From the NCBI RefSeq assembly GCF_003688725.1, contig NZ_REFP01000011.1, positions 62,001 through 126,000 on the forward strand: DNA of 64,000 bases, written 5' to 3'. The notes beneath the pieces are model-generated. The model saw nothing but the letters and a program-made list of their open reading frames with translations, was not told the DNA's origin and ran no database searches. The number at the start of each line of letters is the position of its first letter. The stretch's first letter is position 1. Source of the stretch: Thermoactinomyces vulgaris. Lineage in GTDB: Bacteria > Bacillota > Bacilli > Thermoactinomycetales > Thermoactinomycetaceae. A program made the position numbers and the translations under genes. Below, one piece after another: positions 1-64,000 of the stretch.

Positions 1-494
1 CGGTTTCCCGGTTTGGACAGGCCGGGGGACGCCGGTTTTTAAATATAAGAATATACTGAATTTTAACGAGGGGTTTTTCACCGGAAAAATTGACGGTTTT
101 TAAAAAAAAGTTTTAATTTCGGACGGCAACAAGAGGGACTGTAGAAGAAGGCGTTTTTGACACATTTCGGAGACCATGGTATGCTTGAAACAAATTGTTG
201 TTTCTATACAGCGCCGTCAAGATCATTGTTTTTTTATATATATTTACAACAACTCTCAGGCTCTTTTTTGTTTATGGGATGTTGTTTCAAAGAAAAAGAA
301 TAGATTTTGATTTCGGTAAAGAGTATGATAGAAGACGGTGTTTCAACTAACGCTAAAAATGTTTACAACCAATCGAAAAGTGCTGGGAAAACAGCAAACA
401 CCATGAAAAACCGATAATTTAACGGGTTGCTGAGCAGCATGTCTTTTGTTGTCAAAAGCGTATTGTTCAAACAGCCTTTCAGGAGGTGGCTGGG
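1..494. other. AT-rich non-coding region and long leader upstream of the first rodZ
   Basis: I see no convincing gene in these 494 bases. The DNA is AT-rich with several T-runs and short imperfect inverted repeats, but no hairpin followed by a clear U-tract that would mark a terminator. A good sigma-A promoter lies inside it at 157-185, so the rodZ mRNA would have a leader of about 300 nt. No riboswitch class was recognised. The ribosome site of the first gene is at 481-486. Confidence 0.6.
157..185 (+). promoter_or_regulatory. Probable sigma-A promoter for the first rodZ
   Basis: TTGACA at 157-162 and TATGCT at 180-185 are separated by 17 bases. It is the best vegetative promoter match upstream of the gene and implies an untranslated leader of roughly 300 nt. 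Confidence 0.55.
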
Positions 495-1898
495 GTGTCT
501 GTCGAAATTGGCTCATATCTTCGACAAGCCCGAGAAGCGATTGGAATGTCCCTCGAAGAACTGCAAGAAAAAACAAGGATCCAAAAATCATTTTTAATTG
601 CGATCGAAAATGGTGAATTCGATAAATTGCCGAGCCCTTTTTATGTGCGGACATATCTGCGTTCTTATGCCAATTGTGTAAAAATCGAACCGCATCATAT
701 TTTGCGTCAATACCGAAAGATGGAACAAGCGGAGAGATTAACCGGGGTACATAAAGCGGTCAATCCGAATGATTTTAATCAAAATCAGCAGACGCAAAAG
801 TTACCGCCGCTTGAAAAATACCAGCAAACGGGCAAAATGCCTGCCGTCAATCCAAGTCCATCGACGCAAAACACAATGCGCATGAGAACGTTGCCGATGA
901 ATAACCAGACCAAGGGACGGATCGATGCCCAAACGGCGCTGACGGCTTCCAAGACCATGCCCAACCGGGTGAGCGATCAGGTGAAAGCGCGCCGGGACAT
1001 GGGTAATCAGCAAGCGGGCATTCTGAATAAGGATAAAGATCAGACGGCTCAGGGAAACGTTGGCGGAATCAATCCGAAAAAAGAATTGTATCCGACGGTT
1101 TCACGGAAAAACCAGCACGGACAAACCAGACCGAACCAAAGTTTGTTGCTTTCAAACACCGGGACGGTGCCGCGTGTGTCCGGGCCGTTGAACCGGGTTT
1201 CGGATCAGGCAACCCGAAATTCCGGACCGGTGCCCCGGGTTACGGGTGCGATGAAAAAGCTGGATTTAAACAATGTCCCAATTCCATCGGTTTTGCCGGA
1301 CGACTTGGAAAACGGATCTCAGAAAAAAGAAGGGGAGCGTCAACGGTTGAGTCGCGTTGAACGCTTAAGTCGCAGTGCGTCCAAAAGCCGGAAATCTTTC
1401 AAAATATCCGGTTTGAAGCTTAAAAGCCCCATTGCGATGGCGGTTGCCGGTTTAATCTTGTGTGTCCCCCTGGGATGGGCGATTTTGTCGTTTACAGGGG
1501 ATGATTCCCAACCGGATTCCAACCCGGCTTCACAAACCGCCAATGACCAAACGCTTGAGATTCCGCCTGAGAAAAAAGGAAAACTGCAATTGGCGCAGCA
1601 GGATGTGAATGTGGTGCACTATCGTCTCCAGGATACCGATCAAATCGTGGTGATGGTTCATGCTGCCGGTGGAAAATCGCGGGTTGAGCTCAGAACCGAT
1701 CTTCCTTCCGAGGGCGGAAGTGATCATTTGATTAAAGATGTGACGTTGCCCAAGGACGAAAAATGGAGCTACAAATATACATATGAAGGCAATCGGGACT
1801 TTTATGTCGGATTGAGCGCTCCGGAAGATGCGATTGTTTACGTCAACGGACAAGTCGTGAAATCGGCACGGTATATTCACGTCCGCAGAGTCGATTGA
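495..1898 (+). CDS. RodZ-family membrane HTH protein with a long low-complexity linker
   Basis: RodZ-family proteins link the MreB cytoskeleton to the membrane and cell-wall synthesis. An N-terminal helix-turn-helix (about residues 1-70) matches the RodZ/YmfM type. A basic, Gln/Asn/Pro-rich linker of about 230 residues follows, with an imperfect internal repeat (NRVSDQ twice; VPRVSG and VPRVTG). A single transmembrane helix sits at about 313-333, and the C-terminal extracytoplasmic domain (about 365-467) resembles DUF4115. GTG at 495 is chosen because AGGAGG at 481-486 is 8 bases upstream; an in-frame GTG at 486 would overlap that site. The product is 467 aa, far longer than usual because of the linker. 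A second RodZ-like gene follows directly, so which copy carries the MreB-linked role is unclear. Confidence 0.8.
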   Translation: MSVEIGSYLRQAREAIGMSLEELQEKTRIQKSFLIAIENGEFDKLPSPFYVRTYLRSYANCVKIEPHHILRQYRKMEQAERLTGVHKAVNPNDFNQNQQTQKLPPLEKYQQTGKMPAVNPSPSTQNTMRMRTLPMNNQTKGRIDAQTALTASKTMPNRVSDQVKARRDMGNQQAGILNKDKDQTAQGNVGGINPKKELYPTVSRKNQHGQTRPNQSLLLSNTGTVPRVSGPLNRVSDQATRNSGPVPRVTGAMKKLDLNNVPIPSVLPDDLENGSQKKEGERQRLSRVERLSRSASKSRKSFKISGLKLKSPIAMAVAGLILCVPLGWAILSFTGDDSQPDSNPASQTANDQTLEIPPEKKGKLQLAQQDVNVVHYRLQDTDQIVVMVHAAGGKSRVELRTDLPSEGGSDHLIKDVTLPKDEKWSYKYTYEGNRDFYVGLSAPEDAIVYVNGQVVKSARYIHVRRVD

Positions 1899-1911
1899 TT
1901 TTTTTTTTTGG

Positions 1912-1942
1912 AAGCAAGTGCTTGCCCGGCACTTGCTTTTTT
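1912..1942 (+). terminator. Rho-independent terminator after the first rodZ
   Basis: A 10-bp perfect stem (1912-1921 with 1929-1938) and a 7-base loop are followed by a T-run to 1942. The T-run overlaps the -35 of the next promoter. Confidence 0.85.
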
Positions 1943-1969
1943 GACGTTCATATTCTTCTGGGCTATACT
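1941..1969 (+). promoter_or_regulatory. Sigma-A promoter for the second rodZ
   Basis: TTGACG at 1941-1946 and TATACT at 1964-1969 have a 17-base spacer. With the terminator just upstream, the second rodZ is an independent transcription unit. Confidence 0.75.
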
Positions 1970-2016
1970 GTAAAAGTTAGAATTGAACAGAACAATCAAC
2001 GGGAGGGACACGGCAG

Positions 2017-2847
2017 ATGTCCAAGCCTTTTGAAGAATTAAAAAAGGCCAGGGAACAGAAGCAGCTGAGTTTGGAAGAAGCAGCGGAAAAAACCCGGATT
2101 GATGAAAAATATCTTGCAGCTTTGGAAAATGCTGAATTTTCCGGGCTTCCGGATCCTCTTTATGTGAGGGGTTTTATCCGCAGGTATTCGAAACTGTTGG
2201 GAATCGATGCAAAGCCGATGTTGGATGCATATAAAAAGTGGGAACAAGAAGAGCGTCCCGAAGAGTCCGGGCCGGTCACCACGCTTCCGTCCCGAAGCAG
2301 CCGGACACAAGAATCATCCGAACCGAAAAAGAAATGGATTGCCAAGTGGCCGAACGCTCTCTTGGTTTCTTCCATCGCCGTTTTATTGATCGCAGCCGGT
2401 GTGGTTACATGGCTGGTTCTGGATCAAGACTCATCCGACGCAGAAACGGTTCAGCTGGAGGAACCGCAAACGGAAACGGCGGATCCGGAGGCCAAACCGG
2501 AACCCAAAGAACGTCCGCAGGTGGAATTGATTCAACCGGCTGAAAAAGGAGAACAAGGCGATGTGTACGGTGTTTCAAAAGCCGAAAAAGTGACGGTGAA
2601 AGTGGTGGCGGACAAATCAACTGAAATCCAGATCCGTTCGGGGGGACCCACGGGGAAAGTGATTGCTTCCAAAGCATTGTCCCCGAACCAGGCGGAAGAA
2701 TTTTCCGACCCGGAGTGGATTTCTTTGCGGGTCGATCATCCCCATTATGTCAAACTCTATGTCAACGGGGTTTATATTGACACCTCTTCACAGCAGCAAG
2801 TTTCATTGTACCAATTCAAAAAGAAAGAAAGCACGGATGATGAATAA
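2017..2847 (+). CDS. rodZ: Second RodZ-family membrane HTH protein
   Basis: This 276-aa protein has the compact RodZ layout: N-terminal helix-turn-helix (about 1-70), a short charged linker, one transmembrane helix at about 111-136, and a C-terminal DUF4115-like domain predicted outside the membrane. Its length and its place immediately before pgsA match ymfM/rodZ of Bacillus, so this copy is the more likely orthologue. The ATG at 2017 follows a GGGAGGG site. It has its own promoter and terminator. Pairing with a second, longer RodZ-like protein upstream is unusual and suggests duplication and divergence. Confidence 0.82.
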   Translation: MSKPFEELKKAREQKQLSLEEAAEKTRIDEKYLAALENAEFSGLPDPLYVRGFIRRYSKLLGIDAKPMLDAYKKWEQEERPEESGPVTTLPSRSSRTQESSEPKKKWIAKWPNALLVSSIAVLLIAAGVVTWLVLDQDSSDAETVQLEEPQTETADPEAKPEPKERPQVELIQPAEKGEQGDVYGVSKAEKVTVKVVADKSTEIQIRSGGPTGKVIASKALSPNQAEEFSDPEWISLRVDHPHYVKLYVNGVYIDTSSQQQVSLYQFKKKESTDDE

Positions 2848-2856
2848 AAGCGGTTC

Positions 2857-2891
2857 AGCAGAGAGGATCCCTCTTCCTCTCTGCTTTTTTT
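2857..2891 (+). terminator. Strong terminator after rodZ
   Basis: An 11-bp perfect stem (2857-2867 with 2875-2885) and a 7-base loop are followed by a run of Ts to 2891. Confidence 0.9.
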
Positions 2892-2919
2892 GACACGCGT
2901 CAGATGCTTGGTTTATACT
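2890..2919 (+). promoter_or_regulatory. Sigma-A promoter upstream of pgsA
   Basis: TTGACA at 2890-2895 and TATACT at 2914-2919 have an 18-base spacer (17 if TTATAC at 2913 is used). The pgsA start lies over 300 bases downstream, giving a long leader. Confidence 0.6.
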
Positions 2920-3228
2920 TACGAAAGAATTAAACGAGGAAGGTATGGGTTTAATATTAAAGGATGGATGCGTTTATACTAGAAAAATAAAGTTGATTGA
3001 CAAAAAAACGAAAAACGGCTTTACAAGATGGTGCCAACCAGGGCATCTTCAAAAGCGACGGCATTTCCTTCTTGGAAAATGCGAAACGCCGGAAATGAAT
3101 GGTGCGGTGTTTCCGCTGCTCCCGTGCGTGCGGGGCTTTGAAAATCCTCTTCCTAAATTCATGATGATTGTGTGAATGCGGATGAAATTTTTACATCAAA
3201 ATGGTTATTGCCAGGGAGGTTGGATAGG
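2920..3228 (+). other. Long pgsA leader with no recognised element
   Basis: About 310 bases lie between the promoter and the pgsA start. A 76-codon reading frame from about 2945 has only 1 base between AGGAAGG and its ATG and a composition unlike a protein, so I do not call it a gene. I found no terminator hairpin or known riboswitch signature. The stretch is long enough to hold an untranslated regulatory structure. Confidence 0.4.
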
Positions 3229-3813
3229 ATGAACCTGGCCAACAAGATTACATTGGCTCGTATTTTTTTAGTCCCCATTGTGATGATCTTTTTGTTGTTT
3301 CGCTTTGACATCGGAGAAATCCATGTGGGAGCGGCGAAGTTGACCGCGGGCGAATTGATCGCCACGTTTATTTTTATTTTGGCTGCCGTCACGGACGGGG
3401 TGGACGGATACATAGCAAGACGGAAAAAAATGGTGACCAATTTGGGGAAATTTCTTGATCCGTTGGCTGATAAACTGTTGGTGACAACAGCCTTGATCTC
3501 ATTGGTGGAGTTGCAACGACTGGAGGCGTGGATGGCCATTGTGATCATCAGCCGGGAATTTGCCGTGACCGGCCTCCGGATGATTGCGGTCACCGAAGGC
3601 CATGTGATTGCAGCCAGTCCATTGGGAAAACTGAAGACCATCATACAAATTGTGGCGATTGTTTCATTGATGCTCAACAATGTTCCGTTCTCAACCATTT
3701 CATTTCCGTTTTCCATGATCGCCACCTGGCTGGCCGTGATCATCACGGTCATTTCCGGAGTGGATTACTTTTACAAAAACCGCAAGATCGTTTCATTGAC
3801 CAATACACAGTAG
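3229..3813 (+). CDS. pgsA: CDP-diacylglycerol-glycerol-3-phosphate 3-phosphatidyltransferase
   Basis: The enzyme makes phosphatidylglycerophosphate from CDP-diacylglycerol and glycerol-3-phosphate, the committed step to phosphatidylglycerol and cardiolipin, in the membrane. The CDP-alcohol phosphotransferase signature is complete at about residues 56-81: D56, D59, G60, A63, R64, D77 and D81. Several hydrophobic helices surround it. ATG at 3229 is preferred because AGGGAGG lies about 10 bases upstream and the N-terminus MNLANKIT matches the family; an upstream in-frame start at 3172 would add 19 unrelated residues. At 194 aa it is of normal length. It precedes cinA with a 39-base gap, as in Bacillus. 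Confidence 0.95.
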   Translation: MNLANKITLARIFLVPIVMIFLLFRFDIGEIHVGAAKLTAGELIATFIFILAAVTDGVDGYIARRKKMVTNLGKFLDPLADKLLVTTALISLVELQRLEAWMAIVIISREFAVTGLRMIAVTEGHVIAASPLGKLKTIIQIVAIVSLMLNNVPFSTISFPFSMIATWLAVIITVISGVDYFYKNRKIVSLTNTQ

Positions 3814-3852
3814 TGTCGTCCGGGATTTGGCTAAAGAGAAAGGAAAGATAAA

Positions 3853-5109
3853 ATGCAATCAGAAATCATTACGGTTGGTTCTGAGTTGTTGGCGGGAGAA
3901 ACGGTGGATTTGCATTCTTCTTATTTGTCCCGGGAACTCCATTCATTGGGGATTGATGTTCAATTTCACACATCGGTCGGGGATGATGCACAAAAGCTGC
4001 ATGACGTGATTTCACTCGCACGCACGCGATCGCAGTTGATTTTCCTCTGTGGCGGGCTGGGGCCCACCATGGATGACTTGACCAAAGAAACCGTTTCGGA
4101 AGTGACGGGGGTTCCGTTGGTTGAGGATCCGGAGGTGAAACGCCGTCTGGAGAAGTATTTTGAAGGACGGATGAAGGTGGTCCCCGCAAATAATTACAAG
4201 CAGACTTATGTTTTTTCCGGCGGTGTTGTTTTCCAAAACCATCATGGAACGGCTCCCGGTTTGGCTCTGCAGGTCGACGGGATCACTTATGTTCTGTTGC
4301 CGGGTCCTCCGGGGGAATTGGTGCCGATGTTTGAAGAGCAGGTGCGTCCTTTCCTCATGCGCGAAGTGATTCAGGAGGGGCAGGTGATTCTTGCGGAATC
4401 CCTTTCTTTTTTTGGATTGGGCGAATCGCTTTTGGAGGAGAAGATTGCCGATTTGATCCGGCAACAGGACAATCCCGTTTTGGCCACCTATGCCAAAGAA
4501 TCGGGGGTTGTTTTGAGAATCACGGCTTGGGCGCCGGGCGAAGCGGAGGCACGTCAGCTGATTGACCGGCAAAAAGCGAAAGTTTTAACCCGGATCGGGG
4601 AATATTGTTACAGCGAACAGGGTGAGACGCTGGAAGAAGTGGTGGTGGCCGGGTTGATTCGCCATCAGAAAACAGTGGCGGTGGCGGAAAGTTGCACCGG
4701 CGGAAAACTGGCTCATCTTTTGACTTCCGTGTCGGGAAGCAGCCGGGCGTTTAAAGGCGGATGGGTGACCTATACCAATGAAGTCAAAGAAAAAATCGCC
4801 TCGGTGCCGGCGGAATGTTTGAATCAATATGGTGCAATCAGTGCACAAACGGCAGAAATCATGGCCCAAAACACGTTGGAGCGTTTTGATTCGGATTTCG
4901 CACTCGGGGTCACAGGGGTCGCCGGGCCGGATCCGGCGGAAGCAAAACCGGTGGGAACGGTATTTATCGGATTGGCCGAAAAAGGACAGCCGGTGCGGGT
5001 TTATCAGTTCGCTTTGAAAGGATCGCGCAGGCGTATACAACTGTTGGCGGCGAATTATGCCTTATTTGTTCTTGAGCAATGTTTAAAGAAAGGTGAAACA
5101 ACAAGATGA
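3853..5109 (+). CDS. cinA: CinA-family protein (putative competence/damage-inducible, NMN amidohydrolase type)
   Basis: The N-terminal half is the molybdopterin-binding-like (COG1058) domain, with a GGLGPTMDD loop at 67-75 and LPGPPGE at about 149-155. The C-terminal CinA domain begins near 255 and carries AESCTGG at about 278-284, the segment linked to nicotinamide-mononucleotide deamidase activity in the family. The length, 418 aa, is normal for the two-domain form. The ATG follows AAAGGAAAG. The stop overlaps the start of the helicase gene (ATGA), so the two are translationally coupled. CinA usually sits next to recA; here a helicase gene and a reverse-strand gene lie between. Its competence role is by family association only. 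Confidence 0.93.
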   Translation: MQSEIITVGSELLAGETVDLHSSYLSRELHSLGIDVQFHTSVGDDAQKLHDVISLARTRSQLIFLCGGLGPTMDDLTKETVSEVTGVPLVEDPEVKRRLEKYFEGRMKVVPANNYKQTYVFSGGVVFQNHHGTAPGLALQVDGITYVLLPGPPGELVPMFEEQVRPFLMREVIQEGQVILAESLSFFGLGESLLEEKIADLIRQQDNPVLATYAKESGVVLRITAWAPGEAEARQLIDRQKAKVLTRIGEYCYSEQGETLEEVVVAGLIRHQKTVAVAESCTGGKLAHLLTSVSGSSRAFKGGWVTYTNEVKEKIASVPAECLNQYGAISAQTAEIMAQNTLERFDSDFALGVTGVAGPDPAEAKPVGTVFIGLAEKGQPVRVYQFALKGSRRRIQLLAANYALFVLEQCLKKGETTR

Positions 5110-6689
5110 ATCGTTTTGATCAGTTTCAATTAAGCAATGAAATATTAAACGGAATACACGATATCGGATTTGAAGAACCTTCTCCGATACAAGCGGAGTG
5201 TATTCCGGCCGTGCTCCGGGGGGAAGATGTGATCGGGCAGGCGCAGACCGGAACCGGAAAAACCGCGGCGTTCGGCATTCCCATTTTGGAGCGGGTGAAT
5301 CCGAAACAGCCGCATGTCCAAAGCATCATTTTGGCCCCGACCCGTGAGTTGGCGATTCAAGTGTCGGAAGAATTGCGGAAAATCGGGCGCAAAAAACGGG
5401 TGAAAACATTGCCGGTGTATGGCGGGCAATCGATCGGGCGCCAAATCAAGGCGCTGCAACAAGGGGTTCATGTGGTGATCGGGACTCCCGGCCGGCTGTT
5501 GGACCATTTGAGACGCGGCACGATCGATCCTTCCCATGTTGAAACCGTGGTGTTGGATGAAGCGGATGAAATGCTGGACATGGGATTTATTGATGACATT
5601 GAGCAAGTGTTCCGCTTCATGCCGAAACATCATCAATTGTTGCTTTTTTCGGCCACCATGCCTTCGGCCATTCGCCAATTGGCGAAAAAGTACATGCGCA
5701 AGCCGAAGTATATCACCGTCAACCGGGGCGAAGTGACGGTGCCGGTGATCCGCCAGATTTATTATCGCGTGTTGGACAGTTACAAGGTGGATGCCCTGTG
5801 CCGGATTCTTGACAGTGAAGAAGTGGATTTGGCGATTATTTTTTGCCGTACGAAAAAAGGCGTGGATGAATTGACGGATTCCTTGCAGGGACGAGGCTAT
5901 CTGGCCGGCGGACTGCACGGGGATCTGGCCCAGCAACAGCGGGATCGCGTGATGCAATCCTTCCGCAGCGGGGAAATTGAACTTTTGGTGGCAACCGATG
6001 TGGCCGCCCGCGGCATTGATGTGGGGAGTGTTTCCCATGTGATCAATTACGACATCCCTCAAGACGTGGAAAGTTACGTGCACCGGATTGGAAGAACGGG
6101 CAGAGCCGGACGCAAAGGGGTGGCTCTCACGCTGGTCACCCCCAGGGAAATGAAACAGCTTCGCACGATTGAACAGGAAACGGGCACCAAATTGAAGGCC
6201 CGGGAACTGCCCACGTTGGAGGAGGTCGCGGCGAAGCAGCAAGAAAGCTGGATAGCGCAGATTGAAAATACCATCCGTTCCGATGTGGACATGACATTGT
6301 TTGAGGAAATGACCGGGGAATTGTCGAAGAAATTTTCCATGGAAAAAGTGGTGGCGGCTTCGTTGTATCTCGCTTTTTCCGACCGGTTTGTCAAGAGCAT
6401 TGACAACACTTACCATTTCGGGGAAACGGGGGCATCGCCAGGAATGGTCCGCTTTTTTATCAATGTGGGGCGAAATGCCAACCTGCATCCGCAGGAGTTG
6501 GCCAAAGCGATTTCGGAGAATGCGGGGATCAGCTTGAGGCAAGTGGGGAAAATCAACATCTACGACCGCTTTTCTTTTGTGGAGGTTCCAGAGGATGTTG
6601 CGCCTTTTGTTTATGAGGCGTTCCGGCAATCCAAAATCAACGGTTCCCGGGTCAATATGGAGCCGGCCCGTCCCCGCAACCGTTCATAA
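5106..6689 (+). CDS. DEAD-box ATP-dependent RNA helicase (DeaD/DbpA/CshA type)
   Basis: This is an RNA helicase for RNA remodelling, ribosome assembly or mRNA decay. The Q motif, AQTGTGKT (46-53), PTRELA, GTPGR, DEAD (151-154), SAT and HRIGRTGRAGR motifs are all present in order. The C-terminal part (about 430-515) resembles the DbpA/DeaD RNA-binding domain (start near VRFFINVGR) and not the RGG tail of CshA. The length is 527 aa. The start overlaps cinA by 4 bases, and a strong terminator follows. Its place between cinA and recA is not the Bacillus subtilis arrangement. Which paralogue it corresponds to cannot be settled by eye, so no symbol is given. Confidence 0.92.
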   Translation: MNRFDQFQLSNEILNGIHDIGFEEPSPIQAECIPAVLRGEDVIGQAQTGTGKTAAFGIPILERVNPKQPHVQSIILAPTRELAIQVSEELRKIGRKKRVKTLPVYGGQSIGRQIKALQQGVHVVIGTPGRLLDHLRRGTIDPSHVETVVLDEADEMLDMGFIDDIEQVFRFMPKHHQLLLFSATMPSAIRQLAKKYMRKPKYITVNRGEVTVPVIRQIYYRVLDSYKVDALCRILDSEEVDLAIIFCRTKKGVDELTDSLQGRGYLAGGLHGDLAQQQRDRVMQSFRSGEIELLVATDVAARGIDVGSVSHVINYDIPQDVESYVHRIGRTGRAGRKGVALTLVTPREMKQLRTIEQETGTKLKARELPTLEEVAAKQQESWIAQIENTIRSDVDMTLFEEMTGELSKKFSMEKVVAASLYLAFSDRFVKSIDNTYHFGETGASPGMVRFFINVGRNANLHPQELAKAISENAGISLRQVGKINIYDRFSFVEVPEDVAPFVYEAFRQSKINGSRVNMEPARPRNRS

Positions 6690-6703
6690 AGGGCAAAAAA
6701 CCC

Positions 6704-6752
6704 AAAAGAGCTCTTACTTTGTGGATCAACCACAAAGTAAGAGCTCTTTTTT
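6704..6752. terminator. Bidirectional terminator between convergent genes
   Basis: A 21-bp perfect inverted repeat (6704-6724 with 6730-6750) and a 5-base loop are flanked by an A-run on the left and a T-run on the right. It serves the helicase on the plus strand and probably the DUF59 gene on the minus strand. Confidence 0.9.
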
Positions 6753-7066
6753 CAGTCGGGAATGCCCAAAGCGATTTTGGCATATCGGGACATCCGGCTT
6801 TTGTCCCACGGGGGGTTCCAAACGATTTCCACGTCCACTTTATTGACGCCTTCCACATTTTTCAACGCTTGTTCCACTTCCTGCTGGATGATGCCGGCCA
6901 AAGGGCAACCCATGGCTGTCAACGTCATGGTGACCTTGACATTTCCTTCATCATCGATATCTATGTCATAGACCAGCCCCAGATTGACAATGTCAATATT
7001 TAACTCCGGGTCATTGACTTGTTCCAGTTGTTCCATGATTTGTTCTTTCATCTGTTCCTTTTGCAA
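6752..7066 (-). CDS. DUF59/MIP18-family iron-sulfur cluster assembly factor
   Basis: This 104-aa single-domain protein of the DUF59 (SufT/PaaD/MIP18) family is thought to help insert Fe-S clusters into target proteins. Hallmarks are the N-terminal DPELNIDIVNLGL segment, the central MTLTAMGCPL with its conserved Cys, and WNPPWD near the C-terminus. The TTG start at 7066 is preferred because AGGAGTGAGG lies just upstream; an ATG five codons later is possible. It converges on the helicase and is divergent from recA. A second DUF59 protein at 58866-59165 lies in the nitrogen-oxide island and shares the same motifs. Confidence 0.88.
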   Translation of the reverse strand: MQKEQMKEQIMEQLEQVNDPELNIDIVNLGLVYDIDIDDEGNVKVTMTLTAMGCPLAGIIQQEVEQALKNVEGVNKVDVEIVWNPPWDKSRMSRYAKIALGIPD

Positions 7067-7147
7067 TGCGCCTCACTCCTTTTTTGCTTCTACCTATAAC
7101 GTAACACACTTTTTTTTGCATTACACGAGGATTTCCAAAAAAAGAGT

Positions 7148-7161
7148 CGAATAAATGTTCG
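7148..7161 (+). promoter_or_regulatory. LexA (DinR) SOS box upstream of recA
   Basis: CGAATAAATGTTCG at 7148-7161 matches the Bacillus SOS box (GAAC-N4-GTTC core) with one mismatch. It lies directly upstream of the recA -35. It would place recA and the coupled downstream genes under DNA-damage control. Confidence 0.8.
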
Positions 7162-7170
7162 TAAATGATC

Positions 7171-7199
7171 TTGGCAGATGAAGAAAAACACGATATGAT
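7171..7199 (+). promoter_or_regulatory. recA promoter
   Basis: TTGGCA at 7171-7176 and TATGAT at 7194-7199 have a 17-base spacer, 10 bases downstream of the SOS box. Confidence 0.75.
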
Positions 7200-7239
7200 G
7201 TTCATATGATTTAATGGGGAAAAAGAGGAGGAACGATAC

Positions 7240-8307
7240 ATGTCCGATCGACGACAAGCGTTGGAAATGGCATTGAGACAGATAGAAAAGCAGTTTGGCA
7301 AAGGCTCGATCATGAAAATGGGAGACCAGGCCACCCGCCAGGTGGAGACCATTTCAAGCGGCGCGCTGGCCCTTGACATTGCTTTGGGAGTGGGCGGATA
7401 TCCCCGCGGAAGGATCATTGAAATTTACGGGCCGGAATCTTCCGGGAAAACCACGGTGGCTTTGCACGCCATTGCAGAGGTGCAAAAAAAAGGCGGACAA
7501 GCCGCGTTTATTGATGCAGAGCATGCACTTGACCCCGTATATGCCGAAAAACTGGGAGTGAACATTTCGGAGTTGTTGTTGTCACAGCCGGATACCGGGG
7601 AGCAAGCGTTGGAAATTGCCGAAGCCCTCGTTCGCAGCGGTGCCGTCGATATCATTGTGGTTGACTCGGTGGCGGCACTGGTGCCCAAAGCGGAAATTGA
7701 AGGGGAAATGGGAGACTCTCACGTCGGGTTGCAAGCCCGGTTGATGTCTCAGGCACTGCGCAAGCTTTCCGGAGCGATCAATAAATCCAAAACCATTGCC
7801 ATCTTTATTAACCAAATCCGTGAAAAAGTGGGCGTCATGTTTGGAAACCCGGAAACGACACCGGGCGGACGCGCACTGAAATTCTACTCCAGTGTACGCC
7901 TGGAAGTCCGCCGCGCTGAAACCATCAAGCAAGGAAGCGACATGGTCGGAAACCGCACGAGAATCAAAGTGGTGAAAAACAAAGTGGCACCTCCTTTTAA
8001 ACAGGCGGATGTCGACATCATGTTCGGAGAGGGCATCTCCAAAGAAGGAAGTGTCTTGGACATCGCTTCGGAACTGGACATTGTCAATAAGAGCGGGGCA
8101 TGGTATTCCTTCGAAGGAGACCGCTTGGGGCAAGGACGCGAAAATGCCAAACAATTTTTGAAAGAGCATGCGGATGTCTGCCTCAATATCGAAAACCGGA
8201 TCCGGTCCCATTACAACTTGCCCGTCATTCAGGCAAGTGAACCGGAAGAGGCAAAAGACACAAAAAAGAAGAAAAGTAAAGCGGACAAAACGGAAGAACT
8301 TGCTTGA
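7240..8307 (+). CDS. recA: Recombinase RecA
   Basis: RecA forms ATP-dependent filaments on single-stranded DNA, catalyses strand exchange and stimulates LexA self-cleavage. Walker A GPESSGKT is at residues 64-71. The Walker B region ([12 protein letters not shown]) and the DNA-binding loops are intact, and there is no intein or intron. The 355-aa length is normal, with a Lys/Glu-rich tail. The start follows a strong AGAGGAGG site. The stop overlaps the recX start by four bases. The SOS box, promoter and absence of a terminator up to 12353 suggest one damage-inducible operon of six genes. Confidence 0.98.
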
Positions 8308-8999
8308 AAACCGGTTCTGAAGAATGGATGAGGCAAGTGGGAGAGAGAAAAAAAATCACCCGGATTGAAAAGCCGTATCTTAACAAGCCGCGATATCATA
8401 TCTATGTGGATGGAGAGTTTCTCCTCTCCATCCATGAAGATATTTTGGTGAAGTACCGGCTTCACAAAGGCATGGAGCTGGATGAAAGCGAAATTCATGA
8501 GTGGCTTGAGGCGGAAGAATACAACAAGGTGAAGCAAAAGGCTTTGCATTATTTATCTTACAAGCCCCGTACAACGCATGAAGTCAAAATGTATTTGGGC
8601 CGCAAAGGTTTTGAACGCGAAACCGTCGAACAAGTCATTTTGGAGTTGGAAAAAAGCGGATTTTTAAATGACTTGGAATTTGCCAAAGCCTGGGTGAATG
8701 AGCGGCAACATCATAAAGGATACGGAAAAAGGCGTTTGAAACAGGAGCTGTTGAACAAAGGAATGGACCCGGCGGTCGTTGATGAGGCATTGATTCATAT
8801 CGGGGAGGAAGATGAGCGCCAGTTGGCAATATCCATTGCTGAAAGGCGCTATTTGCGTTTATGCCACGAGTCTTGGCCCCGGATCGAACGCCGCCTGGGC
8901 AATTACCTCGTCAGGCAGGGATTTTCCATGGGCGTGGTGTATGAGGTGTTGAATCTTTTCCGGGCCCGTCACGAAGAAGAGAAGGGGAATGGTCCATGA
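8304..8999 (+). CDS. recX: RecX-family regulator of RecA
   Basis: RecX modulates RecA filaments. The protein (up to 231 aa) has the three-helix repeats typical of RecX, seen for example around residues 75-200 ([40 protein letters not shown]). The first possible start is TTG at 8304, overlapping the recA stop by four bases. An ATG at 8328 is an alternative, and no strong ribosome site decides between them. The stop overlaps the next gene (ATGA at 8996). RecX right after RecA is common in bacteria but is not the Bacillus subtilis arrangement. Confidence 0.88.
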
Positions 9000-9982
9000 A
9001 AATATTGTATATGACCGATACACATATCCGTGGGACATCACCACGAAGCCGTACCGACGATTTCCAGCAGGCGATTCGCGAAAAGATTGAAGAAGTGATT
9101 GACATTGCCGAAAGAGAGCGGGTCGATCTGGTCTTGCACGGCGGGGATTTGTTTGACCGCCCCAATCTTTCCCCCGCCATTGTCCGGGAATTCGCCGGGC
9201 TGTTTCGCCGTTTTCCGGCCCCCATTTTCGCGGTTGCGGGGAATCATGATATTTACGGACATAATCCCGCAACGGTGGAGCGGACGATGCTGGGGTTGCT
9301 CGATGCCTTCGGTGCCATCCGGTTGGTGAACGAAGGGGAACGGATCAAATGGGAGAAAGACGGCATCACCGTTCAGATCAGCGCCCAACCTTTCCATTAT
9401 GATTTGGACAAACGAAAGCGGCATCTCGATTATACAGTGCCAAATGAATGCGGAGCCGAATATTGCGTGCATATGGTTCACGGCATGTTGGTGGACAGGG
9501 CTCTTCCGGACAGCATCCCGCACACGGCGGTTCACGAAGTCTGGAGCGATTCCGTCGATGTTCTGTTGACTGGGCATTATCATGCAGGCTTTCCCGTACA
9601 GCACCGGAATGGAAAATATATTGTCAATCCCGGCGCGTTGGCCCGTATCAACAACCACCGGTCGGAAATCAAACGGATGCCCCAAGTCGCCCTTCTGGAA
9701 TTGAACAAAGAGGGCATCGATGTCCGGCTGGTTCCGCTTCAATGCGCCAAGCGGGGGGAAGAAATTTTGGACCGGTCCTACATTGAAAAAGAAGAATTCC
9801 GCGAAAAACAGCTGGGCGAATTCATCCGTGAAGTCAAATCGGTGACCGATTTTCAATCCATCAACATCATGGATATCCTCTTTGAAATGTCCAAGTTGCA
9901 TGACATCGGGGATGTTGTCACTTTGGAAGCCCAGCGGAGGATTGCGATTGAACAAGAAGCAGAAAGGGAGAGCAGCCATTGA
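8996..9982 (+). CDS. Mre11/SbcD-like metallophosphoesterase (DNA repair nuclease subunit)
   Basis: The calcineurin-like phosphoesterase motifs of Mre11/SbcD are complete: D8-x-H10, GGD (49-51), GNHD (82-85), H162 and GHYH (193-196). These bind two metal ions for DNA end processing. The length is 328 aa; the part after about 215 is a short capping domain, smaller than in SbcD. The ATG overlaps the recX stop and the stop overlaps the next gene, so all are translationally coupled. The partner genes are Rad50-like. I infer an Mre11-Rad50-type end-processing nuclease in the recA SOS operon. It is not the usual sbcCD pair, since the ATPase is split. No symbol is assigned. Confidence 0.85.
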   Translation: MKILYMTDTHIRGTSPRSRTDDFQQAIREKIEEVIDIAERERVDLVLHGGDLFDRPNLSPAIVREFAGLFRRFPAPIFAVAGNHDIYGHNPATVERTMLGLLDAFGAIRLVNEGERIKWEKDGITVQISAQPFHYDLDKRKRHLDYTVPNECGAEYCVHMVHGMLVDRALPDSIPHTAVHEVWSDSVDVLLTGHYHAGFPVQHRNGKYIVNPGALARINNHRSEIKRMPQVALLELNKEGIDVRLVPLQCAKRGEEILDRSYIEKEEFREKQLGEFIREVKSVTDFQSINIMDILFEMSKLHDIGDVVTLEAQRRIAIEQEAERESSH

Positions 9983-11457
9983 ATGGTTTTAAAAAGCTCG
10001 TGATTGAAAATTTCCAGTCCCATCAGTATACCGAAATTGATTTCACCGACGGGCTCAATGTGTTTGTGGGACCGTCTGACAGCGGGAAAAGCGCGATTTT
10101 GCGCGCATTGAAGTGGGTGTTGTTTAACACTCCGCGGGGAACGGATTTTATCCGGACCGGGGCCAAAGAGTGCCGCGTTCGTCTGGTGTTGACGGACGGG
10201 ACGGCGATCGAGAGAATCCGCAGCCGTTCGGTCAACCGGTATGTGCTCAATACACCGGACGGAAAGGAACAAATCTTTGAAGGATTTGGAAACTCCGTGC
10301 CGGAGGAAATCTCCGACGTGCACCGGATCGTTCCGGTTGAGCTGGACCAAAAAGAGTTGCTGTTGAATTTCGGCACACAATTGGAGAGCCCTTTTTTGCT
10401 TTTTGAATCGAATCAAAACAAAGCGAAAACCATCGGCCGGATCAGCGGTGCCCATTTAATCGACAAAGCCTTGAAAAAAACGAGCACCGACCGGCTGGCT
10501 TTAAGTGGAACGATCCGCCAGCTGGAACAGGAAAAAGAGCGGTTGGATGAAAAATTAAAGCCGTATGAGAACCTGCAGCAGTTGGAAGCCGATTTTCAAG
10601 TGGCGGAACGGGCTTTTCTTGACGTGCAAGAAAAAAAGCGGCTGCAAGCGTCTTTGGAAGCAAAACTGGAAAGCTTGATCGAGATACGGCGGGGAAAAGA
10701 AGTGTGGCAGGAAAAAGTTGCGGCATTAAAACGGTTGCCGGATGCCGAACAGCAGCTGCTTCACTTGGAGTATCAAAAAGCGATGCTTTCCCGGTTGATT
10801 CGTTTAAACGAAAAGTGGATCCGGCTTCAACAGGAAAAAGAGCGCACGCTGGAAACGGTCAAGCTGGGTGAACACATTCCGGAAGCGGAAAGGCGGCTTG
10901 CCGGTTTGTCTAGGAGCCAAAAAAGGTTTGAGCAACTGCTCCGGCTCCAAAACAAGCGGAATCAGATCAAAGAGAAAAAAGCCGGGCTTGAAACCTTTGT
11001 GCTCAGGCTTAAAAACGTGCCGCAAGGCATGCGGGAGTTAGAGAAACTGGCCGAAAAGCACGAGCGTTTCAAAGTGCTCCAGCCTTTAAAACGACGGAAA
11101 GAAAAGAATGCAAGGGAACTTAAGTACTGGCGGCAGGTGCAAAAGCAAAACCAAGAAGCCTTAGAGGTGTTGGAAAAAGTGGTGCCGAACATAGAAGAGA
11201 AAGAAGCGCTGATGAAGAAACTGGACGATTTGCACCGAAGCCGGCTGGATTGCCAAAAACGGATTGCCACCGGAAAAAAATACATCCAGGAAAAAGAACA
11301 GGAAATTTTGCGTTGCACCCGGGAATGGATCCGGCTGTTAAAAAAGATCGGAAAGTGTCCGACCTGCGGAACGCCCATCGGCCACTCTGTTTTGCAACAT
11401 ATCATGGAAGAGTATCAAGGAGGAATTTCTCGTGCAGCAGCTGGAAGAGAAGATTAA
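9979..11457 (+). CDS. Rad50/SbcC-like ATPase, N-terminal half with coiled coil and CxxC
   Basis: Residues 1-160 form the N-terminal lobe of a Rad50/SMC-type ATPase, with Walker A GPSDSGKS at 31-38 and a Q-loop region near VPVELDQKELL. About 290 residues (165-455) are heptad-rich coiled coil. A CPTC motif (C460, C463), like half of a Rad50 zinc hook, lies just 32 residues from the C-terminus. There is no signature motif or Walker B; those are in the gene at 11679-12353. The length is 492 aa, about half of SbcC. TTG at 9979 overlaps the nuclease stop (TTGA) and follows a GGGAGAG site. This is a split Rad50 by sequence; complex formation is inferred. Confidence 0.82.
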   Translation: MNGFKKLVIENFQSHQYTEIDFTDGLNVFVGPSDSGKSAILRALKWVLFNTPRGTDFIRTGAKECRVRLVLTDGTAIERIRSRSVNRYVLNTPDGKEQIFEGFGNSVPEEISDVHRIVPVELDQKELLLNFGTQLESPFLLFESNQNKAKTIGRISGAHLIDKALKKTSTDRLALSGTIRQLEQEKERLDEKLKPYENLQQLEADFQVAERAFLDVQEKKRLQASLEAKLESLIEIRRGKEVWQEKVAALKRLPDAEQQLLHLEYQKAMLSRLIRLNEKWIRLQQEKERTLETVKLGEHIPEAERRLAGLSRSQKRFEQLLRLQNKRNQIKEKKAGLETFVLRLKNVPQGMRELEKLAEKHERFKVLQPLKRRKEKNARELKYWRQVQKQNQEALEVLEKVVPNIEEKEALMKKLDDLHRSRLDCQKRIATGKKYIQEKEQEILRCTREWIRLLKKIGKCPTCGTPIGHSVLQHIMEEYQGGISRAAAGRED

Positions 11458-11677
11458 ACAACTCAAAGCGCAACTGGAAGATGCCAAAAGCAAATTGACG
11501 GTTGCCAAAGCCCGTCTGGAAGATTTGGAAAAGCAGGAAGAGGAGATTGTCAAAGAAGCCAGGGAGCTGGGAGTGGAACCGGAAGATTTGCCCGGGGAGA
11601 TTGAGCGGCTGGAAAAAGAGATTGAGGAAGGCATTGAAAAGGCATGGAGCTATTTGCCCAAGGAGTTGAGAGAATGA
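11432..11677 (+). CDS. Small coiled-coil protein of the split Rad50 operon
   Basis: This 81-aa protein is almost entirely predicted coiled coil (heptads of Leu, Ile, Glu and Lys throughout), with a short break around GVEPEDLPG at about 47-55. The GTG start overlaps the end of the preceding ATPase half by 26 bases and has its own strong site (AAGGAGG). The next gene starts one base after its stop. No enzymatic motif is present. By position and composition it may supply part of the descending coiled-coil arm missing from the C-terminal ATPase half. I do not recognise the family. Confidence 0.7.
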   Translation: MQQLEEKIKQLKAQLEDAKSKLTVAKARLEDLEKQEEEIVKEARELGVEPEDLPGEIERLEKEIEEGIEKAWSYLPKELRE

Positions 11678-11678
11678 G

Positions 11679-12353
11679 ATGAAAGACACATCACTTGAGG
11701 AATTGCAACAGGCTTTGAAAGAAGCAAGAGATGAACTGTTGCGCCGAAAAGCGGAAAAAGAGCTGCATTTGCGTCAGTTGAATGAGACGGAAACCCGGTT
11801 GAAAGAAAGCGTGGAGCACCGTGATCTGTTGGACCGGGTGCGTCTTTTGTTCCAACTGTCATCAGACTATGCCCGCCAACAGGCAAAGCAACAATTGGAA
11901 ACGCTGGTGACCAATGCCTTGAAGTATGTCTTCGGTTCGACGTTTCGTTTTCAAATTGAGCTCTCGGATCATGGCGGAAATCCGACGGCGGAATTTTATG
12001 TGGTTTCGAAGTGGGATGAACAGGAAGTGAAAAACCGTCCACAGGATGCCCGCGGCGGCGGTGTCGTCGACATTGTCTCATTGGCGCTCAGGATTGCGCT
12101 CATGGAAACGATCAAGCCCCGTGTCCAAGGGCCGATTATTTTGGATGAACCCGGAAAACATGTGAGTGAAGATTATATCGTCCCCATGATTGAGTTTTTA
12201 AAATCGGTCGGGGAAACGTTCGGCCGGCAAATCATTCTTGTCACGCACAATACGCATCTGACGGAATCGGCCGATTCGGCCTATTACGTGCGGTTGTCAT
12301 CCGGTAAGTCGGAAGTGGAGCGCAGCCGGAATCTTGACAACAATACTGTATAA
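11679..12353 (+). CDS. Rad50/SbcC-like ATPase, C-terminal half
   Basis: This 224-aa protein starts with about 55 residues of coiled coil and continues as the C-terminal lobe of an ABC/Rad50-type ATPase. It has a signature-like segment ARGGGVVDIV at 124-133, Walker B IILDEPGK at 153-160, and an H-loop THNTHL at 189-194. It has no Walker A and would complete the site held by the protein at 9979-11457. The signature reads RGGG, not the usual SGG of Rad50. The ATG lies one base after the preceding stop. It is the last gene of the recA-recX repair operon. Confidence 0.8.
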   Translation: MKDTSLEELQQALKEARDELLRRKAEKELHLRQLNETETRLKESVEHRDLLDRVRLLFQLSSDYARQQAKQQLETLVTNALKYVFGSTFRFQIELSDHGGNPTAEFYVVSKWDEQEVKNRPQDARGGGVVDIVSLALRIALMETIKPRVQGPIILDEPGKHVSEDYIVPMIEFLKSVGETFGRQIILVTHNTHLTESADSAYYVRLSSGKSEVERSRNLDNNTV

Positions 12354-12509
12354 ATAATACAATTTAGTTGTATCTTTGCCTTTTTTAACGGTGGAAGATA
12401 CCTTCTGACGAAGTAAGTTTGGAATAGAAACCTGAAGGAATTTGAAAATGTTTGCTGGTTTTCCAGCCTTGACCTGGTATAGCAAAAAATGAGTGAGGAC
12501 GAGCGTGAG

Positions 12510-12535
12510 AAGACCGAGTTCATCGGTCTTATTTT
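12510..12535 (+). terminator. Weak hairpin before rny
   Basis: An 8-bp stem (12510-12517 with 12523-12530) and a 5-base loop are followed by ATTTTG. It is a possible weak terminator or attenuator. The rest of the 208-base gap (12354-12561) is AT-rich and holds no other recognised element apart from the rny ribosome site. Confidence 0.4.
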
Positions 12536-12561
12536 GTAAACAGAAACAGAGGAGGTGAGCG

Positions 12562-14115
12562 GTGAATCCAATGGTGTTTAACGGATTGGACATCGTTCTG
12601 ATGTTTGCCTCTCTCGGTGTCGGAAGCGGTGCGGGATATTGGATACGCAAAATGACGGCGGAAGCCCGGATCGGCAGTGCGGAGAAGGAAGCTGCCGAGA
12701 TTCTGGAAAAGGCGAACAAAGAAGCCGAAGCCAACAAAAAAGAAAAAATCTTTGAAGCCAGGGATGAAATCCATCAATTGCGCACCGAAGCGGAAAAAGA
12801 GATTCGTGAGCAGAGGAATGAATTACAGCGGATTGAGCGTCGTCTTGACCAAAAAGAAGAAACACTGGAACGAAAACAATTAAATTTGGAATCGCGTGAG
12901 GAAGAACTGGCCAAACGCGAGAAATATATTGATGAACGTCAGCGGGAGATTGACCGGCTATACCAGGAACAGCTCAAAGAGATGGAACGGATTTCCGGAC
13001 TTACCACGGAAGAAGCGCGTCAGTTGATTCTGGCTAAAGTCGAGAATGAGATGAAACACGAAACGGCTCAAATCATGAAAGAGATGGAACAACAGGCGAT
13101 TGATGAAGGAGACCGGCGTGCACGGAAAATCTTGTCTTTAGCCATTCAACGTTGCGCGGCGGATCATGTTGCGGAAACGACCGTATCCGTAGTGAATTTA
13201 CCCAATGATGAGATGAAAGGCCGCATTATCGGGCGTGAAGGCCGGAATATCCGGACGTTGGAAACGTTGACGGGAATTGACCTGATCATTGATGATACGC
13301 CGGAAGCCGTGATTTTGTCCGGATTTGACCCCATTCGCCGTGAAGTGGCGCGGGTGGCGTTGGAAAAACTGGTGGCTGACGGAAGGATTCACCCGGCCCG
13401 GATTGAAGAGATGGTGGAAAAATCCCGCCGGGATGTGGACGAACGGATTCGTGAATATGGAGAGCAGGCCACCTTTGAAACCGGCGTGCACGGATTGCAT
13501 CCGGATCTGATTAAGATCATCGGCAGGTTAAAATTCCGTACCAGTTATGGGCAAAACGTTTTGAAGCACTCCATGGAGGTTGCGCATCTGGCTGGTTTGT
13601 TGGCCGCGGAATTGGGTGAAGACATTCATCTGGCGAAACGGGCCGGCTTGCTTCATGACATCGGAAAAGCCATTGACCACGAAATCGAGGGTTCCCATGT
13701 GGATATTGGCGTCGAATTGGCGAAAAAATATAAAGAACATCCCGTGGTGATCAACAGCATTGCTTCTCATCACGGAGACTGTGAAGCGACGAGTGTGATT
13801 GCTGTCTTGGTCAGAGCGGCGGATGCGCTTTCGGCGGCCAGACCCGGAGCCCGGCGGGAAACATTGGAGGCATATATCAAGCGCTTGGAGAAATTGGAAG
13901 AGATTTGCGATTCCTTCGACGGCGTGGAAAAATCATATGCAATTCAAGCAGGGCGTGAATGTCGGATCATCGTGAAGCCGGATGAAGTCGATGATGCGGA
14001 AGCCGTCCGTTTATCCCGAGAAATTACCAAACAGATCGAAAGTCAATTGGATTACCCCGGCCATATTAAGGTGACGGTGATTCGAGAGACAAGATCGGTC
14101 GAATATGCGAAATAA
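12562..14115 (+). CDS. rny: Ribonuclease Y
   Basis: Rny is the membrane-anchored endoribonuclease that starts bulk mRNA decay in Bacilli. An N-terminal transmembrane helix (about 7-27) leads into a long charged coiled coil to about residue 200, then a KH domain with the [12 protein letters not shown] loop, then an HD domain with [10 protein letters not shown] and LLHDIGK. The length, 517 aa, is typical. The GTG start at 12562 is 6 bases after AGGAGG. The gene has its own terminator and is followed by ymdB, the conserved Bacillus pairing. Confidence 0.97.
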
Positions 14116-14142
14116 AGTGGCCTTGCGGCCGCTTTATTTTTT
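14110..14142 (+). terminator. Terminator after rny
   Basis: A stem of about 11 bp (14111-14121 with 14127-14137, one G-T pair) runs into a T-tract to 14142. It starts at the rny stop codon. Confidence 0.8.
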
Positions 14143-14178
14143 CAAGCATCTTAGCGGAGTTGGAGGCTATTTGTACTG

Positions 14179-14973
14179 ATGAGAATTTTAATGATCGGTG
14201 ATATTGTTGGACAAGTGGGGCGACAAGCGGTCGCCAATTATTTGCCTAAATTAAACCAAATGTACTCGCCCGATGTGATTGTGGCAAACGGGGAAAATGC
14301 CGCGGGCAACGGACGGGGAATTCAACGGGACATCCTGAGGGAACTGATGGATCTGGGAATCCATTGTGTCACATTGGGAAATCATGCTTGGGCGCAGTCC
14401 GAGGTGTTTGATTTTATCGATGAGGAGCCGTTTTTAATCCGTCCCGCCAATTATCCGCCGGGGACGCCCGGGAAAGGCCATGTTTTACTGACGGTAAAAG
14501 GCGTAAAAGTGGTTGTGGTCAATCTGATGGGGAGAGCGTATATGGGACCATTGGATTGTCCGTTCAGAAAAATGGATGAAATTTTGAGCCGGATTTCAGG
14601 AACCCCGTATATATTGGTCGATTTTCATGCGGAAACCACGTCGGAAAAACAAGCATTGGCATGTTACCTGGATGGGAAAGTTTCCGCGGTGATCGGGACG
14701 CACACGCATGTGCAAACGGCAGATGAACGAATTTTGCCAAAAGGAACGGGTTATTTGACGGATGTGGGGATGGTCGGCCCGTATGACAGCGTGATCGGGA
14801 TGAAAAAAGAGGAAGTCGTGAAGCGGTTTATCACACAAATGCCTGTTCGCTTTTCTGTTGCAAAAGGAAGAGAACAATTTAATGCTGTATTGATCGATTT
14901 GGACAAACAAACCAAAAAAGCCACGAAATTAACGAGGATTCGTATTGATGCGGAGCATCCGCTTATCGGTTGA
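14179..14973 (+). CDS. ymdB: YmdB-type metallophosphoesterase (TIGR00282 family)
   Basis: YmdB of Bacillus subtilis is a metallophosphodiesterase acting on 2',3'-cyclic nucleotides and needed for normal biofilm and late-adaptive gene expression. The family residues are visible: D8 in MIGDIVG, NGENAAGNGRG, LGNHAW and GTHTHVQT. The 264-aa length is that of the family. The ATG at 14179 follows a GGAGG-like site. It lies between rny and spoVS exactly as in Bacillus. Confidence 0.94.
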   Translation: MRILMIGDIVGQVGRQAVANYLPKLNQMYSPDVIVANGENAAGNGRGIQRDILRELMDLGIHCVTLGNHAWAQSEVFDFIDEEPFLIRPANYPPGTPGKGHVLLTVKGVKVVVVNLMGRAYMGPLDCPFRKMDEILSRISGTPYILVDFHAETTSEKQALACYLDGKVSAVIGTHTHVQTADERILPKGTGYLTDVGMVGPYDSVIGMKKEEVVKRFITQMPVRFSVAKGREQFNAVLIDLDKQTKKATKLTRIRIDAEHPLIG

Positions 14974-15023
14974 AATAGAATAAATTTATTTATGATTTTT
15001 TACTCCTATCTATGCAAATTGGA

Positions 15024-15048
15024 AGGAATTTTTACTTGCGAGTCGAAT
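15024..15048 (+). promoter_or_regulatory. Sigma-H promoter of spoVS
   Basis: AGGAATT at 15024-15030 and CGAAT at 15044-15048 fit the SigH consensus (AGGAWWT, 12-14 bases, RGAAT). SigH drives early sporulation genes, and spoVS is a known SigH target in Bacillus. Confidence 0.75.
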
Positions 15049-15091
15049 AGGATAGTAGTGGATTCACTCCAACCATCGAGGAGGTACCTAC

Positions 15092-15352
15092 ATGGAAGTA
15101 TTAAAAGTTTCAGCAAAATCTAATCCGAATTCTGTTGCTGGTGCACTCGCCGGAGTCTTGCGTGAACGTGGTCAAGCAGAGATGCAAGCAATTGGCGCAG
15201 GGGCGCTGAATCAAGCTGTAAAAGCGGTTGCGATTGCACGAGGATTCGTGGCGCCTAGTGGGATTGATCTGATTTGTATTCCTGCTTTTACCGATATTAT
15301 GATCGATGGTGAAGAACGGACCGCGATCAAACTGATTGTGGAACCTCGTTAG
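15092..15352 (+). CDS. spoVS: Stage V sporulation protein S
   Basis: SpoVS is a small Alba-like protein required for spore development and coat assembly. The 86-aa sequence is nearly that of the family, which is among the most conserved sporulation proteins (MEVLKVSAKSNPNSVAGAL at the start). The ATG at 15092 follows GAGGAGG. It is monocistronic, with a SigH-type promoter upstream and a strong terminator downstream. Confidence 0.98.
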   Translation: MEVLKVSAKSNPNSVAGALAGVLRERGQAEMQAIGAGALNQAVKAVAIARGFVAPSGIDLICIPAFTDIMIDGEERTAIKLIVEPR

Positions 15353-15372
15353 GGAAATTGGTCGATATATTC

Positions 15373-15408
15373 AAAAAAACCTGTTTATTTATATAGACAG
15401 GTTTTTTT
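15373..15408 (+). terminator. Terminator after spoVS
   Basis: An A-rich arm and CCTGT pair with ACAGG and a run of seven Ts. The stem is about 13 bp between 15373 and 15408, centred near 15388. Confidence 0.88.
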
Positions 15409-15427
15409 AAATGGAAGGGTGAACAAG

Positions 15428-16372
15428 ATGCAATGGATGGATGGGCATTGCGATGTGTTAAGCAAAATGTGGCGAAATTTGAAAGACCATTCTTTTTATG
15501 ACCCCCGCTCCCGGTTGGACAGTTCTTATCACCATCTGAAAGAAGCCTTGGTGGCTTTGCAGGTTTTTGCGATATGGGTACCTGATTCGGTACCCAGAGA
15601 AAACCGGTTGTCAGTCGCATTGAAACAAGTGGATTTGTTTTATGAACAGATTATCAGGAAAGAAGAAGCGGTTCATTTTGTCGGTTCGAAACAAGCGTTA
15701 AAAAAATGTGCCCCGGATCGGATGGGGGCACTGTTGGCGATGGAAGGGGCCGACGCCTTGCATGGAGAACTTGCCTTCCTGCGGCTGTTTTTCCGCCTCG
15801 GTGTGCGCCAGTTGGGGTTGACTTGGAACCATGCCAATGAAGTGGCGGACGGCATTGAAGAGGAACGGAACGGAGGATTGACGAACTTCGGAAAAAAAGT
15901 GATCACCGAGATGGAAAGGCTGGGCATGATTTTGGATGTTTCCCATTTGTCGGTGCGAGGGTTTTGGGAAGTGATGGAGTCTGATTTGCCGGTGCTTGCT
16001 TCTCACTCCAATTGCCGGAAAATCGCCCCTCATCCGCGGAATCTGGAAGATGAACAAATCCAGGCGCTGATCCGAAAAGGCGGATTGATCGGGATCACCT
16101 TTGTTCCATCGTTTACATATCCTTGTGAAAAGGAAGCCACCATCGATCATCTTTTGTTACATATCGAACATGTATGCAGCCTGGGAGGCGAACGGAATCT
16201 TTGTTTTGGATCGGATTTTGACGGGATCCGTTTGAAAATTAAAAATTTACATAATTACAGGGATATATACTGGTTGAAAGAAGCGCTTTTGCGCCGTTAC
16301 CCTGAGTCATTGGTGAGGAAATGGGCATGGGAAAATGCCTGTGCTTTTTACTTAAATCATTTACCGTCATAA
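15428..16372 (+). CDS. Membrane dipeptidase, peptidase family M19
   Basis: This is a zinc dipeptidase of the renal-dipeptidase family (M19), hydrolysing dipeptides. Metal and active-site segments are visible: DGHCD near the N-terminus, AMEGADAL at about residue 106, DVSHLS, ASHSNCR and GSDFDGI. The middle residue of the first motif is Cys where many homologues have Asn or Thr. The product is 314 aa. ATG at 15428 is chosen because GGAAGGGTG lies 6 bases upstream; a GTG at 15419 would overlap that site. It sits between spoVS and korA, with no obvious functional link to either. Confidence 0.9.
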   Translation: MQWMDGHCDVLSKMWRNLKDHSFYDPRSRLDSSYHHLKEALVALQVFAIWVPDSVPRENRLSVALKQVDLFYEQIIRKEEAVHFVGSKQALKKCAPDRMGALLAMEGADALHGELAFLRLFFRLGVRQLGLTWNHANEVADGIEEERNGGLTNFGKKVITEMERLGMILDVSHLSVRGFWEVMESDLPVLASHSNCRKIAPHPRNLEDEQIQALIRKGGLIGITFVPSFTYPCEKEATIDHLLLHIEHVCSLGGERNLCFGSDFDGIRLKIKNLHNYRDIYWLKEALLRRYPESLVRKWAWENACAFYLNHLPS

Positions 16373-16557
16373 AGCCGAAAAAAGTTTAGCAAAAATGATC
16401 TTTTTTTTACTTAGGTCTTTTTTTGCAACATTAAAAGAAAAATTGGAAAGATAGAGAACTTAAAACGGTTGCTTTTTATACCATACAGGTCTAGAATGAT
16501 ACATGAAAATGCTATCACTCAGCACAAAGTTGGCTTTATTCCTTTCTTTGTGAAGAG

Positions 16558-16585
16558 TTGATATCTTTCATAGTTATTTTAATAT
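16558..16585 (+). promoter_or_regulatory. Possible promoter for korAB
   Basis: TTGATA at 16558-16563 and TAATAT at 16580-16585 have a 16-base spacer. The rest of the 16373-16595 gap is AT-rich and otherwise featureless. Confidence 0.4.
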
Positions 16586-16622
16586 TGTGTAGTGTGTGGC
16601 AGTATTAAAGGAGATGAGTTCA

Positions 16623-18383
16623 TTGGTTAAGCAGCTTTCGTGGAAAGTGGGCGGACAACAAGGGGAAGGTATTGACAGTGCAGGAGAGATTTTGTCAACA
16701 GCTTTAAATCGAAAAGGGTATTATTTATACGGGTACAGACATTTTTCTTCACGAATTAAAGGTGGTCACTCCAACACCAAGATTCGTATCAGCATAAACC
16801 CAATCCGCTCCATTTCCGACGAGCTGGATATACTTGTTGCATTTGACCAAGAATCCATTGACTTGAATGCTCATGAATTGGTTGTGGGCGGGGTCATCTT
16901 GGCCGATGCCAAGTTTAATCCAACCGTTCCGGAAGGAGTAAACGCAAACCTTCTTGCGATTCCGTTTACCAAGATTGCCGAAGAAATCGGAATGTCCCAA
17001 ATGAAAAACATGGTGGCTGTCGGGGCCTCGGCTGCATTGTTGGGCATTCCGGCGGATGCTTTTAAAGAAGTGATTGAAGAAAGGTTCGCACGGAAAGGCC
17101 AAAAAGTGGTAGATAGGAATATGGAAGCGATTACAAGAGGGTTCGAGCATGCGGAAGGCGAACTTGGTGATGGAATAACAAGATTTCGCTTGGAACCTTC
17201 TGACGGGAAAAAGCGGTTATATATGATCGGAAATGACGCCATTGCACTGGGGGCGATTGCAGCGGGAGCCCGGTTGATGGCTGCATATCCGATTACCCCA
17301 TCTTCAGAAATCATGGAGTATTTGATCAAAAAACTTCCGAAATTTGGTGGTTCGGTAGTTCAAACAGAAGACGAGCTTGCAGCGATCACCATGGTGATCG
17401 GGGCCAACTATGGTGGTGTTCGTGCTCTCACGGCTTCAGCAGGGCCTGGATTGTCACTGATGACCGAAGCGATTGGGCTGGCCGGGATGACCGAAACGCC
17501 GGCGGTGATCGTGAACACGCAGCGTGGCGGGCCCAGTACCGGTCTTCCGACCAAACAGGAACAAAGTGACTTATTGTCCATGCTGTTCAGCACCCACGGT
17601 GAAATCCCGAAAATTGTCATTGCTCCGAGCACAGCCGAAGAATGCTTCTACGATACCATTCAGGCGTTCAATCTGGCGGAACAGTATCAATGCCCGGTGA
17701 TTATCCTGTCGGATTTGGCGATGTCGCTCGGGAAACAAACCGTTGAGCCGCTGGAATACGACCGGATTGAAATTAAACGCGGAAAGCTGGTTTCCTGGGA
17801 TGAAGAGCTTCCGGAGTTGGAGCCTTCCCAATTATTTTTGCGTTATGAACTGACTGAGGATGGCATTTCCAGAAGGGTTCTTCCAGGACAGAAAAACGGA
17901 TTGCACCATGTGACCGGAGTGGAGCATGACGAAACCGGACGTCCGTCGGAAAAACCGTTAAACCGCAAAAAAATGATGGAAAAACGGCTCATGAAACTGA
18001 AAAACGGCATCGATTTTGACACCCCGGTTTACCTGGATGCTCCGCACGATGATGCCGATCTTTTGGTTATCGGATTCAACTCGACCCGCGGCACGATTTC
18101 CGAAGCGAAAGAGCGCGCAGAAGCAGAAGGCTTGAAAATCAACCATGCACACATTCGCCAATTGTTGCCGTTCCCGACGGAAATCATCCGGGAGCAAATG
18201 AACAGAGCGAAAAAAGTATTGGTTGTTGAAAACAACGCTACCGGACAATTAACCAATGTCATCAAAATGTATGTAGGAATGGCTGAAAAACTGGTTCACT
18301 TTGGAAAATATGACGGAAACCCATTCCTGCCTTCTGAAATTTATCATCAATGTAAGGAGCTGTTGGTCCATGGCCACGTTTAA
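16623..18383 (+). CDS. korA: 2-oxoacid:ferredoxin oxidoreductase, alpha subunit (gamma-alpha fusion)
   Basis: With KorB it decarboxylates 2-oxoacids (2-oxoglutarate or pyruvate type) to acyl-CoA, reducing ferredoxin. Residues 1-190 are the gamma domain (start GGQQGEG near residue 10, then HFSSRIKGGHSN), and residues from about 205 are the alpha domain with YPITPSSEIMEYL and QTEDELAA. The product is 586 aa. TTG at 16623 is preferred since AGGAG lies 9 bases upstream; an in-frame GTG at 16596 is less well placed. The end overlaps korB by 14 bases. Substrate cannot be fixed by eye; 2-oxoglutarate is usual for this Bacillales location. Confidence 0.9.
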   Translation: MVKQLSWKVGGQQGEGIDSAGEILSTALNRKGYYLYGYRHFSSRIKGGHSNTKIRISINPIRSISDELDILVAFDQESIDLNAHELVVGGVILADAKFNPTVPEGVNANLLAIPFTKIAEEIGMSQMKNMVAVGASAALLGIPADAFKEVIEERFARKGQKVVDRNMEAITRGFEHAEGELGDGITRFRLEPSDGKKRLYMIGNDAIALGAIAAGARLMAAYPITPSSEIMEYLIKKLPKFGGSVVQTEDELAAITMVIGANYGGVRALTASAGPGLSLMTEAIGLAGMTETPAVIVNTQRGGPSTGLPTKQEQSDLLSMLFSTHGEIPKIVIAPSTAEECFYDTIQAFNLAEQYQCPVIILSDLAMSLGKQTVEPLEYDRIEIKRGKLVSWDEELPELEPSQLFLRYELTEDGISRRVLPGQKNGLHHVTGVEHDETGRPSEKPLNRKKMMEKRLMKLKNGIDFDTPVYLDAPHDDADLLVIGFNSTRGTISEAKERAEAEGLKINHAHIRQLLPFPTEIIREQMNRAKKVLVVENNATGQLTNVIKMYVGMAEKLVHFGKYDGNPFLPSEIYHQCKELLVHGHV

Positions 18384-19236
18384 AGATTTTCGCAATAAAG
18401 TAAAACCCAACTGGTGTCCCGGTTGCGGTGACTTTTCCGTGTTGGCCGCCATGCAGCGCGCTTTCGCCAATACCGGTTTGGAGCCGCATGAAGTAGCCGT
18501 TGTTTCAGGGATTGGTTGTTCCGGACGGATCTCCGGATATATTAATGCGTATGGATTTCACGGTGTCCATGGCCGAGCGCTGCCGATTGCACAAGGGTTG
18601 AAACTGGCTAACCGCGATTTAACGGTGGTTGCAGCCGGCGGGGATGGAGACGGATTTGCCATTGGGATGTCGCACACCATCCATGCCATTCGCCGGAATG
18701 TGGATATCACCTATATTGTCATGGATAACCAGGTATACGGATTAACCAAAGGCCAAACTTCTCCACGAAGCGAAAAAGGATTTAAAACCAAAAGCACGCC
18801 GCAAGGTGCCATTGAAGCACCCATTCATCCAATGGAAATGGCGCTGACAGCAGGAGCCGGTTTTGTGGCTCAATCAGTTTCCAGTGACCTGAAACAATTA
18901 ACCCGTGTGATCGAAGAAGGGATCAAGCATAAAGGATTTTCCTTTATCAATGTTTACAGCCCTTGTGTAACGTACAACAAAATCAACACGTATGACTTTT
19001 TCAAACAAAATCTGGTCAGCTTGGATGATGATCCGGATTATGATTCATCCGACCGACAAATGGCCATGCAAAAACTGATGGAACATCAAGGATTGGTCAC
19101 AGGAATCATCTACCAAAACAAAGAGCAACCCTCCTATGAATCCGTGATCAGAGGCTTTAAAGAAGAGCCGTTGGCAAAACAAGAGCTGAAAATTTCCGAA
19201 CAAGACTTCGAAGAATTGGTTGCCGAATTTGCATAA
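18370..19236 (+). CDS. korB: 2-oxoacid:ferredoxin oxidoreductase, beta subunit
   Basis: The thiamine-pyrophosphate subunit partner of KorA. It has the cysteine motifs NWCPGCGDF near residue 16 and GIGCSGR near 50, and a TPP-binding AAGGDGDGFAIG segment followed by MDNQVYGLTKGQTSP. The product is 288 aa. The ATG at 18370 follows AAGGAGC and lies inside the end of korA; the in-frame extension back to 18301 is not needed. A good terminator follows. Together these give a two-subunit, ferredoxin-reducing enzyme of the Kor/Por class. Confidence 0.93.
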   Translation: MATFKDFRNKVKPNWCPGCGDFSVLAAMQRAFANTGLEPHEVAVVSGIGCSGRISGYINAYGFHGVHGRALPIAQGLKLANRDLTVVAAGGDGDGFAIGMSHTIHAIRRNVDITYIVMDNQVYGLTKGQTSPRSEKGFKTKSTPQGAIEAPIHPMEMALTAGAGFVAQSVSSDLKQLTRVIEEGIKHKGFSFINVYSPCVTYNKINTYDFFKQNLVSLDDDPDYDSSDRQMAMQKLMEHQGLVTGIIYQNKEQPSYESVIRGFKEEPLAKQELKISEQDFEELVAEFA

Positions 19237-19240
19237 AGTA

Positions 19241-19278
19241 AAAAAGCTGTGCAGACTAATGTCTGTACAGCTTTTTTT
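19241..19278 (+). terminator. Terminator after korB
   Basis: The left arm (AAAAAGCTGTGCAGAC) pairs with GTCTGTACAGCTTTTT around a 4-base loop with one mismatch, followed by Ts. Confidence 0.9.
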
Positions 19279-19333
19279 GTGGAATGGACGGAGAGAGTTT
19301 GTTGTGATAATGGAATGCGAAGGAGGATGCCTG

Positions 19334-20730
<1,397 letters not shown>

Positions 20731-20732
20731 GG

Positions 20733-20772
20733 GTCAAGCCGGATTTCTCTTTATGAGGGAGATCCGGCTTGA
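20733..20772 (+). terminator. Hairpin after xpt with a weak U-tract
   Basis: A long GC-containing stem (TCAAGCCGGAT with ATCCGGCTTGA, extended by inner pairs) is followed by only TTGATTGG. Termination may be inefficient. Confidence 0.6.
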
Positions 20773-20795
20773 TTGATTGGTGTTTTGAAATAAAC

Positions 20796-20812
20796 AAGTT
20801 TGCAACACAAAC
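20796..20812. repeat. Copy 1 of a 17-bp GTTTG-N5-CAAAC element
   Basis: AAGTTTGCAACACAAAC contains a GTTTG/CAAAC palindrome. An identical 17-mer is at 44742-44758. Both copies lie in promoter-proximal non-coding DNA upstream of a plus-strand gene (miaB here). Confidence 0.6.
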
Positions 20813-20893
20813 AATTCGCTAAAATTCATTTTCCCCGGCTGGGAAATTCGCAACAACATGTTATAATGGGGGAGAATCATCCGAGGATCTTTA

Positions 20894-20922
20894 TTGAACA
20901 CATGTCACTCATCGTGTATAAT
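20894..20922 (+). promoter_or_regulatory. Sigma-A promoter for miaB-ricA
   Basis: TTGAAC at 20894-20899 and TATAAT at 20917-20922 have a 17-base spacer. A second TATAAT at 20862-20867 lacks a good -35. Confidence 0.65.
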
Positions 20923-21007
20923 GAGAAAATTGCAGTATTCGTGTTCAGCCTTCGAAATCATGGATTTATTCATTATAGAAGCAATCTCACCAGAAAGGGT
21001 GGATGAA

Positions 21008-22489
21008 ATGGAACGAAAAGAGAAAGATTACAGCCAATATTTTGTTGCACCCGATCTGAAAGCCGCCAAAAGGCGGGGGAAGTCGGGTGTGGAAGTGATA
21101 CAATTTGATCAGATTCCCGAAAATATGCGTGGTGTCGGCGCAGGAAAGAAATATTTGATTCAAACTTACGGATGCCAAATGAATGTTCATGACAGCGAAA
21201 CGATCGCCGGAATTCTGGAACAAATGGGCTATGAACGGACAGAACGGGAAGATCGAGCGGATATTATTTTGCTGAATACGTGTGCCATTCGCGAAAATGC
21301 AGAAGATAAAGTGTTTGGCGAATTGGGACGCCTCAAACACCTGAAGTTGGAAAACCCGGATTTAATCCTCGGGGTTTGCGGTTGCATGTCCCAGGAAGAA
21401 GTGGTCGTCAACCGGATCTTAAAAAGTTATCAGCATGTGGATTTAATCTTTGGCACACACAATATCCACCGTTTGCCGGTCTTGTTGCAAAACGCCTTAT
21501 TCAGCAAGGAAATGGTTGTGGAAGTATGGTCCAAAGAGGGCGATGTGGTTGAAAACATGCCCAAGAAGCGTGAAGACGGACTGCGTGCCTGGGTCAACAT
21601 TATGTACGGATGCGACAAATTCTGCACGTACTGTATTGTTCCTTATACACGGGGGAAAGAACGCAGCCGCCGTCCCGAAGACGTGTTAAATGAGATTCGC
21701 GAACTGGCGCGCAAAGGCTATCAGGAAGTGACTTTGCTCGGACAAAACGTGAATGCTTACGGAAAAGATTTCACCGATATCAATTACCGGTTTGGCGACT
21801 TGATGGATGATGTCCGTAAAATCGGCATTCCGCGTGTCCGGTTTACGACAAGCCACCCGCGCGATTTTGATGACCATCTGATCGAAGTTTTGGCCAAACG
21901 CGGAAATCTGGTCGAGCACATTCATCTGCCGGTTCAATCCGGAAGCTCGCAAATTTTGAAATTGATGGCGCGCAAATATACCCGGGAGTCTTACCTTGAA
22001 TTGGTCCGCAAAATTAAAGAAGCCATCCCGGATGTGGTGTTGACCACGGACATTATTGTGGGATTCCCCGGAGAAACCGAAGAACAATTTGAAGAAACGC
22101 TGTCCCTTGTCCGGGAAGTGGAGTTTGATTCGGCGTTTACGTTTATTTACTCACCGCGTGAGGGAACGCCGGCCGCCAAAATGAAAGATGACGTGCCAAT
22201 GGAAGTGAAAAAAGAACGACTGCAACGTTTGAACGATCTGCAAAACGAAATCAGCCGCCGGAAAAATGAAGCTCTCCGCGGCCAAGTGGTGGAAGTTTTG
22301 GTGGAAGGCACAAGCAAGAAAAATCCGGATGTGTTATCGGGACGGACCCGTACCAACAAGCTGGTGAATTTCACGGGACCGAAGCATCTGATCGGGAAAT
22401 TTGCCCATGTCCGGATCGATGAACCGCAAACCTGGACGTTAAAAGGAGTTTGGGTGGAAGAGGAACCTCTGACGAAAGTGGGAGGGTAA
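21008..22489 (+). CDS. miaB: tRNA-2-methylthio-N6-dimethylallyladenosine synthase
   Basis: MiaB is a radical-SAM methylthiotransferase that adds the 2-methylthio group to i6A37 of tRNA; miaA at 32814 makes its substrate. The N-terminal cluster cysteines are in [14 protein letters not shown] and GVCGCMS, the radical-SAM motif is CDKFCTYC, and a C-terminal TRAM domain covers about the last 65 residues. It is 493 aa, with a basic N-terminal extension like Bacillus YmcB. ATG at 21008 follows AAAGGGTGGATGAA; upstream in-frame starts would run through the promoter. ricA follows after one base. Confidence 0.97.
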
Positions 22490-22490
22490 A

Positions 22491-22913
22491 ATGTACACTT
22501 CGTTTGAAAACCATCCCGTGTTGGTGCAAGCCCGGCAATTTGCGGACTTGATTTTAAAAAGCGAAGAAATCCAACGGTTTCGTGCCGCGGAAGAGCAGGT
22601 GAAAAAAAGCAAGACCGTCCAAAATTATATTGACACCATCAAGCGAAAGCAAAAAGAATTGGTCCATGCCAAGCATTATCAGAAAACCAAATATGCCCGC
22701 ATCTTGGAAAAAGAACTGGAACAGTTGAATCAGGAACTGGAGAACCTCCCCATCATCCGGGAGTATCAGCAGACGCAAGTGGGTGTGAATGATCTTTTGC
22801 AAACCATCCAGCAAGTGATTGGCACCACTGTTTCCAAAAAAGTTTCCGTTGAAACCGGTGGTGAAATCCGGCAGGGATGTGGAAGTGGCGGGCCTTGTGG
22901 TTGTTCGCGGTAA
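22491..22913 (+). CDS. ricA: RicA/YmcA, YlbF-YmcA family
   Basis: RicA (YmcA) forms the Y-complex with RicF (YlbF) and RicT (YaaT), which carries Fe-S clusters, tunes RNase Y-dependent mRNA maturation and favours phosphorelay signalling to Spo0A. The 140-aa helical protein fits the YlbF/YmcA family. Its C-terminus is rich in cysteine (CGSGGPCGC), consistent with cluster binding. It follows miaB as in Bacillus and is transcribed with it. RNase Y is also encoded in this window. Confidence 0.93.
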   Translation: MYTSFENHPVLVQARQFADLILKSEEIQRFRAAEEQVKKSKTVQNYIDTIKRKQKELVHAKHYQKTKYARILEKELEQLNQELENLPIIREYQQTQVGVNDLLQTIQQVIGTTVSKKVSVETGGEIRQGCGSGGPCGCSR

Positions 22914-22922
22914 AAAAATTTT

Positions 22923-22952
22923 CCCCCGGGATGATTTCCCGGGGGTTTTTTT
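22923..22952 (+). terminator. Terminator after ricA
   Basis: A 9-bp GC-rich perfect stem (CCCCCGGGA with TCCCGGGGG) and 5-base loop are followed by seven Ts. Confidence 0.95.
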
Positions 22953-22954
22953 GC

Positions 22955-22981
22955 ACCCTAGACAGTTGCCCTGCATACACT
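22955..22981 (+). promoter_or_regulatory. Mother-cell (SigE/SigK) promoter of cotE
   Basis: CATACACT at 22974-22981 fits the SigE -10 (CATAYAHT) and nearly fits SigK (CATANNNTA). An AC pair at 22955-22956, 17 bases upstream, fits the short SigK -35. Bacillus cotE is transcribed by both factors. Confidence 0.55.
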
Positions 22982-23012
22982 TGTTATTGAATGATGCTTG
23001 GAGGAGGGAAGT

Positions 23013-23609
23013 ATGGTGTCATATCCAGATAGAGCCATGGAATACCGACAAATTATTACCAAGGCTGTATGCGGAAAAGGACGCAGATTTTTACAGTCCA
23101 CGCACACAGTGAAGCCGCCGGAAAATATCCATACGATCTTGGGGGCATGGGTGATTAATCATCAGTACGAATGCACAAAAGTAGGAGAAGCCGTGGAAGT
23201 CAGCGGCAAGTACGATGTGAATATCTGGTATTCCACCAAAGGGAACACCAAAACCGATGTGATTAAAGAAACCGTTTATTACACCGAGCAAGTCCCGCTT
23301 AGCTATTATGACCGCAACACCCGTGACTCCACCGTTACCGTCAGTGCCACGGTGACGCAGGCTCCCAACTGTGTGGAAGCTTCCATCGCTTCACACACGG
23401 ACGGAATCGCAGATGGCATTGTCGTCCGGGTTGAAAAAGAATTTGCGGTTGAAATGGTTGGGCAAACGAAGATTTGCGTACCGGTCTATCCGTTAGAATA
23501 TGCAGAAACTGATGAAAAAGATTTGGCGGGAAGCTATGAAGAACATGTGGATGAAGATTCTTTTGATGAACTGGATCCGGATCTGATCATTGATGACCTG
23601 GAAGATTGA
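23013..23609 (+). CDS. cotE: Outer spore coat morphogenetic protein CotE
   Basis: CotE organises the outer coat around the forespore. The sequence matches the family along its length: YRQIITKAVCGKG near the N-terminus, ILGAWVINHQYE, VEVSGKYDVNIWYS, and a very acidic C-terminal tail. It is 198 aa. The ATG at 23013 follows GGAGGAGGG, and the in-frame ATG 15 bases upstream would overlap that site. It is flanked by terminators, so it is expressed alone from a sporulation-type promoter. Confidence 0.97.
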   Translation: MVSYPDRAMEYRQIITKAVCGKGRRFLQSTHTVKPPENIHTILGAWVINHQYECTKVGEAVEVSGKYDVNIWYSTKGNTKTDVIKETVYYTEQVPLSYYDRNTRDSTVTVSATVTQAPNCVEASIASHTDGIADGIVVRVEKEFAVEMVGQTKICVPVYPLEYAETDEKDLAGSYEEHVDEDSFDELDPDLIIDDLED

Positions 23610-23629
23610 TTAACGGATATTCCTCGGGA

Positions 23630-23662
23630 ACTGCTGGCACCCAGTCAGCAGTTTATTTTTTG
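23630..23662 (+). terminator. Terminator after cotE
   Basis: An 8-bp stem (23630-23637 with 23647-23654) is followed by TATTTTTT. Confidence 0.82.
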
Positions 23663-23687
23663 TTTTTGGATCCGAAACAACATTTAA

Positions 23688-23714
23688 CCAATTGAGAAGC
23701 CGAGACATAACATA
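23688..23714 (+). promoter_or_regulatory. Possible SigK promoter of the amidoligase-like gene
   Basis: AC at 23688-23689, 16 bases, then CATAACATA at 23706-23714 matches the SigK pattern (AC-N16-CATANNNTA). No sigma-A promoter is evident in the gap. Confidence 0.45.
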
Positions 23715-23764
23715 GATCATAATGCTCTTGACGGAAAGTGGGATGCACAGAAAGGGGAAAGGTT

Positions 23765-25156
23765 ATGGGAGCCGTCACCCTTCCATATATGGATTTTAAC
23801 AATCAGCAATCAATCAAAAATCTTTTGATTGAACAACAAGGAAGACTCGCCTCAACCATTCATCTGGAAAAGAGCGGATCGGTGGCCGTGTCTGAGCCGG
23901 TTTTGATTTTAAATGATGAAAGACATGTCCAAAGGACAAAAAATCCTTCGGCTTGCCACCGGATCTTAAGGATGCACGGGGTTCCCGTGCATTCCCATCA
24001 TCATCTGGTCTTGCGGGAGTACATGGTCGCTGTTTTCCAAACCAATGTGTTGGCGGTTTATTGTTCCCGTCAACAGGGGGCTTGGCTGGCGGAGCAAAAG
24101 AGGAATTGGAAAAACAGTTTCCGGCGGGTCTCTTTGCAGGATCCGTCGAGGGAAGTGCGGAAAATCAAAGAATGGGCCGTCCGGGCTTTGTATGCGTTGG
24201 GATTGGATTACGGACTGGTGCGACTGGCCGTGGGGCCCAACCGGAAATATTTTGTCCGGCAGGTGGTATGTGATCCCAAGTTAAACAAAGAAATGAAACA
24301 AAGCTTCGTGAAAGCCGTACAGCAATATGTGAAAGAGTGTGTAAATCTTCCGGCCATTCCTTGGAACCAGGTGGTGCTGGGAGCCGATCCGGAGTTTATC
24401 ATGGAAGGAAGGTCCGGGGGATTGCTGATGGCATCCCGATATTTCCCGGTGAAAGGGAGGGTCGGGTGCGATGCGATCTGGATGAACCAAAACCGTTCCT
24501 TAAAGCCGCTTGTGGAGATCCGGCCGGAGCCGACTCCGGATCCGCGCGCACTGGCCATCAACATCTTTAAAGGGTTGTTGTACGCAGCCAAAAAAACAGG
24601 GCGCGCCCCGGCAAAATGGCTGGCCGGCGCATTGCCGCACCATGCTTTCCCGTTGGGAGGGCATATCCACTTCAGCGGTGTTCAACCAAACTTTAAATTG
24701 TTGCGGGCTTTGGACAACTATTTGGCGTTATTTTTGGCAATCGTGGAAGATCCGCAGGGGATCGGGCGCCGTCCCAAGTACGGGTTTTTGGGGGATTTCC
24801 GATATCAGGACCACGGCGGGTTTGAATACCGGACGTTACCCAGTTGGCTGATTTCCCCCACCCTGACCAAAGGGGTCTTTGTCGTGGCCAAGTTGATTGC
24901 CATCCACTACCGGTATTTCAATTATTATCCGCTGGACGAGGAAGACGTCCAAGAAGCGTATTATCAGGGGGATAAAGAGGTGTTGGCCAAGTGGTTGCCC
25001 GTGTTGTGGAGCGAATTGAAGAAGTGCCCTTATTATGGGCGGCACAAGGAATATCTGGATAAATTCTACAAATACCTGACTTCGGGATCGACTTGGAATG
25101 AATCGCAAGATATTCGAAAAGTGTGGAAACTGCCGCCTTACCAGAAGAAAAAATAA
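23765..25156 (+). CDS. Putative COOH-NH2 ligase (amidoligase) domain protein
   Basis: The C-terminal part (about residues 200-400) matches the phage phiEco32-like COOH-NH2 ligase group, related to the glutamine synthetase/gamma-glutamylcysteine ligase fold. It has LGADPEF, EIRPEPTPDPR, GGHIHFSG and FEYRTLPSWL, the acidic and His residues expected to bind metal and ATP. The N-terminal 200 residues are unassigned. The product is 463 aa; ATG at 23765 follows GAAAGGGGAAAGG. It lies between cotE and mutS. A SigK-like promoter suggests mother-cell expression, so a role in modifying a spore peptide or protein is possible but unproven. The substrate is unknown. Confidence 0.7.
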   Translation: MGAVTLPYMDFNNQQSIKNLLIEQQGRLASTIHLEKSGSVAVSEPVLILNDERHVQRTKNPSACHRILRMHGVPVHSHHHLVLREYMVAVFQTNVLAVYCSRQQGAWLAEQKRNWKNSFRRVSLQDPSREVRKIKEWAVRALYALGLDYGLVRLAVGPNRKYFVRQVVCDPKLNKEMKQSFVKAVQQYVKECVNLPAIPWNQVVLGADPEFIMEGRSGGLLMASRYFPVKGRVGCDAIWMNQNRSLKPLVEIRPEPTPDPRALAINIFKGLLYAAKKTGRAPAKWLAGALPHHAFPLGGHIHFSGVQPNFKLLRALDNYLALFLAIVEDPQGIGRRPKYGFLGDFRYQDHGGFEYRTLPSWLISPTLTKGVFVVAKLIAIHYRYFNYYPLDEEDVQEAYYQGDKEVLAKWLPVLWSELKKCPYYGRHKEYLDKFYKYLTSGSTWNESQDIRKVWKLPPYQKKK

Positions 25157-25230
25157 TGGAAAAGTGGGACGGTGCCTCGATTCATGTTAAAATATTGCAG
25201 TGAAAAATATTGTAACGGAGGCAGAGAACT

Positions 25231-25332
25231 TTGGCAAAATATACTCCGATGATTCAGCAATACTTGTCGATCAAGGCACAATATCCGGATGCCTTCTTAT
25301 TTTTTCGTTTAGGTGATTTTTACGAGATGTTT
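25231..25332 (+). CDS. mutS: mutS exon 1 (residues 1-34)
   Basis: The mismatch recognition protein MutS starts here with TTG, 8 bases after ACGGAGG. The first 34 residues end in GDFYEMF, part of the mismatch-contacting N-terminal domain with the conserved Phe-x-Glu element (FYE). The frame then meets a group II intron and a stop three codons later. Exon 2 resumes at 27508 in the same phase and reads FEDAEKA, as in uninterrupted MutS. The joined coding sequence gives 875 aa, near the Bacillus length of about 860. Without splicing only a useless 36-codon peptide would be made. Confidence 0.95.
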
Positions 25333-25900
25333 GTGCGCCCATAAGGACTTATAGGGAATCTGCCCTTGGCAAGGCAGTGGGTGAGGGACGCGGAAAACAC
25401 CCATCATCGACCAACTGATCCGGAGGGGAAACCCGAAGGGGAGTGTAGCATGTTGGTAAAGTCACGAGTCACGAAGCTGCCATCGTGCGACTGAGTGGCG
25501 AGATGAAAGGTTGTGAATGAGGATGAAAGCTGGATTGCTTGAATGACAGCCCGAGCCGGTTGATCGTAGCCCATGGCGGAAGGCAGCTGTATACGCCATG
25601 CAGCCGTGATGATTCGCAGAAAGACATGGCGGTCATCGGTGCGTCCTGCGGCTGGGCAGCCTCTGTCAGAGGAAAAGGGCGAACGTCACATCCGACATCA
25701 CAACGTGCCTGTCTCTATAAGTCTAAATGGGGATCACCTGAGTCGGAATGCCTGCCTGTCGGGCTATGGCCGCAAGGGCCTGAATATCCGATATGGTGAC
25801 GGAGCCCCCGTAGTAGTCTGAGCCGGGGAAAGCCCGGCACACGGCGAAGGGGGGCAGCTTGCTCGGGTTCCATACGACAAAGGAAGAAGCGTGAGGCTTT

Positions 25901-27403
25901 ATGAGAAATCCTGAGTACGTATTGAACAGTCTGGCCGCGAAGTCCGGCGATTCAACCTATTTATTCCAAAGGATTTACCGAAATTTGTATAACCCGCGGT
26001 TTTATCAAAAGGCATATCAGGAACTGATCCGCCGGTTCCCTCAGGTAAGACACCGGAAACTCCTTCCCGGACAGCTGGAATCCCTGATGAAGGAATTGAA
26101 AAACGAAACCTATCAGCCGGCACCCTTTCCCGGCGCCGGGGAGACGGAACCGCTTCGGGATTGCTTGGTGGCATGGATTGTCCGCATGCTTCTCGAGGCG
26201 ATCTATGAGGGTTCTTTTTCGGACTTGTCCCATGGTTATCGTTCTCACCGAAGCTGCCATACCGCTTTGTTGCAAGTAAAGAAAAATTTTTCCGGTGTCA
26301 AATGGTTGCTGCACGGAAGCCTGCATTCTTTTTTCCCTTCCATTTCTTTTGAAGTGCTGCGTTCCCTTCTGAGAAAAAGGATTGAGGATGAAAAATTCAT
26401 CCGGCTCATCAACAAGTTTTTGCGGGCAGGATGGTTAGAGGATTGGCAATTCCACCGCACCTGCAGCGGGGCTCCCGTGGGCGGATGGATCAGCCCGGTT
26501 TTGGCCAATATTTATTTCCATGCGTTGGACCGGCATGTGGAAACGCTGATCCATGAGTTTTCCAAAGGAAAGAAGCGCAGGAGGAATCCGGCTTACGAGA
26601 AGCTTCTTGCCCGTATCAAACAGGTGGAACAAAGAAAAAGGGATGCAGAAAGCGAAGCGGAAAAAGAGAATTTGAACCGGCTGCAACAACAATGGACGGA
26701 ACGGTTGAAACAAATCCCCCGGGAAGATCCGTGGGATCCGGCTTATAAACGGCTCGTGTATACGCGTTATGCCGGGGAGATCTTATTGGGGGTGATCGGT
26801 TCCAAGAAGGAATCCTCAGCCATCGGGGATGAGGTTGTCCGGTTTATAAAACAGGAATTGAATCTTCCTTTTTCCCGCGAAGCACTTATTTTAAAACATG
26901 CCAAAAAACATACGCGTTTTCTCGGATACGACATCACCGTCAAAGAACAGTGCAAACTGCTTTTTCCAAAAGATGTCCGGATCAAAAGACTGCATCAATT
27001 CGGGGCGGTGAAAGAACAAAACGGCAAGCTGAAGCCGGTACATAAGAAGGAACTGGTTCCTCTTCCCGATGCGGAGATTCTGCGCGTTTATAACCGGGAG
27101 ATCCGGCGCATGTACCATTATTACCAATTGGCGGAGAATGTCGGCACTTTGTCACGGTATGCCTATTTGCTGAGATACAGCATGTATAAAACATTGGCCA
27201 TGAAATACAAGTGTTCCGTGCATCAACTCTTGAAGAAGTATATGCATGCGGGGACCTTTCAGGTGCCGGTTGAAACCGGAGACGGGGAAAAAGCGGTTGC
27301 CACATTCCATGACGAAGGGTTTAAGCGCAAGGAAGACCCCGTCTTACATAGCGACGTCGACCGGGTGGATGGATCCGGACCGCCGGACCAAGGCCGGATT
27401 TGA
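25901..27403 (+). CDS. Group II intron maturase with degenerate reverse-transcriptase motifs
   Basis: This 500-aa intron-encoded protein has reverse-transcriptase blocks (HGYRSHRSCHTAL, GAPVGGWISPVLANIY) and a well-preserved domain X maturase region (from YNREIRRMYHYYQLAENV to YSMYKTLAMKY, about residues 388-440). The catalytic box YADD reads YAGE at about residues 289-292, and motif A, normally with Asp before the FFD(N)I segment, reads HGSLHSFFPSI. All three metal-binding aspartates are therefore gone, and Gln of the PQG box is Val. No C-terminal HNH motif follows domain X. The open frame is otherwise intact, implying selection for splicing help only. ATG at 25901 has a weak AAGGAAG site 15 bases upstream. 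The stop is 9 bases before domain V. Confidence 0.92.
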   Translation: MRNPEYVLNSLAAKSGDSTYLFQRIYRNLYNPRFYQKAYQELIRRFPQVRHRKLLPGQLESLMKELKNETYQPAPFPGAGETEPLRDCLVAWIVRMLLEAIYEGSFSDLSHGYRSHRSCHTALLQVKKNFSGVKWLLHGSLHSFFPSISFEVLRSLLRKRIEDEKFIRLINKFLRAGWLEDWQFHRTCSGAPVGGWISPVLANIYFHALDRHVETLIHEFSKGKKRRRNPAYEKLLARIKQVEQRKRDAESEAEKENLNRLQQQWTERLKQIPREDPWDPAYKRLVYTRYAGEILLGVIGSKKESSAIGDEVVRFIKQELNLPFSREALILKHAKKHTRFLGYDITVKEQCKLLFPKDVRIKRLHQFGAVKEQNGKLKPVHKKELVPLPDAEILRVYNREIRRMYHYYQLAENVGTLSRYAYLLRYSMYKTLAMKYKCSVHQLLKKYMHAGTFQVPVETGDGEKAVATFHDEGFKRKEDPVLHSDVDRVDGSGPPDQGRI

Positions 27404-27412
27404 GCAAGCGGA

Positions 27413-27446
27413 GAGCCGTATACGCCGAGAGGTGTACGTACGGTTC
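27413..27446 (+). ncRNA. Group II intron domain V
   Basis: The 34-nt sequence from GAGCCGTA to TACGGTTC folds into an 8-bp lower stem, a 2-base bulge, a 5-bp upper stem and a GAGA tetraloop. It includes the AGC catalytic triad near its 5' end. This is the ribozyme core and looks intact. Confidence 0.92.
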
Positions 27447-27507
27447 GGAGAGGGGTTCAGAGAAACCTGCCGTCAGAAGGCGGCAAGGCGCTTTGTTCCT
27501 ACTCTAC

Positions 27508-30033
27508 TTCGAAGATGCCGAAAAAGCAGCCGAAGAGCTGGAGATTACATTGACCAGCCGGGATGGTGGCAGTGAACGCATTCCCATGTGCGGGGTTCCT
27601 TATCATTCGGCTCACACTTATGTGGAAAAATTGATTGATCAGGGATATAAAGTGGCCATCTGTGAGCAGGTGGAAGATCCTTCCGCTGCCAAAGGGGTGG
27701 TCAAGCGGGAAGTGGTTCGCGTGATCACGCCCGGGACCATCATGGAAGAAAATATGCTGGTCGACCAGGAAAATAATTTTTTGGTGACGCTGACCGGAAG
27801 CGAAAACCAAATGGCATTGGCGGCAGTGGATTTGTCCACGGGAGAGTGCCACATTACGGAGATGAGCGGTTCGCTGGACGCGATTTTGGATGAAATTTCT
27901 TCGTATCGGCCGAAAGAAATCGTGTTGGATGAATCCTTGGCAGATCAAGCGGCGGTAAAAGAACAGATTCAATCCCGCTTAAAATGTTTGATCACGCCGC
28001 ATGGCATGGATGCCGGTTCCGAAAAGAAACTGTCCGAAGAGTTGCCGGCGCAGTTTCCGCAATACCCCGAGCTGTGCGATACCCCGTTTTTGCGAAAAGT
28101 GGTCGCCTTGTTATTCTCTTATCTGAAACAAACGCAAAAGCGGGCTCTGCATCATTTGCAGCGGTTGCACCGGTATGACGCCAGGCAGTATATGATGTTG
28201 GATGAAGCGGCGAGAAGAAACCTGGAATTGACGGCAACGCTTGGCGAAGGAAAGAAAAAAGGTTCGCTATTGTGGCTGTTGGATCAAACGGCCACCGCAA
28301 TGGGGAGCCGGTTGTTGAAAAAATGGCTGGACAAGCCGCTTCTGTCACTGGAAGAGATCACCCGGCGCCAAAATATGGTGGAAGCGTTGCTTTCCGACTT
28401 TTTGTTGCTGGATGAAGTGCGGGACCGGATGAAACAAGTTTATGATTTGGAGCGGCTGGCGGCGCGCATTTCTTACGGATCGGCCAATGCGCGGGATTTA
28501 AACAGTGTGAAAAGATCGCTTTCCATCATTCCCGAACTGAAAGAGAAATTGTTGCAATCCGACTCCCGGCCGCTGAAGGAATTGGCGGAAAAAATGGATG
28601 AGTTGGCGGATGTAAAAAGCCTCATCGACGAAGCGTTGGTGGAAGAAGCGCCGGTTTCCGTCAAGGAAGGCGGCATCATCCGCGAAGGCTTCCATGAAGA
28701 ATTGGACCAATTGCGGAAGATCCAGAAAGACGGGAAAAGCTGGATTGCCGAGCTGGAGCAGAAAGAAAGAGACACGACGGGAATCAAGTCGCTAAAAATC
28801 CGTTATAACCGCGTGTTCGGCTATTATATCGAGGTTACCAAGTCCAATCTGCATCTGGTTCCCAAAGATCGGTACCACCGCAAGCAAACGCTTGCCAATT
28901 CGGAACGGTATATCACGCCGGAATTAAAAGAACGGGAACAGCTCATCTTAAATGCTTCGGAAAAATCAGTGGAACTGGAATATGAACTGTTTACAAAGGT
29001 CCGGGATCAGGTGGCGGACCAGGTTCAACGATTGCAATCTCTGGCCGAACGGGTGGCCGAGTTGGATGTATTGCACGCCTTTGCGCTGATTGCCCAAAAG
29101 TATCAATATGTCCGTCCGAAAGTGCATACAGGCAGTCAGCTGAAAATCAAAGCAGGCCGCCATCCGGTCGTCGAAGCCGTTACCAATACGGGGGAATTTG
29201 TGGCCAATGATGCGGAGTTGGATCAGGAAGACCGCCAAGTCTTATTGGTGACGGGGCCGAACATGGCCGGAAAAAGCACGTACATGAGACAAGTGGCTTT
29301 GATTGTGATTTTAAGCCAGATCGGAAGTTTCGTTCCGGCGGAAGAAGCGGAAATTTCCATTGTGGACCGCGTGTTTACCCGGATCGGGGCGGCGGATGAT
29401 TTGACCGGCGGGCGGAGCACGTTTATGGTGGAGATGTCTGAAACCTGCCATGCCCTGAAGGAGGCCACCCGGAGGAGCTTGATCCTGCTGGACGAAGTGG
29501 GACGAGGAACATCCACTTATGACGGGATGGCTCTCGCGCATGCCATCGTGGAATACATTCATGACCATGTGGGAGCCAAGACGCTGTTTTCCACCCATTA
29601 TCATGAGTTGACAAAACTGGAGGAATCATTGTCCCGGTTGAAGAATGTGCATGCCCAATGCATTGAGCGGAACGGAAAGGTGGTCTTTTTGCACCGGATT
29701 GTCCCGGGAGGGGCGGATCGCAGTTACGGGATTCAGGTGGCCGAGCTGGCCGGGCTGCCGAAAGAAGTGATCACAAGAGCCAAACAGTTGTTGACCGAAT
29801 TGGAAAAAGGCACACCCGCACCTTCAAACACCGGTGCTTCCCCGGATTCGTCGGGGCAGTTGTCCTTGTTCGATCCGTTGGAAATTCAACCGGCAACCAG
29901 GGAGACGGCCGCTTCGTCTTTGACCTCCGAAGAACAAGAAGTTTTGGAGGCCGTCCGCAAGTGGGATTTAATGAATAAGACCCCGTTTGAATGCATGCAG
30001 TTTTTGCATGAGATCAAACAAAAATTAAATTAA
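27508..30033 (+). CDS. mutS: mutS exon 2 (residues 35-875)
   Basis: This exon carries the rest of MutS, which binds mismatches and recruits MutL. It resumes with FEDAEKAAEELEITLTSRDGG. The clamp and lever regions follow. The ATPase domain has Walker A GPNMAGKST at about residues 617-625 of the joined protein, then the DDL..GRSTFMVEM segment, Walker B ILLDEVGRGT and the STHYHEL motif. The length after joining is 875 aa. mutL starts 28 bases after the stop, so they form the usual mutSL unit. Translation from an internal start would lack the mismatch-binding N-terminus, so function depends on intron splicing. Confidence 0.96.
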   Translation, partial: FEDAEKAAEELEITLTSRDGGSERIPMCGVPYHSAHTYVEKLIDQGYKVAICEQVEDPSAAKGVVKREVVRVITPGTIMEENMLVDQENNFLVTLTGSENQMALAAVDLSTGECHITEMSGSLDAILDEISSYRPKEIVLDESLADQAAVKEQIQSRLKCLITPHGMDAGSEKKLSEELPAQFPQYPELCDTPFLRKVVALLFSYLKQTQKRALHHLQRLHRYDARQYMMLDEAARRNLELTATLGEGKKKGSLLWLLDQTATAMGSRLLKKWLDKPLLSLEEITRRQNMVEALLSDFLLLDEVRDRMKQVYDLERLAARISYGSANARDLNSVKRSLSIIPELKEKLLQSDSRPLKELAEKMDELADVKSLIDEALVEEAPVSVKEGGIIREGFHEELDQLRKIQKDGKSWIAELEQKERDTTGIKSLKIRYNRVFGYYIEVTKSNLHLVPKDRYHRKQTLANSERYITPELKEREQLILNASEKSVELEYELFTKVRDQVADQVQRLQSLAERVAELDVLHAFALIAQKYQYVRPKVHTGSQLKIKAGRHPVVEAVTNTGEFVANDAELDQEDRQVLLVTGPNMAGKSTYMRQVALIVILSQIGSFVPAEEAEISIVDRVFTRIGAADDLTGGRSTFMVEMSETCHALKEATRRSLILLDEVGRGTSTYDGMALAHAIVEYIHDHVGAKTLFSTHYHELTKLEESLSRLKNVHAQCIERNGKVVFLHRIVPGGADRSYGIQVAELAGLPKEVITRAKQLLTELEKGTPAPSNTGASPDSSGQLSLFDPLEIQPATRETAASSLTSEEQEVLEAVRKWDLMNKTPFECMQFLHEIKQKLN

Positions 30034-30061
30034 ACAATATGGAAAAGGAGGGGAGTGGATC

Positions 30062-32032
30062 ATGGGCAACATTCAAGTGCTGGATGAACATTTGACGAAC
30101 CAAATTGCCGCGGGAGAAGTGGTGGAACGGCCGGCGTCGGTTGTCAAAGAGTTGGTGGAAAACTCCATCGATGCCGGCGCCACCCGGGTGCAGGTCATGA
30201 TAGAAGAAGGCGGGATTTCTTTTATTCAGGTGTCGGATAATGGTTCTGGCATGGACCGGGAAGATGCCGTGTTGGCCTTTTCCCGCCATGCCACCAGCAA
30301 AATCAAGCGGGAACGGGATCTGTATTCCATCCGGACACTCGGCTTTCGGGGAGAAGCTTTGCCGAGCATTGCTTCGGTTGCCAGAGTGGAATTGGTGACC
30401 ACGAAGGACCCTTCACAGCTTGCGACCAAAGTGAAAATCGCCGGAGGCGACATCGAAGCGGTGGAGGAAACTTCCCGTTCCAAGGGAACCGATGTGATGG
30501 TCCGGGATTTGTTTTATAACACGCCCGCCCGTTTAAAATATTTGAAAACAGTCAATACCGAAGTCAGCCATGTTGCCGATGTTTTGGGAAGGTTGGCCTT
30601 TGCCCATCCGGAAATTTCTTTCTCCCTGACCCATAACCGGAGGAAGTTGTTTCAGACCGCGGGAGACGGGAACTTGAAGCATGTACTCCTTTCCATCTAC
30701 GGGAAACAGGTGGCCGGACAGGCGGTTTCGATCGAAGGAAGCGACATGGACTTCCGGGTTTACGGATGGATCACCAAACCGGAAATCACCCGCTCCAACC
30801 GGTCTTATTTGACCATCATCTTAAACGGGCGCTATGTGCGTTCCCTGCCGATCACCCAAGCCATTTTGCGTGCTTACGGCACCTTGTTGCCGACGGGAAG
30901 GTTCCCGGTCGGGGTTTTGCATTTGGAGATGGATGCGCAATTGTTGGATGTCAATGTTCACCCTTCCAAGTTGGAAGCAAGGCTCAGCAAGGAAAAAGAA
31001 TGTTGCCGGCTGGTTGAAGAAACGGTGCGGCAAGCCTTGCAAAAAGAGCGGTTGGTTGCGACACCCAAAGCGGAATCAGCGGTGAAAAAACCGGAGTATA
31101 AGCAGGAAACTTTCCAGTGGAACCAAGCGAAAAGACCTGCCGTGAATCCATATCCGTCCGACCGTCCCGATCCGTCATGGAAACTGCGCGAAAGCCCGAT
31201 GTCGCTGGTCAAGAAAGAGGAGCCGGTCAAGAAAGAGGAAGAGAAGGAAACGGATCCGGCACCGGTCTTTCCGGATCCTTCCCCGTCCCAAAGCAAACCG
31301 GAGCCCAAAGATTCAAAATATCAATCCGCCTTGAGCGCATGGTCGGAACAGAATACGCCCCGGGGAGAAGAAAAGGCGACCCTTTCCGCTCCGCCGGTTT
31401 CAGAAGAAGCAGCGGCGGAAGAGCCGGAAGCGGAAGCAAACGGGGAAGACCGATTGCCGTTCATGACTCCGTTGGCACAGGTCCACGGCACTTATATCGT
31501 GGCGCAATCGGAAGACGGATTTTTTTTGTTGGATCAGCATGCGGCACATGAGCGCATTTATTACGAGATTTATTCCAAAAAGTTGGGGGAAGCAAATCAT
31601 CACCAGTATTCCCTTTTGATTCCCATGACGATCGAGTGCACGCCGGCCGAAGCCGAAATATTAAACATGCATTTGGATTATCTGAATCAGTGGGGCCTGG
31701 AAATGGAGCCTTTTGGCGGAACCACGTTTGTGATCCGCGCTTACCCCGCGTGGTTTCCGAAAGAAGATCCCCAGCAATTGATTCACGAGATCATTGACTG
31801 GCTGAAAGAAAACGGGAAAGTGGAGACTGCTCAACTGAGGGATGCAACTGCCAAAATGATGTCATGCAAAGCGGCGATCAAAGCCAACCGCTATTTGCTG
31901 AAAGAGGAGATGGAAGAATTGTTAAACCAGTTGAGCCGTTGTGAAAATCCGTTTACTTGTCCGCACGGACGGCCCATTTTTGTTCATTTTTCAACTTATG
32001 AATTGGAAAAAATGTTTAAAAGGGTGATGTAA
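30062..32032 (+). CDS. mutL: DNA mismatch repair protein MutL
   Basis: MutL links MutS to strand incision. The N-terminal GHKL ATPase region has ENSIDAGA, DNGSGM and GFRGEALPSIASV. A proline- and acid-rich linker (about 345-460) leads to the C-terminal endonuclease domain with DQHAAHER at about 491-498 and CPHGRP near the end, so this is the nicking type of MutL as in Bacillus. It is 656 aa, slightly long because of the linker. ATG at 30062 follows AAAAGGAGGGG. It is co-transcribed with mutS, and the methyltransferase gene follows after two bases. Confidence 0.97.
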   Translation: MGNIQVLDEHLTNQIAAGEVVERPASVVKELVENSIDAGATRVQVMIEEGGISFIQVSDNGSGMDREDAVLAFSRHATSKIKRERDLYSIRTLGFRGEALPSIASVARVELVTTKDPSQLATKVKIAGGDIEAVEETSRSKGTDVMVRDLFYNTPARLKYLKTVNTEVSHVADVLGRLAFAHPEISFSLTHNRRKLFQTAGDGNLKHVLLSIYGKQVAGQAVSIEGSDMDFRVYGWITKPEITRSNRSYLTIILNGRYVRSLPITQAILRAYGTLLPTGRFPVGVLHLEMDAQLLDVNVHPSKLEARLSKEKECCRLVEETVRQALQKERLVATPKAESAVKKPEYKQETFQWNQAKRPAVNPYPSDRPDPSWKLRESPMSLVKKEEPVKKEEEKETDPAPVFPDPSPSQSKPEPKDSKYQSALSAWSEQNTPRGEEKATLSAPPVSEEAAAEEPEAEANGEDRLPFMTPLAQVHGTYIVAQSEDGFFLLDQHAAHERIYYEIYSKKLGEANHHQYSLLIPMTIECTPAEAEILNMHLDYLNQWGLEMEPFGGTTFVIRAYPAWFPKEDPQQLIHEIIDWLKENGKVETAQLRDATAKMMSCKAAIKANRYLLKEEMEELLNQLSRCENPFTCPHGRPIFVHFSTYELEKMFKRVM

Positions 32033-32034
32033 TT

Positions 32035-32817
32035 TTGTTTGTCACAACATCTTTTCACCCGGGAGACCAGGAAACAAACGAAGCAAAAGAATTGGCCCGT
32101 GCATGGAAGGTGCCGTTCGTCCGGCGCGGGCGCCGGTCTCTTCAAGCGCTTTTCGAGCAGACGGCATCGGATCAGGTGGTCATTGTCAGCAAAGAGGGAT
32201 GGCGCTATGAAGACAAAAAAGGCCATTCCTTCTTTTTTCATCCCAACATGTCGGCCCTTCGCATCAAACATTTGGCTTCCGGGCAGCCGGACAGCATGGT
32301 TTCGGTGGCCGGATTGAAAGAAGGGGATTTTGTCCTGGATTGTACCTTGGGGATGGGGGCGGATTCCATCGTGGCCAGTTATGTGGTCGGGGAAAAAGGC
32401 CGGGTTGTGGCGCTGGAGAGTGAGCCGGTCATCGCGGCGATCGCCGGACACGGCCTTCAAACATACCGGACCGGGCGCAAAGCGTTGAATGAAGCGATGC
32501 GGAGGGTTGAAATTGTTCAGGCCCGCTATCAGACCTACTTAAAACAATTGGAGGATCAATCCTTTGATGTGGTGATGTTTGACCCGATGTTCCGGGAAAC
32601 GGTGAAACAGTCGTCAGCCATGCAAATGTTAAAACCCCTGGCCAACCCGGAACCCTTGGATCCGGAGTCGGTGCAAGAAGCCGTGCGGGTGGCCAGGAGG
32701 GTTGTTTTGTTAAAAGAGCGGCCGAAAAGCGGGGAGTTTGAACGGCTGGGCTTTACGATTGTTAAAGCTTCATCCAATTACGCCTGGGGTGTGATCCGGA
32801 AAGGAGGTCACCGGTGA
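32035..32817 (+). CDS. RsmJ-like class I SAM-dependent methyltransferase
   Basis: This 260-aa Rossmann methyltransferase has motif I as LDCTLGMGADS near residue 101, an acidic LESEP after strand 2, and a DVVMFDPMF catalytic-type motif near 180. The arrangement resembles RsmJ, which methylates the N2 of a guanine in 16S rRNA. The substrate in Gram-positives is unproven, so no symbol is given. TTG at 32035 lies two bases after the mutL stop. The stop overlaps the miaA start (GTGA). The context suggests a tRNA/rRNA modification and mismatch-repair operon. Confidence 0.82.
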   Translation: MFVTTSFHPGDQETNEAKELARAWKVPFVRRGRRSLQALFEQTASDQVVIVSKEGWRYEDKKGHSFFFHPNMSALRIKHLASGQPDSMVSVAGLKEGDFVLDCTLGMGADSIVASYVVGEKGRVVALESEPVIAAIAGHGLQTYRTGRKALNEAMRRVEIVQARYQTYLKQLEDQSFDVVMFDPMFRETVKQSSAMQMLKPLANPEPLDPESVQEAVRVARRVVLLKERPKSGEFERLGFTIVKASSNYAWGVIRKGGHR

Positions 32818-33743
32818 AGGAAAAGCTTGTTGTCATTGTCGGACCGACGGCGGTCGGAAAAACCGGTTTGAGCGTACGGTTGGCCAAACGGGTTCATGGC
32901 GAAATTATTTCCGGCGATTCCATGCAGGTTTACCGGGGGATGGACATCGGGACAGCCAAAATCATGCCGGAGGAGATGGAGGGGGTTCCCCATCATCTCA
33001 TTGACATTCTCCCGCCGGATCAAAATTTCTCGGTTCAGGAATATCAACAGCTGGCACGGGAAAAAATCAGCGAGATCAACCGGCGCGGGCATCTGCCCAT
33101 GCTGGTGGGGGGAACCGGTTTGTACATCGAAGCGGTGGTCCATGATTATCTGATGCCCCATGTCAAAGAGGATCCAAAGCTGCGCGAAGAATTGCATGCG
33201 TTTGCCCGGCGGGAAGGCAACGAAGCGTTGCACCGGCGGTTGGAAGAAGTGGACCCGGTCCAGGCCAAAAAATTGCATCCCAATGATCTCAGACGTATGA
33301 TTCGGGCTTTGGAAGTTTATCATGTTACTGGAAAGCCGTTTTCCGAGCTGAAAGGAAAAGGAACTTCGCCTTATGACGTGTTGTGGATCGGGCTGACGAT
33401 GCCGCGGGAACAATTGTACGAGCGGATCAATCGGCGGGTGGACGAGATGATCCAAAAAGGCTTGGTGGATGAAGTGAAAAAACTGTGGGAGCAAGGATAC
33501 GGGCTTCATTTGACTTCCATGCAGGCAATCGGGTATAAAGAGATTGTAAGTTATTTGAAAAACGAAATCACTTTGGATGAAGCGATTCATCACATCAAGC
33601 GCGGATCGCGAAAATACGCGAAACGACAGCTCTCCTGGTTTCGGCGTTTAAAAGAAATTCATTGGTTTGATGTGACAAATTCCCAATCTTTTCGAGAAAT
33701 TGAAGAACTGGTGGCAGGAAAGTTTCCTTTGGCCAGAGAATAA
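32814..33743 (+). CDS. miaA: tRNA dimethylallyltransferase
   Basis: MiaA transfers the dimethylallyl group to A37 of tRNAs reading UNN codons, providing the substrate for MiaB. The P-loop GPTAVGKTG is at about residues 10-18, followed by ISGDSMQVYRGMDIGTAK, VGGTGLYI and MQAIGYKE, all family signatures. The product is 309 aa. The GTG start overlaps the preceding stop by four bases and follows AAAGGAGG. hfq follows after 42 bases, as in Bacillus. Confidence 0.97.
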   Translation: MKEKLVVIVGPTAVGKTGLSVRLAKRVHGEIISGDSMQVYRGMDIGTAKIMPEEMEGVPHHLIDILPPDQNFSVQEYQQLAREKISEINRRGHLPMLVGGTGLYIEAVVHDYLMPHVKEDPKLREELHAFARREGNEALHRRLEEVDPVQAKKLHPNDLRRMIRALEVYHVTGKPFSELKGKGTSPYDVLWIGLTMPREQLYERINRRVDEMIQKGLVDEVKKLWEQGYGLHLTSMQAIGYKEIVSYLKNEITLDEAIHHIKRGSRKYAKRQLSWFRRLKEIHWFDVTNSQSFREIEELVAGKFPLARE

Positions 33744-33785
33744 AGTACAATAACGTTAAATGTAAATACATAGGAGGTACGGGTT

Positions 33786-34028
33786 TTGAAACAAACAATC
33801 AATATTCAAGATACATTCCTCAACCAAATCCGTAAAGAATCAGTACCAGTGACCATTTATTTGGTGAACGGGTTTCAATTGCGCGGCGTGATCCGCGGCT
33901 TTGACAATTTCACCATTGTGATTGACAGTGACGGCAAGCAACAAATGGTATATAAGCATGCGATCTCCACGTTCACCCCTGCACGTCCCGTTTCTTTGAT
34001 GCCCGCCAGTGAAGAAAGAGAAAGCTGA
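33786..34028 (+). CDS. hfq: RNA chaperone Hfq
   Basis: Hfq is a hexameric Sm-like RNA-binding protein. The 80-aa sequence has Sm1 ([19 protein letters not shown]...[11 protein letters not shown]) and Sm2 (YKHAISTF). The start is TTG at 33786 after TAGGAGGTACGGGTT. The tail beyond the Sm core is short, as in other Gram-positives. It is followed by a terminator. Confidence 0.97.
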
Positions 34029-34049
34029 GTTGTTCGTTTGACTTGTTTT

Positions 34050-34081
34050 GCTGCTGACCAAACCGGCCGGCAGCTTTTTTT
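34050..34081 (+). terminator. Terminator after hfq
   Basis: A 7-bp stem (34050-34056 with 34068-34074, one G-T pair) is followed by seven Ts. Confidence 0.8.
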
Positions 34082-34231
34082 ATTGCCGCAGGTTTGACAG
34101 AGTCCGTAAAGGGGCCGGACGGCTCTTGTCACCATCAAACCCTGAAAATGCCGTATTCAACGCGATTTTTCACCAAAAAATGGGCGGATGCGTATACTGG
34201 GATCAGCGAATAAGGACGAAGAGGTGAAACG

Positions 34232-35224
34232 ATGAGCAGAAGGGTGATGACAGTAAACGCCAAGCATCAGATTCATGTTGTTTTTGACCATCCGGAAAGA
34301 AAACCCGCGCTTTCGTCGCGGGTGGAGCCGTTGAAACCGGCTTGTCCGGGCGGTGAACCGGGGCCTTTGCAGGAGTGTTTTGAACAATTGGACCGGCTGG
34401 TGGGGATGGATAAGATCAAGGAGTTCATCAAAGAGATTTATGCATGGCTGGAAATCGGGAAACAGAGGAGAGCGGCCGGTTTAAGCGCCGAACAACAAGT
34501 GTTGCACATGATTTTTTCCGGGAGTCCGGGGACGGGGAAAACCACGGTTGCACGGATTTTAGGCCGGTTATTAAAGGAAATGGGCGTGCTGTCCAAAGGG
34601 CATTTGATCGAAGTGGAACGGGCGGATCTGGTGGGCGAGTATATCGGCCATACGGCGCAAAAAACAAGAGAACATGTGCGAAGGGCGTTGGGCGGTGTTT
34701 TGTTTATTGACGAAGCTTATTCGCTCGCGCGGGGCGGGGAAAAAGATTTCGGCAAAGAAGCCGTTGATACGATGGTCAAATCAATGGAAGACTATAAAAA
34801 TGACTTCATATTAATTTTGGCGGGGTATCCCAATGAAATGGACGCATTTTTGCGTTTGAATCCCGGCCTTCCTTCCCGCTTTCCGATTCATCTTCATTTT
34901 CCGGATTTCAAATTGGATGAATTGATGAAGATAGCCGGGCAGATGCTTCAAGAGCGGGAGTATTTCTTATCCCGGCCGGCCAAAGATAAATTGCGAAACC
35001 ACTTGCAAAAACAACTCCACGTTGCCAAGGCCGGTTTTGGAAATGCCCGGTACGTCCGCAATTTAATTGAAAAATCGATCCGGAATCAAGCGGTGCGGCT
35101 GATGAAAAAATCGCATGTGACCAGAGAGGAATTAATGACGTTAAGAAGTGAGGATTTGCGGTTTGACGATATGAAAAACGGTTCATGGTATAATGAAAAA
35201 ATGCCTTATCAGTATTTGGTATAA
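34232..35224 (+). CDS. spoVK: Stage V sporulation protein K, AAA+ ATPase
   Basis: SpoVK is a CbbX-like AAA+ ATPase needed for spore maturation. Walker A GSPGTGKTT is at about 97-105, Walker B reads LFIDEAYSLARGG, and a sensor region GYPNEMDAFL follows. The product is 330 aa. ATG at 34232 follows AGAGGTGAAACG. Upstream, CGTATACT at 34191-34198 is one base from a SigE -10, though no clear -35 accompanies it. The position between hfq and hflX matches Bacillus. Confidence 0.94.
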   Translation: MSRRVMTVNAKHQIHVVFDHPERKPALSSRVEPLKPACPGGEPGPLQECFEQLDRLVGMDKIKEFIKEIYAWLEIGKQRRAAGLSAEQQVLHMIFSGSPGTGKTTVARILGRLLKEMGVLSKGHLIEVERADLVGEYIGHTAQKTREHVRRALGGVLFIDEAYSLARGGEKDFGKEAVDTMVKSMEDYKNDFILILAGYPNEMDAFLRLNPGLPSRFPIHLHFPDFKLDELMKIAGQMLQEREYFLSRPAKDKLRNHLQKQLHVAKAGFGNARYVRNLIEKSIRNQAVRLMKKSHVTREELMTLRSEDLRFDDMKNGSWYNEKMPYQYLV

Positions 35225-35235
35225 GAAAGGGTTGA

Positions 35236-36504
35236 GTGCGTATTCAGGAGTTGGAAGGAAAAGAGAAAGCGATTTTGGTGGGGTGCGGCACGAAAAAACA
35301 GGAATGGTCCTTGCGCTCCACCTTGGAAGAGTTAAAGAGTCTGGCGGAAACGGCGCAAGCGGTTCCCGTCAGCCAGGTGCTTCAATTCAGGGACCGGATT
35401 GACCCGGCTTGGTATATCGGGCGGGGAAAAGCAGAAGAAATCGCCCGCATGGTGGAAGAAAACGAAGCGGACCTGGTTATCTTTGACCAGGAGCTTTCCC
35501 CTGCGCAGCTTCGAAACCTGGAGGGGTTGATGCCTTGCAAAGTGATTGACCGCACGCAATTAATTTTGGATATTTTTGCGCAGCGGGCCCGGACCAAAGA
35601 AGGAAAAATCCAAGTGGAACTGGCGCAGTTGAAATATTTGCTGCCCCGCCTGGCCGGAAAAGGGAAAGAAATGTCCCGTCTGGGCGGCGGCATTGGAACC
35701 CGCGGTCCCGGTGAAAAGAAACTGGAAACGGATCGCCGTCACATCCGCCGCCAAATCAGTGTTCTGACCAAACAGCTTGAGGAAATTAAAAAACACCGCC
35801 GGTTGCATCAGGAACGCCGGAAAAAGAACGGCATCCCGCAGGTGGCGTTGGTGGGATACACCAATGCCGGAAAATCGACATTGTTAAATCAACTGACGGG
35901 TGCGGGCGTGCTGTCCGAAAACCGGTTGTTTGCCACATTGGATCCGACATCCCGCCAGCTTGTGCTTCCCTCTGGCAAGGAAGTGATCCTTACCGATACC
36001 GTCGGTTTTATCCGGCAACTGCCGCACCATTTGATCGCCGCTTTCCGCTCGACGTTGGAACAGGTGAAAGAAGCGGACTTGTTGTTGCATGTGGTGGATG
36101 CTTCCCACCCGGAAGCAGAAGAGCAGGTGGAGGCCGTGGAGCAGGTGTTGGCTGATCTGAATGCGGCGGACATTCCGGTTTTAATGGTCTGGAACAAAGC
36201 GGACCGGCTGGAGCGGGAACTGCCCGAAGGATGGGATCCGGATCACCTTATGATCTCTGCGTTCAACGAACAAGATCTGGACCGGTTGAAAGCACGTGTG
36301 GAGCAGGCATTGCAACAAGAGATGATCATTGGTCAGGTGGAAATCCCGGTCATGAGGGGTGACTGGATTTCTCTGTTGCATCATAAAGCGGAAATGATAG
36401 AATCGAATACGGACGATTTGATGATGGTCATAAAGTTTCGTCTTTCTCCCGCTGATTTTGAACAGTTGCCCGGGGAGTTGAAAAGCCGGATTCAAATCCA
36501 ATAA
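35236..36504 (+). CDS. hflX: Ribosome-associated GTPase HflX
   Basis: HflX is a GTPase that binds the 50S subunit and splits stalled or stressed ribosomes. The N-terminal HflX domain (about 1-180) contains GRGKAEEIA and FDQELSPAQLRNLE. A glycine-rich segment (LGGGIGTRGPGE) precedes the G domain, with Walker A GYTNAGKST near residue 205, DTVGFI and NKAD. The product is 422 aa. GTG at 35236 follows AAAGGG and lies just after spoVK. ynbB follows closely. Confidence 0.95.
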   Translation: MRIQELEGKEKAILVGCGTKKQEWSLRSTLEELKSLAETAQAVPVSQVLQFRDRIDPAWYIGRGKAEEIARMVEENEADLVIFDQELSPAQLRNLEGLMPCKVIDRTQLILDIFAQRARTKEGKIQVELAQLKYLLPRLAGKGKEMSRLGGGIGTRGPGEKKLETDRRHIRRQISVLTKQLEEIKKHRRLHQERRKKNGIPQVALVGYTNAGKSTLLNQLTGAGVLSENRLFATLDPTSRQLVLPSGKEVILTDTVGFIRQLPHHLIAAFRSTLEQVKEADLLLHVVDASHPEAEEQVEAVEQVLADLNAADIPVLMVWNKADRLERELPEGWDPDHLMISAFNEQDLDRLKARVEQALQQEMIIGQVEIPVMRGDWISLLHHKAEMIESNTDDLMMVIKFRLSPADFEQLPGELKSRIQIQ

Positions 36505-36517
36505 ACGAGTAACAGGA

Positions 36518-37807
36518 ATGATGACTGTGTTTGAAACTTTGAAACATGGAGCATGGATTGAAGAAAAAGTCCAAACTGCAGAGAAAAAGATTGAACCGGT
36601 GCTTAAAAAGATCGGTCAAAATGCCGATTTCATGCAGTGGAAGGTGCTGGAAGCCTTCCGGGAAATGAAAGTAAGTGAAATTCACCTTCATTCTTCAACC
36701 GGTTACGGGTATGATGATCTGGGCAGAGAAACGTTCGAAGCGGTATTTGCCCGGGTTTTCGGCGCAGAAAAAGCTTTGGTCCGTCCAAACATCATTTCCG
36801 GCACCCATGCCATTGCCGCTTGTTTGTACGGGGTGTTGCGTCCGGGGGATGAGCTGATCTATTTGACGGGCCGTCCTTATGACACGTTGCATCAGGTGAT
36901 CGGTTCATGCAAAGACGGTTCCGGTTCACTCAGGGATTACGGCATTGAATACCGGGAGATCCCGCTTGCGGAAGGAAACCGGATTGATTGGGCCGCCTTT
37001 CGTCAAGCGGTCGGCCCGAAAACCAGGATGGTTGCCATCCAGCGGTCCCGGGGTTATGCCGACCGTCCGTCTTTTTCCATCCGGGAGATTGAAACGATGA
37101 TCCGGAAAATCCGGGAAATCTGTCCGCAGGCGGTTGTTTTTGTGGACAATTGTTACGGGGAGTTTGTCGAGTCCAAAGAACCGACTGCAGTCGGAGCGGA
37201 TCTTGTTGCCGGGTCTTTAATCAAAAATCCGGGCGGAGGGATTGCGAAGTCCGGGGGATACATCGCCGGAGCGGAAAAATGGGTGGAAAGAGCCGGATCC
37301 CGGCTGGTGGCTCCCGGCATCGGGATCGAAGGGGGAGCAACCCACGGCTATATGCACGATTATTATCAAGGATTGTTTTTGGCTCCACACGTGGTTGCCG
37401 AAGCATTGAAAGGAGCTGTTTTTGCCGCGGCATTTCTGGAGGAAGCCGGTTTTCAAACCACGCCGGGATGGGAAGAGCCGCGCACGGATATCATTCAGCA
37501 AGTGTATCTGGGAACGCCGGAGTTGCTGGTGGCTTTTTGCCAGGGGATTCAATCGGCATCGCCAGTTGATGCGCATATTTTGCCGGTGCCTTCTCTGATG
37601 CCGGGCTATGAGGACGAAGTGGTCATGGCGGCCGGAACGTTTGTGCAAGGCGCCAGCATCGAGTTGTCGGCGGACGGGCCCCTCCGTGCACCGTACATTG
37701 CTTACATGCAGGGAGGCCTCACCTATTCGCATGTGAAGATCGGTATGGCAAAAGCCATGGATTTCATGTTGGAAACCGGACAGATGCATGGGAAATTGCA
37801 GGTGTGA
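36518..37807 (+). CDS. ynbB: YnbB-type PLP-dependent lyase (aluminium resistance/methionine gamma-lyase family)
   Basis: This fold-type I pyridoxal-phosphate protein belongs to the family annotated as cystathionine beta-lyase involved in aluminium resistance. The PLP lysine is probably in SLIKNPGGGIAKSGGYIAG, and the upstream VDNCYGEFVE supplies the cofactor-binding acid. The 429-aa length is usual. ATG at 36518 (or 36521) lies 13 bases after hflX. The family is ubiquitous in Bacillales between hflX and glnR, but its physiological substrate is not settled. Confidence 0.9.
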   Translation: MMTVFETLKHGAWIEEKVQTAEKKIEPVLKKIGQNADFMQWKVLEAFREMKVSEIHLHSSTGYGYDDLGRETFEAVFARVFGAEKALVRPNIISGTHAIAACLYGVLRPGDELIYLTGRPYDTLHQVIGSCKDGSGSLRDYGIEYREIPLAEGNRIDWAAFRQAVGPKTRMVAIQRSRGYADRPSFSIREIETMIRKIREICPQAVVFVDNCYGEFVESKEPTAVGADLVAGSLIKNPGGGIAKSGGYIAGAEKWVERAGSRLVAPGIGIEGGATHGYMHDYYQGLFLAPHVVAEALKGAVFAAAFLEEAGFQTTPGWEEPRTDIIQQVYLGTPELLVAFCQGIQSASPVDAHILPVPSLMPGYEDEVVMAAGTFVQGASIELSADGPLRAPYIAYMQGGLTYSHVKIGMAKAMDFMLETGQMHGKLQV

Positions 37808-37823
37808 AGGGAGAGCTTGTTAT

Positions 37824-38306
37824 ATGGACATGCTTTGGTGGGCAATTATTATTTTGCTCTTTATTCTTGCTTATGTCGGCCTGGTTGCTCCCGCTTTGCC
37901 GGATGCCCCGCTGATGATTGCAGGGTTTGCGGTTTATCACTTTTTGATCGATTCCGAACCGTTGGGGTTCGGGTTTTGGATTACCACGTTGATCCTTGCC
38001 ATCTTGCTGATTCTGGTTGATTATTTTTCCAGCAGTGTGGCGGTGAAAAAATACGGCGGCAACGCGGCTTCCGTCACCGCCGCGATTGTGGGGGTCGTTC
38101 TTTTCCCGTTTATCATGGGGCCGGTCGGCGTGATTGTCGGACCTTTTTTGTGTGTGTTTGTACTCGAATTGCTGCTTAAAAAATCTTTTTCCAAAGCACT
38201 TTATATCGCCTATGGGACCTTGGTCGGTTTTTTGGGCGGGATTTTGATGAAATTGATTGTCATGACCGGATTGATTATCTGGTTTTTGGTGTTGGTGTTG
38301 TTTTGA
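37824..38306 (+). CDS. DUF456 membrane protein
   Basis: This 160-aa very hydrophobic protein has about four or five transmembrane helices and the Gly-rich segments of the DUF456 family (LVAPALPDAPLM near residue 20 and GPVGVIVGPFL near 105). Function is unknown. ATG at 37824 follows AAGGGAGAGC and is preferred over an in-frame start at 37788 that lies inside ynbB. A strong terminator follows, so hflX-ynbB and this gene probably form one unit. Confidence 0.83.
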   Translation: MDMLWWAIIILLFILAYVGLVAPALPDAPLMIAGFAVYHFLIDSEPLGFGFWITTLILAILLILVDYFSSSVAVKKYGGNAASVTAAIVGVVLFPFIMGPVGVIVGPFLCVFVLELLLKKSFSKALYIAYGTLVGFLGGILMKLIVMTGLIIWFLVLVLF

Positions 38307-38308
38307 TG

Positions 38309-38344
38309 AAAAATCGTTCTTCCTCCGGGGAGAACGATTTTTTT
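38309..38344 (+). terminator. Terminator after the DUF456 gene
   Basis: A 10-bp stem (38311-38320 with 38331-38340) with GC-rich loop is flanked by A and T runs. Confidence 0.92.
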
Positions 38345-38361
38345 ATACCCGCCTGAAATGA

Positions 38362-38411
38362 TGTCAGAAAACCTGACATGTATTGACTAAAAAAGCTGAC
38401 ATGAATAAAAT
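38362..38411 (+). promoter_or_regulatory. GlnR operator and promoter of glnRA
   Basis: TGTCAGAAAACCTGACA at 38362-38378 is a perfect GlnR/TnrA box (TGTNA-N7-TNACA). TTGACT at 38383-38388 and TAAAAT at 38406-38411 form the promoter with a 17-base spacer. A second half-site (CTGACAT, from 38396) lies within the spacer. This copies the two-operator, autorepressed layout of Bacillus glnRA. Confidence 0.88.
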
Positions 38412-38455
38412 AGGATTATGAGGTAACAATCCCGAAAATGAAGGGAGCGTTTCCC

Positions 38456-38860
38456 ATGGATTTTCGTGATGAAAAAAGACGGAACATGCCGCTTTTTTCG
38501 ATGGGGATCGTGACGAAACTGACGGAGCTGAGTCCGAGACAAATCCGTTATTACGAACAACAAGGCTTGATCCGTCCCCAGAGAACCAAAGGGAACCAAC
38601 GATTGTTTTCTTTCAATGATGTTGATCGGTTGCTGAAAATCAAGTCCTATCTGGAAAAAGGGGTCAACATCGCGGGAATCCGGGAACTCTTCAGTCAGTC
38701 TGAACGGGTTCAGGAAGCGGAGAAAGAAGAGCGTAAGGCAAGAAAAGAGCTGTCGGAAAAAGAATTGAGACGCCTCTTGAAAAGACAGATCATCCAACCC
38801 GGGCGTCCCGGGCGGCTTCCGCTTAATTACGGGGAGTTGAGCCGTTTTTTCCGACACTGA
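38456..38860 (+). CDS. glnR: Nitrogen regulator GlnR (MerR family)
   Basis: GlnR represses glnRA and other nitrogen genes when feedback-inhibited glutamine synthetase activates it. The N-terminal winged helix has the MerR signature RQIRYYEQQGLI, and the C-terminal tail is short and basic, as needed for regulation by glutamine synthetase. The product is 134 aa. ATG at 38456 follows GAAGGGAGC. The operator lies upstream and glnA follows after 27 bases. Confidence 0.95.
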   Translation: MDFRDEKRRNMPLFSMGIVTKLTELSPRQIRYYEQQGLIRPQRTKGNQRLFSFNDVDRLLKIKSYLEKGVNIAGIRELFSQSERVQEAEKEERKARKELSEKELRRLLKRQIIQPGRPGRLPLNYGELSRFFRH

Positions 38861-38887
38861 ACAATTTTTCAGAAGGGAGAACGAACT

Positions 38888-40228
38888 GTGGCGAAGCATA
38901 CCAAAGAAGACATTATGCGAATTGTGGAGAAGGAAAATGTCGCTTACATCCGTCTGATTTTTACCGACTTGCAGGGAACCATTAAAAATGTGGAAATTCC
39001 ACGGAGCCAATTGGAAAAAGCATTGGACAACAAAATGATGTTTGACGGTTCCTCCATTGAAGGGTTTGTGCGAATCGAGGAGTCGGATATGCTGCTTTAT
39101 CCGGATTTGGATTCATTCGTGATTTACCCGTGGGGAAATGACGTGAACGGCAGCAAAGTGGCCGGGATTATGTGTGATATCTACAATCCCGACGGAACGC
39201 CTTTTGAAGGGGATCCCCGTGGTATCTTAAAACGTGTTCTCAAAGAAGCCGAAGAAATGGGATTCACCTCTTTCAACGTGGGAACCGAACCGGAATTTTT
39301 CCTGTTCAAAACCGATGAAAACGGAGAGCCCACACTCAATTTAAATGACAAAGGCGGATACTTTGATTTGGCTCCGGTGGATCTCGGGGAAAACTGCCGT
39401 CGCGATATCGTGTTGACGCTGGACAAAATGGGCTTTGAGGTTGAAGCTTCCCACCATGAAGTGGCACCCGGGCAGCATGAAATCGACTTCAAATATGCGG
39501 ATGCGGTGACAACGGCCGATCATATCCAATCATTTAAGCTGGTGGTCAAAAACGTGGCACGCCGCTATGGATTGCATGCGACCTTTATGCCCAAGCCGCT
39601 TTATGGTGTCAGCGGTTCCGGTATGCACTGCCATATGTCGCTGTTCCGCGGCAAGGAGAATGTTTTTTATGATCCTTCCGATGAATTGGGCCTGAGTGAA
39701 ACCGCCCGGCATTTCCTGGCGGGGATTTTAAAGCATGCCCGTGCATTTACAGCGATCACCAACCCGATTGTCAACTCTTACAAACGGCTGGTTCCGGGTT
39801 ATGAAGCGCCTTGTTACGTCGCATGGTCGCCGAAAAACCGCAGTCCCTTGGTGCGGATTCCTTCTTCCCGCGGGTTGAGCACACGTATTGAGGTTCGTTC
39901 CCCCGACCCTGCGGCCAATCCTTACCTGGCTTTGGCGGTGATGTTAAAAGCCGGATTGGACGGAATCAAAAATCAGCTCCCGCTTCCGGAACAAACGGAC
40001 CGGAACATTTATGTCATGGATGAACAAGAACGGCGTGAAGCCGGCATCGAAGATCTGCCGTCCAGCTTGAAAGAAGCCTTGATTGAATTGCAAAACAATC
40101 CGGTCATGGTGGAAGCATTGGGTGAACACGCGCTTTCGCACTTTTTGGAAGCCAAGGAAATTGAATGGGATATGTTCCGGACCAATGTCCATCCTTGGGA
40201 ACGCGAACAATATATGCATTTGTATTGA
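38888..40228 (+). CDS. glnA: Glutamine synthetase type I (alpha)
   Basis: GlnA makes glutamine from glutamate and ammonia and, when feedback-inhibited, signals to GlnR and TnrA. Signatures are [16 protein letters not shown] near residue 55, the metal/ATP segments EPEFFLF and [12 protein letters not shown], the [11 protein letters not shown] loop, and NRSPLVRIP. The adenylylation loop of GSI-beta enzymes is absent and the 446-aa length is that of the Gram-positive alpha type. GTG at 38888 follows AGAAGGGAG. Confidence 0.98.
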
Positions 40229-40234
40229 CCGAAA

Positions 40235-40270
40235 GCCCCCGGTGGAACCCGGGGGCATAACATTTTTTTC
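40235..40270 (+). terminator. Terminator after glnA
   Basis: An 8-bp GC stem (40235-40242 with 40249-40256) is followed by ATAACA and seven Ts. Confidence 0.82.
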
Positions 40271-40329
40271 TTCATTTTCGGAATAGTATATCGGGGATGT
40301 ATCCGGAAATGAAGGGAGCGAAACGGTGA

Positions 40330-40617
40330 ATGGCTTTTACGTTGTGTCTGGCAGGGGCACCGGTGACGGCAAAAGCATCTGGAAATCAGGCGGGAGCCCT
40401 GGCTTGTACGTTTCAAGGGGCTTGGCTGGAAGATGCCAATTGCACTGCCAACCGGTCCACGGTGTATACCGTTGGAAACGGCGCGCTTCGCACAGCCAGC
40501 GGTGCCGGAAATTTCACATGGGCCTATCCGGCTTCCAACAGTTTGGACAGGGCGTTCAGAGTTTGTGTTTACGATGAGGATTATCAGTTGGAAACCCAAT
40601 GTTCCCCTTGGTGGTGA
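40330..40617 (+). CDS. Small possibly secreted protein, N-terminus possibly truncated
   Basis: This 95-aa frame starts MAFTLCLAGAPVTAKAS, which looks like the hydrophobic end and cleavage site (AKA-S) of a signal peptide without its positively charged start. The remainder has four cysteines and many aromatic, Asn and Thr residues, plausible for a small disulfide-bonded exported protein. The ribosome site AGGGAG is 11 bases from this ATG, and an in-frame stop lies directly upstream. A terminator follows at 40633. I do not recognise the family. It could be a shortened relic of an exported protein. Confidence 0.5.
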   Translation: MAFTLCLAGAPVTAKASGNQAGALACTFQGAWLEDANCTANRSTVYTVGNGALRTASGAGNFTWAYPASNSLDRAFRVCVYDEDYQLETQCSPWW

Positions 40618-40632
40618 TTTTTTCGTTTTCCG

Positions 40633-40667
40633 GCACCTGTTCCACCCGCGGGCAGGTGCTTTTTTTG
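40633..40667 (+). terminator. Terminator after the small secreted protein
   Basis: A 7-bp stem (GCACCTG at 40633-40639 with CAGGTGC at 40653-40659) is followed by eight Ts. Confidence 0.85.
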
Positions 40668-40701
40668 TCGGCTCCTTGCCAAGCGGCGGGGCATAAGATT
40701 G

Positions 40702-40710
40702 TGCTATAAT
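40702..40710 (+). promoter_or_regulatory. Extended -10 promoter of the rpiR-type gene
   Basis: TGCTATAAT is a perfect extended -10 (TGnTATAAT), 34 bases before the TTG start. No -35 at standard spacing is evident. Confidence 0.55.
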
Positions 40711-40743
40711 GAAAAAAATTGGAATGAAGCGAGCTGAAAGCCC

Positions 40744-41508
40744 TTGATCGATCTTCGCAAAATGTTTCATGGAAAAAATCTGACGGAATTGGATAAACAA
40801 ATTTTGCAATACATCATTGAACATATCGACACCGTCTTGCAAATGGGCGTCCGCAAGGTGGCCAAAGCCAATTACACTTCGCCCGCCACAGTCATCCGTT
40901 TGGCCAAAAAGTTGGGTTATACCGGGTTTGTCGATATGTATTACCAGCTTCTGCCGCAAGTGAAAAAGATGGAAGTCCGGCCGGGCGGGAGAATGAAAGA
41001 CTTTCCGGAAATCCGTCCGCAAGATTTTTTTCAGTTCAACACCATGGACGATATTGAACGGTTTATCGATCGGGTGCTTCATTTGCGGAAAAAATTGATT
41101 TTTATTTATGCCACCGGATTTTCTGCGATCGCGGCGGAATATTTGTATAAAAAGCTGTTGGTGTTGGGAAAGAAGACGATTATTGCCAGCGGGACGGACT
41201 CCGTCGGGGTGTTTGAAAACAATTTGGAAGACATCGGGGCGTTGGTGGCGATTTCCAAATCCGGCGAAACCCAGCTGGTGATTGATAAACTGAAGGCGGC
41301 CAGAGAACATCAAATCTTTACCGTGTCGTTCACCAAAGAAACGGAGAACCGGGCAGCCGAACTTTCGGATCTCAATTTTAAAATCGTGGATAATTATGAG
41401 CTGGATGACCGGAATATGTTGCCAAACATCTTTTTTCCCCGGTTGCTGATGCTGTTTGAACTGATTTTCAAAGAGTATTTCGACCGGATGTCACCCAAAG
41501 GCGGATGA
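40744..41508 (+). CDS. RpiR/MurR-family transcriptional regulator
   Basis: This 254-aa protein has an N-terminal helix-turn-helix (about 1-75; MGVRKVAKANYTSPATVIRLAKKLG) and a C-terminal SIS sugar-phosphate-binding domain (about 110-250; IYATGFSAIAAEYLYKKL, ISKSGETQ). Such regulators sense phosphosugars. Standing directly before an alpha-glucoside PTS and a 6-phospho-alpha-glucosidase it is probably the local regulator, like GlvR in Bacillus. TTG at 40744 is the first start after the promoter; the ribosome site is weak. A terminator overlaps its stop. Confidence 0.88.
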   Translation: MIDLRKMFHGKNLTELDKQILQYIIEHIDTVLQMGVRKVAKANYTSPATVIRLAKKLGYTGFVDMYYQLLPQVKKMEVRPGGRMKDFPEIRPQDFFQFNTMDDIERFIDRVLHLRKKLIFIYATGFSAIAAEYLYKKLLVLGKKTIIASGTDSVGVFENNLEDIGALVAISKSGETQLVIDKLKAAREHQIFTVSFTKETENRAAELSDLNFKIVDNYELDDRNMLPNIFFPRLLMLFELIFKEYFDRMSPKGG

Positions 41509-41540
41509 AACGTGTTTCAACTTGTGAAACACGTTTTTTT
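41508..41540 (+). terminator. Terminator after the RpiR-type regulator
   Basis: A 12-bp perfect stem (41508-41519 with 41525-41536) is followed by Ts. It overlaps the stop codon. Confidence 0.88.
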
Positions 41541-41560
41541 CGTTTGTCAAAACATATACA

Positions 41561-41574
41561 AGAAAGCGCTTTCT
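41561..41574 (+). promoter_or_regulatory. cre-like catabolite repression site before the PTS operon
   Basis: AGAAAGCGCTTTCT is a perfect palindrome matching the CcpA cre core (TGAAAGCGCTTTCA) except for the outermost bases. TATAAA at 41576-41581 follows directly and may be the -10, so CcpA binding would block transcription. An RpiR operator at the same place is also possible. Confidence 0.65.
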
Positions 41575-41620
41575 CTATAAACTGGAGACAAGTCCGAACC
41601 ACTGAACTGGAGGTGTCACC

Positions 41621-44571
<2,951 letters not shown>

Positions 44572-44590
44572 CGTTTGGCCCGGATTTTGG

Positions 44591-44621
44591 ATCCAAGCCT
44601 GAAAAGGCTTGGATGTTTTTT
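44591..44621 (+). terminator. Terminator after glvA
   Basis: A 10-bp perfect stem (44591-44600 with 44605-44614) and GAAA tetraloop are followed by GTTTTTTG. Confidence 0.92.
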
Positions 44622-44667
44622 GTTTTGAAACAAACGCTGATGCGAAAGGGATGGCGATTTTCAAAGA

Positions 44668-44708
44668 GAGAACGGACGGAAGCAACCGAAGCGGCAACGT
44701 CCGTTCTC
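44668..44708. repeat. 11-bp inverted repeat with 19-base loop
   Basis: GAGAACGGACG at 44668-44678 pairs perfectly with CGTCCGTTCTC at 44698-44708. No U-tract follows, so it is not a standard terminator. It may be an operator or an mRNA structure. Confidence 0.6.
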
Positions 44709-44741
44709 AAAATGCGTTTCAACTTTCTTGACATCGCAAAT

Positions 44742-44758
44742 AAGTTTGCAACACAAAC
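44742..44758. repeat. Copy 2 of the 17-bp GTTTG-N5-CAAAC element
   Basis: Identical over 17 bases to 20796-20812. It lies upstream of the HAD phosphatase gene. Confidence 0.6.
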
Positions 44759-44887
44759 GAAATTCAAGCAGAATGATTGATGACAAGCGGGGGAAGGTGC
44801 CGGGGATGAAGAGGCGGAGTTGAGGAAACCGCCGGGGATGTGTATGATAGCATGTATGTACAAACAGGAATGAGAAAGGGGAGGGCC

Positions 44888-45754
44888 ATGGAAAGAAACC
44901 GGGCAGAGATCAAAGCGATTGCACTGGACATGGACGGGACGATGTTAAATGTAAACAGTCAGGTGGAGCCGGAATTGGTTGATCTGTTCAGACAACTCAA
45001 GCAAAAGGGGATCCGGATTTTTGTCGCGACCGGACGGACCTTTCCCGAAGTCCGGCGGGTTCTTCCGGAACATCTGGAAATCGACGGGGTGGTGACAGCC
45101 AACGGGGCGGTGACTTATATCGGGGACCGGATCATTTCCCGCCGCACTTTGGATCCGTCCGTCGTGAGAGAAGCCGTTTTTCAAGCCGGACAAAAGAACA
45201 TCTATTATGAAGTTCACACGGCAGAAGGCGTCCGTTTTGCTCTGGCAAAAGAGAAAGAGCGGATGATGGAGGAAGTGTTCCGGGAAAAGCCTGACACATT
45301 GTTTGCAAATGAATGGCTCTCCCGGAAAGCCGCTTTAAAAGAAAAAATGGTTTGGCTGGATCATTTGGTGGATGAAGATATCGTCAAAATTTATTTTTTC
45401 AGCATGGAACCGGAGAATATCCGGAAATGGCGAAATGAATTGGAGCAGATGAAAAATCGCACGCCGTTTACCCTTTTGTCTTCTTCCAAGCATAATTGTG
45501 AAATCATGGCTGACCAGGTTTCGAAGGCATACGGGTTGAACTTGGTGTTAAAAGAATATCAACTTGCGCCTGCCCATTTGATGGCCGTTGGCGACAGCGA
45601 AAATGACCTCTCGATGTTTGCATTGGCATCCCGTGCGGTGGCCATGCAAAACGCAGCGGATGAAATCAAAGAGAATGCGGATGAAGTGACGGAACTTCCG
45701 TATGACGAGAATGGATTATACCATTTTCTGCGAAAAGAATTTTTCGGTTCGTAA
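44888..45754 (+). CDS. Cof-type HAD-family phosphatase
   Basis: This haloacid-dehalogenase superfamily hydrolase has motif I ALDMDGT near residue 15, motif II VATGRT, and motif III/IV GDSENDLSMF near 235-245. The cap domain is of the C2 (Cof) type. The product is 288 aa. Such enzymes dephosphorylate sugar phosphates or cofactors; the substrate is unknown. ATG at 44888 follows AAAGGGGAGGG; longer in-frame starts lie in the leader. Its place after the alpha-glucoside genes may be coincidental because a terminator separates them. Confidence 0.88.
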   Translation: MERNRAEIKAIALDMDGTMLNVNSQVEPELVDLFRQLKQKGIRIFVATGRTFPEVRRVLPEHLEIDGVVTANGAVTYIGDRIISRRTLDPSVVREAVFQAGQKNIYYEVHTAEGVRFALAKEKERMMEEVFREKPDTLFANEWLSRKAALKEKMVWLDHLVDEDIVKIYFFSMEPENIRKWRNELEQMKNRTPFTLLSSSKHNCEIMADQVSKAYGLNLVLKEYQLAPAHLMAVGDSENDLSMFALASRAVAMQNAADEIKENADEVTELPYDENGLYHFLRKEFFGS

Positions 45755-45763
45755 GCGCAGAGG

Positions 45764-45797
45764 GTTGCCGGCAGGAAAAGCTGCCGGCAACTTTTTG
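45764..45797 (+). terminator. Terminator after the HAD phosphatase
   Basis: An 11-bp perfect stem (45764-45774 with 45781-45791) is followed by five Ts. Confidence 0.92.
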
Positions 45798-45832
45798 TAT
45801 GTGGAGCTGTTTTTATGCGGTTTCCGGACAAT

Positions 45833-45866
45833 AAAAAAGGGCGGCTTAAGGGCCGTCCGTTTTTTA
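45833..45866. terminator. Bidirectional terminator before the cupin gene end
   Basis: A 7-bp stem (45839-45845 with 45852-45858, one G-T pair) is flanked by six As and six Ts. On the minus strand it terminates the cupin transcript. Confidence 0.75.
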
Positions 45867-45869
45867 TGA

Positions 45870-46190
45870 TCATAAACTGCAACGGGGGTTGGAGCCGATT
45901 TTAAACACCAGCAGGCTCGCATCCTGAAGCGCTTCAATGTCATGCTTTTCAAAGGGTTTCAAATGCAGCAACGATCCTTCTTTCATATGGTGCCGATTCT
46001 CTTCCACACCAAAGAGGACTTCCCCGCTTGCCACATAAACAATCACATCGGTATTGGCATGATGGCGGGGGACGGTTTCCCCGGCTTTGATTTGCAGATT
46101 GATCGCCATTCCTTGATCAAAGTCGAGTACTTTGTTGCGAGTGACTCCTTTATCAATCGGTCCTTCTTTTTTGATTTCAACCAAAGACAC
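45870..46190 (-). CDS. Small cupin-domain protein in the Crp/Fnr regulon
   Basis: This 106-aa single-cupin protein has the two motifs GETVPRHHANTDVIVYV and LLHLKPFEKHDIEAL, with metal-binding His residues (HHAN and KHD). The C-terminus has one Cys. GTG at 46190 follows AAGGAGG. It lies downstream of the crp-like gene on the same strand but has its own promoter with a TGTGA-N6-TCACA box. Small cupins of this kind recur near denitrification regulators. The biochemical role is unknown. Confidence 0.8.
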   Translation of the reverse strand: MSLVEIKKEGPIDKGVTRNKVLDFDQGMAINLQIKAGETVPRHHANTDVIVYVASGEVLFGVEENRHHMKEGSLLHLKPFEKHDIEALQDASLLVFKIGSNPRCSL

Positions 46191-46223
46191 AGGCGGAGCC
46201 TCCTTCTTTCAAAACTTAATTTG

Positions 46224-46266
46224 AGTATGGCATAGATTCGGGGCATGTGATGTGATATATCTCACA
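46224..46266 (-). promoter_or_regulatory. Crp/Fnr box and -10 of the cupin gene
   Basis: Read on the minus strand, TGTGAGATATATCACA (46266-46251) is a perfect TGTGA-N6-TCACA box. Exactly 21 bases downstream lies CATACT (46229-46224). The box centre would be at -41.5, the class II activator position. Confidence 0.85.
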
Positions 46267-46273
46267 AAAAAGA

Positions 46274-46957
46274 TCACGAGAGTTTGTCTTGCAGGGTTTT
46301 CAAGTCCAGAATTTTGATTCCTTTCCGGCTCACATCAATCAAGTTCTCCTTTTTTAACTGGTTTAACCCCCGGTTGACGGATTCCCGCGACAATCCCAGC
46401 ATATTGGCAAAATCCTGGTGGGTTAAAGGCAGGGAAATGAAGATGCTTTTGTCTTTGGAGACGCCGTATTCATCGACGAGCCTCAGCAAAGTCATGACCA
46501 CTTTGTGATAAACATCGCCGGAAATGACTTCCTGAAGGCGCCTTTGCAGTTGCAAAATTTTAACGGCCATGATTTTCATGACGGATTTGGCGATTTGGGG
46601 ATTGGCATCCAGCAGGCGGTCAAAGTCATGGATAGGGATCGCCAGGAGTTTGCTGTTTTGGATGGTTTGTGCTGTTCCGGGGTAGGGGGAGTCGTCAAAA
46701 AAACCCACGTGAGGAAACATATCGCCTTTTTGGAGGATCGAAATCACTTGTTCGTTTCCTTGATTGTCCACTTTGGTGACTTTAATGACTCCCGACTCGA
46801 TGAAGTAAACCGTTGTTCTTGGTTGCGCTTCCATAAAAATGGTGGAATGTTTGGGGTATTCCTTCAAGGAGGTGATTTGTGCGATTTTCTCCAGCTCTTC
46901 GATGTTCAGGTCCCGGAAGAGAGGCACCCGTTTCAAGATTTCAACCTTGCGGTTCAT
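46274..46957 (-). CDS. Crp/Fnr-family transcriptional regulator without cysteines
   Basis: Residues 1-150 form a cyclic-nucleotide-binding-like sensor domain, followed by a long dimer helix and a winged helix-turn-helix at about 168-198 with recognition helix SRESVNRGL. The E-x2-x-N/R pattern is compatible with TGTGA half-sites. There are no cysteines at all, so it cannot carry the Fe-S cluster of Fnr. Together with nitric-oxide genes carrying TGTGA-N6-TCACA boxes this suggests an NnrR/DNR-like regulator, perhaps haem-based. ATG at 46957 follows GGAGGCGG; an in-frame TTG extension to 47035 is unsupported. The product is 227 aa. It is divergent from hmp. Confidence 0.88.
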   Translation of the reverse strand: MNRKVEILKRVPLFRDLNIEELEKIAQITSLKEYPKHSTIFMEAQPRTTVYFIESGVIKVTKVDNQGNEQVISILQKGDMFPHVGFFDDSPYPGTAQTIQNSKLLAIPIHDFDRLLDANPQIAKSVMKIMAVKILQLQRRLQEVISGDVYHKVVMTLLRLVDEYGVSKDKSIFISLPLTHQDFANMLGLSRESVNRGLNQLKKENLIDVSRKGIKILDLKTLQDKLS

Positions 46958-47078
46958 AGTTACCGCCTCCAGAAATGAAAATAAATGGTGTTTAATTTCA
47001 TTCAAAGGGATGCGTTCCCCGTTCGTCAACAACAAAGCGTTTTCGGTTCTGTCAACGTTCTGTGAACACCTGCATTTT

Positions 47079-47121
47079 TGTGATCCAGATCACATTTTGT
47101 TCATATGACAATGTTTATAAT
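47079..47121 (+). promoter_or_regulatory. Crp/Fnr box and -10 of hmp
   Basis: TGTGATCCAGATCACA at 47079-47094 is a perfect box. TATAAT at 47116-47121 lies 21 bases downstream, the class II activator spacing. Confidence 0.9.
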
Positions 47122-47249
47122 GTTTAATAAATCATTTTATATAATTTGTTATTTTTTATGTTGTCGGGATGAAGAAAAACACACGACAAGGAAGCATGAA
47201 TGGTTGCCTAAAATAAAAGGGGATTTTTGCTGGAGGAGGCTTTTTATAA

Positions 47250-48476
47250 ATGCTGGATGCAAAAACGATGGAAATCATTAAAACAACGGCTCCGGTACTG
47301 AAAGAAAACAGTGTAGCGATCGGAAAACGGTTTTATGAATTATTGTTCACCCGTCATCCGGAGTTGCTCCATATTTTTAACCACAGTAACCAAAAACGCG
47401 GTTTGCAGCAACGTTCCTTGGCGCATTCCGTCTATGTGAGCGGGGAGCATATCGACCGTTTGGAGGACATCCAACCACTCATCATGAAAATCGCCCATAA
47501 ACACCGGGCGCTCGGGGTCAAACCGGAACAATATCCTGTGGTGGGCGAAACGCTGATTGAGGCTGTCAAAGATGTGTTGGGGGACGGAGCGACGGATGAG
47601 ATTATCCAGGCTTGGGTGAAGGCCTATGATTACATCGCCAATCAATTCATCGGAATCGAACAAAAGTTGTATGAACAAACGGAATCGGAAGAAGGCAATT
47701 GGGAAGGTTTCCGGGAATTTGTGGTGGTGAAAAAAGTGAAGGAGAGCGAGGTGATCACCTCCTTCTATTTAAAACCCAAAGACAATAAGCCCCTTGCTTC
47801 ATTCCGTCCCGGACAGTATCTGACCATCCGGGCAAAGATTCCGGGTGAAAAATACATGCATCACCGCCATTACAGTTTGTCCGATGCTCCCGGAAAGGAC
47901 ACCTACCGGATCAGCGTGAAACGGGAAGATGTCCGGGATGGAAATCCTCCCGGCGTGGTTTCCACCTGGTTGCATGAACAGGTGCAGGAAGGGGATGTGC
48001 TTGAATTCAGTTCGCCGGCTGGTGATTTTGTTTTGGATACCGAATCCACGAACCCGGTCGTGTTGATCAGCGGAGGTGTCGGGTTCACTCCCCTCATGAG
48101 CATGTTGAACACCTTGGTGGAAAAACAGCCGGACCGGGATGTAACCTGCATTCATGCGGCCATAAACGGCAAACACCATGCAATGAAAGAGCATGTGGCC
48201 CGTTTGGCGGCAACTTGTGATCGGCTGAAATCTTATGTGATTTATGAATCGCCGACCGAAGAGGACCGAGCGGAAAAATCCTTTGACAAAGAGGGATGGA
48301 TTGACAAAAAGTGGCTGGAGTCCGTGGTGGACCATACCGGTGCCGATTTTTATTTGTGCGGCCCGGTTCCGTTTATGGAAGTTGTTTATTCGGCGCTCCG
48401 AGAGATGAATGTGGATGAAAGCCGCATTCATTATGAAGCTTTTCGCCCGCTTGACACCATGGATGCCGGTTCATGA
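47250..48476 (+). CDS. hmp: Flavohaemoglobin, nitric oxide dioxygenase
   Basis: Hmp oxidises nitric oxide to nitrate using oxygen and NAD(P)H, or reduces it slowly without oxygen. The globin domain (about 1-140) has the proximal haem His85 in IAHKHRALGVKPEQY. The FAD domain has HHRHYSLSDAP, and the NAD domain has SGGVGFTPLMSML and YLCGPVPFM. The product is 408 aa. ATG at 47250 follows GGAGGAGG. The leader of about 120 nt follows a Crp/Fnr-activated promoter, and a strong terminator ends the unit. Confidence 0.97.
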   Translation: MLDAKTMEIIKTTAPVLKENSVAIGKRFYELLFTRHPELLHIFNHSNQKRGLQQRSLAHSVYVSGEHIDRLEDIQPLIMKIAHKHRALGVKPEQYPVVGETLIEAVKDVLGDGATDEIIQAWVKAYDYIANQFIGIEQKLYEQTESEEGNWEGFREFVVVKKVKESEVITSFYLKPKDNKPLASFRPGQYLTIRAKIPGEKYMHHRHYSLSDAPGKDTYRISVKREDVRDGNPPGVVSTWLHEQVQEGDVLEFSSPAGDFVLDTESTNPVVLISGGVGFTPLMSMLNTLVEKQPDRDVTCIHAAINGKHHAMKEHVARLAATCDRLKSYVIYESPTEEDRAEKSFDKEGWIDKKWLESVVDHTGADFYLCGPVPFMEVVYSALREMNVDESRIHYEAFRPLDTMDAGS

Positions 48477-48487
48477 CGGGAAAATGA

Positions 48488-48515
48488 AAACCACCCGATA
48501 CGGGTGGTTTTTTTG
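48488..48515 (+). terminator. Terminator after hmp
   Basis: A 9-bp perfect stem (48489-48497 with 48501-48509) and 3-base loop run into Ts. Confidence 0.9.
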
Positions 48516-48601
48516 TTTGCAGAGCTTATAAGCCTTGGCAAAGAAAAGAAATTGACAAAGTGTCAAACATTTTGTCGCCATTTTGTGAACGACATCCGTT
48601 A

Positions 48602-48644
48602 TGTGATGTGAATCACAAAAGCGGCGCAACGCCCCGTTTAAAGT
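48602..48644 (+). promoter_or_regulatory. Crp/Fnr box and -10 of the qox operon
   Basis: TGTGATGTGAATCACA at 48602-48617 is a perfect box. TAAAGT at 48639-48644 lies 21 bases downstream, as at hmp. Transcription would begin near 48651. Confidence 0.82.
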
Positions 48645-48731
48645 GAAGGTGTAACAAAAAAATGAAATACAGGCAGGAGGAATTCATACCAGAGACACAA
48701 GGACATGAATCATTTTTATGAACCCTTCATT

Positions 48732-48747
48732 TGTGATGTTTGTCACA
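48732..48747 (+). promoter_or_regulatory. Second Crp/Fnr box inside the qox leader
   Basis: TGTGATGTTTGTCACA is another perfect box, about 60 bases before the qoxA start and about 80 bases downstream of the predicted start of transcription. No -10 lies at the activator distance. It could act as a roadblock or serve an unseen promoter. Confidence 0.7.
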
Positions 48748-48808
48748 AAATCTGGAGAATTGGACTCATCAGCCAGTGACATTCCAAGTGTTATGGGAGG
48801 GAGAATTG

Positions 48809-49711
48809 TTGAAGAAATTGCGGGCATCCAACAGACTGAGAAAGCTTTTGCCGGTACCGGGATTTGTTCTCATTTTATTGCTGACAGGATGCGATGACCG
48901 TTATGTCATGTTTAATCCGTCCGGACCGGTCGCCATGACTCTGTATGATCTGATCAAGTTGTCCGTTCTCATGCTGTCTTTGATTGTGATCCCGGTGATG
49001 CTGTTCTTCTTCTATGTGGTTTACCGGTATCGGGACAAACCGGGAAATAAAGCTTCCTACCGTCCGGAGTGGGATGACAGCAAAATCATGGAGATCATCT
49101 GGTGGACCATTCCGGTGGTGATTGTCGCCATCTTGAGTGTGGCAACGGTTCGGGACACATATGGATTGACGAAAAAACCTTCACCGAACAAGCCGATCAC
49201 CATTGAAGTGGTTTCATTGGACTGGAAATGGCTTTTCTTGTATCCGGAACAAAACATTGCCACGGTGAACCATGCACCCGTTCCGGCAGGGGTTCCGGTT
49301 CAATTTGTGCTCACTTCAGATGCCCCCATGAACTCCTTCTGGGTTCCGGAATTGGGCGGGCAATTGTACACCATGCCGGGAATGGAGATGCCGCTTTGGT
49401 TGCAAGCCGACAAACCCGGTGTGTATGAAGGAAAAGGAGCCAACTTTACCGGAAAAGGCTTTGCCCACATGAATTTTGAAGTGATTGCCAAACCGCAGGC
49501 GGAATTCGATGCATGGGCAGAAAGCGTGAAGAAATCCGCACCTGCTTTCACAGGAGAAAAATATGATCAATTGAAACAGCCGGGTTTGGCAAAAGAGCAG
49601 TCGTACTCGTCTTATCCGCCCAAACTTTACAAACAAATCGTGGATAAAAACGGAGGAATCTATTGGGACAAACATGATATGGACGTTCGCCATGAACCTG
49701 TTCATGAATAA
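48809..49711 (+). CDS. qoxA: Cytochrome aa3 quinol oxidase subunit II
   Basis: QoxA is the membrane-anchored subunit II of the aa3 quinol oxidase. A lipoprotein signal ends in LLTGC at about residues 24-28, two transmembrane helices follow (about 45-70 and 85-110), and a C-terminal cupredoxin-like domain is outside. The copper-A ligands of cytochrome c oxidases are missing; the corresponding stretch is GGQLYTMPGMEMPLWL. This marks a quinol oxidase. TTG at 48809 is preferred because GGAGG lies 7 bases upstream; an adjacent TTG at 48806 is possible. The product is 300 aa. Confidence 0.93.
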   Translation: MKKLRASNRLRKLLPVPGFVLILLLTGCDDRYVMFNPSGPVAMTLYDLIKLSVLMLSLIVIPVMLFFFYVVYRYRDKPGNKASYRPEWDDSKIMEIIWWTIPVVIVAILSVATVRDTYGLTKKPSPNKPITIEVVSLDWKWLFLYPEQNIATVNHAPVPAGVPVQFVLTSDAPMNSFWVPELGGQLYTMPGMEMPLWLQADKPGVYEGKGANFTGKGFAHMNFEVIAKPQAEFDAWAESVKKSAPAFTGEKYDQLKQPGLAKEQSYSSYPPKLYKQIVDKNGGIYWDKHDMDVRHEPVHE

Positions 49712-49731
49712 CGGAAAGGTGGGATCCAACA

Positions 49732-51678
49732 GTGATTCAGCAAATCGTTGATTACCTGAAAAACGCCCACCCCATGATTCAAATGTCAGCGGTTGCTTCC
49801 TTGGTTGTTCTGCTCGGGATCATCTTTGTGCTGACATATTTTAAAAAGTGGGGCTGGTTGTGGCGCGAATGGCTGACCACGGTGGACCATAAAAAAATCG
49901 GGGTGATGTATCTGATCTGCGCCCTGATCATGTTGTTCCGCGGTGGCGTGGATGCGCTGTTGATGCGGATTCAGCTGGCGGCGCCCAATATGCACTTTCT
50001 CGATCCGCAACATTATAACGAAATTTTTTCCACACACGGAACGATCATGATCTTGTTTGTGGCCATGCCGATGATCTTTGCCATGATGAACATTGCGGTT
50101 CCCCTTCAAATCGGGGCACGCGATGTCGCATTTCCTTTCTTGAACGCACTCAGTTTCTGGTTGTTTTTCTTCGGTGCGATGCTGTTTAATCTTTCCTTTA
50201 TCCTGGGCGGTGCGCCGGACGCCGGATGGGTGGCTTATCCGCCGTTATCCGAAGTGGATTTCAGTCCGGGCCCCGGAATCAACTACTACCTGATGTCGCT
50301 CCAGATCTCAGGAATCGGAAGCATTGCAACCGGTGTCAACTTTATCGTCACGATCCTGAAAATGCGGGCACCCGGCATGACCTTGATGAAAATGCCGCTG
50401 TTTCCCTGGTCGGTTCTCGGGTCTTGCATCATCATTATTTTCGCTTTCCCGGCCTTGACCGTGGCTTTGGCGCTTCTCGGGTTGGACCGGATTTTTGATA
50501 CCCATTTCTTTACGATGGATGGCGGCGGGAACCCGATGATGTATATCAACCTGTTCTGGATTTGGGGTCACCCGGAAGTATACATTGCCATCCTGCCGGT
50601 TTACGGAATTTTGTCGGAAGTGATCAGCACCTTCAGCAAGAAACGCATTTTTGGTTACAAATCGATGGTGATGTCGCTGATGCTTATCAGCGTGATCAGT
50701 TACTTCGTCTGGGCACACCATTACTTTGTGATGGGGGCCGGCCCCGGAGTCAACAGTTTCTTTGCCGTCGCTTCCATGGCGGTCGGAATTCCGACGGGTG
50801 TGAAGGTGTTTAACTGGCTGTTTACGATGTTCAGAGGACGCATCCGGCTGACCCTGCCGATGATGTGGGCACTTGCTTTCATTCCTTGCTTTGTCGTGGG
50901 CGGGGCAACCGGAATCATGCTGGCGATGGCACCGGCGGATTATCAGTTCCACAACAGTTATTTCCTCATTGCCCACTTCCATCAAGTCTTGATCGGAGGA
51001 GCCGTCTTCGGACTGTTGGCCGGAATGTATTACTGGTGGCCGAAAGTGTTTGGGTTCAAATTAAACGAGAAGCTTGGAAAATGGGGATTCTGGTTCTTTA
51101 ACATCGGCTTTTATGTCTGCTTCATGCCGCAATACGCTTTGGGATTCATGGGCATGACCCGGCGCGTGTACACTTACCCGGCTGAATCGGGTTGGGGAGA
51201 TCTCAACTTTGTCTCCACCATCGGTGCCTTTATGATGGGAGCCGGTTTCTTGTTCATCGGTGCTCAAATTGTCTACAGCTTGTTCCATAAAGAGTTGGAC
51301 ACAACCGGAGATCCGTGGGACGGCCGCACCCTCGAATGGTCGATTCCTTCCCCTGCACCGCATTACAACTTTGCCCAAATCCCGGAAGTGGGCAGTTTTG
51401 ACGCCTGGTGGGAGAAAAAACGGGGCAACCGGGACAGTTTGAAAACCGGTTCAAAACTCAAACCGATCCACATGCCGAAAAATACGCCCATTCCGTTCCT
51501 CATGTCGATCGCCTTCTTTATCGGCGGATTCGGATTGGTGTTCAGTCAATTCACCATTGCGGTCATCGGGTTGATCGGGATCATTGCATGTATGTTGTGG
51601 CGCTCGTTGGAAAAGGATGAGGGTTATTTCATTCCCGTCGATGAAATCAAAAAAGCGACTGCCAAGGGGGTGTCGTAA
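49732..51678 (+). CDS. qoxB: Cytochrome aa3 quinol oxidase subunit I
   Basis: The catalytic haem-copper subunit, which reduces oxygen and pumps protons. Signature elements are FSTHGTIMILF (haem a ligand), WGHPEVYIAILPVYG (copper-B His with the cross-linked Tyr), AHHYFVMG (copper-B His pair) and FHNSYFLIAHFHQVL (haem ligands). About fourteen helices fill 648 aa. GTG at 49732 follows GGAAAGGTGGGA. qoxC starts immediately after the stop. Haem A synthesis genes downstream support an aa3-type enzyme. Confidence 0.97.
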   Translation: MIQQIVDYLKNAHPMIQMSAVASLVVLLGIIFVLTYFKKWGWLWREWLTTVDHKKIGVMYLICALIMLFRGGVDALLMRIQLAAPNMHFLDPQHYNEIFSTHGTIMILFVAMPMIFAMMNIAVPLQIGARDVAFPFLNALSFWLFFFGAMLFNLSFILGGAPDAGWVAYPPLSEVDFSPGPGINYYLMSLQISGIGSIATGVNFIVTILKMRAPGMTLMKMPLFPWSVLGSCIIIIFAFPALTVALALLGLDRIFDTHFFTMDGGGNPMMYINLFWIWGHPEVYIAILPVYGILSEVISTFSKKRIFGYKSMVMSLMLISVISYFVWAHHYFVMGAGPGVNSFFAVASMAVGIPTGVKVFNWLFTMFRGRIRLTLPMMWALAFIPCFVVGGATGIMLAMAPADYQFHNSYFLIAHFHQVLIGGAVFGLLAGMYYWWPKVFGFKLNEKLGKWGFWFFNIGFYVCFMPQYALGFMGMTRRVYTYPAESGWGDLNFVSTIGAFMMGAGFLFIGAQIVYSLFHKELDTTGDPWDGRTLEWSIPSPAPHYNFAQIPEVGSFDAWWEKKRGNRDSLKTGSKLKPIHMPKNTPIPFLMSIAFFIGGFGLVFSQFTIAVIGLIGIIACMLWRSLEKDEGYFIPVDEIKKATAKGVS

Positions 51679-52299
51679 ATGGGAGCGACGGAACAACAAG
51701 CTGTTTTGGATCACCAAGCGCATGACCATGAACATCACGAGGATCAAGACCGTTATGTTCTGGGCTTTTGGGTGTTCCTTGCGTCGGATTTGGTGCTGTT
51801 TGCCAGCATCATCGCCACTTATTTTGTCTTGCGTACGCATACCGACGGGGGCCCGTCCGCGGCCGAACTGTTTGAAATTCCGCTGTTCACGCTGGAAACC
51901 ATCCTGCTTTTGACCAGCAGTTTCACATGTGGTTTGGCGATGCACGCGATGAAAAACCACCGGTTGAATGCCATGATCGGGTGGATCGCCGCCACGATCG
52001 CCTTGGGATTGGCGTTTGTCGGGATTGAGGCCAGTGAGTTTGTCAAATACGCTGCCGAAGGGGCCACCATGCAGCGGAGCGCGTTTTTGTCCGGATTTTA
52101 TACACTGCTTGGAACCCACGGACTTCACGTATGTCTGGGCATGGGTTGGCTTGCCTCTGTGATGGTTCAGCTGAAGCGCCAATCCATCAATCCGGCCACG
52201 GCAAGAAAATTCACAAACGCGGGACTCTACTGGCACTTCTTGGATGTGGTGTGGATCCTGATCTTCACGCTGGTTTATCTGGTGGGGGTGATTGAATGA
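51679..52299 (+). CDS. qoxC: Cytochrome aa3 quinol oxidase subunit III
   Basis: A 206-aa membrane protein with five helices matching subunit III of Bacillus quinol oxidases (GFWVFLASDLVLFASIIATY near residue 27, GTHGLHVCLGMGW near 146, YWHFLDVVWI near 185). The N-terminus is His-rich (DHQAHDHEHHEDQD), which may bind metal or be a species quirk. ATG at 51679 directly follows the qoxB stop. The stop overlaps the qoxD start by four bases. Confidence 0.95.
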   Translation: MGATEQQAVLDHQAHDHEHHEDQDRYVLGFWVFLASDLVLFASIIATYFVLRTHTDGGPSAAELFEIPLFTLETILLLTSSFTCGLAMHAMKNHRLNAMIGWIAATIALGLAFVGIEASEFVKYAAEGATMQRSAFLSGFYTLLGTHGLHVCLGMGWLASVMVQLKRQSINPATARKFTNAGLYWHFLDVVWILIFTLVYLVGVIE

Positions 52300-52589
52300 A
52301 AAAAACAAGCAGTTTCCCCTGGTCTCATGTGATCGGATTTATCGGATCGATCGTGCTCACGTTTTTGGCCATCGGGGTTGCCGTCCGTTCCCCGCTTTCC
52401 ATGGTTGGGACCTTGACGGTCTTGCTGGTGTTGGCCGCCTTGCAAATTTTGATTCAGTTGGTTTTCTTTATGCACATCAATGAAAAAAAAGGGCCGGCTT
52501 ATCATACCATCGCCATTTCGCTGGGATTTGTGTTTACGTTTGCCGTGATAGCCGGATCCATTTGGGTGATGACCTTCAGTTACTTTTAA
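52296..52589 (+). CDS. qoxD: Cytochrome aa3 quinol oxidase subunit IV
   Basis: A 97-aa protein with three transmembrane helices and the conserved QLVFFMHINEKKGP segment near residue 54, the hallmark of subunit IV of the CyoD/QoxD family. It is needed for assembly or stability of the oxidase. The start overlaps the qoxC stop (ATGA). Confidence 0.93.
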   Translation: MKKTSSFPWSHVIGFIGSIVLTFLAIGVAVRSPLSMVGTLTVLLVLAALQILIQLVFFMHINEKKGPAYHTIAISLGFVFTFAVIAGSIWVMTFSYF

Positions 52590-52604
52590 TAAGGGGTGAG
52601 GAAA

Positions 52605-53525
52605 ATGCCGGCTCCATCGGTTCATGCGGTTTCATCAGACACCCGGTTGCTTCCTGCGGTGATCAATAAGGTCAAGGCGTATGTGGCCTTGACCAAACCG
52701 CGGATTGTACTCCTGATGGTTTTTTCGGCGCTTTGTTCCGCCATCGTTGCCGAGGGGGGATGGCCGGAGGTTTGGACCTTGGTTCATATGTCGGTCGGTT
52801 TGGCGTTGTGTGCCGCGGGGGCATCCGCTTTTAACATGTGGTACGACCGTGACATGGATCAACTGATGGAACGCACCATCCATCGACCGCTTCCCACCGG
52901 GCGGATCCGTCCGCAATCCGCGCTTTGGTTCGGATTGGGTCTGGGCATGTTGTCCCTGATTTGGTTGGCCGTTTTCGTCAACGGGCTTTCCGCCCTCCTG
53001 GCGCTGGCCGGCTACTTGTATTACACCATGATCTACACGGTGTGGCTGAAACGGAGAACACCGCTCAACATTGTCATCGGGGGCGGAGCCGGCGCGCTTC
53101 CCCCCATGGTGGGATGTGCTGCGGTGACGGGGGAAATCGGTTGGACAGCCGTGTGGTTGTTTGCCATAATCTTCGTTTGGACGCCGCCTCATTTCTGGCC
53201 GCTGGCCATGGTGAGAAATGAGGAGTATCGCTTGGCGCACGTTCCCATGATGCCGGCAGTCCGGGGTTTTCGTGTCACAAAACGGCAATGTTTGGTTTAT
53301 ACGGTGCTTCTTTTGCCTGCCACTTTGGGATTGGCGATGACCGGAGCGGTTGGCGGTTTTTATCTGGTCGCGGCCGTCCTGGCCGGATTGGCTTTTTTGG
53401 CGGTCCAGATTCGGATGTGGCGGGAAGCGGATGATGAGATCCTGTGGGCAAGACGGGCTTTTCGGGCTTCATTGGCTTATTTGACGGTTTTGTTTGCTGC
53501 CATGGCCATGGATGTATTGATATAA
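52605..53525 (+). CDS. ctaB: Protohaem IX farnesyltransferase (haem O synthase)
   Basis: CtaB converts haem B to haem O, the precursor of haem A. It is a polytopic UbiA-family prenyltransferase with the Asp-rich motif NMWYDRDMDQLMERT near residue 85 and about eight membrane helices. The product is 306 aa. ATG at 52605 follows AAGGGGTGAGG. It lies 15 bases after qoxD, so haem supply is co-expressed with the oxidase. Confidence 0.96.
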   Translation: MPAPSVHAVSSDTRLLPAVINKVKAYVALTKPRIVLLMVFSALCSAIVAEGGWPEVWTLVHMSVGLALCAAGASAFNMWYDRDMDQLMERTIHRPLPTGRIRPQSALWFGLGLGMLSLIWLAVFVNGLSALLALAGYLYYTMIYTVWLKRRTPLNIVIGGGAGALPPMVGCAAVTGEIGWTAVWLFAIIFVWTPPHFWPLAMVRNEEYRLAHVPMMPAVRGFRVTKRQCLVYTVLLLPATLGLAMTGAVGGFYLVAAVLAGLAFLAVQIRMWREADDEILWARRAFRASLAYLTVLFAAMAMDVLI

Positions 53526-53560
53526 AATTTCTCCTTTTTTTCTAAGAAGGGAGGGAGAGG

Positions 53561-54499
53561 ATGCAAACGGCAACCATTTTCCGCCATCGGAAAAAACTTT
53601 ATTCGTTGGCGCTCATCACGCTGATCGGGTTGTTTTTGGTCAATCTCATTGGTTTTGTCGACACCAAGACAGGGTCCACTTTTGGTTGTGGCGAAGAGTG
53701 GCCCCTCTGTAACGGGGAATGGATTCCAAGCAAATGGGATAAACATGTTGCCATTGAATACACCCACCGGGTGAGTGTCCTGGTTGACATGATTCTCTTG
53801 ATCGTGTTGACCGTCCTCTCCTGGACACGATACCGGGACCGGAAAGCGATGCGAATCATTATCGGCATTTGTTTTTCGGGATTTATCGGGGAGTCGGTAT
53901 TGGGCGCGTTGACGGTTCTTTTTGACAACCCGCCGTGGGTGTTGGCTTTTCATATGGGGATGGCTCTCACTTCGGTGGTGGGATTGTTTTTGTGGACGGG
54001 ATGGTTGTACCGAAACGAGGTGGACCCGTCACGCCACCAAAAGGAAGCGGATCCGGCCGGGATGAAAAAGCTGGGACAATGGGCCTGGTTCGCGGTGATA
54101 TATTTCTTCTTCGTGGTGTACTTCGGGGCGTATGTCTCATTTACCGGTTCCGGTTCTTTCTTTCAAGGATGGCCGGTGCCGACGGAACCTTATGAAATCG
54201 CCCGGCATGCGCTGGTGATTGACTGGGTTCACCGCCTTTCAGGTTTTGTCCTTCTTTTGATGATCCTCCGGCTGAGCGTGTTGGCTTACCGGATGCGTCA
54301 GGAAAGAAAGGATTTGTGGGGCATCTGCCGGGCCATGTTAATCCTGATCGTCTTGCAGTTTTTAAGCGGCGGTTTGTTGATTTACACCGGACTGAGCCTG
54401 GCGGCCTTCCTGCTTCATGTTACCTTTCCCAGCCTGATCATTTGCCTGTTGAGTTGGCTGGCTTTTAAAACCGTGCCACAGAGAAGAAACAGACTATGA
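53561..54499 (+). CDS. ctaA: Haem A synthase
   Basis: CtaA oxidises haem O to haem A. The protein has eight helices in two four-helix halves, with the conserved His residues in EYTHRVSVL (about 67), HMGMALTS, DWVHRLSGF and LLHVTFPSL. The Cys pair of the Bacillus first loop is present (GCGEEWPLCNGEW). The product is 312 aa. ATG at 53561 follows AGGGAGGGAG. It closes the qox operon before a terminator. In Bacillus subtilis ctaA and ctaB sit with the caa3 oxidase genes; here they follow the quinol oxidase. Confidence 0.95.
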   Translation: MQTATIFRHRKKLYSLALITLIGLFLVNLIGFVDTKTGSTFGCGEEWPLCNGEWIPSKWDKHVAIEYTHRVSVLVDMILLIVLTVLSWTRYRDRKAMRIIIGICFSGFIGESVLGALTVLFDNPPWVLAFHMGMALTSVVGLFLWTGWLYRNEVDPSRHQKEADPAGMKKLGQWAWFAVIYFFFVVYFGAYVSFTGSGSFFQGWPVPTEPYEIARHALVIDWVHRLSGFVLLLMILRLSVLAYRMRQERKDLWGICRAMLILIVLQFLSGGLLIYTGLSLAAFLLHVTFPSLIICLLSWLAFKTVPQRRNRL

Positions 54500-54514
54500 A
54501 AGATTGACAAGAGT

Positions 54515-54547
54515 AAGGCCACCTTATCATGGTGGCCTGTTTTTTAT
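54515..54547 (+). terminator. Terminator after ctaA
   Basis: An 8-bp perfect stem (AGGCCACC with GGTGGCCT) with a 7-base loop is followed by GTTTTTTAT. Confidence 0.9.
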
Positions 54548-54557
54548 TTGGGGAAAA

Positions 54558-55061
54558 TTATCTTTCTCTTTCCATCGCATCCCGCTTGGTCCGGTGAACC
54601 GTGCCGAACGGATGCTCCGGCGGGGCGTAAATGCTGTAGAGTTTCAAAGGCTGATATCCCGTATTGATAATGTTGTGCCATGTGCCGGCCGGAACCATGA
54701 TGGCATCATCTTCAAATACGGCTCTTTGGAAATTTAACCGGTCTCTTTGCGGTCCCATTTGCACCCAGCCCTGGCCTTCTTCAATGCGCAAGAACTGGTC
54801 TACATTGCGGTGGACTTCCAGGCCGATATCTTCCCCGGGGTTAATGCTCATCAAAGTCACCTGCAAATGATCTCCCGTCCAGATGGCCGTGCGAAACGTT
54901 TGGTTTTGTTCAGCCGCTTGTTCGATATTGATGACAAAAGGTTTTTTTCCCTGATCTTCGAACCGGACCCTGTTGGGGTTGGACGGATCAGGCATTTGAG
55001 CATAATAAGGATACGGATAAGGAGGATACATGTAGTGATACACATTGCTCATCCCTTTCAA
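54558..55061 (-). CDS. Cupin-domain protein with a Tyr/Pro-rich N-terminus
   Basis: The N-terminal 20 residues are rich in Tyr and Pro (MYPPYPYPYYAQ). The rest is a cupin barrel with GEDIGLEVHRNVDQFLRIEEG and VPAGTWHNIINTG and the family ending APPEHPFGTVHRTK. The metal His residues are present. It resembles mannose-6-phosphate isomerase-like cupins common in Bacilli, function unknown. The start is unclear: TTG at 55061, ATG at 55052, or a GTG at 55043 that is best placed after AAAGGGATGAG. It converges on ctaA. Confidence 0.8.
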   Translation of the reverse strand: MKGMSNVYHYMYPPYPYPYYAQMPDPSNPNRVRFEDQGKKPFVINIEQAAEQNQTFRTAIWTGDHLQVTLMSINPGEDIGLEVHRNVDQFLRIEEGQGWVQMGPQRDRLNFQRAVFEDDAIMVPAGTWHNIINTGYQPLKLYSIYAPPEHPFGTVHRTKRDAMERER

Positions 55062-55159
55062 AGGTATTCATGCTTTTTTCAAAGGTGATTTCACATTATA
55101 CATATGGGGATCCGTGGGCAGATGTTCCGTGTTTTTGAAATCAAAGAGTGAACACAAAA

Positions 55160-55190
55160 GAAAAAGACCTCGTGATGTGAGGTCTTTTTT
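55160..55190. terminator. Terminator for the small minus-strand membrane gene
   Basis: An 11-bp stem with AAAAAGACCTC and GAGGTCTTTTT arms and a 7-base loop gives a U-run on both strands. Confidence 0.85.
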
Positions 55191-55201
55191 GTCAAAATGT
55201 T

Positions 55202-55372
55202 TCAAATTAAATACAAAATGATTAAAATGATAAGCAAAACACTATCCAGGATACTAGCCAAAATATAGGCCGATTTGGGTTCCCAATTCAACTTTTTTCC
55301 AAAAGTGATAGCCCCGAATAGGAAGATCGATGACAGTACGGCGTAGATCAAAATTAAATATAGGATTTCTAT
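55202..55372 (-). CDS. Small two-helix membrane protein, start codon uncertain
   Basis: The frame encodes two hydrophobic helices separated by a short basic/polar loop (FGKKLNWEPKS) and ends at a terminator, so it looks real. There is no ATG, GTG or TTG near the strong GGAGGG site (55384-55379); the codon at ideal spacing is ATA at 55372, giving 56 aa. The only upstream start, TTG at 55462, lies in TTGACA and would add residues unlike a membrane leader. I give the ATA position as a placeholder. No family was recognised. Confidence 0.45.
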   Translation of the reverse strand: MEILYLILIYAVLSSIFLFGAITFGKKLNWEPKSAYILASILDSVLLIILIILYLI

Positions 55373-55697
55373 CTTTATCCCTCCGTTTCTTTTACAGATT
55401 GGATCAGCAATGAAACCAGTTCCCAAAGAGTTATTCGTAAAAGGATCGGATTTTTTTGTCAAAATATTTTCTGTTTGGGAAGAAAACCATTTTGTTCATT
55501 TTTTTGGGAGGGACTTTCGGGATGTTTATGGTGCATGGTTTACTGACTTGTTTGTTTTTCTTTTGCTAAACTGAAAGTGGCAGAATTTGCGATTGTTCAC
55601 GGAACAGGGTTGTATTCATTATTTACAAAAAATACGGAATAGGAAAAATGCGGTTCGGCAATAGTCCGATTTAATCACAGGTTTGGGAGGCGGAAAG

Positions 55698-56468
55698 ATG
55701 AAAGTGGATTTTGGCCTGACTGCCGGCGATTACCGAAAGTACCGGGCGGGTTATCCGGATGAATTATATGACCGTCTTAAAAAGTACGGAGTGGGTCTCA
55801 AGGGACAATCCGTGCTGGATCTCGGGACCGGAACCGGGTATCTCGCCCGGAAATTTGCCAAGCAAGGGGCCCGGGTAACCGGAATAGACATTTCCAAAGA
55901 GCTGATCAAAGAAGCCCGGGAGCTGGATGAACAAGAAGGGGTCCATTCCCGATATGTGATCGCCCGGGCAGAGGCGTTGCCCTTTTCGGATTCCGAATTT
56001 GATGTGGTGACCGCCGGGCAGTGCTGGCACTGGTTTCAAGCGGATCAAGTGTTAAAAGAAGTGCGCCGTGTTTTGCGCTCGCACGGAAAACTGGCGATCA
56101 TCCACCTGGATTGGCTGCCGCTGAAAGGAAATATTGTGGAAAAAACGGAAAAGCTCATCTTGTCGTATAATCCGGATTGGCAAGGGGCCGGGGGAACGGG
56201 GGTTTATCCGGCGTGGTTCACGCAAGTGGCGATCGGCGGATTTTCCGGTATCGAGTCTTTCACGTTTGATCTTATGATTCCATACAGCCAAGAGGCGTGG
56301 CGGGGGCGGATCCGGGCAAGCGCAGGGGTGGGGGCCAGTCTCCCGCCGGATGCAATCGCCAGGTTTGACCATGAGTTCAAAGAGTTCCTGGAAAAGAATT
56401 ATGAGGAGACGCTTAAGATACCACATCGCGTTTTTTGTTTGGTTTGCACACCGAAGGAGGAACCATGA
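55698..56468 (+). CDS. Class I SAM-dependent methyltransferase (UbiE/Methyltransf_11 type)
   Basis: A 256-aa methyltransferase with motif I VLDLGTGTGYLARKFA near residue 39, an acidic GIDIS after strand 2, and ARAEALPFSDSEFDVVTAG as motifs II-III. The later part, GQCWHWFQADQVLKEVRRVL, is typical of small-molecule methyltransferases. The substrate is unknown. ATG at 55698 follows GGGAGGCGG. The 230-odd bases upstream are AT-rich with no clear Crp/Fnr box, so it may not belong to the nitric-oxide regulon. Confidence 0.85.
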   Translation: MKVDFGLTAGDYRKYRAGYPDELYDRLKKYGVGLKGQSVLDLGTGTGYLARKFAKQGARVTGIDISKELIKEARELDEQEGVHSRYVIARAEALPFSDSEFDVVTAGQCWHWFQADQVLKEVRRVLRSHGKLAIIHLDWLPLKGNIVEKTEKLILSYNPDWQGAGGTGVYPAWFTQVAIGGFSGIESFTFDLMIPYSQEAWRGRIRASAGVGASLPPDAIARFDHEFKEFLEKNYEETLKIPHRVFCLVCTPKEEP

Positions 56469-56483
56469 TGGTTTGCATGGGAA

Positions 56484-56515
56484 GAAGAGCTTTCCTGTGG
56501 GGAAGCTCTTTTTTG
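56484..56515 (+). terminator. Terminator after the methyltransferase
   Basis: A stem of about 10 bp (AAGAGCTTTCC with GGAAGCTCTT, one T bulged) and a short loop run into Ts. The next promoter element begins four bases later. Confidence 0.88.
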
Positions 56516-56518
56516 TTT

Positions 56519-56561
56519 TGTGATCTTATTCACAAAGAGAAATCGTTTTTTTGGCTAAGAT
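56519..56561 (+). promoter_or_regulatory. Crp/Fnr box and -10 of the radical-SAM gene
   Basis: TGTGATCTTATTCACA at 56519-56534 is a perfect box. TAAGAT at 56556-56561 is 21 bases downstream. Confidence 0.87.
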
Positions 56562-56584
56562 GAAGCTGGAAGGGATGTGATGGG

Positions 56585-57682
56585 ATGAAGGCATGGGCAA
56601 AACCAAGGGATTACAACGTGAATCCGTTTATTGTGATATGGGAAGTCACCCGGGCTTGTGCGTTGAAATGTTTGCATTGCCGCGCGGAGGCCCAGTACCG
56701 CCGGGATCCGAGAGAGCTCTCGTTTGAAGAGGGAAAACATTTAATTGATGAGATTGCGATGATGGATTCGCCTTTGTTGGTCTTTACGGGCGGCGATCCA
56801 TTTATGCGCCCGGATTTGTTTGAATTGGCCATATATGCCATTGAAGAAAAGAACTTACCCGTTTCCATCACCCCCAGCGCCACCCCCAGGGTGACCCGCC
56901 GGGCGGTGGAAAAAGCCAAAGAAGCCAAATTGTCCCGCTGGGCCTTCAGCCTGGATGGTTCATGTGCCGAGATCCATGATTTTTTCCGGGGAACCAAAGG
57001 ATCTTATGATTTGACCATGAGAGGAATTCAATATCTGAAAGAATTGGGGATTCCGCTTCAAATCAATACCACTGTTTCCAAATACAATCTGGAAGATTTG
57101 CCGGAGATTGCGGACATAGTCAAAGAGATGGAAGCGGTGTTATGGAGTGTCTTCTTCCTGGTCCCCACCGGGAGGGGATTAAAAAAAGACATGATTTCCC
57201 CCGAGGAGCATGAATCGGTGATGAAATGGCTGTACGAGCTCAAAAAAACGATGCCTTGTGATATCAAAGTGACGGAAGCGCCGCACCATCGCCGTGTCTT
57301 TTTACAGGAGTCCCGGCGACAGCAGGAAACGGGCGTTTCACAAGCAGGCAAACGAAAAGATGTTTTGGGAAGAGCGCCGAAAGCCGTGAATGACGGAGAC
57401 GGATTTGTGTTTATCAGTCATATCGGCGAAGTGTATCCCAGCGGTTTTTTGCCGGTGGTTTGCGGAAATGTCCGGTGGGAACCGTTGTGGAAAATTTACC
57501 GCGAGTCGCCCGTCATGCAAAACTTGCGGGATAAATCGAAGCTGAAAGGTAAATGCGGGGTTTGTGAATTCAAGGAGATTTGCGGAGGGTCCAGGTCACG
57601 GGCTTATGCGTTGACCGGGGATTATCTGGAGAGCGATCCCTCCTGCAGTTACATTCCGGCAGCGTTTCGGCCGGAAACATGA
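56585..57682 (+). CDS. Radical-SAM/SPASM protein (NirJ/AhbD-like or TIGR04053-like)
   Basis: The radical-SAM cluster motif is CALKCLHC (CxxxCxxC) near residues 22-29, followed by FTGGDPFMRPDLF. The C-terminal SPASM region has CGVCEFKEICGG and a final Cys near CSYIP, binding auxiliary clusters. Relatives include NirJ and AhbD (haem d1 or siroheme-dependent haem synthesis) and the TIGR04053 group. Because the nearby nitrite reductase is the copper type, haem d1 is not needed for it, so a haem or other cofactor role is open. ATG at 56585 is 17 bases downstream of GGAAGGG. The product is 365 aa and its promoter is in the Crp/Fnr regulon. Confidence 0.85.
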   Translation: MKAWAKPRDYNVNPFIVIWEVTRACALKCLHCRAEAQYRRDPRELSFEEGKHLIDEIAMMDSPLLVFTGGDPFMRPDLFELAIYAIEEKNLPVSITPSATPRVTRRAVEKAKEAKLSRWAFSLDGSCAEIHDFFRGTKGSYDLTMRGIQYLKELGIPLQINTTVSKYNLEDLPEIADIVKEMEAVLWSVFFLVPTGRGLKKDMISPEEHESVMKWLYELKKTMPCDIKVTEAPHHRRVFLQESRRQQETGVSQAGKRKDVLGRAPKAVNDGDGFVFISHIGEVYPSGFLPVVCGNVRWEPLWKIYRESPVMQNLRDKSKLKGKCGVCEFKEICGGSRSRAYALTGDYLESDPSCSYIPAAFRPET

Positions 57683-57689
57683 AAAAACC

Positions 57690-57732
57690 AAAGAAAAAGG
57701 GACTTCCAAGGTCGGAAGTTCCTTTCTTTTTT
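57690..57732. terminator. Bidirectional terminator between the radical-SAM gene and nirK
   Basis: An inverted repeat of about 18 bases per arm (AAAGAAAAAGGGACTTCC against GGAAGTTCCTTTCTTTTT) with a 6-base loop lies between convergent genes. It has an A-rich left arm and a T-rich right end. Confidence 0.88.
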
Positions 57733-58681
57733 ACCGGGTTACCCGGATGATTCCTTTGGCGCCTTTGGAAGCTTGCCGGAGCTGATGGCTGATGAAAGGA
57801 TAGTTTCCTTCTTCCGTGACGGTTAGTTCGATCACGGCGCCCGCGCTCGGCGAAAGTTGCACGGTTTGCAGACCATGTAGCCGGTTGCGGGGATTTCCGT
57901 CCAAATAGACAGTATCCAGGGTGGTGCCGATCACATGGAAGGAAGAAACTTCATTCGGCCCGGCGTTGAGCACATACAACCGGATCCGTTCGCCGGCTTT
58001 TGCATGGAGCGGTTGTTCTTTCAAAGCATAATCGTTGCCGTTGAACACATTGTATTCCGGCATTCCGTTGGTCATGGCACCAAGGTCATTTTCTTTATAC
58101 CATTCGCTTTGGACGATGACATATTCGCGGTCGATCGTTGCATCGGTCGGATAGCCGTTTTTGGGTTCAACGATGATCATGCCGAACATTCCGTTGGCAA
58201 CGTGTTGCAGGACCGGGTCGGTTCCGCAGTGGTACATGAAGACGCCGGGGGTATCGGCGGAATAGGCGAAGGTGTTTTGCTGACGGGGCATCACGTTTGC
58301 AAATTTTTTGTCGGGGGCGGCATGGACGGCATGAAAGTCCATCGAATGCGGCAGGTTCGGATCTTTGTTTTTTAAGGTGAAGAAAAGTGTGTCCCCTTCT
58401 TTGACCCGGATCACCGGGCCGGGAACCGTGCCGTTAAAAGTCCAGGCGTTGTAATTCACGCCTTTGGAGATCTCGACGTCCGTCACTTGTGCGGTCATTT
58501 CAATACGGACTGTTTTCCCGTCCCGGGTGATTTTCGGCGGGATCGGCGATGCGTTCTCCCGTTGCACGGCAGGTTCGGTTTTCTCCGGGGGTGTTTCCGG
58601 TTCTTTTTTTGGCGGAATGGAACAACCGGACAGGACAAGCGATGAAATCACAAGAACAGAGAAAAAGTTTATAGTTTTCAT
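57731..58681 (-). CDS. nirK: Copper-containing nitrite reductase, lipoprotein form
   Basis: NirK reduces nitrite to nitric oxide outside the cytoplasmic membrane. A lipoprotein signal ends in LVLSGC near residue 20. Two cupredoxin domains follow. The type 1 and type 2 copper ligands are visible: PHSMDFH gives a type 1 His, catalytic Asp and type 2 His; MYHCGTDPVLQHVANGM gives type 2 His, then Cys, His and Met of type 1; the second domain supplies SFHVIG and FISHQL. The 316-aa length matches lipid-anchored Bacilli enzymes. ATG at 58681 has only a weak GGTGAT site. It is monocistronic from a Crp/Fnr-type promoter. Confidence 0.93.
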   Translation of the reverse strand: MKTINFFSVLVISSLVLSGCSIPPKKEPETPPEKTEPAVQRENASPIPPKITRDGKTVRIEMTAQVTDVEISKGVNYNAWTFNGTVPGPVIRVKEGDTLFFTLKNKDPNLPHSMDFHAVHAAPDKKFANVMPRQQNTFAYSADTPGVFMYHCGTDPVLQHVANGMFGMIIVEPKNGYPTDATIDREYVIVQSEWYKENDLGAMTNGMPEYNVFNGNDYALKEQPLHAKAGERIRLYVLNAGPNEVSSFHVIGTTLDTVYLDGNPRNRLHGLQTVQLSPSAGAVIELTVTEEGNYPFISHQLRQASKGAKGIIRVTR

Positions 58682-58696
58682 TGATGATCACCACGT

Positions 58697-58740
58697 ATTC
58701 TTTGGTCGTGTCAAATTCTGCAAATGTGCATTATTTCACA
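58697..58740 (-). promoter_or_regulatory. Crp/Fnr box and -10 of nirK
   Basis: On the minus strand TGTGAAATAATGCACA (58740-58725) has one mismatch to the palindrome. AAGAAT (58702-58697) is a -10-like hexamer 22 bases downstream, one base more than at the other sites. Confidence 0.72.
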
Positions 58741-58865
58741 AATAAGTCGTTGAGACTGCCGGGATTCCCGGATTTTTGGCGGGATGTTTCTTTTGGTGCC
58801 CCGGGAGGGGCGGGCGGCGTTTGCCGGAAGACAAATGCTGCAGTGATGTGTTGATGAAGGACGGG

Positions 58866-59165
58866 TCAAAAGCCAAGCCATTCTCTTCCTTCCGGGGAAA
58901 TTTTCTCCGGTGTCCACGGGGGATCCCAAACCACGTCCACTTCCACGCTTTCCACGGACGGCAATGAACTTAATGCGGCTTTTACCCCGCTGACGATGGT
59001 GTCATGAAGCGGGCATCCGGGGGTGGTCAGGGTCATCTCGATGAAAATATGGCCGTTTTTGATGTCCATTCGGTAAATCAGCCCGAGATCCACCACATTG
59101 ACGCCCAACTCGGGATCATAAACTTCTTTCAGTCTTTCGATGACGGTTTCACGGGTTAAACACAT
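58866..59165 (-). CDS. DUF59-family Fe-S assembly factor in the NnrS operon
   Basis: A 99-aa DUF59 protein with DPELGVNVVDLGL, TTPGCPLHD and WDPPWTP, the same three motifs as the homologue at 6752-7066. It probably helps build Fe-S or other metal centres under nitrosative or anaerobic conditions. ATG at 59165 lies inside the end of the NnrS-like gene (10-base overlap) after GGAGGAAAAAGC, so it is co-translated. About 185 bases separate its end from the nirK start, and they hold the nirK promoter. Confidence 0.87.
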   Translation of the reverse strand: MCLTRETVIERLKEVYDPELGVNVVDLGLIYRMDIKNGHIFIEMTLTTPGCPLHDTIVSGVKAALSSLPSVESVEVDVVWDPPWTPEKISPEGREWLGF

Positions 59166-60433
59166 GCTTTTTCCTCCTTTGACCTGAAAGTGAAGACGTT
59201 GCCGATGGTGGAGATGGCATACAGGCTGGAAAGCGAAAACAGAAGGAATCCGGCTTGAAAAAGAAAGGTGGATGATGTGACAATCCCGGGCACCGTTCCC
59301 AAAAAGGCAAAGCCCACAACATAAAGTGCCCGTTTCAATTTCTTCTCCTGAATCATTTCAGAAAGAAGCGGGACTTTGTTCTTTCCGACCTGGTTGCCGT
59401 ATTGAAAGGTCCACCATAAAAAAGGCACGATTTTTGACAAATAACCGATGATCGTCAGGTAGACCCATCCCCATAAACCGATCCAGACGGTCAGGATGAA
59501 AAAGGACGGTTGGGAAACGAAAAAGGAACCAACGGCAAACCCAAGAAGACAGAGCGCCGTCAATAAATTGACTCTCAAGGTGAAATGAATGCCGGCTCCC
59601 GGATTTTTCTTGATCCCGGCTTGGCGGATCTGGTGCAATGCGTAAACGTAAAGGCAAAAAGCCACGGCCAAGAGCATGATGGAAAACCGGCTCCACGGTC
59701 CAATCCCCGTCAGGTTGCTTAAAGCCCCGCCGGCCACGGCCAGATTGAAGAGAATGAATGTCCGGTTTTGCCATTGGACCGGATGGTTGTGAGAGATGGA
59801 AAACATCGGCAACAGTTTATAACTGAAACCGATAATCAGATTGCCGAACCACCCGGCAACTCCGAGCCAGATATGGGTGTAAAGAAGCTGGTCATGGCTT
59901 ACACCCAACTTCCCAAGGGTAAAATCAAAACCCATGAACATGCCGCTTGAAGCGGTCAAGATCAGGCAAACCAGCGCACTTCCCGCATGAAGGGTGACCG
60001 GATTCCATTGCCCGGCCCGAAGCAGCGTGATGCCGATGTTGAGAACAAAAAGCAATATGGCCAGAAACAGGAGCGTGCCAAAAACGGCAATCCAGCGGGG
60101 GTTAAAAAAGAAAAAGCCGAAGATCAAGCCGGTATGGCCGACCAGATAAAATACATAATGGAGTCCCCCCATTCTTTGGCTGAAGAGTGATTGGTTGAGA
60201 ACCACCGGAACCAGTTGGTACACCGCTCCCATGGCAATCATGGATGCCCACCCCAGGACGAAGAGATGCGTCAATCCCCATCCGTACGGGGAGCGGGGTG
60301 CCGTCACATGAATGTCAGACTGGAACAAAACCGCTGTGATGAAAAACGCGGTCATTTCCAAGATCCCCGTAATGATAAAGCACAGCGGGATTTTCAGTGA
60401 TGACGAATCGGCATGGATCTTCATCCCTTTCAC
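59156..60433 (-). CDS. NnrS-like multi-helix membrane protein
   Basis: This 425-aa protein has about twelve transmembrane helices and conserved His residues in helices (GLTHLFVLGWAS near 48, HIWLGVAGWFGN near 190). The pattern recalls NnrS, a haem- and copper-containing membrane protein that protects against nitric oxide stress, and also subunit I of haem-copper oxidases. The DUF2249 stop overlaps its GTG start (GTGA), and DUF59 overlaps its end, forming a three-gene operon with a Crp/Fnr box. NnrS is an inference from topology and context; no signature settles it. Confidence 0.7.
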   Translation of the reverse strand: MKGMKIHADSSSLKIPLCFIITGILEMTAFFITAVLFQSDIHVTAPRSPYGWGLTHLFVLGWASMIAMGAVYQLVPVVLNQSLFSQRMGGLHYVFYLVGHTGLIFGFFFFNPRWIAVFGTLLFLAILLFVLNIGITLLRAGQWNPVTLHAGSALVCLILTASSGMFMGFDFTLGKLGVSHDQLLYTHIWLGVAGWFGNLIIGFSYKLLPMFSISHNHPVQWQNRTFILFNLAVAGGALSNLTGIGPWSRFSIMLLAVAFCLYVYALHQIRQAGIKKNPGAGIHFTLRVNLLTALCLLGFAVGSFFVSQPSFFILTVWIGLWGWVYLTIIGYLSKIVPFLWWTFQYGNQVGKNKVPLLSEMIQEKKLKRALYVVGFAFLGTVPGIVTSSTFLFQAGFLLFSLSSLYAISTIGNVFTFRSKEEKACV

Positions 60434-60960
60434 TTCCTGTCCGTCCGGGGCTTGAAAATGGTAACCTCTGCGGAACCATCCTCTTTTTGTTCCACTTCAC
60501 AGGTGCAGCCGAGCCGGTCCAACTCTTCCAACAGATACACGGGAACCCGGTCGTTGTGAATGATCACTTGATCACCGGGGGCGGCTTTTTCCAATTGATT
60601 CAGGGTCCGGACCATCGGTTCCGGAGGTTGAAGTCCCCGGTTGTCCAAGCGGTAAACCTGAGGTTCAATGTTTTCCCCGGTTTTGAACAGAGGTTCCGCC
60701 TTTTCCTCGATCGTTTTCCCGTTTTTCTTATAAAAAAGACAAGTCCAGTGATCCGGGGCCAGCTTGGTGGCATCACACCGAAAACCTTTCATTTTTAACA
60801 TCCGGATTAATGGAACGGGTTTGAAGGTTGTATGCAAAAGCAACTGTTCTTCCTCTTTCAATGAGGCCACAGCGCCCATGATTTTTTGAAAAGGCTCAGT
60901 TTTTTTCCTTAAGTCCTCACGGACATCCAATTCCACGACGGGTTGATTCGGTTGTTTCAT
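60430..60960 (-). CDS. Tandem DUF2249 protein
   Basis: This 176-aa protein contains two TusA-like DUF2249 domains: residues about 8-80 (VVELDVREDLRKKTEPFQKI...LLHTTFKPVPLI) and about 105-170 (YRLDNRGLQPPEPMVRTLNQL...VIIHNDRVPVYLLEEL). DUF2249 proteins recur in denitrification and anaerobic-respiration clusters, with unknown biochemistry. ATG at 60960 follows AAAGGAGGG; a longer in-frame start at 61026 would run through the promoter. It is the first gene of the operon with the NnrS-like and DUF59 genes. Confidence 0.83.
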   Translation of the reverse strand: MKQPNQPVVELDVREDLRKKTEPFQKIMGAVASLKEEEQLLLHTTFKPVPLIRMLKMKGFRCDATKLAPDHWTCLFYKKNGKTIEEKAEPLFKTGENIEPQVYRLDNRGLQPPEPMVRTLNQLEKAAPGDQVIIHNDRVPVYLLEELDRLGCTCEVEQKEDGSAEVTIFKPRTDRK

Positions 60961-60984
60961 CAGTGAATCCCTCCTTTGGTTCCC

Positions 60985-61027
60985 ACTATATAGAAGGACG
61001 GTCCGGGAGGTTGTGACCAAAATCACA
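60985..61027 (-). promoter_or_regulatory. Crp/Fnr box and -10 of the DUF2249-NnrS-DUF59 operon
   Basis: On the minus strand TGTGATTTTGGTCACA (61027-61012) is a perfect box. TATAGT (60990-60985) is 21 bases downstream. Confidence 0.88.
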
Positions 61028-61058
61028 TCAAAATCCGGGTTTTGTTTTTCCGGGGAAA

Positions 61059-61101
61059 AGTGGGAAATATCACAGAAATTCCGGAAGAAGCGGACTAAAA
61101 T
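61059..61101 (+). promoter_or_regulatory. Degenerate Crp/Fnr box and -10 of the single DUF2249 gene
   Basis: AGTGGGAAATATCACA at 61059-61074 keeps the right half-site TCACA but has two mismatches on the left. TAAAAT at 61096-61101 is exactly 21 bases downstream, matching the other members. It is divergent from the operon promoter. Confidence 0.65.
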
Positions 61102-61138
61102 AAATGCGGAATCCGATCAATAAAAGGAGGGTAAAGCA

Positions 61139-61378
61139 TTGGAACATTCCTTTGCGGCAACCGTCGATGCAAGAGAATATGAACCGAAGGACAAGCACCG
61201 GATTATTTTTGAAACCTTTGACGGGTTACAGCCCGGACAAGCGATGTTGTTATACAACGACCACGATCCGAAACCACTCTATTATCAGTTTCAAATGGAA
61301 AGGCCGGAGACTTTCGGGTGGGAGTATTTGGAGGAAGGCCCGGAGGTCTGGCGTGTGGCGATCAGCAAAAAAGGTTGA
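61139..61378 (+). CDS. Single-domain DUF2249 protein
   Basis: A 79-aa TusA-like DUF2249 protein (TVDAREYEPKDKHRIIFETFDGL, then GQAMLLYNDHDPKPLYYQF). It shares the family pattern with both halves of the divergent 176-aa protein. TTG at 61139 follows AAAGGAGGG, an unusually strong site. The NHDPKPL-like segment, here DHDPKPL, is the family hallmark. It has its own Crp/Fnr-type promoter. Confidence 0.85.
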   Translation: MEHSFAATVDAREYEPKDKHRIIFETFDGLQPGQAMLLYNDHDPKPLYYQFQMERPETFGWEYLEEGPEVWRVAISKKG

Positions 61379-61412
61379 CATTTCATATTTCCATCCTTCT
61401 TGATGATGTGCC

Positions 61413-61446
61413 AAAGGGGATCACTGCTTGAAGCGTGATCCCCTTT
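61413..61446. terminator. Hairpin between convergent genes
   Basis: A 12-bp perfect stem (61413-61424 with 61435-61446) with a 10-base loop has no long T-run. It probably ends the DUF2249 transcript and overlaps the stop codon of the reverse gene. Confidence 0.6.
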
Positions 61447-62735
61447 CAAGCGGATGTCACCCCGCTTTTAAAAATAATCACGGCTCCGGTCGCATAAAGA
61501 ACGAGGATCAGTGCCGTCAACAGCAGTTGAACCGGTACGAGGTTAAATCCGCTGATTTCCACCAAGTAATTAAAAAAATCATACAAGTCGGGCGTGATTT
61601 CGATGAAGGCAATGGTATACAAGGCCAGAGCGGCATTTTTGGCAAATTTCTTTTGCGCTTCCTCTTTGCGCTGTTCAGCCCGGCGCATTTCTTCATTGGA
61701 GAGAAGTTCAATCCATGAATCGAGTTTTTCGCTCAACGCTTCCAACAATTGATGGATACGGCTTGTCTCGCTTAATCCGTCGACCATGGGTTTAAACCGC
61801 TCGGGCAAACGGGATTCGTCCGTATATTGGATGATCAGAGGGATATCATCGATTTCCACTTTTAAATTGATGCATTGATCGATGGACAAATTCAGTTGTT
61901 TGAATTCATCTTTTTCAATAGGCAGCCATTGATCCAGGCAATACAAGTAGAACCAGTAATGTTGCAAATTCAATTCAATCAATTCATAAATCTCTTTGTC
62001 TGAATCATCAAATTCTCCAAAGATGATGACGGCGGCCCAACTCATAAAAATCATGAGCTGCTTCCGGTCATCGTAGTCCACGGGTGTCGAGTGGATGTTT
62101 TCCAGGTATTCCAACACTTTCTCTTTTTTTGCATTCATTTTTGAAAGTTCATTGGAATCATCATAACCGATTAAATCCGGTTTTAAAATGGCGGGAATCC
62201 CTTTTTGCAAAAAGCGGGGCAGACGGTCAAAGCGGGAGGTGTCCACATTGCCTTGAAGCGGGCTGAAAAAAACCATGGTCATGACGTAAGAAAGTCCGTT
62301 GTATTCCCAACCCGAGGAAGCGCTGGGTCGAAGCTCTTTCTTGTGTTTTCTTACCAACTCCCTCAACTCTTTGGTAATGACATAGATGACGGGAGAAATG
62401 TCATGGGTCCAATTGAGAATTTTTTGGTGGGATTTTTTCCTTTTTTCCAGATACCTCGCGGCAAAGGTCATGTTTCCGATGTAAATTTGCGGTTTGGAAT
62501 AGTATTTAAACAGCCCGATTCCGGTTTGAAAAATATATAAAAATAATTGATCGGTGATTTTGGTGCAGATACATTTTTCATACAAAATCACTTTTTCCCT
62601 TTTCGTCAACGGGGATACTTGAAAATTTTTGGACAGATAAGCGCTGATTTCTTCGAATAATTCCGGGGAAAGCCGGGCGCCGAGATCAAACGGGATGTAT
62701 CGGACCGGTTCTGACAAAATTTGATAGAAAGTCAA
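61446..62735 (-). CDS. Unknown 429-aa protein with two C-terminal transmembrane helices
   Basis: I do not recognise this protein. Residues 1-340 are mostly helical and charged without signal peptide. A coiled-coil segment (MRRAEQRKEEAQKK) precedes two C-terminal hydrophobic helices (about 358-384 and 395-424) separated by a short loop, so a large soluble domain sits on a membrane hairpin. TTG at 62735 is chosen because AAAGGGGGAGCGGAC directly precedes it; an ATG at 62753 overlaps that site. It lies between the DUF2249 and nitric oxide reductase genes, but no Crp/Fnr box was seen upstream. The topology superficially recalls CorA-like channels, without a GMN motif. Confidence 0.7.
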   Translation of the reverse strand: MTFYQILSEPVRYIPFDLGARLSPELFEEISAYLSKNFQVSPLTKREKVILYEKCICTKITDQLFLYIFQTGIGLFKYYSKPQIYIGNMTFAARYLEKRKKSHQKILNWTHDISPVIYVITKELRELVRKHKKELRPSASSGWEYNGLSYVMTMVFFSPLQGNVDTSRFDRLPRFLQKGIPAILKPDLIGYDDSNELSKMNAKKEKVLEYLENIHSTPVDYDDRKQLMIFMSWAAVIIFGEFDDSDKEIYELIELNLQHYWFYLYCLDQWLPIEKDEFKQLNLSIDQCINLKVEIDDIPLIIQYTDESRLPERFKPMVDGLSETSRIHQLLEALSEKLDSWIELLSNEEMRRAEQRKEEAQKKFAKNAALALYTIAFIEITPDLYDFFNYLVEISGFNLVPVQLLLTALILVLYATGAVIIFKSGVTSA

Positions 62736-62864
62736 GTCCGCTCCCCCTTTCATTTAGTTATAAAAATAAACAAAAATTGCATAATATTACCTTTGTTTAT
62801 TAATTATAAATAGAATTATATAAAAGATTCAACGGATGATTTTAAAATAAAACAACATGACACA

Positions 62865-62898
62865 GAAAAATCCCTGCTGCATGTAGAAACAGCAGGGA
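62865..62898 (-). terminator. Terminator after the nitric oxide reductase gene
   Basis: On the minus strand TCCCTGCTG pairs with CAGCAGGGA around a 10-base loop, followed by TTTTTC. The rest of 62736-62864 is very AT-rich and holds no other recognised feature. Confidence 0.88.
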
Positions 62899-62908
62899 GA
62901 CGGGGTGG

Positions 62909-64000
62909 TTATACATCTTTTGTTTTCTCAGCATAAGGAAGGCGTTTTCCCGTCAGGGACCATCCGGTTTTCAGCCCCAGGACAAACCAGCCGAGGACAA
63001 GTGCACCGATGGCAAAGAGGGTGTCTCCGATGGTCCGGAGCCAGACAAAGGTGTGAATGATCCCCTGCGACATGAATTGGGCGGAACGGGCGTACCAGGT
63101 TCCGTGTTCGACGCTGGCCCATGTTTGCATCAGGCCGATGGGGAGCAGGCTTAAAAGAACCATGAGCGCCAGTCCAATGTTGATGGTCCAAAACGAGAAC
63201 GACAACGCTTTGGTCTTCCAAATCGATGGTTGGGTCAAACCGCGCAAACAGAAGAGCATCAATCCGATCCCGAGCATGCCGTACACACCGAACAAAGCGG
63301 TATGCCCGTGTACGGAGGTGGTGTTCAAACCTTGCATGTAATAAAGGGCGATCGGGGGATTGATAAAAAACCCGAACAATCCGGCACCGGTCAGGTTCCA
63401 GAAAGCAACGGCAATGAAGTAGTATATGGGCCATCGATAGGCTTGCACCCAGGGGCGGACCCGGGTGAGGGTTAAATTTTGATACGCTTCAAACCCGATC
63501 AGCACGAGCGGAACGACCTCAAGGGCACTGAAGGTTGCACCCAACGCCAAAACCCCGATCGGCGTTCCGCTGAAATACAGGTGGTGGAATGTGCCGATAA
63601 TCCTGCCGAACAAGAAAACAATGGTAGAAAATAAAACGGAAGCGGTTGCGGTGGCTGTTCTCAAAAGTCCCATGCGAGTGAACAGGAAGGCGATGACAAC
63701 GGTCGCAAACACTTCAAAAAATCCTTCCACCCACAGATGGACCACCCACCAGCGCCAGTATTCGGCGATGGCCAAATGCGTGTGTTGACCCCACATCAGG
63801 GCGGGGATGTAAAACAAGGGAATGGCGGTGGATGCAATCATGAACAAAATGAGCAAATGTCTGTCGTTTTGTTTCTTTTTCAGTGCCGGCCAAATTGCCC
63901 GCAACATCAAAAACAACCAAAGGAAAAGTCCGATGGTCAAAAATAACTGCCAAAACCTTCCCAGATCGGTATACTCATATCCCTGATGACCGAACCAGAA
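62909..64000 (-). CDS. norB: Nitric oxide reductase large subunit (NorB/NorZ), partial
   Basis: The C-terminal part of a haem-copper nitric oxide reductase, reducing NO to N2O; the start lies beyond the window. The frame reads through the window edge (FWFGHQGYEY near 63990), so the first possible start near 63940 is not real. Ligand motifs are visible: HLWVEGFFE, FHHLYFSG (paired His near 63590) and SVHGHTALFG (haem His residues). About ten helices remain in 363 codons. Absence of a NorC gene in view and the Bacilli context suggest the single-subunit quinol type, but that needs the missing N-terminus. Confidence 0.92.
   Translation of the reverse strand, partial: FWFGHQGYEYTDLGRFWQLFLTIGLFLWLFLMLRAIWPALKKKQNDRHLLILFMIASTAIPLFYIPALMWGQHTHLAIAEYWRWWVVHLWVEGFFEVFATVVIAFLFTRMGLLRTATATASVLFSTIVFLFGRIIGTFHHLYFSGTPIGVLALGATFSALEVVPLVLIGFEAYQNLTLTRVRPWVQAYRWPIYYFIAVAFWNLTGAGLFGFFINPPIALYYMQGLNTTSVHGHTALFGVYGMLGIGLMLFCLRGLTQPSIWKTKALSFSFWTINIGLALMVLLSLLPIGLMQTWASVEHGTWYARSAQFMSQGIIHTFVWLRTIGDTLFAIGALVLGWFVLGLKTGWSLTGKRLPYAEKTKDV

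Follow-up and report, generated by a model that had tools for sequence, protein, structure and literature searches.

A group II intron in mutS of Thermoactinomyces vulgaris encodes a protein without reverse transcriptase motifs that is probably retained as a maturase

Introduction

Why should a group II intron in a bacterial housekeeping gene keep a long open reading frame for a protein that has lost the catalytic residues of its reverse transcriptase (RT)? This question is raised by the mutS gene of Thermoactinomyces vulgaris, which lies in the 64,000 nucleotide stretch of DNA analysed here (the window). An earlier note, made from the letters of the window, had proposed that the intron-encoded protein (IEP) is domesticated, that the element cannot retrohome and that selection now acts on the splicing of mutS. 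Loss of the RT motifs together with retention of domain X is the maturase-only state described in a 2015 review (PMC4424553), and the RT activity of such proteins is routinely abolished by changing YADD to YAAA (PMC12590461, PMC3594303). Degenerate IEPs are considered rare in bacteria, with the O.i.I2 intron in radC as the sole known example, and the low numbers were taken to suggest that non-mobile derivatives are short-lived in bacteria, unlike in organelles (Zimmerly and Semper 2015, PMC4424553). Our search for published group II introns in mutS, in soj or in Thermoactinomycetaceae, and for other bacterial maturases without RT activity, which covered few subscription papers, found only O.i.I2.

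Results

The intron separates codons 34 and 35 of mutS and has an intact ribozyme core

The mutS gene is encoded on the forward strand and consists of a first exon of 34 codons (25231-25332, TTG start, ending in GDFYEMF), a group IIA intron of 2175 nt in phase 0 (25333-27507, GTGCGCCC...CCTACTCTAC) and a second exon (27508-30033) which in the spliced frame carries MutS domains I-V in Pfam. The insertion point is located between codons 34 and 35 (EMF|FEDA), and joining the two exons yields a single open MutS frame of 875 amino acids with the junction GDFYEMF|FEDAEKA. The unspliced frame meets a stop at the fourth intron codon (VRP*), that is after codon 37 and just past the mismatch-binding F-x-E motif of MutS; the listed open reading frame 27400-30033 has a spurious, intron-derived N-terminus. 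The neighbourhood of mutS includes the gene for the spore coat protein CotE (Pfam) and, between cotE and mutS, a gene of the COOH.NH2 ligase type 2 family (PF14395, phage phiEco32-like) at 23738-25156.

The intron starts with GTGCG at 25333 and ends with CTAC, both boundaries are identical in six relatives, and the 5´ intron RNA can be aligned with that of relatives along its full length. The Rfam search located ribozyme domains V and VI at 27411-27507 (RF00029, 63.6 bits, 3´ end at 27507), and the hallmarks of group II introns are present: a domain V/VI with the AGC triad, a GUGYG 5´ end and an AY 3´ end. In the alignment of the 5´ intron RNAs, EBS1 (AGACAT, 25622-25627) was read by eye to pair, with one G-U, with the last six bases of exon 1 (ATGTTT), the presumed IBS1; the delta nucleotide A25621 lies directly 5´ of EBS1 (both together 25621-25627) and pairs with T27508. 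The same alignment columns, again read by eye, contain CCATTC in an nrdB intron of genome G019, matching the exon sequence GAATGG, and TTGCAT in a transglycosylase intron of genome G020, matching ATGCAA. The start of domain V, GAGAGCCG, is unchanged in all 14 aligned introns, RT-live and RT-dead alike, and one domain V pair shows compensatory change between U-A, G-C and A-U in these introns. With 63.6 bits the domain V/VI score is close to that of a mobile relative (62.9 bits). Judged by its sequence, the ribozyme core is intact and matches that of the mobile relative, and splicing of the mutS intron is predicted as most likely.

The intron-encoded protein has lost the RT motifs and kept domain X

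The IEP of the window (25901-27403, forward strand) is open for 500 codons, as the earlier note had stated, and starts with MRNPEYVLNSL like its relatives. Among proteins of solved structure its closest relative is LtrA (5g2x, 258.8 bits, E 1e-75; the next match reaches 67 bits), and the order of its Pfam domains, RVT_1 followed by Intron_maturas2, places the RT and X domains as in the LtrA/ML class. Motif losses were scored in alignments with six YADD relatives and with about 50 relatives. The catalytic aspartate of motif A is replaced by serine (S140, 26318-26320; EGDIKGCFDNI in LtrA, HGSLHSFFPSI here) and the YADD box reads YAGE (Y290 A291 G292 E293, 26768-26779), so that both motif C aspartates are gone. 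These substitutions, already reported in the earlier note, are part of a wider loss, since RT1 (RPLGIPS) is deleted, PQGG has become PVGG with loss of the glutamine, and the motif D lysine is replaced by alanine (A328). Thus the three catalytic aspartates, RT1, PQGG and the motif D lysine of an active group II RT are all missing from this protein, while RT2-RT7 can still be aligned. Domain X, the thumb/maturase domain (approximately residues 346-470, 26936-27310), is well kept as described (PF01348, residues 358-474, E 5e-17). An AlphaFold2 model of the protein, made with six relatives, was discarded (mean pLDDT 61, pTM 0.33, fingers/palm below 50).

The absence of an HNH motif was likewise borne out, as Pfam found no such domain in the window IEP; HNH is present in the IEPs of genomes G015 and G014, whose introns occupy the same mutS site. 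The G015 protein is intact, with all three catalytic aspartates, RPLGIPS, PQGG and an AI2M-like_HNH domain (PF21368, E 1e-23). Since this mutS-site protein retains all of these features, the losses seen in the window IEP happened at the mutS site itself.

Intron and gene have diverged together

Another species of the genus (G018) carries an intron at the same mutS position. Its IEP has an intact frame of 475 codons with YGGE in motif C, lacks RT1 and HNH and still has the motif A aspartate. A sequencing artefact in motif C could be rejected, as the separately assembled G018 also has Gly-Glu in an intact frame. Because Gly-Glu is common to both proteins, motif C was lost before the two species separated, and because G018 retains the motif A aspartate, this residue was lost later than motif C.

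Between the two species, the IEP shows a dS of 1.99 and a dN of 0.379, giving a dN/dS of 0.19 (Fisher p 2e-35), and mutS exon 2 shows a dS of 1.91 and a dN/dS of 0.075; the similar dS of IEP and exon indicates that intron and gene diverged together. The 5´ half of the ribozyme is 84% identical. By region, dN/dS was 0.14 for RT0-4, 0.26 for RT5-7 and 0.25 for domain X, and these values, like the overall 0.19, are approximate because synonymous sites are near saturation in this comparison. The earlier note had proposed comparing dN/dS of the RT and X domains: domain X is indeed constrained, but constraint is not confined to it, and a relaxed RT beside a constrained X was rejected, with RT0-4 at least as constrained as X. 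The RT domain thus appears to be still constrained, as would be expected for an RNA-binding surface; maturase function has been reported to need the RT domain as well as domain X (Cui 2004, cited in the review PMC4424553). In neutral simulations with 0.2 random substitutions per site, far less than the divergence of the two species, none of 400 copies kept an open frame, which excludes chance preservation of the reading frame. From these comparisons of sequence, the pattern is one of vertical inheritance under purifying selection after the death of the RT.

The window genome has no second RT, and a mobile form occurs elsewhere at the same site

The genome from which the window is taken (2.56 Mb, 99.99% complete) contains one domain V, one maturase and one RVT_1 match, and searches for families, RNAs and proteins revealed neither a second RT nor a second group II intron; with these single matches, no RT is available in trans. 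The features of a mobile retroelement are missing here: there is no HNH domain, the intron is present in a single copy and its dS equals that of the exons.

Family-wide searches revealed mutS interrupted at the same codon in seven genomes. One of the seven introns encodes a YADD protein and has a fresh second copy (G015, RT-intact), five encode RT-dead proteins (YAND in G014; YADR with a motif A Asn in G017; YADD with a motif A Gly in G020; YGGE in G018; YAGE in the window), and one, the 797-nt intron of G019, is without an open reading frame. The two G015 copies are identical over 2519 nt; one lies in mutS, and the other follows GATGTTT, with the IBS1 common to both, in DNA that contains no long reading frame. 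G014 belongs to the same genus as G015, and between them the IEP dS is 0.23 and the dS of the mutS exons 2.29, which points to a mobile form that spread recently and was then inactivated by a new change. A YADD relative at this site with signs of recent mobility, which the earlier note had regarded as evidence against its reading, therefore does exist, but its IEP belongs to a different clade than that of the window and shows the opposite dS pattern. A single origin of all mutS introns was rejected, since the G017 protein groups with those of the mobile G014/G015 type (100/99), apart from the window clade.

RT-dead IIA proteins are frequent in the order

A second site is found in soj/parA, where introns interrupt the Walker A motif (GGVG|KTTT) in 19 genomes from three families of the order. 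Of their IEPs, 18 are RT-dead and one (G016) has an intact YADD, with the palm of the most divergent ones not confidently alignable; in the shortest (368-393 amino acids) just the N-terminus and domain X are recognisable, resembling MatK. The soj IEPs form one clade (100/100) in which the YADD form is basal and the groups follow genera and families. In congener pairs, dS values of IEP and exon were 0.29 and 0.28, 0.40 and 0.41, 0.44 and 0.36, and 0.47 and 0.40; here dS is unsaturated, and dN/dS of the IEP was 0.20-0.31 (p at most 2.4e-10). Among 399 genomes of the class, the exact junction pattern was found in six for mutS and in 16 for soj, all within this order, and the reversed-pattern control had no match in the same 399 genomes.

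Altogether, 27 of the IIA-type IEPs examined in the order are RT-dead and four RT-intact. In a wider sample of the class nearly all IEPs are intact, a sample which is biased against divergent IEPs because it was cut at E 1e-40. Besides mutS, the genes whose introns encode RT-dead IEPs include soj, nrdB, hup and, outside the order, addA, and their functions share little. Every closely examined genome of the family with a IIA intron keeps at least one related maturase; in G019, the nrdB intron holds an RT-dead relative of the window IEP (YAGD).

A live and a dead form were also found outside the order, in the same addA-like helicase gene of two genomes (L161 in G185, L169 in G194), with YADD in one and YANA plus a motif A Asn in the other.

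Discussion

We consider it very probable that the mutS intron descends from an LtrB-like (IIA) retroelement and has turned into a splicing-only element, with its IEP kept as the maturase that splices mutS. The proposal of the earlier note that the RT was lost and a selected splicing protein retained finds support in the lost motifs, the open frame and the dN/dS of 0.19, and in addition in the equal dS of IEP and exons, the intact ribozyme core and the lack of another RT in the genome. The protein would have no RT or endonuclease function and would be unable to drive retrohoming; contacts to the RNA of its own intron would be made by the RT0-RT4 fingers/palm surface and by domain X, and the bound protein would help the still intact ribozyme to splice the mutS mRNA. 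Since the unspliced message stops after codon 37, expression of mutS should depend on this protein, and loss of the IEP would be expected to abolish mismatch repair.

Could the frame instead be a decaying pseudogene, dead only recently and open by accident, in an intron that splices itself without the IEP? RT, endonuclease and RT1 are already gone, and the mutS intron of G019 does without any open reading frame. But motif C was lost before a split at a dS of about 2, both frames have stayed open since with a dN/dS of 0.19, none of the 400 simulated copies was still open after 0.2 neutral changes per site, and each closely examined family genome with a IIA intron retains a related maturase, so that we regard such decay as very unlikely. 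Cryptic mobility, either by a residual RT activity using other ligands such as E293 or by mobilisation in trans through another RT, could draw on the one acidic residue left in YAGE and on the mobile YADD relative at the same site in another genus. Against this stand the changes in RT1, the motif A aspartate, PQGG, both motif C aspartates, the motif D lysine and HNH, the lack of any other RVT_1, maturase or domain V in the window genome, and an intron divergence that is equal to that of mutS and not smaller; such mobility is scarcely credible.

Recruitment of the IEP for a role other than splicing, for example in repair, as proposed for G2L4 RTs, or in the control of MutS levels, is suggested by the location of the intron in a repair gene and by the domestication of group II-like RTs for repair described in PMC12337344. 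G2L4 proteins, though, are still active RTs while the RT of the window IEP is lost; the maturase domain, EBS/IBS and domains V and VI are all kept, and the same loss recurs in the functionally little related genes soj, nrdB, hup and addA. Such a role thus appears highly improbable.

Two observations do not fit smoothly with the splicing-only element. G018 still carries the motif A aspartate, and the G019 intron at this position of mutS has no ORF, which shows that an IEP in cis is not strictly needed; in G019 the RT-dead protein of the nrdB intron could act in trans. The conversion might have begun when a mobile IIA intron homed into mutS; a point mutation in YADD or in motif A would have come next, then the loss of HNH and RT1 and a long period of retention by selection. 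In one lineage the open reading frame may have been lost once another maturase was present. This order of steps is read from different living lineages and not from within one.

For the order as a whole, we lean towards an organelle-style conversion in which mobile group II introns became, more than once, inherited introns that only splice. It would comprise selected RT-dead cis maturases at mutS and soj, MatK-like remnants and, in G019, G020 and G022, one RT-dead maturase per genome that acts in trans on introns without ORF.

By sequence, the window intron belongs with O.i.I2 and MatK: its RT motifs are lost, domain X is kept and the frame is under purifying selection. O.i.I2 of Oceanobacillus iheyensis is also a bacterial ML-class intron in a repair gene, radC, with an open frame that lacks YADD and other motifs (PMC4424553). 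Whereas O.i.I2 is a single case in one genome, the loss at mutS is common to two species, with measured selection and co-divergence, and RT loss is repeated at several genes across a whole order. MatK, encoded in the chloroplast trnK IIA intron, similarly keeps domain X, has RT motifs that are lost or unalignable and resides in a needed host gene; the short soj proteins resemble it most. Unlike the organellar MatK, which serves several introns, the window IEP still aligns over RT2-RT7 and would have no intron but its own to serve. LtrA of the Lactococcus lactis intron Ll.LtrB has the same domain order and a IIA ribozyme, but its RT is active, it carries an endonuclease domain and its intron is mobile. 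The plant nuclear maturases nMAT1 and nMAT2 were also kept for splicing after intron mobility was lost (PMC4424553); they are encoded apart and act in trans, whereas the window gene remains inside its own intron. The parallel drawn in the earlier note to eukaryotic maturases thus holds, but is not limited to eukaryotes, given the bacterial precedent of O.i.I2.

New are the death of an RT at mutS that is common to two species, apparently selected and vertically inherited, and an order in which RT death is the rule. Non-mobile introns with RT-dead proteins persist in several genera, and those in soj in three families, which argues against the view of the 2015 review. A step in which a selfish retroelement becomes a host-dependent intron is thought to underlie organellar and spliceosomal introns. 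All stages, from mobile to ORF-less, are found at one splice site in mutS of related, presumably culturable bacteria, which makes this step accessible to experiments in bacteria. Structural studies could also draw on the natural RT-free maturases of this order.

Several further introns of these genomes lack a reading frame. A 722-nt intron in the lytic transglycosylase gene of G020 (L125, C6:105380) is without ORF, and the first codons of the lost IEP that remain in it (ATGAGAAATCC...) reveal a deletion. In G022 (C25 43501-47133, C1 95828 and C38 100945; loci L041, L120 and L121), an HU-like gene contains two introns, each with an RT-dead IEP, and a second HU-like gene and recA contain ORF-less introns; a trans-acting maturase for the ORF-less introns of this genome is possible. 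A massive multiplication of introns was observed in G010, a member of the same family whose 2.5-Mb genome has 113 matches to domain V, many of them in introns without ORF that are arranged in tandem at a spacing of about 667 nt (for example C1 1852356-1858163).
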